The notes under the pieces are model-generated. The model saw only the letters and a program-made list of their open reading frames with translations, did not search any database and was not told the origin of the DNA. This document shows positions 1 through 34,608 of a DNA stretch of 34,608 bases, in pieces; the stretch's first letter is position 1, and every line of letters begins with the position of its first letter. Made by a program: the position numbers and the translations under genes. This stretch comes from a virus: positions 1 through 34,608 of the IMG/VR virus record IMGVR_UViG_3300047320_000115; one strand, written 5' to 3'.

Positions 1-1
1 C

Positions 2-139
2 TTGCTGGACTCTGTACGTCAAATGAAGGCCGGACAGGCTGCACGTGTCACGGAAGTGCCTCGCTCTGCACCGGCAGAAACAAGAGCCTCGCTGACGAGC
101 CATCCAGATCAACGACGATTTTTGATTATCCGGCCGTGA
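2..139 (+). CDS. 3' end of a host gene, possibly a truncated HTH antitoxin remnant (partial)
   Basis: An open frame enters from the left edge and stops at 137-139 after 45 codons. The visible start, LLDSVRQMKAGQAARVTEV, resembles the N-terminal part of NadS/HigA-2-type antitoxins, in which a similar stretch precedes the helix-turn-helix. Here the helix-turn-helix does not follow: the frame runs into an unrelated Arg-rich tail and stops. It could be the decayed remnant of an antitoxin gene, or the true C-terminus of an unrelated protein. The resemblance is from memory. It lies outside attL, so it is host DNA rather than phage. Confidence 0.35.
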   Translation: MLDSVRQMKAGQAARVTEVPRSAPAETRASLTSHPDQRRFLIIRP

Positions 140-171
140 AAGCCAATGTGGACGTCATGTGGACGTTCCAG

Positions 172-204
172 AAACAACAAAGCCCCTGCATTTCTGCAGG
201 GGCT
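172..204 (-). terminator. Original host terminator of the tRNA-Thr gene
   Basis: A perfect 10-bp stem (181-190 with 195-204) closes a TTTC loop. Read on the minus strand it is followed by a T-rich tract (172-180). It sits just beyond the tRNA 3' end preserved at attL, so it would have terminated the tRNA-Thr transcript before the phage integrated. Confidence 0.75.
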
Positions 205-206
205 TC

Positions 207-263
207 GTTTTGTATGGTGCCGGCACCAGGAGTCGAACCCGGGACCTACTGATTACAAGTCAG
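207..263. repeat. attL: attL, left copy of the 57-bp att core
   Basis: These 57 bp are identical to 34474-34530. The identity ends abruptly on both sides: 206 against 34473, and 264 (g) against 34531 (t). It covers the 3' part of tRNA-Thr, from CCA to the anticodon stem, so strand exchange occurs in or near the anticodon loop, as is usual for tyrosine integrases that use tRNA genes. The copy here retains the host's original tRNA 3' end. Confidence 0.93.
215..263 (-). pseudogene. 3' fragment of tRNA-Thr left by integration
   Basis: On the minus strand this holds the tRNA-Thr anticodon arm, variable loop, T arm, acceptor 3' strand and CCA, but no D arm or 5' acceptor strand. After 263 the sequence is phage. 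It is the half of the target gene displaced by integration and cannot give a functional tRNA. Confidence 0.9.
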
Positions 264-428
264 GTGATTTTGGCTTTAATTTCAATAGGTTATCTAGATT
301 CTTGTTACGTGTGGTCTGCTCTTTCGGCCAATCTTTGTTAGGACGTGAAAGCTTTATTACGCGTATGAATCCGAGCATTGATAACCAGAGAAGGCCATTT
401 CGCGCATCAAAATTCATTAGGTATTGAC

Positions 429-1331
429 TTACCCTGCAGAGTCTGAATCTCCTGATAGGGAAAGGTAGTCATTCAGCGTATAACGAATGCTCGATTTAAT
501 GGAAAGTATCGAGGTTTCAGCTATGTTTTGTCCTGTTATACCTGCCCGAGAAATCGTAAGTCCTTGACGTTTCGCAGCTTCAGCACGTGTAATCGTCTCA
601 CCAAGGACTTTGATAGCCACCTTGTCTTCAAATAACGCCTTTTTTAGATCGATGACGATCTGATCAGGATTTTCGTCCTCGTCTGTTACCAGTAGGATTT
701 CTAAAAAATACGGTGAAGGCATCAAGCCGAGATTACCCGTCCACTCTTCTTCGCTTGCAGAGCTGATATTGAGATAGATACCGTAGAGCTTTGTGCTCCT
801 TAGCAATTTACTATCGAGTACGTCTTGAATTCGGCTTTCTTTCAATATTGTATTGAAGTCGTCAGGCAACGTTACCCGAGTGTAGCTGCGAGCTATCCAA
901 CCGGCGAAGTTATCTAGCCATTGGGTATTTGTCCAATCGTGGGTGTCCCTGCTTGAGTCTACAACCTCGTAATCTGGAGACCCGAGACTTGCCAATTGCG
1001 CACGATTCAACCAAGTGCGTTTTTGGATATCCACTTCGAAGTAGACTGTCTCACTGTTACCTATTGCCTCCAAATGAAGCAGCCGCGGATTATTTCCTCT
1101 GGAAAATGACTTATCTAGTTTTTCAACTTTTCGAGCTGCTATCAATTCTACGACTGGGATTTTACAAAAGTCGGGATTGTACAAGTTACAAGTCTGAGAA
1201 GCGACGATCCACCAACCATCCCCCGAGTCGTCAGAGCTGTGGCTCTGTAATCTCTTTTCAGAAATTACAGAACCTTGCCACCAGCCTGTGCTCTTGATTA
1301 CGGTTGCTAAATCTATGTCAATGTTAGCCAA
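429..1331 (-). CDS. Unknown protein, third gene of the TIGR04255/HTH accessory operon
   Basis: The 300-residue product is not recognised. Visible features are a WWQGSVISEK segment near the N-terminus, then WWIVASQTCNLYNP and PVVELIAARKV. That arrangement (a hydrophobic strand, S-Q-x-C, then an acidic V-E-L-I strand) recalls a group of uncharacterised bacterial proteins with a conserved S-Q/H-D-C-D motif, but I cannot name a family. No membrane segment or signal peptide is seen. The start is a TTG at 1331 that overlaps the stop of the upstream gene by 8 bases, and there is no nearby ATG, so it is probably translated by coupling. It is the last gene before attL. Codon use is less GC-rich than in the structural genes, as expected for accessory cargo. 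Confidence 0.75.
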   Translation of the reverse strand: MANIDIDLATVIKSTGWWQGSVISEKRLQSHSSDDSGDGWWIVASQTCNLYNPDFCKIPVVELIAARKVEKLDKSFSRGNNPRLLHLEAIGNSETVYFEVDIQKRTWLNRAQLASLGSPDYEVVDSSRDTHDWTNTQWLDNFAGWIARSYTRVTLPDDFNTILKESRIQDVLDSKLLRSTKLYGIYLNISSASEEEWTGNLGLMPSPYFLEILLVTDEDENPDQIVIDLKKALFEDKVAIKVLGETITRAEAAKRQGLTISRAGITGQNIAETSILSIKSSIRYTLNDYLSLSGDSDSAG

Positions 1332-2070
1332 GATCTGCTACTCGATCGATGTCTGAAGTATGAGCATTGCCGAGGTATGTTTTATTCTTAGGTTTTTCTT
1401 GAGCTCCTAGACGAGGTGCAAGCTCATCTAATTTTAGTGAAGCTGCTGCGACTTTCTGCTCGTCGCCCAATTCATCATCAGCAATGACGTCCATAAACGA
1501 CTTTCCATTTATTGGCGTCAGCCAAACGCCTTTCAGGCGCTTGAGATTGTTTCTATCATTGCTGGAAGCAATAACAGACGCCATTATCTCCAGTCGCTTA
1601 CTGTTGGCGTTTCTCGGTGCGGTTCCGTCCAGCCAATCGTAAACCGACTTTCTCGTAACACCAAAAAACTGAGAAAGCTGAGTGATCGACAGGCCAAGTT
1701 CAGACTGCAAAGATTCAAGCTGCGTCTTAAAAGTTATTTCTGCGATTTTTTCCTTTTCGATACTTATATTCTTTACAAGCTTAATGACGTTGCTGTCTAA
1801 GTTAACCGACTCCTTTCTATCTATAGTCAATACAAGGCGCGGTGGTTCTTTAACGTAGCCAGTTAGCCCCCTAGGGATATTCTGGTCAAGTAACTCGCCC
1901 ATGAATGATTGTATAGATGCATACTTCTGAAGTAGTCGTCCCAATCCTCTCTGTTCGCTCATTCTAATTTTCATAGAAGACGCTGAGCTAGAAAATGTAC
2001 GGCCTGTACTTGCAAGGCAAGAAGGCGCCGGGATTTGATTTGCTACAAAAGTATCTGCGTCGCAAAGCAT
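1324..2070 (-). CDS. Helix-turn-helix protein, middle gene of the accessory operon
   Basis: A 248-residue protein with an XRE/Cro-like helix-turn-helix at about residues 119-163: the recognition region reads LSITQLSQFFGVTRKSVYDW, followed by LDGTAPR. The first 110 residues and the last 80 match nothing I know. The start is the ATG at 2070. Its A is the last base of the upstream stop codon (TAATG), and an AAAGGAG ribosome site lies 8 bases before it. A longer frame from 2088 exists but has no such site. One-base coupling to the TIGR04255 gene implies that the two products are made together. It could be an autoregulator of the operon or a DNA-binding subunit of a complex. Confidence 0.85.
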   Translation of the reverse strand: MLCDADTFVANQIPAPSCLASTGRTFSSSASSMKIRMSEQRGLGRLLQKYASIQSFMGELLDQNIPRGLTGYVKEPPRLVLTIDRKESVNLDSNVIKLVKNISIEKEKIAEITFKTQLESLQSELGLSITQLSQFFGVTRKSVYDWLDGTAPRNANSKRLEIMASVIASSNDRNNLKRLKGVWLTPINGKSFMDVIADDELGDEQKVAAASLKLDELAPRLGAQEKPKNKTYLGNAHTSDIDRVADLG

Positions 2071-2873
2071 TAGGATTCTCCTTTCCAAACCTTAAACGCA
2101 TGGTCACTAAAAACTTCTTCATGCCTAAAGAAGTTGTTGGCGACATTGTGAAGCTTTCGCAACTCTTTCGTAATATCTGTATCAGAAAGTTTTTCAGCGC
2201 TTTTGAATATGCTTACTGCATCCATGTCGATCAGGAACTCTTGGTCTTTCAATTGTTCCAGTTTTAATGGGTTTTCAATTCCGTTGAATATTGCTAATAC
2301 GGGTATCGCATCTTGCGGTAATGGTATCGTTCCAGGCATGTCCAGAACACTTACTCTAATCTTATGAGTCTCGCACGAGTACTCACTGAAATAATGCCCG
2401 CCGGTTGTTGCATATCCTTCAATTGAAGGTGCAATAAATTGCGGAGATATATAGTCGGTGCTTTTCTCTTTCGATTTTGGTTTAACATGGTCGATATATC
2501 TAACGCCCATGTTCTGTACGTGCATAAAGTTCATATGCGAAAGAAGAGTTTTGATTACTCTATCTATTTTTTTCTCGAAATCCGCATAGTCGATATAGTT
2601 TGGCGTGAATATAAGCACCTGATCTTTCGTGATTTGAACGCCATAACTTTTGTCCAGTGAGATAAGCATCCACGCTTCACCATTGAACATCGTACCTTGA
2701 GGCGCGCCATCAGGAGCCTCAACCTCTACGTGATGCATGAAGGGCAGAACGTCTCTCAGATCGTTCTGAATCTCGTCGATTCTCTTGCCCAGCAGAGGCC
2801 AAGGCGCGAACCTGACCGATGCGAAAACCAGAGTAAGGGGAGAGTTTTTGAGGACGCCAGTACGGGTGGTCAT
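2070..2873 (-). CDS. TIGR04255-family protein, first gene of the accessory operon
   Basis: I recognise the sporadically distributed TIGR04255 family (about 250-270 residues, function unknown) from three features: an N-terminal KNSPLTLVFASVRFAP strand region, a central MGVRYIDHV motif (family form G-x-R-Y-x-N/D), and a C-terminal LHNVANNFFRHEEVFSDHAF segment with tryptophan just before the end. No catalytic motif or membrane segment is visible. I place the start at the ATG at 2873; a TTG at 2882 is possible, and neither has a strong ribosome site. It is the promoter-proximal gene of a coupled three-gene unit between attL and the integrase. Family members are often found in mobile regions, which fits a role in defence or conflict, but that is inference. 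Confidence 0.85.
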   Translation of the reverse strand: MTTRTGVLKNSPLTLVFASVRFAPWPLLGKRIDEIQNDLRDVLPFMHHVEVEAPDGAPQGTMFNGEAWMLISLDKSYGVQITKDQVLIFTPNYIDYADFEKKIDRVIKTLLSHMNFMHVQNMGVRYIDHVKPKSKEKSTDYISPQFIAPSIEGYATTGGHYFSEYSCETHKIRVSVLDMPGTIPLPQDAIPVLAIFNGIENPLKLEQLKDQEFLIDMDAVSIFKSAEKLSDTDITKELRKLHNVANNFFRHEEVFSDHAFKVWKGES

Positions 2874-2913
2874 TATATGCAATCCGAACCTAGGAAAGGT
2901 GCTTGGTAGTGAA

Positions 2914-2940
2914 ACTATACACCAAAGTAAACATTTTTCC
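2914..2940 (-). promoter_or_regulatory. Possible promoter of the TIGR04255 operon
   Basis: On the minus strand a TATAGT -10 hexamer (2914-2919) lies about 40 bases before the first gene. No convincing -35 is found: the best are TTACGG or TTTACG, 19-20 bases upstream. The 258-bp gap between this operon and the integrase (2874-3131) is AT-rich compared with its surroundings and holds no other gene that I can see. Confidence 0.35.
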
Positions 2941-3131
2941 GTAAATTCGACGAGTTGCCTTCTGAAAAATCGAAGCTTTCCCCCGACTCTATTTCATCAA
3001 GCTGTCTGATAAAAAGACGGCACGGGTTCAAGATCGCTAGAATAAAAATATTGAAAATCAAGACCTTGTGGTACGTGATTCGATAGGCAACGGATTGATC
3101 TTCTCAAAAGCGAAGGGATCGCGCCTCTTTC

Positions 3132-4280
3132 TCAGTCAGAAGCAGGCGCCACTGTAGGAATGCTTAGGTCATAGATGTCCATCATTTTGGGGTCACGGTG
3201 ACCGCTTGCTTCCTGCTTTTCAGCTCGGGTACCGCTCGTGTCTGTAATTCCGCGTCGCTTCAAATCATGCAGTGCAAAACGATCTTCAGCATCGATGATG
3301 CCGTCAGATATTACTAACGTGATAAAGCGTTGCCAGGCTGTGTCCAGACTAGATTTACGAAGCGGTCCTCCATGGCTAGCCACAATGATGAAACGCTTCG
3401 ATGGAGACATCGGTATCGCCGTTTTCCGCCGTTCCCAGATTTTAGCGCGTATTGCCTTCGCTCGATTCCACACAGCGCGCAGTCGTGGCGTCCAACGTAC
3501 AATGTTGTCCCTGCTACCCTTGCGCCGGTTGGTCAAAATCCCTTCTTCCAGCTCGTTCGCGTCCGATAGTGTCACGACTTCGATGCCGCGAAGTCGGCAC
3601 AGGTAGGCCAATTCCATCACGCTGGCCAGGTACTCAGGGCAACCACCAGGTTCGTTGCGTGCCAGGCGTCCACGTGCTGTTGCCCGATCGATTAAGACGT
3701 CCATAACGTTCAACCGTGGCAACCGGCGTTGCTTCCGTTCAATAGGCGCCTCGATGCCTAGGGCCGGGTTGGCTTCAAGGAATCCTCTATTGCGTCCCCA
3801 CTGCAGTACACGGCGTAGATACCGCAGAGCATGTGCCGCTTTAGAGGGTGTACCCTCATCGGCGATCCGATCGACAATGCGTTGCACCAGGGCGGAGCTG
3901 AATTTCTTTACGGCCAGATCGCCGAGCGGTTTGCCCAATTTGGTGGGAATACCCAGCAGAACATCGCGTGAGTAGCAGTAGTCATCGTGGGTTTTGGGCG
4001 CGAGTTTTTTGTAACGGTCGCTCAGATGGAACTGCTCGCACACGTGGCGGAGTGTTCCTCGGTCGACGTTGGACGCCTCTTCCATGATTCGATGAAGCTC
4101 TGCCAGCGACACATCTGCGGGCGCCACATTTTGACGGCGCTGCTTCCCGGTCTCGTCCCTATGTAGTGTGTACCAGACACCACTGTTGCGATGGTCGAAG
4201 TAAATGGCCGCCGGTAGGGCGGCCTGATCGACATGGGCAGGGATATGTGGATTGTGCTTACGCTTTCTCGCTCGCCTCAT
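3132..4280 (-). CDS. int: Tyrosine-type site-specific recombinase (phage integrase)
   Basis: A 382-residue integrase that recombines attP with the tRNA-Thr target. The N-terminal arm-binding part is about residues 1-70, the core-binding SAM-like domain about 73-175, and the catalytic domain about 190-375. Visible catalytic residues are Arg231 (CRLRGIE), His338 (HDLKRRG), His361 (SGHRD) and the nucleophile Tyr370 (MDIYDLS). The position usually held by the second arginine (HxxR) is Lys341. I recall the same HDLK form in other phage integrases, so it need not be inactivating. The start overlaps the DUF4224 gene by 4 bases (ATGA). It is the last gene of the early lytic operon rather than being paired with the repressor as in P2. 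Confidence 0.95.
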   Translation of the reverse strand: MRRARKRKHNPHIPAHVDQAALPAAIYFDHRNSGVWYTLHRDETGKQRRQNVAPADVSLAELHRIMEEASNVDRGTLRHVCEQFHLSDRYKKLAPKTHDDYCYSRDVLLGIPTKLGKPLGDLAVKKFSSALVQRIVDRIADEGTPSKAAHALRYLRRVLQWGRNRGFLEANPALGIEAPIERKQRRLPRLNVMDVLIDRATARGRLARNEPGGCPEYLASVMELAYLCRLRGIEVVTLSDANELEEGILTNRRKGSRDNIVRWTPRLRAVWNRAKAIRAKIWERRKTAIPMSPSKRFIIVASHGGPLRKSSLDTAWQRFITLVISDGIIDAEDRFALHDLKRRGITDTSGTRAEKQEASGHRDPKMMDIYDLSIPTVAPASD

Positions 4281-4489
4281 AATATGTCAGTGTCATACCT
4301 TTCAGCATTGGCCGGAGTAACGCCACCGGCAAGGTTGATTAGATCAAGCGTCGTCCAAGGGCCTGTCCGGCCTCGGAACAAACGCACGCCTTGGGCGATC
4401 AGTGATCGCTCAACATCGGATCGGCGCTGATAACCGGTGATGTGCTGCAGATCTTGGAAGGTCAAAACACCTGGTGTTGCTTGGCTCAC
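4277..4489 (-). CDS. DUF4224-like small protein upstream of integrase
   Basis: The 70-residue product has the short pattern LTFQDLQHITGYQRRSD...ALxxxGVRLFRGRTGPWTT, typical of DUF4224 proteins that sit directly before phage integrases. Position and size suggest an excisionase-like or recombination-directionality role, but this has not been shown for the family as far as I know. It overlaps the integrase start and the preceding gene by 4 bases on each side, so the three are translationally coupled. Confidence 0.8.
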   Translation of the reverse strand: MSQATPGVLTFQDLQHITGYQRRSDVERSLIAQGVRLFRGRTGPWTTLDLINLAGGVTPANAERYDTDIL

Positions 4490-4632
4490 GGTAAAACCCT
4501 CGAACCTTTACTTTCCAACGGCTGAAAAATCAGTTTAGAGGCGGGCACTGCTGGAAGCGTAGTAGAAACCAATGACTTTGATTCTGGTGCTGTGATTTCC
4601 AGACTCTGGTCTTGTTCACTGCGTTTAGACAT
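4486..4632 (-). CDS. Small hypothetical protein between primase and DUF4224 gene
   Basis: A 48-residue, Ser/Pro-rich hydrophilic protein with no recognised domain. I chose the ATG at 4632 because an AAAGGAAC ribosome site precedes it by 7 bases; a longer frame from 4710 would overlap the primase end and lacks such a site. It ends with a 4-base overlap on the DUF4224 gene and follows the primase stop (4658) by 25 bases, so it is clearly part of the operon. The function is unknown. Confidence 0.6.
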   Translation of the reverse strand: MSKRSEQDQSLEITAPESKSLVSTTLPAVPASKLIFQPLESKGSRVLP

Positions 4633-4657
4633 TACGGTGTTCCTTTGTTTTTTTGAT

Positions 4658-7351
4658 TTAGGCGCTCTGAAAAATCCAGCAACGCACGGTTTTAGGTTTT
4701 TCTGCGGCATCCAACTCCCAGGCGGAGCAAACGGTTCTGTTTGTCTCCACGAACTTCGGGCACTTGCTGGTTTTCAGGTGGCGCTTCAGCTCTGTCATGT
4801 CTGGGACTTTCTGGCGTTTCTCTGCGGCTTCTTTGGCGAAGTCGTTGAGGTTTACCGCAATCAAACTGTCATTGCGTGAGTGGTTGAGTCCGCCGGCAGC
4901 GCTGTTTAGATATTCGTACAGTTCCCAAAACTCGACGACGACCGGGTGATCAGCATTGATGGCCAGCTGCCGATCCTTGGCCATGTTTTGGATCTCTGCG
5001 TGTGTGGCTTCTAATTGGTATTTTTTCAGAGGAACGACGTGCACCAGTGCGTCTACGAGCGCGTGTAGCTGGGCATGATTCTTTGCGATCCGGACGGTGC
5101 GAATCTCAGGCAGCGCCAGCAGCGCCTGCTCGTAGGTCGGAACCTTCGCGCGAATGGTCTCCATCACGGAGGACTCCGACGTGGTGGCATGGAGCAGAAA
5201 CCCGCTCACGCGGTCGACGGGCATACGCTCAAGTTTTTCAACTAGCAGTTTGGTTTGTGGGGTCTGCCCGTCCTTCGTCATGGCGATGTGCACCAGGCGC
5301 TGCAGGATCGGTTCTGAGGCGTTCACCGCGTGATTTTGACCGATGACCACGGCGCCACGGAAGGGCGGTTCGCGGGTGTCGTTACCGTTGTTCTTTACAC
5401 CGGTTGAGCGAACGCTGCGGCCGTTGTAAGCGGTCTTTAGTTCGTCCCAGTCATATTGGCGGGTCTGGCTTCCATCTGATTTTTCGCGTTCGGATTCAAT
5501 CAACACCACTGGCAGATTCCCGACTTGGGCGAAGTTTCGCGCCCGAGCAACGGGTGTGCCCTTCGTGGGGTCGAAACCTTCGTAGTCGAGGCGTCCGCAC
5601 AACTTCCAGAGGAATTCGATCAGGGTCGATTTACCGGCGCCTGGCTCACCGATAATTTCCATGAAGGGGTAACTCTTTTGATGCTGCCGGATTTGCTCGG
5701 CGAACAATGAGCCGAACCAGAAGGCGAGGGCGACCAACCCTTTGGCACCGAAGCATTGCCAAATGATCTCGAGCCATTCGGTATCGAACTTCTCCAGGTC
5801 AGTGTTCAGGTTCAAGGTCACTGACTGGCTGAGCGTTTTAATGCTCAAGCGATCCATGTCGAAGAAGTCTTCTTCGTTCAGTTTGAAGATTTTACCGTCG
5901 CGTACCGCCACATCGCCGTACACGTATGCGCCGTGTTCGCGGGTGTAGCCCGTGAAGTCGATGGTTTGAACGGTCTTGAGAGCGTCGGTTTGTTCCTCAA
6001 TGAACGCGTCCAATTGCTGCGTTGTTCCGGTGAACATCCCACCGGGGGCAATGCCCAACAGACGCTTTTTGAACTCGGCCGATGAAGAGATCTGAGCGCT
6101 GGTGAAAGTGTTTTTGATCGGCGCAGCGTCGTGTGCAAACGTGATCCGGAAGTAATACCAGGACTCGTCTGTAAGCTTGTTTTCCTGGTAGTAAAGGGCT
6201 TTCGGGTTGCAGGTAGCGATGCGCTGAAGCGCGCCGCACTGCTGCATGGCTTTCGCCCGCATCTGTTTATTGTTCAGTTGCTGATCGTCGTGATGCTCGC
6301 TGTCCTCCAGTTCCTGAATGGCCTTGTTGTATTTCTCCAGATCAAGCTTGAACCAATACAGGCGATTGCCGAACTCCAAATGAAATTCGCTTCGACGCTT
6401 CCAATCGAACATCACCAGGGCTTTTTCGGTAGCGTTCTCAGCGATCAACAGCGCGCCGTGATGCCGAGCAATGGTGATGTCTTTTTCAATTTGGGCGTCG
6501 CGCTTCTCGCCTTCGTCCAGGAACTGCCAGCGCTGGTGTAAGTCGTTCCAATCGACCTTGCGTTTGTCCCGCTGAGGGATCTGAGCGGCCTCACAGGTAA
6601 AGCCCAATTCGCGGGCCATACGTACCCAACGCTTGGTGTAGGCGTGGGCACCTGGTTCGTTGTCCAACGCCCACACCAGCTTAGGCAGATTGCCCGGGCG
6701 TGCCGTGACCAACGCCTGCAGCGAGTCAGCCGGGAAGGCGTTGGATGACATGGCGGACACGGCGGCAATGCCGTGGTGCACCAGGGCGGTGGCGTCAAAG
6801 ATGCCTTCCACGATCCACACTTCTTTTGCTTCGAGCAGATCCACACAAGGCGGGCACCACCACACCCCACGGTAGCTTTCACCCGGAGCGAATCGCGCTT
6901 TCATCTTTCCGAAGCGTGCCGGTTTGTCGATCAAGCGTTCCCAGTAGCCGCCTTTCTCCAAGGCGAAACGCACCGTCGCGCTGCCTGCGTTGTGCTGAGA
7001 AGAGTAGTAGGTGTCTTGCGTGAACCAGCCCGCGATCAACTGGATGTCGAAGCCCCTGCCGAACTCCAGGTAGGCGCGAGCAGTCGCCGTAGGGGCACTG
7101 TCCGTAGCTGGCGCGCGTTTGCTCCAGTCTTCGAAAAGGTCGTCGTAGATCTCCTTAACGTGCATGGTGTGGCCGCACTTCTCAGGGCGACCGCAGATAA
7201 CCAGCCATGGCTTGTCGTGTCGTGAATACAGCTCTTTTTTCCTGCACTTGGGGCATTCACCGCCGCGCATGTAATCGGTGCCGGCACGGTGTTTTAGGCC
7301 GTAGTCATTTTCAAGGCGCTGCAGGACGTCGGAGCGAAGATCGTCTCTCAT
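4658..7351 (-). CDS. Bifunctional phage DNA primase-helicase (zinc ribbon, TOPRIM, P-loop ATPase)
   Basis: The main replication protein, 897 residues. A primase-type zinc ribbon lies at Cys33-x2-Cys36 and Cys53-x5-Cys59. A TOPRIM domain follows, with Glu182 in WIVEGIFDA and the Asp230 region in VWALDNE (about 175-270). A P-loop ATPase/helicase module carries Walker A GEPGAGKS at 568-575 and a Walker B-like VVLIESE further on. It should lay down RNA primers and unwind DNA at the phage origin. The ATG at 7351 overlaps the upstream stop by 4 bases; the frame can be extended to 7498, but that part is a shadow of the upstream gene. No separate P2-type gpA rolling-circle initiator is seen, so replication is probably not P2-like. 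Confidence 0.92.
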   Translation of the reverse strand: MRDDLRSDVLQRLENDYGLKHRAGTDYMRGGECPKCRKKELYSRHDKPWLVICGRPEKCGHTMHVKEIYDDLFEDWSKRAPATDSAPTATARAYLEFGRGFDIQLIAGWFTQDTYYSSQHNAGSATVRFALEKGGYWERLIDKPARFGKMKARFAPGESYRGVWWCPPCVDLLEAKEVWIVEGIFDATALVHHGIAAVSAMSSNAFPADSLQALVTARPGNLPKLVWALDNEPGAHAYTKRWVRMARELGFTCEAAQIPQRDKRKVDWNDLHQRWQFLDEGEKRDAQIEKDITIARHHGALLIAENATEKALVMFDWKRRSEFHLEFGNRLYWFKLDLEKYNKAIQELEDSEHHDDQQLNNKQMRAKAMQQCGALQRIATCNPKALYYQENKLTDESWYYFRITFAHDAAPIKNTFTSAQISSSAEFKKRLLGIAPGGMFTGTTQQLDAFIEEQTDALKTVQTIDFTGYTREHGAYVYGDVAVRDGKIFKLNEEDFFDMDRLSIKTLSQSVTLNLNTDLEKFDTEWLEIIWQCFGAKGLVALAFWFGSLFAEQIRQHQKSYPFMEIIGEPGAGKSTLIEFLWKLCGRLDYEGFDPTKGTPVARARNFAQVGNLPVVLIESEREKSDGSQTRQYDWDELKTAYNGRSVRSTGVKNNGNDTREPPFRGAVVIGQNHAVNASEPILQRLVHIAMTKDGQTPQTKLLVEKLERMPVDRVSGFLLHATTSESSVMETIRAKVPTYEQALLALPEIRTVRIAKNHAQLHALVDALVHVVPLKKYQLEATHAEIQNMAKDRQLAINADHPVVVEFWELYEYLNSAAGGLNHSRNDSLIAVNLNDFAKEAAEKRQKVPDMTELKRHLKTSKCPKFVETNRTVCSAWELDAAEKPKTVRCWIFQSA

Positions 7352-7599
7352 GGTTTTTTCACTGTTTTGAGGCTTTGAGTCAGGGCGCCGGCGAGGGCGC
7401 CGATCAGGTGTTTTCGAGCGGCCATCACCGGATCGTTCGTGAGGATCGATCCGTGGCGCAGCCCTTCGGGAATCCAGCGGTAATGGTCGGAGTACCAAAG
7501 GTCATTGAGGCTGAGACGGTACTGCTCGCGCAGGTTGGCCAAGAGCGCTTCGGCCTGCTCCGGTGGCAGTTTTGCGTTGATGTTCAGGGCGTTTTCCAT
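7348..7599 (-). CDS. Small hypothetical protein coupled to the primase
   Basis: An 83-residue protein, mostly helical, containing LPPEQAEALLANLREQYRLS and WYSDHYRWIPEG; no family is recognised. The ATG at 7599 has a GAGGT ribosome site 8 bases upstream, which makes it better than a TTG two codons earlier. Its stop overlaps the primase start (ATGA), so it is translated with the primase and may serve replication, but nothing in the sequence defines the role. Confidence 0.7.
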   Translation of the reverse strand: MENALNINAKLPPEQAEALLANLREQYRLSLNDLWYSDHYRWIPEGLRHGSILTNDPVMAARKHLIGALAGALTQSLKTVKKP

Positions 7600-7674
7600 C
7601 GTCAAACCTCAATTTCGGGCGCAGCTCACCCAAACCCACGGAAATGGGGAATCGGGGGATTGATTGGTTAGGTG

Positions 7675-8040
7675 TTACGGAGCGGTGACGCGGAAACGCC
7701 CGTTGTCCGGTGCGTTGAGGATTCGTTCATAGATCAGGCTGACGGGTATGGCCCAGACCTCACCGGTGCCGGTGTCCTTGATAACTGTGTGTGTCGGTGT
7801 GCTGGTCATTACATCCAGTCGCTGCCGATCGCTGACAACAGACAAATCGCTGTAGGCCAGGTGAACCATTTTTTCAGCTGTCGGAGTGGGTACGTCGAAG
7901 TCCGCGACCAAATGCTGCACAGCTCGTTTGATCAGTTGTTGATCGTCGCTCAGGTGTTCGCACCGGTGCCGTTCAAGAAACACCGACGCCGCAGCTTTGA
8001 GCATGTCCTGATATTCCTGTACTGCAGGCAGATTGTTCAT
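7675..8040 (-). CDS. Hypothetical early phage protein
   Basis: A 121-residue soluble protein with an N-terminal helical part and a C-terminal strand-rich part (VIKDTGTGEVWAIPVSLIYERI). It is not recognised. The ATG at 8040 overlaps the stop of the YmfL/CII-like gene by 4 bases, which fixes the start; the longer frame to 8193 is only a shadow of that upstream gene. It lies in the early operon between the regulator and the primase block. A 75-bp gap to the next gene contains no further frame. Confidence 0.7.
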   Translation of the reverse strand: MNNLPAVQEYQDMLKAAASVFLERHRCEHLSDDQQLIKRAVQHLVADFDVPTPTAEKMVHLAYSDLSVVSDRQRLDVMTSTPTHTVIKDTGTGEVWAIPVSLIYERILNAPDNGRFRVTAP

Positions 8041-8510
8041 TGGGCTTTCCCTGCGCGGTAAAGAGCTATTGCGGCAAGCACTTCTGCGTGCCGTGCAGCA
8101 ACGTGGAGGTTGTGAGCGTCCAGAATCAGTTCGGCTTCTTCTTCGCTGATTGAACCGTCCTCCAGCGCCTTGGCGATCGCCTGGTCGACGCAACCGCGTT
8201 TTGCCGCTACCTGTAGCGATCGAGCGTATAGCTCGACGTTGTCTAGCGTTTCAGGATCAGCCACTGGAACGAACAACCCGCCGTACATTGAGGCGACGTA
8301 GTTGGGGAAGTGGTGAGTTCCGCAATCCTGTTCAAGCATGAAAACCTGAGAGTCACTGAGAGGACTGCATCCGGCGTTTTCGTAGGCATGGTTGTCGAAC
8401 TTCTTGAGCTTCAGCCCCAAGCGTGCAGCGGCGGCTTCGCGTCCGCCGGTATAGCTGCGGATGATCTCGCTCATGACTTCTTTGCGAGTGTCTAGGATCG
8501 GGCTTTTCAT
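8037..8510 (-). CDS. YmfL/CII-like phage regulatory protein
   Basis: A 157-residue protein. Its first half follows the YmfL/phage CII-type regulator pattern: IIRSYTGGREAAAARLGLKLKKFDNHAYE, then PLSDSQVFMLEQDCGTHHFPNYVASMYGGLFVPV. A helix-turn-helix-like fold would occupy about residues 15-45. In HP1/186-type phages a CII-like protein at this position activates lysogeny genes, which is the likely role. The start is taken as the ATG at 8510; an internal ATG at 8474 cannot be excluded. It is the second gene of the early operon, 29 bases after the Cro-like gene. Confidence 0.75.
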   Translation of the reverse strand: MKSPILDTRKEVMSEIIRSYTGGREAAAARLGLKLKKFDNHAYENAGCSPLSDSQVFMLEQDCGTHHFPNYVASMYGGLFVPVADPETLDNVELYARSLQVAAKRGCVDQAIAKALEDGSISEEEAELILDAHNLHVAARHAEVLAAIALYRAGKAQ

Positions 8511-8539
8511 CTTCTACTGTTCCCTGTGGAGCGCCGCTA

Positions 8540-8740
8540 TTACTGTTCGATTACGCCGTCTTTAATCCCAAGTAGCACGGCGGCGCGATGTGCCTCCCCA
8601 CGGCGACCTTTGATCCGACCGTTCAATAGGTCGCTGACTAAATTTTTGTTCAGGCCGTGTTTGCGGCTGAACTCTGCAATGCTGACGCCTTTTCGATCGA
8701 GCGCCGCCCGGGCTTGCTCGTGCGTAACGGTGGCGGGCAT
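8540..8740 (-). CDS. Cro-like DNA-binding protein, first gene of the early operon
   Basis: A 66-residue protein that is essentially one helix-turn-helix: GVSIAEFSRKHGLNKNLVSDL followed by LNGRIKGRRGEAHRAAVLLG. This resembles the small DNA-binding proteins found opposite the repressor in many Proteobacterial phages. A GGGGAG ribosome site lies 5 bases before the ATG. It is read divergently from the repressor, across a 92-base switch region with a palindromic operator, so a Cro/Apl-type role in promoting lytic growth is likely. Excisionase activity, as for P2 Cox, is possible. Confidence 0.85.
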   Translation of the reverse strand: MPATVTHEQARAALDRKGVSIAEFSRKHGLNKNLVSDLLNGRIKGRRGEAHRAAVLLGIKDGVIEQ

Positions 8741-8786
8741 AGTGCTCCCCTTGTTCGTTTCTGTTTGTTTGCGTTTGTCTGTGGTG

Positions 8787-8815
8787 ATTCTTGGTCAGAA
8801 AAATGATCAAGTCAA
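8787..8815 (-). promoter_or_regulatory. Early lytic promoter (PR-like)
   Basis: On the minus strand there is a TTGACT -35 (8810-8815), a 17-base spacer and an AAGAAT -10 (8787-8792), pointing at the Cro-like gene. The spacer is covered by the palindromic operator at 8790-8811, as expected for a repressor-controlled promoter. Confidence 0.6.
8790..8811. promoter_or_regulatory. Palindromic operator of the lysis-lysogeny switch
   Basis: A 22-bp imperfect palindrome: half sites CTTGgTCA and TGAtCAAG around GAAAAA. It sits between the -35 and -10 of the early promoter. A second dyad, GTCA-N7-TGAC (8811-8825), abuts it. These are the best candidate binding sites for the repressor and the Cro-like protein. 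Confidence 0.6.
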
Positions 8816-8832
8816 TGGTGGTGACTAAAAAA

Positions 8833-9180
8833 ATGCTCATAGCGGAACGAGTTGGTGAACGTCTCAGGGAAGAGCGCGAGCGCTTGGGGTTAAATCAAAC
8901 TGATTTTGGCGTGCTGCTGGGTGTTAGCAGGGGCACGCAGAAGAACTACGAATTGGGAGCAAGCTCGCTTGATCTTCGCTACGTCACCGCACTTGAGGAA
9001 CGCGGTGTTGATGCTGCTTATGTGCTCACCGGCCGGCGATCGACTCCACTGGGTCAACTTTTCAGCGCTGCAGAAGAACAGTTAATTGCCCAGTTCAGAG
9101 CCATATCTGATGAAGATCAAAAGGCGATTCGGCGTTTCCTCGAAGCCATGGCAGATGACGCCGCTCGCCAGCGGAAGTAA
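8833..9180 (+). CDS. XRE-family phage repressor (CI-like)
   Basis: A 115-residue repressor from the chosen start, with an N-terminal helix-turn-helix (RLREERERLGLNQTDFGVLL, then GVSRGTQKNYELG). A short helical tail (AAEEQLIAQFRAISDEDQKA) probably mediates dimerisation. There is no S24/LexA peptidase domain: no Ser-Lys dyad region, and the protein is too short. RecA-driven self-cleavage is therefore not expected. Possible starts are the TTG at 8791 and ATGs at 8803, 8815 and 8833. I prefer 8833 because GGTGAC precedes it at reasonable spacing and the upstream part is occupied by the operator; the longer 129-residue form cannot be excluded. Confidence 0.85.
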   Translation: MLIAERVGERLREERERLGLNQTDFGVLLGVSRGTQKNYELGASSLDLRYVTALEERGVDAAYVLTGRRSTPLGQLFSAAEEQLIAQFRAISDEDQKAIRRFLEAMADDAARQRK

Positions 9181-9281
9181 CTCGCAACAATGCACCTGAC
9201 TCATTAGTCGCACCTCTGTTTCAATGCGGTTTGCCGCCCCGATAACGTCGATTCAGCAATGCACTTTATGGAGTAGTAAGC

Positions 9282-9467
9282 ATGTTGGATCGCAAGAAGA
9301 ACGATCGCGTCGAGTTCGAAAACTTCGAGTTGGAAACAGCGGGACTAACCAGCATCGAGCGTCGTCTGATCGATCTATATCGTCGGCTTACCCAGGTTGA
9401 ACAGCAGCAGGTTCGCCGGTTAGCCGAGATAATGGCAATCAACCCAAAGGAACCCTTGGGGGGCTGA
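9282..9467 (+). CDS. Small protein resembling the repressor C-terminal tail
   Basis: A 61-residue protein with a GGAG ribosome site 7 bases before its ATG. Residues 24-51 (TSIERRLIDLYRRLTQVEQQ, then QVRRLAEIMA) align without gaps with the tail of the upstream repressor (SAAEEQLIAQFRAISDEDQK, then AIRRFLEAMA). The DNA-binding domain is absent. It follows the repressor by 101 bases on the same strand, so both could be on one transcript. A partner or titrator of the repressor through the shared helical segment is a reasonable inference, but no function is shown. Confidence 0.7.
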   Translation: MLDRKKNDRVEFENFELETAGLTSIERRLIDLYRRLTQVEQQQVRRLAEIMAINPKEPLGG

Positions 9468-9522
9468 ACGTCATTCGGTGAATGATCCCGATCGCCGACG
9501 CTTTAGCGTTGGCGGTTTGTAC

Positions 9523-9780
9523 CTACGCCACCGCCTGCGATCCCAACTGCTCGAAAAGCTCCCGCTGTTTCGCTCTGGGCATCTCGCGCAGACGATCCAT
9601 CAACATGCGTTCGAACGTCTGCGATGACGGACTGAGCGTGTGGGAGAACGTCAGATTCGCCACCCAAGTGTGCCCGCACTTCGCGTCCAGGCACTGGCAA
9701 TAGAGTTTTACAAACTCCGTCGTGACCTCTTCCCGTGAAGCAATCCGGCCTTTGTGGCCGCACTTGCATACAACTCTCAT
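9523..9780 (-). CDS. ogr: Ogr/Delta-type late-gene transcription activator
   Basis: An 85-residue P2 Ogr/P4 Delta homologue. It has the small zinc-binding fold with CKC near the N-terminus (Cys5, Cys7) and CLDAKCGHTW (C-x4-C), then NLTFSHTLSPSS. In P2 this protein contacts RNA polymerase alpha and activates the late promoters; here it should drive the portal/terminase and scaffold-onward operons. The first cysteine pair is C-x-C rather than the C-x2-C of P2. The start at 9780 is set by a GGGAGG ribosome site; longer frames read into spacer. It lies just downstream of the portal gene, whereas in P2 ogr is at the other end of the late region. Confidence 0.88.
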   Translation of the reverse strand: MRVVCKCGHKGRIASREEVTTEFVKLYCQCLDAKCGHTWVANLTFSHTLSPSSQTFERMLMDRLREMPRAKQRELFEQLGSQAVA

Positions 9781-9817
9781 AGTGTCCCTCCCCAGGGGCA
9801 GCTGATCGCCACCATAT

Positions 9818-9837
9818 TGCCACATTTTGTAGTGGCA
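9818..9837. promoter_or_regulatory. Inverted repeat between portal and ogr
   Basis: TGCCAC-N8-GTGGCA lies in the 75-bp gap before ogr. A second copy of TGTAGTGGC occurs at 9859-9867, over the portal stop. It may be an activator or terminator-like site; there is no T tract on either side. Confidence 0.35.
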
Positions 9838-9855
9838 TTTGCTTCGAAAAGTGTT

Positions 9856-10884
9856 TCATGTAGTGGCTTCCACTGCATCTGGTGCGAGTTTCCAGCTAAA
9901 GCGCCTGTCTTCTCGCAGTCGATCGTTTAACTGGTTAAACAGCTGGCAGATCGGGCGAATCTCGTTGCTGGTGTACACGCGATCGATCTTCTCAATGTCG
10001 CCAAATCCGCCGGTGTTTTCCGGGATGATGCCGGCCAGCGCAGGGTTCATTCGCCAGGCTGCAATGACGTCGTTCCGGGTGATGTTCTTCACCTTCTCCA
10101 GTTCGTCTTTCGCCTGAAAGTCACCCACGGGAATGATCTGAATCGCGTTCTCTTTGCCATTGGGGATGTTGACGAACATCGATCGGAAGTTGCCCACGCC
10201 CTTGCTCGCGCTGATCTGGGCGCGCAGTTCTTCTTCGTCCTCTTCCGTCAGATCGGGATCGTTGGTGTAGAAGATGTAGCCGGCGTGCGCGCCGTTGCTG
10301 TAGTAGCGCCGGCGGAAGAGGGTAGCGGCCTCATTCAGCAGCAGCGCCTGCAGGCCGCCCAGATAGTCTGGAATCCCGTAAATGTTCTGTTCCACGTCGT
10401 AGTCCAGAACGTGGGAGATTTCGTGCGCCTCGAACTCCATCTCCTTATTGTCGGGGAGCAGCATCATGAAGCCGCCGTCGACCTTCACGCGCATGTTGAT
10501 CGCTGGCAGGTGCTGCAACTCCAGCACTTGGCCGAATGCGTTGGTGTCGTTGTAGAAGTACGCTTCGCCGAACACCATGTAGTCCAGGCCGGCGCGCCCC
10601 ATCGTCTCTGTGCTGCAGCCAGCCGAGGCGATGAACTCACGCAACAGCAGGTTGCGCTTGAACTTCGGAATGGCGCCGTGGTGCGCGTTGGCGCGCAATA
10701 GCTTGGCCAGACCAGCCCGGGACACTGGCGGCTTGTAGATCTTGCCGTCGTCGCTGGGAAACACGCCCACGTATTCGCCGATGTTGCCCGACAGCACCTG
10801 TTCCGGCTCCCCGAACGTAAATGAGCGCATCGGCTGCTGCTGTGGTTGGGCTACGTGGTGCTTTCTGCGTTTGCGGTTGGCCAT
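9856..10884 (-). CDS. Q: Phage portal protein (P2 gpQ / PBSX type)
   Basis: A 342-residue portal protein, the dodecameric ring at the head vertex through which DNA is packaged. It shows PBSX/P2-type portal features: GEPEQVLSGN near the N-terminus, PPVSRAGLAKLLRANAHHG, AGLDYMVFGEAYF, DVEQNIYGIPDYLGG and ITRNDVIAAWRMNPALAGII. The length matches P2 gpQ (344). The ATG at 10884 is inside the open frame of the terminase gene, so the two overlap by 248 bases. It is the second gene of the minus-strand packaging operon. Confidence 0.95.
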   Translation of the reverse strand: MANRKRRKHHVAQPQQQPMRSFTFGEPEQVLSGNIGEYVGVFPSDDGKIYKPPVSRAGLAKLLRANAHHGAIPKFKRNLLLREFIASAGCSTETMGRAGLDYMVFGEAYFYNDTNAFGQVLELQHLPAINMRVKVDGGFMMLLPDNKEMEFEAHEISHVLDYDVEQNIYGIPDYLGGLQALLLNEAATLFRRRYYSNGAHAGYIFYTNDPDLTEEDEEELRAQISASKGVGNFRSMFVNIPNGKENAIQIIPVGDFQAKDELEKVKNITRNDVIAAWRMNPALAGIIPENTGGFGDIEKIDRVYTSNEIRPICQLFNQLNDRLREDRRFSWKLAPDAVEATT

Positions 10885-12679
10885 GGCTGCTCTGGTTACT
10901 CGTGACGTAGCGGCTACGACGCCGCTTGTTGGTGTTCAAAGGTTCGTTGGACAGGGCGTGCATCACCGCCCAGGCAATGTCGGCGTGACCGGTGGCTTCG
11001 GTACGGGATGCGCTGTAGGTGATCTGACCGCTGTTGGTGGCGCCGCGCTTGATGGTCAGGAAGGCCTGGGCGATATCCGTCCATCCGGCGTCCCACTCGA
11101 TGCGACTGCCTTGAATCGTGTCCTGGGCTTTGAGCACCAGGGCGTTTTTCGCTTCCAAGCTGTAGTGAATCGGTGTCGCCTTGGCGTAGAAGTCGCGCAC
11201 CAGGTCGAAAACGCCGTAACCCACGCCGGTGACATCGATGCCGATGTGCTGCACGTTGAAGCGCTCGGTCAGCTTCTTGACCTGCGAGGCCTGGTAGGTG
11301 AACGAATGGCCCCGCCAGCTGTGTTTCTCCAGGATCCGGAACTTCGCCCCGGGTTCGAGCGGTGGCGCGATGACCACACAGGTGGCGTCGTCGCGGGTGC
11401 GACTCGGGTCGTACCCTAGCCACACCGGGCTGTTGCCGAACGGGCGATCCAGATCCGGGTTGTAGTCCTCCCACAACGACAGATCCGAGTAGCAGCGCTC
11501 CAGATCCTTGAGACTGAACGCGCTTTGGGTGCTGTCTATGAACTTGCAGTAGAACAGCTGCTGAAACTTGTCCTCGTCGTATTCCAGCTGCAGCTGCTCC
11601 AGGTCGAACAAATCGCAACCGCCGGCGATCGCATCGTCCAGGGTGATCGTTTTGCGCCACTGGCCGTCCGGACACAGCGCGCCCTGTGTGTAGGCCGTTT
11701 CGCTCGGCCACACACCGCCGGCCTTCTTGCCGCGCTTGCTGTTGCGGAACTCTTCGCCCGACCAGAACGGATACGCCTGGTGCGACACGGCGCTGGGCGT
11801 CGAGAAATAGGTTTTGCGCCACTTCTTGTGGGTGCCCATGGCGCTGGCCACGGTGCTGAGTTTTTCGAAGTCGCGAATCCAGAAATATTCGTCCACGTAG
11901 ACGTGGCCGTGGTAGCCCTGGGCGGTGCTGCTGTTGGTGCTGAGAAAGCGCAGCTCGGCGCCGTTGCTCAGGGTGATCGGGTTACCGGTCAGCTCAATAT
12001 CAAACCATTGCTTGGCGAACTGGATGATGTAGCTGCGGAAGATCTCGGACTGCGATCGGCTGGCCGACAGGAATACCTGGTTATCACCGCTCAACACGGC
12101 GTCCATGAACGCTTCGCCGGCGAAGTAGTAGGTCAGGCCGACCTGACGGCTTTTGAGGATGTTCCGGACACGGCGGGTCAGCGGGTTCTGTTTCGCCTCG
12201 AACAGTTCTTTCTGGTAGCCGTACATTTTCGAGATGAACTTATCCAGGAAGTCCACTTCGGTCAGGCCGCTGATGTCGTTCTTGGCCTTCTTTTCGCGCT
12301 TCTTGCCGGCGCCTTCACCGCGTTCACGACGTTGACCAGGCTGGCGTTCGCGAGGCTCCCCCGGTGCGTCCGACGGCGCAGCCTGTGCAGGCTTGGCCGC
12401 AAGTTTTTTCAGCCGCTCAAGCAGGCTTGTCAGCCGCTCCAGTTCGTCCAGTTCGGCTTTCGTCAGCGGCTCGATCTTCTCCAGAATCAAGGTGATTCGC
12501 CGGTTGACCGCGCTCAACGGTTCTTCATCCGTCAGCATCTCGTCCCAGCCGCCTTGGCGGATCCAGTAGTAGACGATACGGATATTTGGCAGCTTCAAAT
12601 GCGCCTGGATTTCCTTCACCGAACAGCGGCGCAGGTAGAGGCGTTTTGCGGCTTCTTTGACTTCGGTCGGGTAGTTCAT
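10637..12679 (-). CDS. P: Terminase large subunit (P2 gpP), frame overruns into portal
   Basis: The ATPase/nuclease that packages DNA. An N-terminal helix-turn-helix (CSVKEIQAHLKL) is followed by a charged linker, a Walker A-like SRQVGLTYY region, a Walker B VYVDEYF, and RNase H-type nuclease acidic residues in GYDPSRTRDD, IGIDVTGVG and GHADIAWA. The start is set at 12679 (MNYPTEVKEA). P2 gpP has 590 residues. Here the family-like part ends near 10905 (HALSNEPL, about residue 591), but the frame continues about 89 residues over the portal gene to 10637. Either the long overlap is natural or a small indel near 10880-10920 has removed the normal stop. Confidence 0.92.
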   Translation of the reverse strand: MNYPTEVKEAAKRLYLRRCSVKEIQAHLKLPNIRIVYYWIRQGGWDEMLTDEEPLSAVNRRITLILEKIEPLTKAELDELERLTSLLERLKKLAAKPAQAAPSDAPGEPRERQPGQRRERGEGAGKKREKKAKNDISGLTEVDFLDKFISKMYGYQKELFEAKQNPLTRRVRNILKSRQVGLTYYFAGEAFMDAVLSGDNQVFLSASRSQSEIFRSYIIQFAKQWFDIELTGNPITLSNGAELRFLSTNSSTAQGYHGHVYVDEYFWIRDFEKLSTVASAMGTHKKWRKTYFSTPSAVSHQAYPFWSGEEFRNSKRGKKAGGVWPSETAYTQGALCPDGQWRKTITLDDAIAGGCDLFDLEQLQLEYDEDKFQQLFYCKFIDSTQSAFSLKDLERCYSDLSLWEDYNPDLDRPFGNSPVWLGYDPSRTRDDATCVVIAPPLEPGAKFRILEKHSWRGHSFTYQASQVKKLTERFNVQHIGIDVTGVGYGVFDLVRDFYAKATPIHYSLEAKNALVLKAQDTIQGSRIEWDAGWTDIAQAFLTIKRGATNSGQITYSASRTEATGHADIAWAVMHALSNEPLNTNKRRRSRYVTSNQSSHGQPQTQKAPRSPTTAAADALIYVRGAGTGAVGQHRRIRGRVSQRRRQDLQAASVPGWSGQAIARQRAPRRHSEVQAQPAVA

Positions 12680-12772
12680 GGGCCGCAGTCTATGCGGCGA
12701 AAACGCCGGAAACGCGGGGTTAAATCCCATCATTCGCCTATATCCGGAAAATAGGAGATCGCCGAAAACTAA

Positions 12773-12794
12773 CCGTTTGTTTGGGGCAAATCGG
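12773..12794. promoter_or_regulatory. Imperfect dyad in the divergent late-promoter region
   Basis: The 162-bp gap between the terminase (minus) and scaffold (plus) genes must hold both late promoters. CCGTTTG and CAAATCGG flank TTTGGGG in an imperfect dyad, a candidate Ogr-type activator site. I did not find the P2 TGT-N12-ACA consensus in this gap. Confidence 0.35.
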
Positions 12795-12841
12795 CTCCCT
12801 ATCGTGGCGGCTCATTCAGTGATTGAGCGCAGTTATCCACC

Positions 12842-13783
12842 ATGCCCCGTTCCCTTATCTCCTACTGGAAACGTGTTGCCACCAGCGGCCCGACCGTCGA
12901 TGGCCGCGAGATTCTGCCCCAGGAGCTGCGCGACATCGCTGAGACCTACACCCCGGCCAAATACACCGCTGTGATCTGGTGTGACCACGAACGCTGGACA
13001 GGCTCGCACGGCACCGTATTTGCCGTGCGCCTGGTGGAAGAGGATGAGGATCTGGAACCGGGGCAAATTGCCCTGGAAGCGCAGCTGAAACCGAATGACC
13101 GCCTGCTGTACCTCAACGATCAGGGCCAGAAGCTGTTCAGCAGCATCGAAATCACCCCGAATTTTGCCGGCAGCGGCAAGGCCTATCTGACCGGGCTGGC
13201 GGTGACTGATTCGCCGGCCAGCCTCGGCACGCAAGAGCTGTATTTCTCCAACCGAACCAGCCGCGCCGCGTACTACGCCGCATCGCTGGAGTTAGGCCCG
13301 CTACCCGTGACTAAGACCAAATCTGAGACCGAGCCGCAGGGCGAGATCGGGCGCCTCGCCGCCATGTTCACCCGCCTGTTCAAGCGTTTCGGCATTGAAG
13401 AAACGTCCGCCGAAACCACCCCGCAAACCCCAACCGAGAGCAAACCCCCAATGGATGAAGCTACCGCAACGGCTTTGAAAGCCCTGCTGGCCCAGCTGCT
13501 GGTCGTCGCTGCCGGCATTCAGGCCGTGATCGAGCCTGCCGCCGAAGACGCACCAGAACCCGATCAAGCCCCGATCGATGACGTCAGCGCTGCAGTGGAC
13601 GAGATCGTCACCACCGCCGAGGAAGAGCGCGAATTCAAGCGCAACGGCGGCGGTAACAAGGCAGTGCTGGCGGCGCTTGGCAACCTGCAAAAGCAGTTCT
13701 CCGCACTGCAGAACACCAGCACTGGTCGTCAGTTGCCGCGTACCACTGGCGCCACTGACAAAACCAAAGCGCGGGTACTCTGA
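12842..13783 (+). CDS. O: Capsid scaffolding protein with serine protease domain (P2 gpO)
   Basis: A 313-residue scaffold/protease that shapes the procapsid and trims head proteins and itself. The protease part is about residues 1-150. Candidate catalytic residues matching the P2 Asp/His/Ser arrangement are Asp20 (GPTVDGREI), His49 (IWCDHERW) and a serine in TDSPASLGT (124-127). The C-terminal scaffold part (about 200-313) is Ala/Glu-rich and helical, and contains AEEEREFKRNGGGNKAVLAAL. It is the first gene of the long plus-strand late operon. Confidence 0.93.
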   Translation: MPRSLISYWKRVATSGPTVDGREILPQELRDIAETYTPAKYTAVIWCDHERWTGSHGTVFAVRLVEEDEDLEPGQIALEAQLKPNDRLLYLNDQGQKLFSSIEITPNFAGSGKAYLTGLAVTDSPASLGTQELYFSNRTSRAAYYAASLELGPLPVTKTKSETEPQGEIGRLAAMFTRLFKRFGIEETSAETTPQTPTESKPPMDEATATALKALLAQLLVVAAGIQAVIEPAAEDAPEPDQAPIDDVSAAVDEIVTTAEEEREFKRNGGGNKAVLAALGNLQKQFSALQNTSTGRQLPRTTGATDKTKARVL

Positions 13784-13785
13784 CC

Positions 13786-14805
13786 ATGGCCCGTTCTCTG
13801 AGCGCCTACGGCGCCAAGATGTACGCCGAAATGCAGCTGGCGATCGCCGAGACCTACGGTGTCGAGCTGGCCAGCAAGATGTTCTCTGTTGAACCGTCGA
13901 TCGCCCAGGAGCTGAACGACGCCATTACCGCCAAAGCGGACTTCCTGCAGCGCATCAACGTCATTCCGGTGACCGAGATCAAGGGCGAGAAGGTATTCAT
14001 TGGCGTGTCTGGCCCGGTGACTGGCCGCACCAACACCAAGACCACCGATCGCGTGGCGAAAGACGCTTCGGCGCTGGATAACAGCACCTACGAGCTGTCG
14101 TCGACTGAGTCGGACGTGGGACTGCCTTACGCGAAGATCGATGCCTGGGCCAAGTTCCCGGACTTCCATCAACGCTACTCGGCTGCCGTGCAGAAACAGA
14201 TCGCCCTGGATCGCATCATGGTCGGTTTCCATGGTGTGAAAGCGGCTGCACAGACCGACATCGAAGCCTATCCGATGCTGCAGGACGTGAACAAAGGCTG
14301 GCTGCAGCAGCTGCGTGAACAGGCGCCGCAACAGGTACTCAAGGAAGGCAAAACACCCGGCAAGGTCACCATGGGGCCGGGCGGTGATTACGAGAACCTG
14401 GACGGCCTGGTGCATGACACCAAGCAAATGGTGGACGAGCGTCTGCGCGACGGCGGCGACCTGGTGGCGATCATCGGCACCGACCTTCTGGCTGCTGACA
14501 AGGCGAAGCTGTACGCCAAACAGGGCGACACCCCGACCGAAAAAGAGCGCATTGAGGACGCCCAGGTGATCGCCACCTACGGTGGTCTGCCGAGCTTTAG
14601 CGTGCCGTTCTTCCCGGTCAACGGCGTGCTGGTCACCAGTTGGGACAACCTGTCGATTTACTTCCAGGACTCCAGCTGGCGCAAGCAAACCGTGGATAAC
14701 CCGAAGCGTTCCCGCGTTGAGGACTACAACAGCCGCAACGAGGGTTACGTGATCGAGCAACTGGAAAAAATCGCGCTGACCGAGAACGTGGAGCTGGTGA
14801 AGTGA
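13786..14805 (+). CDS. N: Major capsid protein (P2 gpN)
   Basis: A 339-residue major head protein of the P2 family (P2 gpN 357). It follows the scaffold by 2 bases. Typical family segments are LQRINVIPVTEIKGEKVFIG, DRIMVGFHGVKAA, LQDVNKGWLQQLRE, IIGTDLLAADK and NEGYVIEQLEKI. The N-terminal part is probably removed by gpO during maturation, as in P2. It overlaps the terminase small-subunit start by 4 bases (GTGA). Confidence 0.96.
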   Translation: MARSLSAYGAKMYAEMQLAIAETYGVELASKMFSVEPSIAQELNDAITAKADFLQRINVIPVTEIKGEKVFIGVSGPVTGRTNTKTTDRVAKDASALDNSTYELSSTESDVGLPYAKIDAWAKFPDFHQRYSAAVQKQIALDRIMVGFHGVKAAAQTDIEAYPMLQDVNKGWLQQLREQAPQQVLKEGKTPGKVTMGPGGDYENLDGLVHDTKQMVDERLRDGGDLVAIIGTDLLAADKAKLYAKQGDTPTEKERIEDAQVIATYGGLPSFSVPFFPVNGVLVTSWDNLSIYFQDSSWRKQTVDNPKRSRVEDYNSRNEGYVIEQLEKIALTENVELVK

Positions 14806-15521
14806 GCCTGGCCCTTGCCCACAAGCGCCGCATTTTGGCGCAGGGAACCGCTGCAGTGATCGCTGCTGCAGCGGCACCGCTGGCGTATTCGCCGGCGGAA
14901 GCCCTGAGCAGTCCGGCCAACGCGAAAAAGCACCTGCTGCTGATGGAAGCCTCGCTGGATGAAGACCTGAAGCGCCTGAGCGATTTGAAGAACTTGGCGA
15001 GCAAGCAAACGCTTAAGCGAGCTGAGTTGCTGCCCAAGTACCAGGACTTCATCCAGCGCTACATGGATTCGGGCCTGGTGATGCCGAACCGCGTATTGGT
15101 GCAGGTAATGATCTGGCTGTTCGACACCGAGCAATTCGAAGACGGCCTGGAACTGGCGGACTTCGCGATCGAGCAGGGCCAGGAGATGCCGGAGCGCTTC
15201 AAGCGCGACGTGCAGACCTTTGTCGCGGATGCAGTGATCGACTGGGCCTACGCCGAATACAACGCCCAGCGCAGCCCGGAACCGTACCTGTCCGATCTGC
15301 TGCCGCGTGTTGACGGTGAGTGGAATCTGCCCGAGCAGATCCCGAGCAAGTACCACAAGTTGATCGGCATGCGCGCCATGGAAAACGAGCAGTGGGAAAC
15401 CGCGCTTACGCACCTGGAGCGCTCCACTGAGCTTTACGCCAAAGCCGGCAACGAAACGCGTATAGCGAAATGCCGCAAGGCGATCGCCAAACAAACATCC
15501 GCCAACGACGGCGCGCAATAA
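14802..15521 (+). CDS. M: Terminase small subunit / endonuclease (P2 gpM)
   Basis: 239 residues. It follows the capsid gene with a GTG start overlapping the capsid stop, exactly as in P2-like phages. It contains SSPANAKKHLLLMEASLDED, LIQ-type helices (KYQDFIQRYMDSG) and VMIWLFDTEQFEDGLELADF, typical of the P2 terminase small/endonuclease subunit that works with the large subunit at cos. A 97-bp gap follows, holding a short GC hairpin but no gene. Confidence 0.92.
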   Translation: MSLALAHKRRILAQGTAAVIAAAAAPLAYSPAEALSSPANAKKHLLLMEASLDEDLKRLSDLKNLASKQTLKRAELLPKYQDFIQRYMDSGLVMPNRVLVQVMIWLFDTEQFEDGLELADFAIEQGQEMPERFKRDVQTFVADAVIDWAYAEYNAQRSPEPYLSDLLPRVDGEWNLPEQIPSKYHKLIGMRAMENEQWETALTHLERSTELYAKAGNETRIAKCRKAIAKQTSANDGAQ

Positions 15522-15618
15522 CCGACTACCCCCCCAGCGGGGAACTGTGGACGTGTGTCTGCCATTTATGGACAGCCCCACGAAAAACAGTCTCCCCGCC
15601 CTATTTGAGCGGTCAGCA

Positions 15619-16080
15619 ATGAGCTTTTCCGGGAAACCCACCACCATCGTGGAACAGGCGATCGAGAACGACGGCTTCTGGCCGAACCTCTCCGTGGCCG
15701 AGTTCCAGAAGGGCTACCGCCTACCGGCGGAGTTCCTGGGCGACCTGCTGACCGACGCCCTGTTCATCGCGATGGCCGAGGTCAACGACGACCTTGCCAA
15801 GCTCAAAGCCAGCTGGCTGGAAACAGGCATCACTGCCGTGGAAACAGCCGATCCGATGCTGCTGCCTGAACGAGCGTTCAAGGCGAAGCTGTACAAGCGC
15901 GCCGTGTATTGCCGCGCCAAGGCCAGCGCCCTGCAGCAATTCGCCACCGTGACACGCCGTGAGAGTGCCGAGAACACCGGCAAGGAAGCGCCGGAGCGTG
16001 AGGACACTTTTCTGGCTTTCAGTCAGCAAGCTGTGCGCGCTCTGCAGGGCCGTGGCCGCATCACGGCGGCGCTGCTATGA
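15619..16080 (+). CDS. L: Head completion/stabilisation protein (P2 gpL)
   Basis: A 153-residue P2 gpL-type protein that attaches to the portal and closes the filled head. It has the family start MSFSGKPT followed by GFWPNLSVAEFQKGYRLPAE and an ATVTRRESAENTGKEA segment. I set the start at 15619; an in-frame ATG at 15547 would add 24 residues that do not look like the family. It overlaps the next gene by 4 bases (ATGA). Confidence 0.93.
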   Translation: MSFSGKPTTIVEQAIENDGFWPNLSVAEFQKGYRLPAEFLGDLLTDALFIAMAEVNDDLAKLKASWLETGITAVETADPMLLPERAFKAKLYKRAVYCRAKASALQQFATVTRRESAENTGKEAPEREDTFLAFSQQAVRALQGRGRITAALL

Positions 16081-16529
16081 CCAAGCTGCAGGCGTTGACC
16101 GCCTACCTGCTGGAACGCCGGCTGGTCGAGCCTGAACAGCTCGACAGCTTCACCGAACAGGTAAAGCTCCATCTCGTTTGGAAGCCCGGCGTGGACGGCA
16201 TGCACCTGGGCGATATGCACTATCGCGCAGCGATCATCCTGGAACGCTTCGCCGATCATCCGGCACGCCTGATGGCCCTGGTCGGCAGCTGGCTGGAAAA
16301 CCACGACGCCGACCGCGACCGCCACGAACTGCCGGCGCCGGAATTCGCCGTGGAGCCGGTCGACACCGACCTATTCGACGTGGAAGTCACGCTGGAATTC
16401 GTTGAACCGCAGTACCTCTCCGAAGATCCGGACGGCGAAGTCGAGGCCTTCGGCAAGACCTGGGCGTTCATCCCGTTTGACCTGTGGGTCGCTGAGCATG
16501 GCGAGGTGGCCACCGATGGCGGGGCGTAG
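16077..16529 (+). CDS. R: Tail completion protein (P2 gpR)
   Basis: A 150-residue P2 gpR-like tail completion protein, recognised from MTKLQALTAYLLERRLV, an acidic middle, and VTLEFVEPQYLSEDPDG with WAFIPFDLW near the end. With gpS it finishes the tail for joining to the head. It is coupled to gpL by a 4-base overlap and overlaps gpS by 14 bases. Confidence 0.9.
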   Translation: MTKLQALTAYLLERRLVEPEQLDSFTEQVKLHLVWKPGVDGMHLGDMHYRAAIILERFADHPARLMALVGSWLENHDADRDRHELPAPEFAVEPVDTDLFDVEVTLEFVEPQYLSEDPDGEVEAFGKTWAFIPFDLWVAEHGEVATDGGA

Positions 16530-17199
16530 CACGTTCGAACTCGACGTACTGGGTCGCCTGGGCGTGCGCGAGCAACTGGCATTGCTGGCCATGCCGCCCC
16601 AATTGCGCCGCCGGTTGTTGAACCAGGTCACCAAGCGCGTGCGGACGATGAGCCGCAAACGTCAGCGTGCCCAGCAGAACCTTGACGGCTCGGCGTTCGC
16701 TCCGCGCCAGGGCGACGGCAAGGGCAAAAAGAAGATGGAAGCCGGCCTGGCCAAGCTGATGGTGGTCACTCGACTGACCGCTGATGAAGCGGAACTGGGC
16801 TGGAAAAACGCCCTGACCCGATGGGTCGCCGCCCAGCAACACAACGGCGTCAGTGAACGCCGCACCGCTGCGCAGATGCGCCGCTGGAACAAAACCCCGC
16901 CGGGACTTGCGGCCACCGAAAAGCAAGCCAAGCGCCTGCGTCGGCTGGGTTTTCGCGTGCGCCAGGCTGGCAGAAAAAGCCTGACCAGGCCGTCGGTGGC
17001 GTGGATTCAGGAGCATGTGAACTACGCCAAGGCGGGCTTGCTGATCCGCATCCTGGACGACCAGCGCAGCGAGTCTTCGGGCGCGCAGAGCTGGGAAATC
17101 ACCCTGCCGAAGCGCCAGTTCATCGGCGTTAACTCCGATCGCGACACCAATCTGCTGATTAACCAGGTGTTGCAACAAATCCTTAATTCACCCCGCTAA
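16516..17199 (+). CDS. S: Phage virion morphogenesis / tail completion protein (P2 gpS)
   Basis: A 227-residue protein of the phage virion morphogenesis family. It is Arg-rich and contains LLAMPPQLRRRLLNQVTKRV, RRLGFRVRQAGRKSLTRPSV and a C-terminal WEITLPKRQFIGVNSD; the last of these is the most conserved family segment. The start at 16516 uses a GAGGTGG ribosome site 5 bases upstream and overlaps gpR by 14 bases. An upstream in-frame start at 16402 would be a shadow of gpR. It is longer than P2 gpS (150). Confidence 0.9.
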   Translation: MAGRSTFELDVLGRLGVREQLALLAMPPQLRRRLLNQVTKRVRTMSRKRQRAQQNLDGSAFAPRQGDGKGKKKMEAGLAKLMVVTRLTADEAELGWKNALTRWVAAQQHNGVSERRTAAQMRRWNKTPPGLAATEKQAKRLRRLGFRVRQAGRKSLTRPSVAWIQEHVNYAKAGLLIRILDDQRSESSGAQSWEITLPKRQFIGVNSDRDTNLLINQVLQQILNSPR

Positions 17200-17210
17200 C
17201 GAGGCACTGC

Positions 17211-18326
17211 ATGGCACTCGGTCAAGTCACCGTCGACAATCTCAATCTGGGCCAGGGGCCAGTGAACGAGATTGAGCGTTACTTTCTATTCATCGGCCCT
17301 GCCGGCAAGAACGTCGGCCAGTTTCTGCCCCTGAACAACGACAGCGATCTGGACGCCGCCCTGGGCGTTGCGGCCAGTGACCTGAAAACCCAAATCACCG
17401 CTGCCCGTCTCAACGGTGGTCAGCGCTGGGCATGTGTGGCCGCTCCGATCGGCGCCGAGGGCAATTGGGCTGATGCGTTGGAGCAATCCCAGCAACTGGG
17501 CTATTCCGTCGAGGCTGTAATCATCATCAAACCGGTGACCGCGCCGGCAGAACTTTCGGCCATGAATGACGCTGCTATCTCATTGAGTAATACCTATGGG
17601 CGTCGAATCTTTGTAATGGCCTGCACTGCCGGCATCACCGCCGACCAGACCTGGGCGAAGTACGTGGGCGAGCGAAAAACGCTACTGGCCAACCTCGCCG
17701 CGCCGCGTGTGCTGGTTGTCCCGCAGCTGCACGGCAATGACTTGGGCGTGCTGGCTGGCCGATTGGCCAACGCTTCCGTGAGCATCGCCGACAGCCCGAT
17801 GCGCGTGGCCACCGGTGCCGTGCTGGGCCTCGGCCCGGTGCCGATTGATGGCGAAAAAATCTCCCTGCCCTCGGCTGTGCGCTCCGAACTGGATCGGGCG
17901 CGGTACTCGGTGTCGCAAACCTATCCGGACTATCCGGGCGTGTATTGGGGTGACGGCAACATGCTGGACACCCCGGGCAGCGACTTCCAGGTCGTCGAAT
18001 ACCTGCGCATCACCGACAAAGCCGCTCGCCTGATTCGGGCGCTGCTGATCCGTCGCGTGGCCGATCGGCGCTTGAACAACACCCCCAACAGCATGGCCGT
18101 CAACACCAACCAGTTGATGGCTCCACTGCGCGCCATGGCCAAGTCCGTCACGTTCGCTGGCCAAGTGTTCCCCGGCGATATCGAACCGCCGAAAGACGGC
18201 GACCTGGTGCTGACCTGGTTGAGCAAAACCAAGGTGGTCGCCTACTTCAAGCTCAAACCCCTCAACTGCCCGAAAGACCTGGCCGCGAACATCGCCCTGG
18301 ATCTTTCCACCGACAAAACGGAGTAA
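17211..18326 (+). CDS. Tail sheath protein (HP1 type, DUF2586)
   Basis: The 371-residue contractile sheath protein of the HP1-like DUF2586 family rather than P2 FI. Segments seen are GPVNEIERYFLFIG, LNGGQRWACVAAPI, YPGVYWGDGNMLD and the C-terminal VAYFKLKPLNCPK. It lies between tail completion and tube genes, as in HP1, and a GAGG ribosome site lies before the ATG. This placement, with sheath and tube before the lysis genes, separates the phage from canonical P2. Confidence 0.9.
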   Translation: MALGQVTVDNLNLGQGPVNEIERYFLFIGPAGKNVGQFLPLNNDSDLDAALGVAASDLKTQITAARLNGGQRWACVAAPIGAEGNWADALEQSQQLGYSVEAVIIIKPVTAPAELSAMNDAAISLSNTYGRRIFVMACTAGITADQTWAKYVGERKTLLANLAAPRVLVVPQLHGNDLGVLAGRLANASVSIADSPMRVATGAVLGLGPVPIDGEKISLPSAVRSELDRARYSVSQTYPDYPGVYWGDGNMLDTPGSDFQVVEYLRITDKAARLIRALLIRRVADRRLNNTPNSMAVNTNQLMAPLRAMAKSVTFAGQVFPGDIEPPKDGDLVLTWLSKTKVVAYFKLKPLNCPKDLAANIALDLSTDKTE

Positions 18327-18332
18327 CGCGCC

Positions 18333-18785
18333 ATGGCGAAGATTGGCGGCAAGAATTTTGACGTGAACCTGGGCGACATCGCGCTGCACGTTGAGAGTTG
18401 CACCTTGGACATCACCGACAACTCGGCAGTGGCTCAAACCCGTGGCGTTCCGGACGGCTATGTGGACGGCGATGTCGCCGCCGCCGGCGAACTCGAACTG
18501 GACAGCACCAATTTCAACCTGCTGGTGGACGCCGCCCGCTCGGCAGGCAGTTTTCGCGAGCTGAAACCCTTTGATGCGGTGTTCTTCGCCAAGGCCGGTG
18601 AGGACGAGGAAATGCGTGTGGAGGCATTCGGTTGCCGGTTGAAGGTGTCCAGCCTGCTGTCGATCGATCCCAAGGGCGGCGAAAAGAGCAAATACAAGGT
18701 GCCGTTTGACGTTACCAGCCCGGACTTTATCCGTATCAACGGCGTTCCCTACCTGGCCGCAGCTGAAACCGAGGGGCTGCGCTAA
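18333..18785 (+). CDS. Tail tube protein (HP1 type, DUF2597)
   Basis: A 150-residue tail tube protein with the DUF2597 pattern: MAKIGGKNFDVNLGD, a central TRGVPDGYVDGDVAAAGELE, and SPDFIRINGVPYL at the end. It forms the inner tube within the contractile sheath. It follows the sheath gene by 6 bases and overlaps the stop of the next start region by one base. Confidence 0.9.
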   Translation: MAKIGGKNFDVNLGDIALHVESCTLDITDNSAVAQTRGVPDGYVDGDVAAAGELELDSTNFNLLVDAARSAGSFRELKPFDAVFFAKAGEDEEMRVEAFGCRLKVSSLLSIDPKGGEKSKYKVPFDVTSPDFIRINGVPYLAAAETEGLR

Positions 18786-18997
18786 TGGTGGACTGGTTCG
18801 ACCGTGCCCAGGAGCTGGAGCAACGCCAACGTGACCAGGCGATCAAGGCGCAGCTGCAGACGCCTATGCCGGTCGGGCCAAGCCTGACCCATTGCCAGGA
18901 CTGTGACAAAGAGATCCCGCCGGCACGCCAGGCGCTGGGCGGTATGACGCGGTGCGTTCCGTGCCAGACGGACGTTGAGAAGAGTAAACGCCGATGA
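18785..18997 (+). CDS. TraR/DksA-type C4 zinc-finger protein
   Basis: A 70-residue protein with one C4 zinc finger, HCQDCDKEIPPARQALGGMT, then RCVPCQ, preceded by a short helix. This is the TraR/DksA C-terminal zinc-finger type common in P2-like and other Pseudomonas phages. Full DksA/TraR proteins enter the RNA polymerase secondary channel. This one has only a minimal N-terminal helix carrying a DRAQ-like stretch, so action on polymerase is plausible but unproven. It overlaps the next gene by 4 bases. Confidence 0.85.
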   Translation: MVDWFDRAQELEQRQRDQAIKAQLQTPMPVGPSLTHCQDCDKEIPPARQALGGMTRCVPCQTDVEKSKRR

Positions 18998-19290
18998 CTA
19001 CTGAAACTTCGCGTCTGGGAACGCTGGAGCGGCAACTTGCCGTGATCGAGCACCGCATGAACGAGTTTGAAGGCCGTCACGAAACCGTGCCGACTCGTGT
19101 GACCAAGCTTGAGCAGCAATTCGAAAACATGACTGGCCAGCTCAAGGAACTGAACAAAGGACAGCAGGCGTTGACCCTTGCGGTAAACGTGATCGGCTCC
19201 AAAGTTGGGCGTTTGCTGACCATTTTGACGCTGGTTGGCGCTGTGCTGCAGATGGTCGTGCCGGCGCTGTTGCGTGTGTGGTTCCCATGA
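18994..19290 (+). CDS. Putative holin: coiled coil plus one C-terminal membrane segment
   Basis: A 98-residue protein whose first 65 residues are a helical coiled coil (TLERQLAVIEHRMNEFE, VTKLEQQFENMTGQLKE). One strong membrane segment follows at about 72-97 (LLTILTLVGAVLQMVVPALL). It directly precedes the endolysin with an ATGA overlap, which supports a holin or lysis-accessory role. Its topology, one C-terminal membrane segment after a coiled coil, resembles XhlA-type proteins more than the classical multi-span holins. Confidence 0.7.
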   Translation: MTTETSRLGTLERQLAVIEHRMNEFEGRHETVPTRVTKLEQQFENMTGQLKELNKGQQALTLAVNVIGSKVGRLLTILTLVGAVLQMVVPALLRVWFP

Positions 19291-19814
19291 GCCTGCGCGG
19301 GCGGATAGCCGCCGGTTTGATCGCGCTGGCCAGCACGCCGCTGGTGATCTTCTTGGGCACCTGGGAAGGCAACGGCCAGAACACCGTTTACGCGGACAAA
19401 CTGGCCGGCGGGCTGCCTACGGTGTGCAAAGGCATCACCCGGTTCACCAGCCCGTACCCGGTCGTGGTCGGCGACTACTGGTCGCCTGCCAAGTGCGCCG
19501 AGGTGGAGCAACTGGTGATCCGCAACACGCAGCTGCAGTTGGCCGAGTGCATCACCAACCCGAACGTGAACCAGAACACGTTCGACGCCCTGACCAGTCA
19601 CGGCCACAACTTTGGTGCGGCCAGCACCTGCGCCAGTCGAGCGGTCGTGCTGATTAACGCCGGTCGCATTACCGAAGGCTGCAAAGCCCTAGCTTGGGCG
19701 CCGGACGGCAAGACGCCGGTGTGGGCTTTTGTGACTGACGGCAAGGGCCAGAAACGCTTTGTTCCCGGGCTGCATAACCGCCGGCTGGCCGAGGTGGGAG
19801 TCTGCCTGAAATGA
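19287..19814 (+). CDS. SAR endolysin (phage lysozyme)
   Basis: A 175-residue muramidase. Residues 7-24 form a weakly hydrophobic Ala/Gly-rich N-terminal segment (IAAGLIALASTPLVIFLG), typical of signal-anchor-release endolysins that reach the periplasm without a holin pore. The lysozyme catalytic region follows: Glu27 (WEGNG), Asp37 (VYAD) and a downstream Thr in TVCKGIT. The Glu-Asp spacing is one residue longer than I expect for P21 R. Several cysteines (47, and others later) could support disulfide control. The start at 19287 overlaps the holin-like gene by 4 bases. Confidence 0.88.
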   Translation: MSLRGRIAAGLIALASTPLVIFLGTWEGNGQNTVYADKLAGGLPTVCKGITRFTSPYPVVVGDYWSPAKCAEVEQLVIRNTQLQLAECITNPNVNQNTFDALTSHGHNFGAASTCASRAVVLINAGRITEGCKALAWAPDGKTPVWAFVTDGKGQKRFVPGLHNRRLAEVGVCLK

Positions 19815-20329
19815 CCATTTCACCTTTCAAGGCCGCACTGTTCGGGATGCTCTTTGCCGCCCTGGTGCCCTTGTACTGGTTTATCCGGCTGGTGGATCAA
19901 CGCGACGAAGCGCTGGAAGACCTGCGAGGCCTGAACACTGAGGTGGTCGGCCTGCGCCAAGCGGCACGCATCAGCGGTGAAATGCTCGCTGAGCGTGATG
20001 CGATCGACCAACGAAACACCAAGGAATTGACCTATGCACGCACTGAAAACGAACGCCTGCGCCGTGCTGTCGGCGATGGCACTGGCCGGCTGTACGTCAG
20101 CGCTACCTGTCCCGCCTCCGGATCTGTGTCCGCAACCACCGGCACCGCCCGCGTGGCTGATGCAGGACGCGCCGAACTCGCTGCAGACGCTCGACAGAAT
20201 TATTTCACCCTCCGAGATCAACTCGCCCAAAGCCGGCAAATGATCGTCGGGCTGCAGCAATACGCCTTGGACGTTTGCCGGCGATCGCCGGCGCACCTGG
20301 GCAACCCTTTACCCAACCTCAATAAGTGA
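19811..20329 (+). CDS. Rz: Rz-type i-spanin
   Basis: A 172-residue inner-membrane spanin. It has an N-terminal membrane segment (AALFGMLFAALVPLYWFI, about 8-26), then a long periplasmic helical region (DQRDEALEDLRGLNTEVVGL onwards). It pairs with Rz1 encoded inside it in another frame to fuse inner and outer membranes at the last step of lysis. It overlaps the endolysin stop by 4 bases (ATGA). Confidence 0.9.
   Translation: MTISPFKAALFGMLFAALVPLYWFIRLVDQRDEALEDLRGLNTEVVGLRQAARISGEMLAERDAIDQRNTKELTYARTENERLRRAVGDGTGRLYVSATCPASGSVSATTGTARVADAGRAELAADARQNYFTLRDQLAQSRQMIVGLQQYALDVCRRSPAHLGNPLPNLNK
20034..20243 (+). CDS. Rz1: Rz1-type o-spanin lipoprotein, nested in Rz
   Basis: A 69-residue lipoprotein read in a different frame wholly inside Rz. 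The signal peptide ends in a lipobox MALAGC with the lipidated cysteine at residue 20. The mature part starts with a proline-rich stretch (LPVPPPDLCPQPPAPPAW), as in lambda Rz1. Nested placement, lipobox and proline content together make the call firm. Confidence 0.9.
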   Translation: MHALKTNACAVLSAMALAGCTSALPVPPPDLCPQPPAPPAWLMQDAPNSLQTLDRIISPSEINSPKAGK

Positions 20330-20337
20330 GTCATCCA

Positions 20338-20628
20338 ATGAACGAACAGAACAAAGAAATCACCCTGGAAGTCGGCGAAAACGAATTCACCTTCAATCTG
20401 ACGCCGGCGGACGTGACCAAGTATTTCAACGCTCTGACCCAAACCAACAAGGTCGCCCCGGGCAACAACCTGTTGATGAACACCGTCAAGCAGGAAGAAA
20501 AAGCCACGCTGAAATCGATCCTGGCCAACCCGGTGATGGTGATGCAAATCGCCGGCGCGCTGCTGGAGGAATACGCACCCAATGTTGAGGTGATCGTAAA
20601 AAAGCGCTCGAGCACGCTGAGCGCCTGA
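20338..20628 (+). CDS. E: Tail assembly chaperone, unshifted form (gpE-like)
   Basis: The 96-residue first product of the tail-chaperone pair that coats the tape measure during tail assembly. The start is taken as the ATG at 20338; a GTG at 20326, overlapping the Rz stop, is possible. Near its 3' end lies the heptamer A AAA AAG (20598-20604) in the correct phase for -1 slippage. The normal frame stops at 20626-20628, 22 bases after it. Confidence 0.85.
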   Translation: MNEQNKEITLEVGENEFTFNLTPADVTKYFNALTQTNKVAPGNNLLMNTVKQEEKATLKSILANPVMVMQIAGALLEEYAPNVEVIVKKRSSTLSA

Positions 20629-20792
20629 GCGAAAACGGCCTGGGCCAGCTGATGGCCCTGACGCACCGCTGGCTACCTGGTGCCGAACCCACGCCCGAGG
20701 CGATGGGGATGGCCAAGTGGCTGGAGGACGAACACTGGAGACGCATGGAATTTGCCGTAGCTAACGGCATTGCCATTGCGCTGAACGGGTAA
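20338..20792 (+). CDS. Tail assembly chaperone, -1 frameshift product (gpE+E'-like)
   Basis: A -1 shift at A AAA AAG (20598-20604) joins the upstream frame to a second frame ending at 20790-20792, adding about 62 residues. These include ALEHAERLSENGLGQLMALT and HRWLPGAEPTP, then MAKWLEDEHWRRMEFAVANG. This shifted frame has no start codon with a ribosome site of its own and fills the gap to the tape-measure gene. P2, lambda and most tailed phages make the chaperone pair in this way. Confidence 0.82.
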
Positions 20793-20797
20793 CGACA

Positions 20798-22783
20798 TTG
20801 GCAGACCGTAGCGCCAGCCTGGCTTTCATTCTCAGCTTGCAGGACAAGGTCACCGCGCCCCTGGGCAAGGTGAAAATGGGTTTTGCCGAGCTTTCCGATC
20901 AAAGCGAAAAGCACATAAAGACGATCGGCCTGGGCTTGGGCGGACTGACGGCGGGCGTGGTCGCCATTCGCGAATCCATGGAACCGGCGCTGGAGGTCAA
21001 CCGCGCCCTGGGCGACGTGCGATCGCTCGGCGTGGCTGAGGATGCGCTGTCCGCGCTGAACAGCAAGTCGCTGGAGTTCGCGGTGAACTACGGCGAGAAC
21101 GCCAAGGACTTTGTAGCGTCCGCGTACCTCATCGAGGGCGCCATCAAAGGCTTGGCCGGCAACCAGTTGGCCACCTTCACCAACACCAGCAACCTGCTGG
21201 CCAAGGCCACCAAAACCGACGCCGAAACCATGGGCGAATACGTCGGCACGCTCTACAACCTGCAGAAGTCCCAAGCCGATGCGATGGGGAAGGGCGCGTG
21301 GGTGGAAAAACTCGGCGGTCAAACGGCGCTGGCGGTGCAGCTTTTCCGCACCAGCGGCGCGGCCATGAAAGACGCCTTCAAGGAAGCCGGAGCGATCGCC
21401 ACGACGTCCGGCGTCGACCTGGCTGAACAGATGGCGGTGATCGGCACACTGAGCAGCACCATGGAAGGCGGCGACGCCGGCGGACGCTACAAGGCGTTTT
21501 TCGAAAACATCGGCGCCGCCTCGGAAAAGCTGGGGATGAAGTTCACCGACCAGCAGGGAAAGATGCTGCCGATGATGACCATCCTGGACAAGCTCCAGGG
21601 CAAGTTCGGCGACCTGACCAGCGCGTCCGCCGGTGCGAAGCTGCTGGAGGCTTTTGGCGGCGAAGGTGCCCAGGTGATTGGCGCGCTGGCCAAGGACACC
21701 GATCGGCTGCGCAACGGCATCGAGCAACTGGGCAAAGTGCGCGGGTTGGAGAACGCCGAACAGATGGCGCGGGCGATGGTCGATCCCTGGCAGCAATGGG
21801 CGTCGCTGGTCGAGGTCATGCGAACCGTGTTCGGCCAGGTGCTGATCCCGGTGCTGTCCCCATTCATGACCAAGATGGTCGACATCGGCAAAACCCTGGT
21901 GCGCTGGTCGCAGCTGTTCCCGAACATCACCCGGGTCATCGGCATCACCGCGTTGTCGATCATGGGCATTGTTGCGGCCATGTCAGCGCTGACCATGGCG
22001 GTGGGCATCATGCGCATGACCTGGCTGGGCATGCTCACCGTGTGGAAAGTGTTCCAACTGATGGGGCTGCGCACCGTCGCAGTGTTCATTCTGCAGAAGG
22101 TTGTAATGCTGGCTTACGTGGCCGTGATCTACACCCTGAGCGCCGGCCTGGCCGTCATTCGCGGCGCCATGATGTTGTGGCAAGGCGCGATTTGGCTGGT
22201 CAACGCGGCGCTGTTGGCCAACCCGGTGGTGTGGATCGTGGTCGGGATCGTTGCCCTGGTCGCCGCGATCGCTGCAGCCGTCTTCTACTGGGGCGAATGG
22301 ACGACGGCGCTGATGAATACCGCCGCGTTCCAGGCGGTGGCCGAGACGTTCCAGAAACTGTCCGACTGGTTCAATTCCATGGGCGGCTGGTCAGGCATGG
22401 CCAAGGCCGCGTGGGACAGCATCGTCGGCATTTTCACCAAGGCCGTTAACGGCGTGATCGAGCTGCTGAACAGCATCCCCGGCGTAAACATCGAAGCGCG
22501 CTTCGGCGGTATGCCCGAGGTGCCAGGCGTCGACGCCGCTGCCAGCGCTTCCGACACCGCCAACGCCGCGCAGAAAGCCCAACAGACCATCAATGCGGCG
22601 ATTCCAAGCCTGTCGCCGGCACGTCCGTCTGCAGTACCGCCGGGTGGCCTGCTCACCAGCATTCAGAACAACAACAGCAGCCAGAACAAGGGCACGCATG
22701 TGGAGAACGTGAACATTCACACCGGCAAGCAGATGACGCCGCTGGAAATAGAAAACATGGTCGCGATGGCGGTGGGTGGGTGA
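20798..22783 (+). CDS. T: Tail tape measure protein
   Basis: A 661-residue tail length-determining protein; shorter than P2 gpT (815), so a shorter tail is expected. The N-terminal part has LAFILSLQDKVTAPLGKVKM, typical of TP901-type tape measures. A hydrophobic stretch at about 375-500 has several predicted membrane segments (VGIVALVAAIAAAVFYW is the last), thought to help DNA cross the inner membrane. The start is a TTG at 20798; no ATG is nearby, and it directly follows the chaperone frame. Confidence 0.92.
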   Translation: MADRSASLAFILSLQDKVTAPLGKVKMGFAELSDQSEKHIKTIGLGLGGLTAGVVAIRESMEPALEVNRALGDVRSLGVAEDALSALNSKSLEFAVNYGENAKDFVASAYLIEGAIKGLAGNQLATFTNTSNLLAKATKTDAETMGEYVGTLYNLQKSQADAMGKGAWVEKLGGQTALAVQLFRTSGAAMKDAFKEAGAIATTSGVDLAEQMAVIGTLSSTMEGGDAGGRYKAFFENIGAASEKLGMKFTDQQGKMLPMMTILDKLQGKFGDLTSASAGAKLLEAFGGEGAQVIGALAKDTDRLRNGIEQLGKVRGLENAEQMARAMVDPWQQWASLVEVMRTVFGQVLIPVLSPFMTKMVDIGKTLVRWSQLFPNITRVIGITALSIMGIVAAMSALTMAVGIMRMTWLGMLTVWKVFQLMGLRTVAVFILQKVVMLAYVAVIYTLSAGLAVIRGAMMLWQGAIWLVNAALLANPVVWIVVGIVALVAAIAAAVFYWGEWTTALMNTAAFQAVAETFQKLSDWFNSMGGWSGMAKAAWDSIVGIFTKAVNGVIELLNSIPGVNIEARFGGMPEVPGVDAAASASDTANAAQKAQQTINAAIPSLSPARPSAVPPGGLLTSIQNNNSSQNKGTHVENVNIHTGKQMTPLEIENMVAMAVGG

Positions 22784-23097
22784 GTGAGTACGTGGATCTG
22801 CTGATCGTCGGCAACGACCTGGCACTTGATCCGTCGCACCAGCCGCTGCTGGTCGACGACCGCGCCTGCATCGCCCAAGACATCGCGCACATGATCCGCG
22901 ACAGCGGGCTGCTGGTGACGCTGGTGGCTGAGCGCGACCGCCTGCGTCAACGCGATTGCGTCCAGCAGATGGAACTGCTGGTGGAGGGCGACGTGCGCCT
23001 GGTGCCCGGGACGGCACGCATCACCGAGCAGGCGCCTGGCGTGTACCTGGTCACCGCCAAAACCATCAAATTCGGATCGATTGAGGTCAGCCTGTGA
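22780..23097 (+). CDS. DUF2590-family baseplate protein
   Basis: A 105-residue protein with the DUF2590 pattern: LIVGNDLALDPSHQPLLVDD, a central IRDSGLLVTLVAERD and VYLVTAKTIKFGSIEVSL at the end. It occupies the place of P2 gpW, the gp25-like baseplate wedge protein, immediately before the J-like gene, so a baseplate role is likely. A GTG start overlaps the tape-measure stop by 4 bases. Confidence 0.8.
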   Translation: MSEYVDLLIVGNDLALDPSHQPLLVDDRACIAQDIAHMIRDSGLLVTLVAERDRLRQRDCVQQMELLVEGDVRLVPGTARITEQAPGVYLVTAKTIKFGSIEVSL

Positions 23098-24266
23098 GCA
23101 TCGATTTTAAAAAGGTGATCGCCGATGCCGGCATCCCGACCACTGAGGCAGCATTGAAGGCCGAGTGGGAAAAGGAAGTTGAAGCCCAAGGCGCGAAAGT
23201 GGCCAATACCAGCAGCTATTCGCCTTTCTGGCGGGTGATCACCGCGCTGGTGACCAAACCCGTGCTGTGGCTGCTGGATTTTCTGTGCATGACCGTGCTG
23301 CCCAACTTCTTCGTGAAAACAGCGGTCGACGCTTGGCTGGACACACTGGCATGGGCGGTAAACGTCGAGCGTAAAGGCGCGACCAAGGCCCAGGGAAAAC
23401 TGCTGTTTACCCGCGCCGTTCCGGACGGTGTGCTGCAGCTGGAAAAGGGCATTGTGGTGCAGTCTGCCGCGATCAACGGCAACGTCTATCAATTGGTGAC
23501 CACGGCGCCGGCGACGTTCCAGCAGGGCCAGCTCCAGCTGGACGTCCCGGTCGAGGCGATCGAGGCGGGCAGCGGTTTTAATCTGGCCCCGGGTTACTAC
23601 GCGATCCTGCCGGTGCCGATTCCCGGCATTGTCCAGGTGGTGAACAAAGACGGTTGGCTGGCTTCGCCAGGTGCAGATCCGGAACCCAACGACCAGTTGC
23701 GTCTGCGCGTGCGTAACCAGTTCTCGGCGGTCAACCAGTGGCACACCGACGCGGTGTATCGCGCCATGATTTCCGCCTTCCCGGGCGTGCGTCCGGATGG
23801 CGTGTACTTCGAACATGGCGCACCCCGTGGGCCGGGCAGCGCAAATGCCTACATTCTGTTTGATGCCGGCGTGCCGGCGGACACCTACCTGCAGCAAATC
23901 AACGCGCATATCCGCGACCAGGGCAACCACGGCCATGGCGACGATCTGCTGGCCATGGTCATGCCCGAAGTCCCGGCGACCGTGACGCTGTGGCTGTGGC
24001 CCAAGCCCAACCTGAGCGCCGAGCGAATCAACGCCTTGGTGAAAGAGGTCGAGCTGTTCGTGCGGGCGGCGTTTCGCGAAAGCACGGCCACCGACTACCA
24101 GCCGACGCTGACTTATCCACAGTCGCGATTCAGCTATAGCCGCCTGAGTGAAGAACTCCACCTGCAGTTCGCCGAAATCGCTTCCCTGCGCTTTCTACCG
24201 GGTCAGGACATCATCAGCGGGCTGAACATTCCGCGCCTGGGCCAGTTGAAGGTGACGGCGCAATGA
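23094..24266 (+). CDS. J: Baseplate assembly protein J-like
   Basis: A 390-residue baseplate wedge protein of the gpJ family, longer than P2 gpJ (302). Family-like segments are FFVKTAVDAWLDTLAWAV, ERKGATKAQG, LPVPIPGIVQVVNKDGWLAS, GADPEPNDQLRLRVRNQFSA and GPGSANAYILFDAGVP. The GTG start overlaps the previous stop by 4 bases, and its own stop overlaps the next ATG by 4. Confidence 0.92.
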   Translation: MSIDFKKVIADAGIPTTEAALKAEWEKEVEAQGAKVANTSSYSPFWRVITALVTKPVLWLLDFLCMTVLPNFFVKTAVDAWLDTLAWAVNVERKGATKAQGKLLFTRAVPDGVLQLEKGIVVQSAAINGNVYQLVTTAPATFQQGQLQLDVPVEAIEAGSGFNLAPGYYAILPVPIPGIVQVVNKDGWLASPGADPEPNDQLRLRVRNQFSAVNQWHTDAVYRAMISAFPGVRPDGVYFEHGAPRGPGSANAYILFDAGVPADTYLQQINAHIRDQGNHGHGDDLLAMVMPEVPATVTLWLWPKPNLSAERINALVKEVELFVRAAFRESTATDYQPTLTYPQSRFSYSRLSEELHLQFAEIASLRFLPGQDIISGLNIPRLGQLKVTAQ

Positions 24267-24787
24267 TCAAGTTGAAATTGCCTTTCTGGCTGGGCGGCAC
24301 CGAGCTGGCGAAGTTGTTGGCCGCTGCACAGTCCTGGTGGGAAACCGTCTCCGGGTGGCTGCGCTGGCCCTATTCGCAGATCGATCCCGACACCTGCCAC
24401 CTGAGCATCCTTGAGTTGTGGGCCTGGCAGCGTGACGTAACACGCTTCGCCGGGGAGCCGGAAAGTCTGTTCCGGTTGCGCGTGAAATACGCCTTCGTCA
24501 ACTCGGTTGATGCCGGCAGCACCGCCGGCATGAAACGCATTTTTGAGCGCCTGGGCGTCGGCTACGTGGAGATCGAGGAGCGTCAGCCCGACCGGGATTG
24601 GGACGTCGTGCTGTTGAAGTTCAGCAACGCGCAACTGTCGCTGAACCCGGAGCTGCTGCGCGTGCTGATCCAGCAATACGGTCGGACATGCCGGCGCTAT
24701 GACTTCGTGACCATCACCCCCGTGGGCCTGCAAGTGGGCCTGATCGACTTCAACGACGACCAGCAGACGCTGGTCGCCAGCCTGTAG
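24263..24787 (+). CDS. I: Tail protein I (baseplate)
   Basis: A 174-residue P2 gpI-type baseplate protein. It has LAAAQSWWETVSGWLRWPYS, then LSILELWAWQRDVTRFAGEP, and ESLFRLRVKYAFVNSVDAGS, which are typical of the family. It links wedge and tail-fibre genes, as in P2 (J-I-H order). It is coupled to J by ATGA. Confidence 0.92.
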   Translation: MIKLKLPFWLGGTELAKLLAAAQSWWETVSGWLRWPYSQIDPDTCHLSILELWAWQRDVTRFAGEPESLFRLRVKYAFVNSVDAGSTAGMKRIFERLGVGYVEIEERQPDRDWDVVLLKFSNAQLSLNPELLRVLIQQYGRTCRRYDFVTITPVGLQVGLIDFNDDQQTLVASL

Positions 24788-24796
24788 GAGCGCAAA

Positions 24797-26476
24797 GTGA
24801 GCGCCAGTATTACGTTGGCCGGCGAAGGCCAAATCGCCCTGAAACAAAGCCAGAAAAAGTCCCTGATTATCACGAAATTCATTTTCGCCAACGTGCCCGG
24901 GCTGGCTACCGAAGCGCCGGTGGATCGTGCTGCCGGCAAGCCGCCGGCGGGCCAGATCGTGCACACCTACGAGATTCCCGAGGGAAACAGCGGTTTTGTG
25001 AACCCCAACCAGATCGTCTACAGCGCGCAGCTGGGGTCGGACATCGGCGATTGGGACTTCAACTGGGTCGGCCTCGAGGACGCGGACGGTTTGCTATTCG
25101 CCGTGTCCTACGTGCCGCTGCAGCAGAAGCGCAGGAACATCCCGCCACTGCAGATCGGCAACAACGTCACCCGTAACTTTCTGGTGGCGTTCGACGGTGC
25201 CCAGGCGCTGACCGGCGTAAAGATCGATGCCAGCACCTGGCAGCATGACTTCACTGTGCGCCTGGCGGGCATTGATGAACGTCAGCGGCAGATCAATGGT
25301 GATGTCTATGGCCGAGCGTGCTTCTTTGGCGCCGGCTTCAAAATTGATTGGGTTAACGATTCGTTCCAGATGAACCCAGGCGGCGCCTATATCGCGGGGA
25401 TTCGTGTCGTGCGATCGACCCCGTTGAAGATTGAGCCGCCGAGCTACCCCACAGTGGCCTGGCTAGATGTCGCCCTGAAGCGTGAACTCAACGACGTTGT
25501 GGCCAGCTACACGATCGTGTTCGGAGCCGATCGTACCGACTACACCGACAGCGCTGGTGTTGGCCACTACTGCGTTGCCCTCGCCGAGATTCCCAACGCT
25601 TCCATTGCGCTGGATATGCGAGTGGTCGAGCCAATCGACGCTTCGCTGATTACCTACCTTGCGGCCAGGAACGGTGACTACCCGCGCTTGCGTGCTCGAG
25701 GGACAAAGAAAGAAGACGTCGGGCTAAGCAATGTTCCCAACGCAATCAGCGACGATCCGGGCACCAACAGCAGCCAGATCATTGCTTCGACCGCCGCGCT
25801 TAACAAGCTGCAGCAACAGGTCGGAGATTCGATGACCGGGATGGTTGCCGCGTTCGATATGACCAGCGCGCCGCCTGGATGGTTGAAGTGCAACGGTGCC
25901 GCCATTTCGCGAACCACCTACGCCAAGCTGTTCGCGGTGATCGGCACCCGGTACGGCGCCGGCGATGGCGTGAATACCTTCAACTTACGTGACATGCGCG
26001 GCAAGTTCATTCGGGCCTGGAGCGACGGCGGCACTTTAGATGCCGGCCGGGCGCTGGGCAGTGAGCAGGCCAACCAAAACCGCTCGCACACTCACGCGGC
26101 GTCAACCTCCGGAGCAGGTGCGCACGGTCACGGCGGACATATCGACGCCGCCGGCTGGCATGGTCACTCGGCCTGGACAGCAGGCGCTGGTGAAGGAAAC
26201 ACCCAAATTCTGATGGGCAACCAAGGCATCAACGTCGGCGGCAACCTCGCCGGGTCGGTGATGGGTTCCAGCTCCGGCGGAGCCTTCTGGCGAGAGTTTG
26301 GCAGCGCCCACGCTGCACACACCCACGCCGTCGGCATCAACGGTGACGGTGTTCACTCCCACGGCCTGAACATCTATGCCACCGGTGACCACATCCACGG
26401 CGTCACGGTCGCCGCAGACGGGATCCATGAGTCCCGTCCGGACAACGTGGCATTTCTCGTCTGCATCAAATACTGA
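24797..26476 (+). CDS. H: Tail fibre protein with collar domain (P2 gpH-like)
   Basis: A 559-residue receptor-binding fibre. The N-terminal 150 residues are the phage tail-collar/fibre attachment domain (QKKSLIITKFIFANVPGL, IVYSAQLGSDIGDWDFNWVG). A short shaft follows. A Collar-type domain begins at about 355 (MVAAFDMTSAPPGWLKCNGA, IGTRYGAGDGVNTFNLRD). The last 120 residues have at least eight His-x-His pairs (HTH, HGH, HSH, HIH), which in other phages bind iron in fibre tips. The start is GTG at 24797, 9 bases after gene I. Confidence 0.9.
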   Translation: MSASITLAGEGQIALKQSQKKSLIITKFIFANVPGLATEAPVDRAAGKPPAGQIVHTYEIPEGNSGFVNPNQIVYSAQLGSDIGDWDFNWVGLEDADGLLFAVSYVPLQQKRRNIPPLQIGNNVTRNFLVAFDGAQALTGVKIDASTWQHDFTVRLAGIDERQRQINGDVYGRACFFGAGFKIDWVNDSFQMNPGGAYIAGIRVVRSTPLKIEPPSYPTVAWLDVALKRELNDVVASYTIVFGADRTDYTDSAGVGHYCVALAEIPNASIALDMRVVEPIDASLITYLAARNGDYPRLRARGTKKEDVGLSNVPNAISDDPGTNSSQIIASTAALNKLQQQVGDSMTGMVAAFDMTSAPPGWLKCNGAAISRTTYAKLFAVIGTRYGAGDGVNTFNLRDMRGKFIRAWSDGGTLDAGRALGSEQANQNRSHTHAASTSGAGAHGHGGHIDAAGWHGHSAWTAGAGEGNTQILMGNQGINVGGNLAGSVMGSSSGGAFWREFGSAHAAHTHAVGINGDGVHSHGLNIYATGDHIHGVTVAADGIHESRPDNVAFLVCIKY

Positions 26477-26484
26477 GCGCCTGT

Positions 26485-27192
26485 ATGAACCGAAAAATCG
26501 TCTATCAAACCAATTCCTTCGGACGCTACGTCGGCACGACCGAGGCGGAGGCTTGCCAGCTGGAACCCGACGTCTTTCTGATTCCCGCAGGCTGCGTCGA
26601 AATCCCGCCTCCGGAAGAACCTGAACACAAGGCTGCGTGCTGGATTGATGGAAAGTGGCAACTGCTGGACTTTTTCCAGGGCGTGACCGCGTACAACATC
26701 AAGACCGGTGAGCCGTTGACGCTCGACGGCTTCGCGCCGATGCCCAGCGGTTACACGCTCAAGCAGCCGAAGCCGCTTCAAGTCTGGAAAAACGACCACT
26801 GGGCAGACGACACCGCCGCGATACTGGCCTCGCTACATGAGCAGAAGAAGCAGGAAATCAACCAGGCGTGTGCCCTTTACACTGAGTCCGGCTTCATTTC
26901 TCAGGCGTTGGGCTGGCCTTTCCATTACGACAGCGCACTGGTCGATCAAATCAATTTGACCGGTTCCATCCTCTCGGGTCTGGCCGCCGATATCGCCTGT
27001 ACCGACATGGAGCAGCACAAGGCTTTCAGAACCCACACCGCCGAACAACTGCGCGATGTTGGCCAAGACCTTTTCCGATTCAAACAGGCTGCACAATTGC
27101 ACGCCGAAAATCTCCGCCAAGTGCTGACCAAGGCGTTCAACGAGCAAGACAGCAAAGCGATGGACGCCATCAAATGGACGCCGCCAGCATGA
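26485..27192 (+). CDS. G: Tail fibre assembly / DUF4376-type protein (P2 gpG position)
   Basis: A 235-residue protein in the place of the tail fibre assembly chaperone. The N-terminal half is variable. The C-terminal half carries LHEQKKQEINQACALYTESG, then GWPFHYDSALVDQINLTGSI, a pattern of DUF4376 domains found on fibre-associated proteins. It would help fold or attach the fibre; being part of the fibre tip is also possible. It overlaps the next gene by 4 bases. Confidence 0.8.
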   Translation: MNRKIVYQTNSFGRYVGTTEAEACQLEPDVFLIPAGCVEIPPPEEPEHKAACWIDGKWQLLDFFQGVTAYNIKTGEPLTLDGFAPMPSGYTLKQPKPLQVWKNDHWADDTAAILASLHEQKKQEINQACALYTESGFISQALGWPFHYDSALVDQINLTGSILSGLAADIACTDMEQHKAFRTHTAEQLRDVGQDLFRFKQAAQLHAENLRQVLTKAFNEQDSKAMDAIKWTPPA

Positions 27193-28112
27193 CCTGGTCA
27201 CCGGTGACGATGCGCTGGCCAGAACAGGCCACGCAATGGATGGGTGGGCTGTCTGCCGCCAAGGATCTGGCCACCGGTGAGCTGGCCAGCACAGCCCAGC
27301 GGCTGGCTGGTCTGGAAGGTTTGGCCAGCACCAATCCGGGGCCGGTCGGTGATGCGGCGAAAAACGCCGTTGAAGCCGGACGTACCGCATTGGCCCAGCA
27401 GTTGGGCCAGGTGCCGTCGTGCCTGGTGGTGACGCCGTTTCAAAGCGGCATCGGCCAGGGCAAAGGCTATCAGCGCTACCTGTCGGCGCCAAATGTGCTG
27501 GAACACTTGGCCAAAAAACTGGAGGACGCCACCGATGCGGGCCGTCCGGTTGGGCCGCAATATGCCCTGTCGATTCTGTTCCTGGGCACACGCCTGGAAC
27601 AGTTGGCCAGCGGTCTGTCGCGCTTCAATGCGTTGCTGCCGATCGGCGACCTGGTGCGCACCGAGCGGCGCGCCCAGCACCTGCTGAAACTTGAGAGCGA
27701 CAAGTGGGAGATCCCCAGCGCCGGCCCGTTGCCGCGCTGGCAAGGACTGCCCTTGGAGCGCTGCACGGTGGTCAAGGCTGCCAAGCAATCGATGGCCGGC
27801 CAATTGGCCGTGCTGGAAGGCTACGCCGCCGACAGTTCGCCGCTGGGCGATCTGGCTGCGCTGGCCGCTCGAAAAGCCGCCCAGCAACAGGGGCGCGATC
27901 AGCAATTGGCTGACCTGAAAGACCTGCTGGCTGGGGGGAGCCCTGACGTCAGCATACGGGCGCGCTTGATCGGCCCGGGCAACACCAGCGAGCTGCGCCA
28001 GGAGCTGTTGAGCGGTGACGCACCTGGGCATGAGTGGGTGCAGTGCGCCGGCCTGCTGTTGGTGGGCACGCAAGAGGGGTTGAGTTTTGTGCGGGAACTG
28101 GTGGGCCTATGA
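27189..28112 (+). CDS. Hypothetical helical tail-region protein
   Basis: A 307-residue Ala/Leu/Gln-rich, mostly helical protein containing VTPFQSGIGQGKGYQRYLSA and LSILFLGTRLEQLASGLSRF. I do not recognise a family beyond its presence in HP1-like tail operons. The ATG at 27189 overlaps the preceding stop by 4 bases, consistent with all its neighbours; an ATG at 27174 is also open. By position it may be a baseplate or DNA-circulation-type structural protein. Confidence 0.75.
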   Translation: MTWSPVTMRWPEQATQWMGGLSAAKDLATGELASTAQRLAGLEGLASTNPGPVGDAAKNAVEAGRTALAQQLGQVPSCLVVTPFQSGIGQGKGYQRYLSAPNVLEHLAKKLEDATDAGRPVGPQYALSILFLGTRLEQLASGLSRFNALLPIGDLVRTERRAQHLLKLESDKWEIPSAGPLPRWQGLPLERCTVVKAAKQSMAGQLAVLEGYAADSSPLGDLAALAARKAAQQQGRDQQLADLKDLLAGGSPDVSIRARLIGPGNTSELRQELLSGDAPGHEWVQCAGLLLVGTQEGLSFVRELVGL

Positions 28113-28657
28113 CGCTGTTGCTCGACGGGCAAAAAATCCAGGGGAAGAATCTCAAGGTCACCGGCAATCTGCGCATCGAAAGCGGCGACATGTCGGGGCA
28201 GACCAGCAACACCGACAAGGCGCACAAGGGCTTCAAACCCAAGACGCTGGCTGTCTCGCTGATGATCCCCTTTGTTGATCGGGTGCAGTTGACTGACCTG
28301 ATGCGCATGGCCGAAGCCACGGCGAGCGGCGGGGAGTTGCATCTGTATCGCGTCGTGAACGACACCGCCGAAGCGTTCGGCGTGCGTCAGGTCGAATTCT
28401 CCGAAGGCGTCAGTGCCCGCGAGGCCGACAGCCTGAAAGCCTGGCTGGTGCAGTTCACGCTGAGCGAGCGCGAATCGAACCCGGAAAAGGTCGAGGGGCG
28501 GCGTGCCGGCAACAAGGTCGACGCCCAGGGCGCCCCGGGCAGCACGGTCGGCGAAGGTGGTAGCAGTTCCGGTTCGGGCGACAACCCGGAACTGAGCGGC
28601 TTTGAAAAGGTGCTGGGCCGTGTGGATAAGTGGCTGGGCGGGAGTGAGCAGAAGTGA
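28109..28657 (+). CDS. Baseplate complex protein (tail terminator-like fold)
   Basis: A 182-residue protein. MTLLLDGQKIQGKNLKVTGN is followed by RIESGDMSGQTSNTDKAHKG and LKAWLVQFTLSERESNPEKV, a pattern annotated as baseplate complex protein in HP1-like Pseudomonas phages (from memory). The last 50 residues are a low-complexity Gly/Ser linker followed by a short helix. The start at 28109 overlaps the previous stop by 4 bases; a longer frame from 28034 is a shadow. Confidence 0.78.
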   Translation: MTLLLDGQKIQGKNLKVTGNLRIESGDMSGQTSNTDKAHKGFKPKTLAVSLMIPFVDRVQLTDLMRMAEATASGGELHLYRVVNDTAEAFGVRQVEFSEGVSAREADSLKAWLVQFTLSERESNPEKVEGRRAGNKVDAQGAPGSTVGEGGSSSGSGDNPELSGFEKVLGRVDKWLGGSEQK

Positions 28658-29358
28658 AGCTGCACAAGGTTCTGGCCATCAATGGCACGCCTGTTCCCTT
28701 GGTCAAGGAAGACGTTCGGCTGGACGCCACCAGTCCCGGGCGGGCGAACTTCACCGTGCAGTCTGCCGAGCCGCTGAAAGGGTTGATAACGCTGGACATC
28801 GGCTACAACGACCGCACGCTGCAGCGCCACTTCATCGGCTACGTCGAGCGTTGCACCGCCGCCAATTCCAAAGAGCAGGTGCTGTTCTGCCGTGAGCTGG
28901 CTGCCGTGCTGGCCAACCCGTTGCCGCTGAACCTGCGTCACGTCGATCTGCGCGCCGTGCTGGCTGCCATCAGCGAGCAGACGGGGCTGCGCTTTCGCGT
29001 TCCTGATCGGCCTTACGCCGGCGTGATGGCACCGTACTTCTACAGCCTTGCCGCCGGATACCAGGCGATGGACAGCCTGGCCCGGGTGTTCAGTATTCCG
29101 GATTTCACCTGGCACCAGCTGAGCAACGGCGAAGTGTTCGCCGGCAGCTGGGCCGACGGCTTTTTTGGCGCCCGGGCGGCGCTGCAGATCCCCACGGAGC
29201 TGTTCGACGGCTACCAAGGAAACCAGAGCGCGATGGTCGCGGCCCTTCCTGGGCTGCGACCGGGTGCAACGATCAACGCCGGCGAGCGTGTCACCAGTGT
29301 GACGCTCGCCAATGACCAGATGGCCATCCGATGGAAGACGCAATCCGCCGCGCTGTAG
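28654..29358 (+). CDS. Baseplate hub-like protein
   Basis: A 234-residue protein with strands at the start (HKVLAINGTPVPLVKEDVRL), RHFIGYVERCTA, and DLRAVLAAISEQTGLRFRVP followed by a PDFTWHQLSNGEVFAG segment. This resembles gpD/gp27-type hub proteins, here shorter than P2 gpD. It sits right before the spike gene and overlaps it by 28 bases. The GTG start overlaps the preceding stop by 4. Confidence 0.78.
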   Translation: MKLHKVLAINGTPVPLVKEDVRLDATSPGRANFTVQSAEPLKGLITLDIGYNDRTLQRHFIGYVERCTAANSKEQVLFCRELAAVLANPLPLNLRHVDLRAVLAAISEQTGLRFRVPDRPYAGVMAPYFYSLAAGYQAMDSLARVFSIPDFTWHQLSNGEVFAGSWADGFFGARAALQIPTELFDGYQGNQSAMVAALPGLRPGATINAGERVTSVTLANDQMAIRWKTQSAAL

Positions 29359-30308
29359 AGCGCCAATTTCCCGAACTCACCGGTGGCTATCACCTGCCGC
29401 GATTCGCCGAGGTCACTGCCGTGGCCGATGCGCCGGCGGACGCTGGACTGTGCGACGACTTCCGCCCGCGCTACGCCGTGGACATTGTCGTACTTGGTGC
29501 CGATGACGAGCCAGATCTGGCCATTCCTCCGCTGACTGGCGTTCCGCTGCCGCTGCCCACCGGTGGCGAGGAAATGGGCATCTATGCCTTTCCCGAGGAA
29601 GGCACGCGGGTGGTGGTGTGCTTCGCCTACGGCTTACCGAACAAGCCCTACATCCAATCGATCTTGCCTCACGGGCTGAGCATGCCGAAGGTGCCGAAAG
29701 GCGACCAGGTATGGCAGCACAGCGGCTCCTCCCAGCAGCGCGTCGATGCCGACGGCAACTGGCTGCGCCAGACTGACGGCAAGATTCGAGATTATGCGAT
29801 CGAGCGGGAAGTCGAAGCCCTAGACAACCGCGAGCGGTTCCAGAGCCACACGCAGACGATTGATGACCACTCGACAGAATCAGTGGGTGGAGTGAAGACG
29901 ATCGAGGCACTTGGCGCGCTCAAGCTGTTGTCGGGCGGATCTGCAAGCCTTGCGGCGGTTGGCGACCTTCACCAGGCTACCGGCAGAGATCTGAACCTGG
30001 TTGTTGGTCAGAAGCTCAACGCCACGGTGGGTGGCGATATGCAGGAAAGGATCGAAGGTTTGCGCGAAAGCGTCGCAGCGGTTGGCCAGCGCATGCAGGC
30101 ACCAAAAAACTGGGTCGGTTCAGAGGATGTGAATCTGTTTCGGATCGTTTGCGACTTGATCGATCTAGTGGAACAGATGAATTCCCAGCTATCCGCTCAT
30201 ACCCATTTGGCAGGCCCTTCGCCCAGTCCAAGTGATGTGGCTGCATTTGCCGAGAAAGCGGTCAAAGCAAAATCAATTGCTGAGAAGTTAAAGCTAATTA
30301 CTCTCTGA
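29331..30308 (+). CDS. Baseplate spike protein (gpV-like)
   Basis: A 325-residue spike. An N-terminal OB-fold region contains GIYAFPEEGTRVVVCFAYGL and NKPYIQSILPHGL. A repetitive strand-rich stretch follows, as in spike shafts: LSGGSASLAAVGDLHQATGR, then DLNLVVGQKLNATVGGDMQE. The C-terminus contains SAHTHLAGPSPSPSD, an H-x-H motif that binds metal in P2 gpV tips. It is the last gene of the late operon. Confidence 0.85.
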   Translation: MEDAIRRAVERQFPELTGGYHLPRFAEVTAVADAPADAGLCDDFRPRYAVDIVVLGADDEPDLAIPPLTGVPLPLPTGGEEMGIYAFPEEGTRVVVCFAYGLPNKPYIQSILPHGLSMPKVPKGDQVWQHSGSSQQRVDADGNWLRQTDGKIRDYAIEREVEALDNRERFQSHTQTIDDHSTESVGGVKTIEALGALKLLSGGSASLAAVGDLHQATGRDLNLVVGQKLNATVGGDMQERIEGLRESVAAVGQRMQAPKNWVGSEDVNLFRIVCDLIDLVEQMNSQLSAHTHLAGPSPSPSDVAAFAEKAVKAKSIAEKLKLITL

Positions 30309-30340
30309 GAACAGAGTTAAGTTACTCTGAGCGCAGAGTA
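30303..30340 (+). other. Two tandem hairpins just after the late operon
   Basis: CTCTG-AGAA-CAGAG (303-316 of the 30-kb block) and TACTCTG-AGCG-CAGAGTA (323-340) are perfect stems of 5 and 7 bp with 4-base loops. The first straddles the spike stop codon. They may protect the mRNA 3' end or mark a processing site. Confidence 0.5.
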
Positions 30341-30357
30341 GCAGGCCTAATAAGGAG

Positions 30358-30387
30358 CTTTTGAGGCCCTTTAGAGGCCCTCAAAAG
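30358..30387. terminator. Hairpin downstream of the late operon
   Basis: A 9-bp stem, CTTTTGAGG/CCTCAAAAG, encloses a second small stem (CCT/AGG). No T run follows directly on the plus strand, but the stem starts and ends with A/T-rich pairs, so it could terminate in both directions. Confidence 0.5.
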
Positions 30388-30391
30388 TCCT

Positions 30392-30413
30392 GATATCAGT
30401 TGATATCTTTTTC
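30392..30413 (+). terminator. Intrinsic terminator of the late operon
   Basis: GATATCA-GT-TGATATC followed by TTTTTC. The stem is AT-rich, but a T tract follows immediately. It lies 84 bases after the spike stop. Confidence 0.55.
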
Positions 30414-30473
30414 TATCAATTAGTTGCCGTATACCGTTCGTCGGAATTGTCGGTCAACATGGTGTTGACAGGT

Positions 30474-30489
30474 GTTTACCAGAGTAAAC
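30474..30489. repeat. Perfect inverted repeat GTTTAC-CAGA-GTAAAC
   Basis: A 6-bp perfect dyad with a TTGACA hexamer (30465-30470) just upstream, so it may be an operator over a promoter. I found no clear -10 at the right distance. Confidence 0.35.
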
Positions 30490-30587
30490 CGAATACGGTT
30501 AACAAATTTGATCATGCTTGAGCGAAACCCTTATGTTTCAGGCGGCGGGGTCGAGTTGGCGTTATCGCCCGGGCGCCAGACACAAGA

Positions 30588-30609
30588 AAGCCCGGGCGGG
30601 GCCGGGCTT
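30588..30609. terminator. Strong GC hairpin, probable bidirectional terminator
   Basis: An 8-bp stem, AAGCCCGG/CCGGGCTT, around GCGGGG. On the minus strand it is followed by TTTCTTG. Any transcript passing the 31007-31025 terminator from the right would meet it next. Confidence 0.55.
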
Positions 30610-30731
30610 CTCGCGCTGAATTTGGTGGTTGCTCTGGTTCAAAAAAAACCTGATGATTCTCTCAACCGCCGCATCAGCCCATCACTTTTTATACTCGCAA
30701 TATGAAGGTTATGGTCTGATCAGCCCTCAGT

Positions 30732-30793
30732 CAACCTGATTAGGTTGCATAAATACGTAAGTAATTACGTAAGTTGTGGGAAATATATTTCCC
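30732..30793. promoter_or_regulatory. Cluster of palindromes and iterons upstream of the small gene
   Basis: In 62 bp there are three elements: a hairpin CAACCT-GATT-AGGTTG (30732-30747), two direct repeats TACGTAAGT at 12-base spacing (30754-30762 and 30766-30774), and a perfect 16-bp palindrome GGGAAATATATTTCCC (30778-30793). Together they look like a regulated control region for the 32-codon gene that follows. Confidence 0.5.
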
Positions 30794-30897
30794 GTAACAT
30801 GTGGGTGAATTTTTTGTAGCCAGCTGAGTGGCGGTAGGTGGGAGGTGGGTTCCAATAAACGGAACTTTGTCTGTCCCTTCAAAGGAGAATAGAAACG

Positions 30898-30996
30898 GTG
30901 AAAAAATTATACCGTTTTATCCCTGAAGAATTGATCCGAGCGCTTCAAGCTGCGTATTGGTCGATTCGGTTGTATAAGATCATTCAGCAGCTGTAA
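30898..30996 (+). CDS. 32-residue microprotein gene with strong ribosome site
   Basis: Starts GTG and ends TAA, encoding MKKLYRFIPEELIRALQAAY, then a short Trp/Ile/Leu-rich end finishing IIQQL. An AAAGGAG ribosome site lies 10 bases before the GTG, stronger than most sites in the window. The product is basic and amphipathic, with a possible membrane-surface helix over its second half. It is followed 10 bases later by a hairpin (31007-31025). I do not recognise it. It may be a toxic or regulatory peptide, or a leader peptide; the ribosome site and controlled upstream region argue against chance. Confidence 0.5.
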   Translation: MKKLYRFIPEELIRALQAAYWSIRLYKIIQQL

Positions 30997-31006
30997 GAAA
31001 CTGAAA

Positions 31007-31025
31007 CAGGGGCCTCTGGCCCCTG
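31007..31025 (-). terminator. Terminator of the SOS-controlled operon
   Basis: An 8-bp GC stem (31007-31014 with 31018-31025) around TCT. Read on the minus strand it is followed by TTTCAGTTTCTT. It lies 6 bases beyond the stop of the gene at 31031 and could also stop the microprotein transcript arriving from the left. Confidence 0.7.
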
Positions 31026-31030
31026 CTTCA

Positions 31031-31327
31031 TCACTCTTGTCTGCACCACCATGATTGCGCATACGCGCAACCATCGATGTACTCAATGCCGCTTAAAACA
31101 AATCCCGTGACCGCCATTCCTGCCAGAGTCGCATCAAGCAAAGGCGGGAGAGGATCCGGATCGAGGGGCATTCCCACCTCAACGCGGGCAATATTCGCCG
31201 CCCGGCCTAACTCATGACAGTTAGCAGAGTTGACCATGACATTGCCCCGGACTGGCGGATAACGGCGCCGTTCCTTCGGTTCCAGCGCGACACCACGCAA
31301 GCGCATAGGCGTAACAAGTAGGTGCAT
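31031..31327 (-). CDS. Hypothetical protein, second gene of the LexA-controlled operon
   Basis: A 98-residue protein that is not recognised. An N-terminal strand-like LLVTPMRLRGVALEP is followed by NVMVNSANCHELGRAANIAR and a hydrophobic AGMAVTGFVLSGIEYIDGC stretch, and the protein ends with WWCRQE. It has four cysteines. An AGGAG ribosome site precedes the ATG, 8 bases after the upstream gene. Being cotranscribed from the LexA-controlled promoter, it should be made on DNA damage. Confidence 0.72.
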   Translation of the reverse strand: MHLLVTPMRLRGVALEPKERRRYPPVRGNVMVNSANCHELGRAANIARVEVGMPLDPDPLPPLLDATLAGMAVTGFVLSGIEYIDGCAYAQSWWCRQE

Positions 31328-31335
31328 GGTTTCTC

Positions 31336-31587
31336 CTACTCGTCAGTGTCGAGGTCTAATAACGATTCGACCGCGTAGGCAAGCGCCGCGTCCGCTAACT
31401 CAAGCAAGTCTCCAAGTTCGTCAGCATCGATAACCTGGCCTTGATGAAGCGCATGCGCTTGCCTGAGCAAAGCTTTGTGATGGGCACCGGGCATTGCCAG
31501 CAATGCCAATTCGTCACGCAGCATGGCCCGCCATTGATTTACTCGGTGCGTTCGCGAGATGACGGCATTCTCAGATTCTCTATTCAT
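31336..31587 (-). CDS. Hypothetical protein, first gene of the LexA-controlled operon
   Basis: An 83-residue helical protein that is not recognised. The N-terminal part is basic (NRESENAVISRTHRVNQWRA), the middle is Leu/Ala/His-rich and the end is acidic (LLDLDTDE). The ATG at 31587 follows a LexA box by 23 bases, so the gene should be repressed in the absence of DNA damage. In coliphage 186 a LexA-controlled gene near the end of the genome (tum) encodes the antirepressor that induces the prophage. This gene or its partner could fill that role here, but no sequence similarity to Tum is claimed. Confidence 0.72.
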   Translation of the reverse strand: MNRESENAVISRTHRVNQWRAMLRDELALLAMPGAHHKALLRQAHALHQGQVIDADELGDLLELADAALAYAVESLLDLDTDE

Positions 31588-31610
31588 CAGCACTGCCTAC
31601 CTAATCCGTG

Positions 31611-31630
31611 TACTGTATATAAAAACAGTA
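31611..31630. promoter_or_regulatory. LexA (SOS) box
   Basis: TACTGTATATAAAAACAGTA matches the Gammaproteobacterial consensus CTGT-N8-ACAG, with the flanking TA on both sides and an AT-rich core. It overlaps a minus-strand TATACT -10 (31627-31632), so bound LexA would block transcription of the operon at 31587-31031. Confidence 0.9.
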
Positions 31631-31768
31631 TACCGATACGCATATTGCCTACATCAATAGGCCGACTGGCGGCAGAGGCGGTTCATAGCTCTATAACCAA
31701 GCAACGCCTGGTGAGCTATCCGGAGGATGGACTAGGCTTCCGGAACCACTTTTCAAGGGATGGCCACC

Positions 31769-31987
31769 ATGCCGGATAACTCGGACTGCAAGATCGCCAC
31801 GGCAGATGCTCTGACATTGCTACTACACAACCAGCATGCAATCGGCGCGGCGATAGAGGAGATTACCAAGTGGCTCTCTGAGAGCGGGGGGGCGGATGTT
31901 GCAGATAATGCATTCCTCGCCATGCAAACCTTGGACACAAATGCACAGGCGATTACCGACGCGATAATGCGACTACGGCAGTGCTAG
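31769..31987 (+). CDS. Small hypothetical Pseudomonas-phage protein
   Basis: A 72-residue helical protein of the form LTLLLHNQHAIGAAIEEITK followed by DVADNAFLAMQTLDTNAQAI. I recall the same pattern in many small hypothetical genes of Pseudomonas prophages and genomic islands, function unknown. I chose the ATG at 31769 because AAGGGA lies 8 bases before it; an ATG at 31760 is also in frame. It is divergent from the LexA-controlled operon and shares its promoter region. Confidence 0.65.
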   Translation: MPDNSDCKIATADALTLLLHNQHAIGAAIEEITKWLSESGGADVADNAFLAMQTLDTNAQAITDAIMRLRQC

Positions 31988-32328
31988 CGATTCTCCCTGC
32001 TCTGCACGCGAAATGGCTGGGTTCAGGGGACTCAGTCCTGCGGGCGTTCTATCTTTTGCAACAAATCGATCCTCTCAAAAAAAATCGGTGAAAAAGCACT
32101 TATCCCCCTCCCGCCGACGGGCTTTGTGTCCCTTTTTTTTGCAAAGTGGACAGGGGATGCAAACGGCCACCCAAACCGTGCCCACTGGGGGCTTTGAGGG
32201 GGCATAGGCGATTACACGATGTGCAAATTTTTGCAAAGAAATGAAAAAGACTCGCGCCCAGCCCTTGGTTTAGCCGCGAGGCGCTCAGTTGTGGAGGGGC
32301 AATGTTTATGGGGGGGAAGCATTGAAAA

Positions 32329-32350
32329 CCAGCTCTAGCTGGCATTTTTT
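32329..32350 (+). terminator. Intrinsic terminator in the non-coding region
   Basis: CCAGCT-CT-AGCTGG followed by CATTTTTT on the plus strand. It could end the transcript of the 31769 gene or of a small RNA from 31988-32328. Confidence 0.75.
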
Positions 32351-32406
32351 AAATTCGTTCTGATCGCAAGGCGGCTGTTTTCACGACTCAGGCTTTAAAG
32401 TGAATA

Positions 32407-32436
32407 CCCGCCCCACGCCCTCAGCGGGCGGGCATT
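32407..32436. terminator. GC hairpin next to the HEPN-motif gene
   Basis: CCCGCCC (32407-32413) pairs with GGGCGGG (32426-32432) around 12 bases, followed by CATTTAT on the plus strand. It lies 24 bases beyond the stop of the minus-strand gene at 32456. Confidence 0.55.
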
Positions 32437-32455
32437 TATGGGCGATTCTTCGTTT

Positions 32456-33391
32456 TCAAAATGTTGATCTGTGATTGACCTTCCGAGATGGTGAGAATTC
32501 GACCAAAGAAAGGAAGTCATCGAACAGTGTTGCTGCTTTGTTGAGGTGCCCTATTAATAGAGCGACCTCACCTGCTGGATCGCGTGGTCGCAGCTTCTCG
32601 CGATGTGCTATGTCCAAGTGATTGAATTGAGATTTGAACAGATCGTCACCGTCATCATCTTTCTGAATCGGGTGCAGGTGGAGACTGTGAATAACGAGGT
32701 TGCGCCGCTGAAGAAGGAACGGTAACCCGTCTTCTGTTTTGCCACCAGTTTGGAATTTTCGCAGTCGTGACCAGCAACCGCTTTCCCGTATTTGGTCATT
32801 CATCGGCACCACGTTGGCGTGGATCCGCTCCATAACCGAGTGGAAGCCGTTATGGTCGAACTTGCGAATATTGAAAAAGGTGAAGTCGAGTACCTGGCCG
32901 ACTCGATCCCAAAAAGAAAATAGTCGTATGTACGCGGCTTCAGCATGCTCCCAAAACGCTGATTGGGCGTGCTTAACAAACATCTCAGAGGAATTGGGAT
33001 GCTCAGGCCATGTCATGGCTTCAGGATGTTCAACGAGCATCATAGAGCCGGTCATGAATAAATGGGCACGCAGCACAGACTTTCTTGCTCGCTTGAACAC
33101 TTCAAACACCTCCCGCATCGAGCTTGCAGGGTAGTCATCAGCGAGGGGAGGCTTTTCGCCTGTACGCAGCAGGTAGAATTCTGGAGGGCCGCCTAAATGC
33201 TCAACCACGCGATCAACGCGATTGTTGAAGTGGCCACCGTCATCTTTGGGCCACAGCTGCGCAAACTGCTCTTGCTGTATCCGCTCGTATTGGGCGAGCA
33301 CAACCATCTCGTTGGCTACGTACGCCACCGCATTGCTGATCACCTCAGCCATTTTTTCATCTGTGATATAGCGATCGTTTTCAGCCGTCAC
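32456..33391 (-). CDS. HEPN-motif protein (Cthe_2314-like), candidate defence gene
   Basis: A 311-residue, largely helical protein. Residues 152-176 (AAYIRLFSFWDRVGQVLDFT) and the C-terminal LLQRRNLVIHSLHLHP, with Arg230-Asn231-x3-His235, fit the R-N-x3-H signature of HEPN domains. The spacing resembles the Cthe_2314 HEPN group. Many HEPN proteins with this motif are RNases used in anti-phage defence or toxin systems; that function here is inference. The start is a GTG at 33391 with a GGGGGAAG ribosome site; the frame upstream to 33451 lacks one. It lies in the phage region next to the att site, where P2 relatives carry superinfection-exclusion genes. Confidence 0.78.
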   Translation of the reverse strand: MTAENDRYITDEKMAEVISNAVAYVANEMVVLAQYERIQQEQFAQLWPKDDGGHFNNRVDRVVEHLGGPPEFYLLRTGEKPPLADDYPASSMREVFEVFKRARKSVLRAHLFMTGSMMLVEHPEAMTWPEHPNSSEMFVKHAQSAFWEHAEAAYIRLFSFWDRVGQVLDFTFFNIRKFDHNGFHSVMERIHANVVPMNDQIRESGCWSRLRKFQTGGKTEDGLPFLLQRRNLVIHSLHLHPIQKDDDGDDLFKSQFNHLDIAHREKLRPRDPAGEVALLIGHLNKAATLFDDFLSLVEFSPSRKVNHRSTF

Positions 33392-33451
33392 GTTCTTCCC
33401 CCCTTGAGTGCGGGAGCATAGCCTGAACGAAAGCGGCTCCGCACGCGGCAA

Positions 33452-33801
33452 CGACTGAAGATGAGATTTAATCTCAGGAACAGGGTGGGCTTTTCAAAAA
33501 GAGTAATAAGAGTAATACAGGGGGGGGACTGCTCTGAAAGCCCCGGCTTTACTGGGGGTCAGATATCACATGGAAAAGTGATATGAAGTGATATGAAAAG
33601 TGATATTTCAGTGAAACCCCCGGTTTCATTGTGTTTCGTGGTTTTGAAATATCACCTTATAAAAGAGTAATACGATTACTTCTATATCACTAAAATATCA
33701 CCTTTTGCGAAAATCGCTCAAAGCCTTACAGGACGTGGCTTACAGCGGATTTTCGAAAGGCATATCACCTTTATTACTCTTTTATCGAGGGGGCACACAT
33801 T
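33452..33801. repeat. Dense array of short direct and inverted repeats between the two HEPN-motif genes
   Basis: Within 33500-33780 I count eight copies of ATATCAC/GTGATAT: ATATCAC at 33563, 33649, 33684, 33695 and 33762, and GTGATAT at 33578, 33588 and 33600. There are four copies of AGAGTAATA or its complement (33500, 33509, 33664 and inverted at 33772). Perfect dyads also occur: TGAGATT-T-AATCTCA (33462-33476), AAAGCC-CC-GGCTTT (33537-33550), TGAAACC-CCC-GGTTTCA (33612-33628), and CGAAAATC (33708) with GATTTTCG (33748). No gene is visible. It looks like a protein-binding array: an iteron-type origin or an operator cluster. Confidence 0.8.
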
Positions 33802-34380
33802 TTAGGGGCGAGGGCCGCGTATTGTAGGCGTCGGGTTATGAAGGCTTTCCTCCAATCGCTTGCATACATCCACCATCGCGACGGCATCGTCGTACGCGAT
33901 ATCTCTATCCAGCATGTGTACCGCTTCGTTGCGGAGTCTGAATGTCCTCAAAAAAGCGTCGTGTTGCTGCCTATCGATGTGACCGAGGTTGAATGCCTGA
34001 TCCAATTTCTTTCGCGTTTGCAGTAGGTCGAGACCTTCTACCCCCTCACGAGTGAGCACCTCGTTCAAAGCGCTTTCGACCTCCAGCCACGCGGCGATCA
34101 TCCCCGCTCTGGGAGAAACGGCAGCAATTTGGAGGGGAACCGAAATTTCGATACGGGGCTTTGGAGGGTTCGCTTCCGGCTCAGAAGGGGCTGGAGGCAA
34201 GTCCTCTTGAAGCGATTGCAACGCTTCAGTCAGATCCACATGAAGTTCGCCGTATTTGAAACTCCGAATTTTTGGGATAAGTCCCAAGATCGGATTCTTC
34301 AGAAGGCAGACGACCACAACAACAGCGGATGGCCAGGCAAGAGCGGAAACCAGAGCCGAAACGAACTGCATCCAATCCAT
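33802..34380 (-). CDS. Membrane-anchored protein with C-terminal HEPN-like R-x4-H motif
   Basis: A 192-residue protein. One N-terminal membrane segment lies at about 8-26 (ALVSALAWPSAVVVVVCLL), then LIPKIRSFKYGELHVDLTEA, a Pro/Glu linker (60-80) and a helical C-terminal domain (90-180). In the latter TFRLRNEAVHMLDRD carries Arg150-Asn151-x3-His155, the R-N-x3-H arrangement seen in HEPN/DUF4145-type domains. The start at 34380 has a GGAG ribosome site; the longer frame to 34467 reads into the att region. It is the first gene inside attR, on the same strand as tRNA-Thr and directly behind its terminator. A membrane-tethered RNase or sensor in phage exclusion is an inference. Confidence 0.78.
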   Translation of the reverse strand: MDWMQFVSALVSALAWPSAVVVVVCLLKNPILGLIPKIRSFKYGELHVDLTEALQSLQEDLPPAPSEPEANPPKPRIEISVPLQIAAVSPRAGMIAAWLEVESALNEVLTREGVEGLDLLQTRKKLDQAFNLGHIDRQQHDAFLRTFRLRNEAVHMLDRDIAYDDAVAMVDVCKRLEESLHNPTPTIRGPRP

Positions 34381-34440
34381 ATGAAATGCTCCGCAGCCTT
34401 TATAGATGAGGCTTGTTACGTGGCTTGTTACGTGTAGCGC

Positions 34441-34471
34441 AAAAACAAAGGGCCTGCATCGCTGCAAGCCC
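34441..34471 (-). terminator. Phage-supplied tRNA-Thr terminator
   Basis: Stem GGGCCTGCA (34450-34458) with TGCAAGCCC (34463-34471) around TCGC, followed on the minus strand by TTTGTTTTT. It replaces the host terminator separated at attL. The two terminators differ in sequence although they are adjacent to identical att cores. Confidence 0.75.
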
Positions 34472-34473
34472 TT

Positions 34474-34557
<84 letters not shown>

Positions 34558-34608
34558 GTGTGGGCGACGATTATAGCGATTGGGTTGGTTCTGTAAACCC
34601 CTGAATTC

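Follow-up and report, generated by a model that had tools for sequence, protein, structure and literature searches.

The stretch of DNA analysed here, referred to as the window, is the complete 34,608-nt IMG/VR virus record IMGVR_UViG_3300047320_000115, and all positions are those of this whole stretch. It is a Peduoviridae prophage of the Pseudomonas type. Just inside the att repeat at one of its ends, between the repeat and the integrase gene, lie three genes on the minus strand, here called A, B and C (Table 1). About 160 nt separate the prophage end from the start of the operon. The arrangement had been proposed from the sequence alone, and it was borne out: all three open reading frames are present, with overlaps of 1 and 8 bases. 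The likely start of B is the ATG at 2070, preceded by AAAGGAGA. Read from there, B shares a single base with A (TAATG), and C, read from its TTG at 1331, shares 8 bases with B. Two viral contigs related to the window, with proteins 93–95% and 75% identical to its own, have the same overlaps and also start C with TTG. Where it could be computed, dN/dS was approximately 0.05–0.08 for A, B and C (A, 0.047; B, 0.075), although synonymous sites are nearly or fully saturated when the window is compared with its 75% identical relative. This argues that A, B and C are real genes under purifying selection and not chance coding.

Table 1. Position and main properties of the features described in the window
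Feature	Position	Strand	Remarks
att repeat, operon end (3' part of tRNA-Thr)	207-266		60-nt direct repeat, 98% identical to 34474-34533
Gene C	429-1331	-	300 aa, TTG start
Gene B	1324-2070	-	248 aa from ATG 2070; ORF 1324-2088, 254 aa from TTG
Gene A	2070-2873	-	267 aa from ATG 2873; ORF 2070-2882, 270 aa from TTG 2882
Upstream box AATGTTTACTTTGGTGTATAGTTTC	2911-2935	-	holds -10-like TATAGT; 19-22 nt core unchanged in unrelated contigs
Tyrosine integrase of the prophage (context, outside the system)	3132-4280	-	PHROG integrase 1.4e-35
Cargo gene, other prophage end	32456-33451	-	331 aa; sub-threshold HEPN match (Cthe_2314-like, 1.6e-4)
Protein beside the other att	33802-34467	-	221 aa; weak DUF4145 match (0.041), phrog_18019 (1.8e-7)
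att repeat, other end	34474-34533		inside tRNA-Thr
tRNA-Thr	34482-34557		

The carrier prophage and the att-integrase slot

In its tail module the window shares 70–74% DNA identity with Peduoviridae that infect Pseudomonas (UFJF_PfPro, phi3 and BIBS67). The GC content of the operon is 42–47%, against about 55–65% over most of the phage, so that the lower GC pointed out in the sequence-only reading is real. Between att and integrase UFJF_PfPro carries three small hypothetical genes instead of ABC, and phi3 carries a group II intron maturase (L129:1071-2756). The presence of different genes in the two phages indicates that the slot is a variable cargo space. The reverse transcriptase in the slot of phi3 was considered as a defence RT and ruled out, since its RVT_N, GIIM and HNH domains identify it as the intron maturase. 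Variable anti-phage cargo is carried by P2-like phages (Rousset et al. 2022, PMC9122126), and a P2-related defence hotspot in Vibrionaceae is located between cI and the integrase (PMC9122126).

Other genes of possible interest were seen near the ends of these phages. The 331-aa cargo gene at the other end of the prophage, with its HEPN-like match, may be a second conflict gene, and the 221-aa protein gene lies beside the other att. In a related phage an Abi_2 (AbiD/F-type) gene (L010:7356-8363, plus strand, 1.3e-45) is located just past the att sequence adjoining the ABC operon.

The proteins encoded by A and B

The first gene had been recognised as a member of the TIGR04255 family, and this assignment holds: the NCBIfam model covers residues 11–254 of 270 (5.5e-25) at 88.6 bits, well above its curated cutoff of 30. 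The AlphaFold2 prediction for A (pLDDT 79.6, pTM 0.80) is a duplicated beta-alpha-beta4-alpha fold in which the second repeat is degenerate. All Foldseek matches of A were weak (TM at most 0.34), to AdoMetDC, arginine and creatine kinases and TBP. A link to ToxN (Pfam, 0.067) was dropped because ToxN is absent among the top structure matches.

The helix-turn-helix (HTH) that had been proposed for the second gene is also probable, as a central XRE-like HTH at residues ~130–170 of the larger protein. It is matched by several Pfam HTH models below their cutoffs, by phrog_4779 (1.3e-5) and, when the profile is used, by a CylR2-type HTH (0.009). In an alignment of 41 homologues of B an N-terminal leader precedes the HTH. 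Its TG core is nearly invariant, reading GTGG in most homologues and STGR in the window, and the leader is possibly a docking peptide. A hydrophobic stretch often precedes the leader in the homologues. Weak PADLOC matches of B were to HEC-01B (0.011) and, over the HTH, to mad1 (0.028; 2.1e-5 in one homologue). Membership of HEC-01 or MADS was ruled out, as the homologues of B match other HTH models instead.

C, the candidate effector

C was described from the sequence as an unrecognised protein with a TTG start and an S-Q-x-C motif, and it remains one: no Pfam or NCBIfam family was matched, and the motif is present as S-Q-T-C. The cysteine of this motif (C48) is invariant in 42 homologues. In the homologue alignment E62, R83, W145, Y150 and R152 are likewise invariant.

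The predicted structure of C (pLDDT 81, pTM 0.55) consists of an N-terminal PemK/MazF-like barrel and a C-terminal domain. Among the Foldseek matches in the PDB the compact and consistent group is MazF-mt1 (probability 0.96–0.99, TM to target 0.52–0.60), and E. coli MazF was matched with a probability of 0.82; the E-values to MazF structures, about 0.05–0.12, are not significant. The top match in the BFVD viral library is PemK-like (probability 0.97, E 0.011), making PemK/MazF the most coherent fold matches of C in two structure libraries. Furthermore, the order of motifs in C (W-x-QG, central strand, S-x-x-C, EPxVE) fits a PemK barrel. The structure prediction thus suggests that the N-terminal domain of C likely has a MazF-like fold. 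Homology of C and PemK at the sequence level was not supported: PF02452 (PemK) matched 0 of the 42 members of the C family, a comparison of the C profile with 13 PemK sequences by hhalign was not significant, and neither was the likeness to MazF when the sequence of C was compared with the PDB. The RP motif that precedes the central strand in PemK has no counterpart in C, which makes a MazF-type RNase activity doubtful, and no nuclease motif was recognised in the protein.

ABC is conserved as a unit

C, as the unrecognised member of the operon, was used as the probe. A search of plasmids and phages gave nine records, and in all seven neighbourhoods read a TIGR04255 gene, the middle gene and C were found in this order. 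These plasmid and phage loci are from Meiothermus, Pseudomonas putida, P. luteola, Gloeocapsa, an Acinetobacter plasmid, an Acinetobacter phage and Mesorhizobium. An alignment of diverse C proteins had no conserved stretch suited to searching, whereas a three-sequence alignment worked. Scanning 84,980 species genomes for C with three dissimilar sequences of the protein returned 46 loci. A and B models lie directly upstream of C and on the same strand in 44 of them. One of the two exceptions is at a contig edge (L050), and in the other (L030) an IS replaces the upstream part, including the N-terminus of C itself. The homologues of C span Proteobacteria, Cyanobacteria, Deinococcota and others, and the median intergenic gaps are 2 and 9 nt.

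For a count free of this choice of probe, 348 Pseudomonadaceae genomes were searched both with TIGR04255, which was found in 18, and with C, which was found in 10. All ten C genes have a TIGR04255 gene at a distance of no more than about 2 kb, and the seven loci that were read are all A-B-C; by these counts C implies A, whereas A also occurs without C. A C relative is encoded in only 2 of 50,697 phage records, and no homologues of A or B were detected in phage records at the thresholds used; homologues reside mostly in bacterial chromosomes and plasmids. The sequence-only reading would have been refuted if homologues of the second and third genes never co-occurred with TIGR04255 or if the genes were known phage regulators. 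Neither was the case: across several phyla, and on chromosomes, plasmids and phages alike, homologues of B and C are almost always found beside TIGR04255, and no match above threshold was to a phage regulatory family. A, B and C are one conserved, tightly coupled evolutionary unit.

In Rugamonas sp. A1-17 (L026:4747-5991) a natural fusion joins A in frame to the half of B that holds the HTH; the B leader is lacking.

At five loci (L043, L051, L052, L053 and L058) C is truncated or frameshifted and A and B are intact, although several of the broken copies come from draft MAGs and some may be assembly errors. At a further locus (L057) both A and C are damaged. Damage to A or B beside an intact C was not found at any locus, the A-B fusion excepted. 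Since the search selected for C, a sampling bias would have worked in the opposite direction. The pattern of broken copies fits a reading of C as a costly component that A and B would keep in check.

A conserved box upstream of A

A stretch of approximately 75 nt upstream of A is almost the same in the window and in the two related viral contigs, whereas the remaining intergenic region is scrambled. The 22-mer TGTTTACTTTGGTGTATAGTTT from this region has three exact stretches in 2.9 million viral contigs, all upstream of ABC operons, and its first 19 bases have five, again all five upstream of ABC. Chromosomal copies were found as well, one exact (L146) and one with two mismatches (L144). In the box-bearing pairs that were compared the proteins are 35–60% identical and the flanks cannot be aligned, and the integrase of the window is absent from the unrelated box-bearing contigs. 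The box is missing from more distant ABC operons. A palindromic or inverted-repeat operator upstream of A was also considered and rejected, the candidates being no better than those in shuffled DNA. Judged by its sequence and position the box is a probable promoter or regulator site of the operon, with TGTTTACTTTGGTGTATAGTT as the candidate target of B. Consistent with the speculation that B reads the box, the recognition-helix region of B is VTRKxVYDW within the box-bearing clade and mostly VSRQxxYNW elsewhere.

Neighbourhoods rich in defence genes

The flanks (within about 3 kb) of 29 genome loci contain 148 proteins. At a threshold of 1e-10 these matched 130 PADLOC models, compared with 7 for 148 control proteins taken from 20 randomly chosen regions, most of them in the same genomes. 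It is models and not proteins that are counted here, and several models can fall on one protein; the comparison covers the genome loci and not the phage of the window. The matches include ThsA and ThsB of Thoeris, type I, II and III methyltransferases, MzaE, capP and DISARM and Druantia methylases. Pfam adds AIPR, ABC-3C CTD10, integrases and TniB/TniQ.

In PADLOC-DB 2.0 (2023) neither A nor C has a match and B has weak HTH-type matches only. TIGR04255 is mentioned nowhere in the text of the published open-access papers searched, and ABC is described neither there nor in PADLOC.

A second class of TIGR04255 operons

Several TIGR04255 loci without C have the same layout with other partners (L132, L133, L135, L136, L137 and L141). 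In this second class A is followed by a protein of 170–210 aa with a GWDGxxG-like motif and then by a protein of 139–166 aa; neither partner was matched by Pfam. From this small sample the gene order suggests that TIGR04255 may be a platform with exchangeable partners. At another locus (L131:3508-4989) B is missing, and the gene directly behind TIGR04255 encodes a short C-like protein of 184 aa (QGDII...LTQDCDLAQ).

A broader speculation places TIGR04255 proteins at the centre of a broad, undescribed family of three-gene immune systems, as the hub that senses or licenses, with interchangeable effectors. One class would join them to an HTH protein and an effector of MazF fold and another to a GWDGxxG protein and one of ~145 aa, the box belonging to the ABC class. 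We regard this as tentative, with the odds somewhat against it.

Possible function

Very probably ABC is a hitherto undescribed system of three parts that serves defence or the control of a toxin. Our preferred reading, to which we give a probability of about one half, is that it is a mobile three-component anti-phage cargo, acting by abortive infection or in a toxin-antitoxin-like manner, in which C would be the effector and A and B sensor and regulator. C, with its predicted PemK/MazF-like first domain, would stop growth or attack nucleic acid or the translation or replication machinery. The HTH protein B would act at the conserved box as repressor of the operon, and B and A together would keep C inactive. 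A, with its predicted duplicated beta-alpha-beta4-alpha (TBP/AdoMetDC-like) sandwich, would act as sensor or co-inhibitor and set C free on entry of a competing phage. The defence role itself is one that we infer from comparative sequence evidence.

Many ABC copies are located on plasmids and phages, and their neighbours include integrases, TniB/TniQ and VapBC or RES genes. Together with the HTH gene in the operon and the MazF-like fold of C, this is what would be expected of a toxin-antitoxin addiction module that keeps a prophage, plasmid or island, with anti-phage activity incidental or absent. Many copies are chromosomal, however, restriction, Thoeris and other defence genes are strongly enriched beside the operon, and its three proteins of about 190–300 aa do not resemble a small two-gene module, so that we consider pure addiction unlikely, if the strongest of the competing explanations.

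Slightly less likely still is a defence system without a toxin role for C: A would bind a modified nucleotide or nucleic acid of foreign origin, B would recruit A, and C would act directly on the invader. The resemblance of the fold of A to TBP, among others, would suit such a role, as would the methyltransferases that are frequent neighbours and the invariant polar set of C's own (C48, E62, R83, Y150 and R152). The likeness to TBP is weak, however, and common to AdoMetDC and arginine kinase, no nuclease motif is recognised in C, and the preferential loss of C is as expected of a costly effector.

That ABC is phage housekeeping, comprising lysogeny or lysis-decision regulators of a P2-like phage, is very improbable despite the adjoining integrase and the HTH in B, given the low GC of the operon, the other genes in the slot of two related phages that lack ABC and the location of most homologues in bacterial chromosomes and plasmids with so few C relatives in phage records. 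The view taken in the sequence-only reading, that the operon is cargo and not housekeeping, is supported by the contents of the slot in UFJF_PfPro and phi3 and by the defence-enriched neighbourhoods elsewhere.

If the anti-phage reading is right, prophage-borne immunity would gain a probable new three-component system. TIGR04255, a name without a function that is attached to many bacterial proteins, gains a testable role as the first member of conserved three-gene operons, based on the defence neighbourhoods, the candidate effector and the 20-nt control box, and the second class suggests a modular platform.

Comparison with known systems

The TIGR04255 (sporadTIGR04255) family, of which A is a member, has no assigned function, and its available description includes neither the constant association with B and C nor the second class of three-gene operon. 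PemK, MazF and CcdB type II toxins resemble ABC in the barrel predicted for N-terminal C, the HTH partner gene and the operon on a mobile element, whereas C lacks detectable sequence homology to them and the RP motif, and has an extra C-terminal domain in an operon of three long genes. The likeness to HEC-01 and mads_1 of PADLOC consists of the weak matches of B to HEC-01B and mad1, but this similarity is at the level of the HTH or due to chance, and the partner genes of these systems are absent. HipBST (PMC10627512) and PD-lambda-2 and others (PMC9519451) share with ABC a three-gene operon, an HTH component, a prophage or defence-island location and a probable toxic effector, although their protein families are unrelated to A, B and C. 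Finally, the hotspots of P2-like phages (PMC9122126) are likewise variable cargo space in a P2-like phage, whereas the slot described here is located between att and integrase in a phi3-like Pseudomonas phage and carries a different cargo system.
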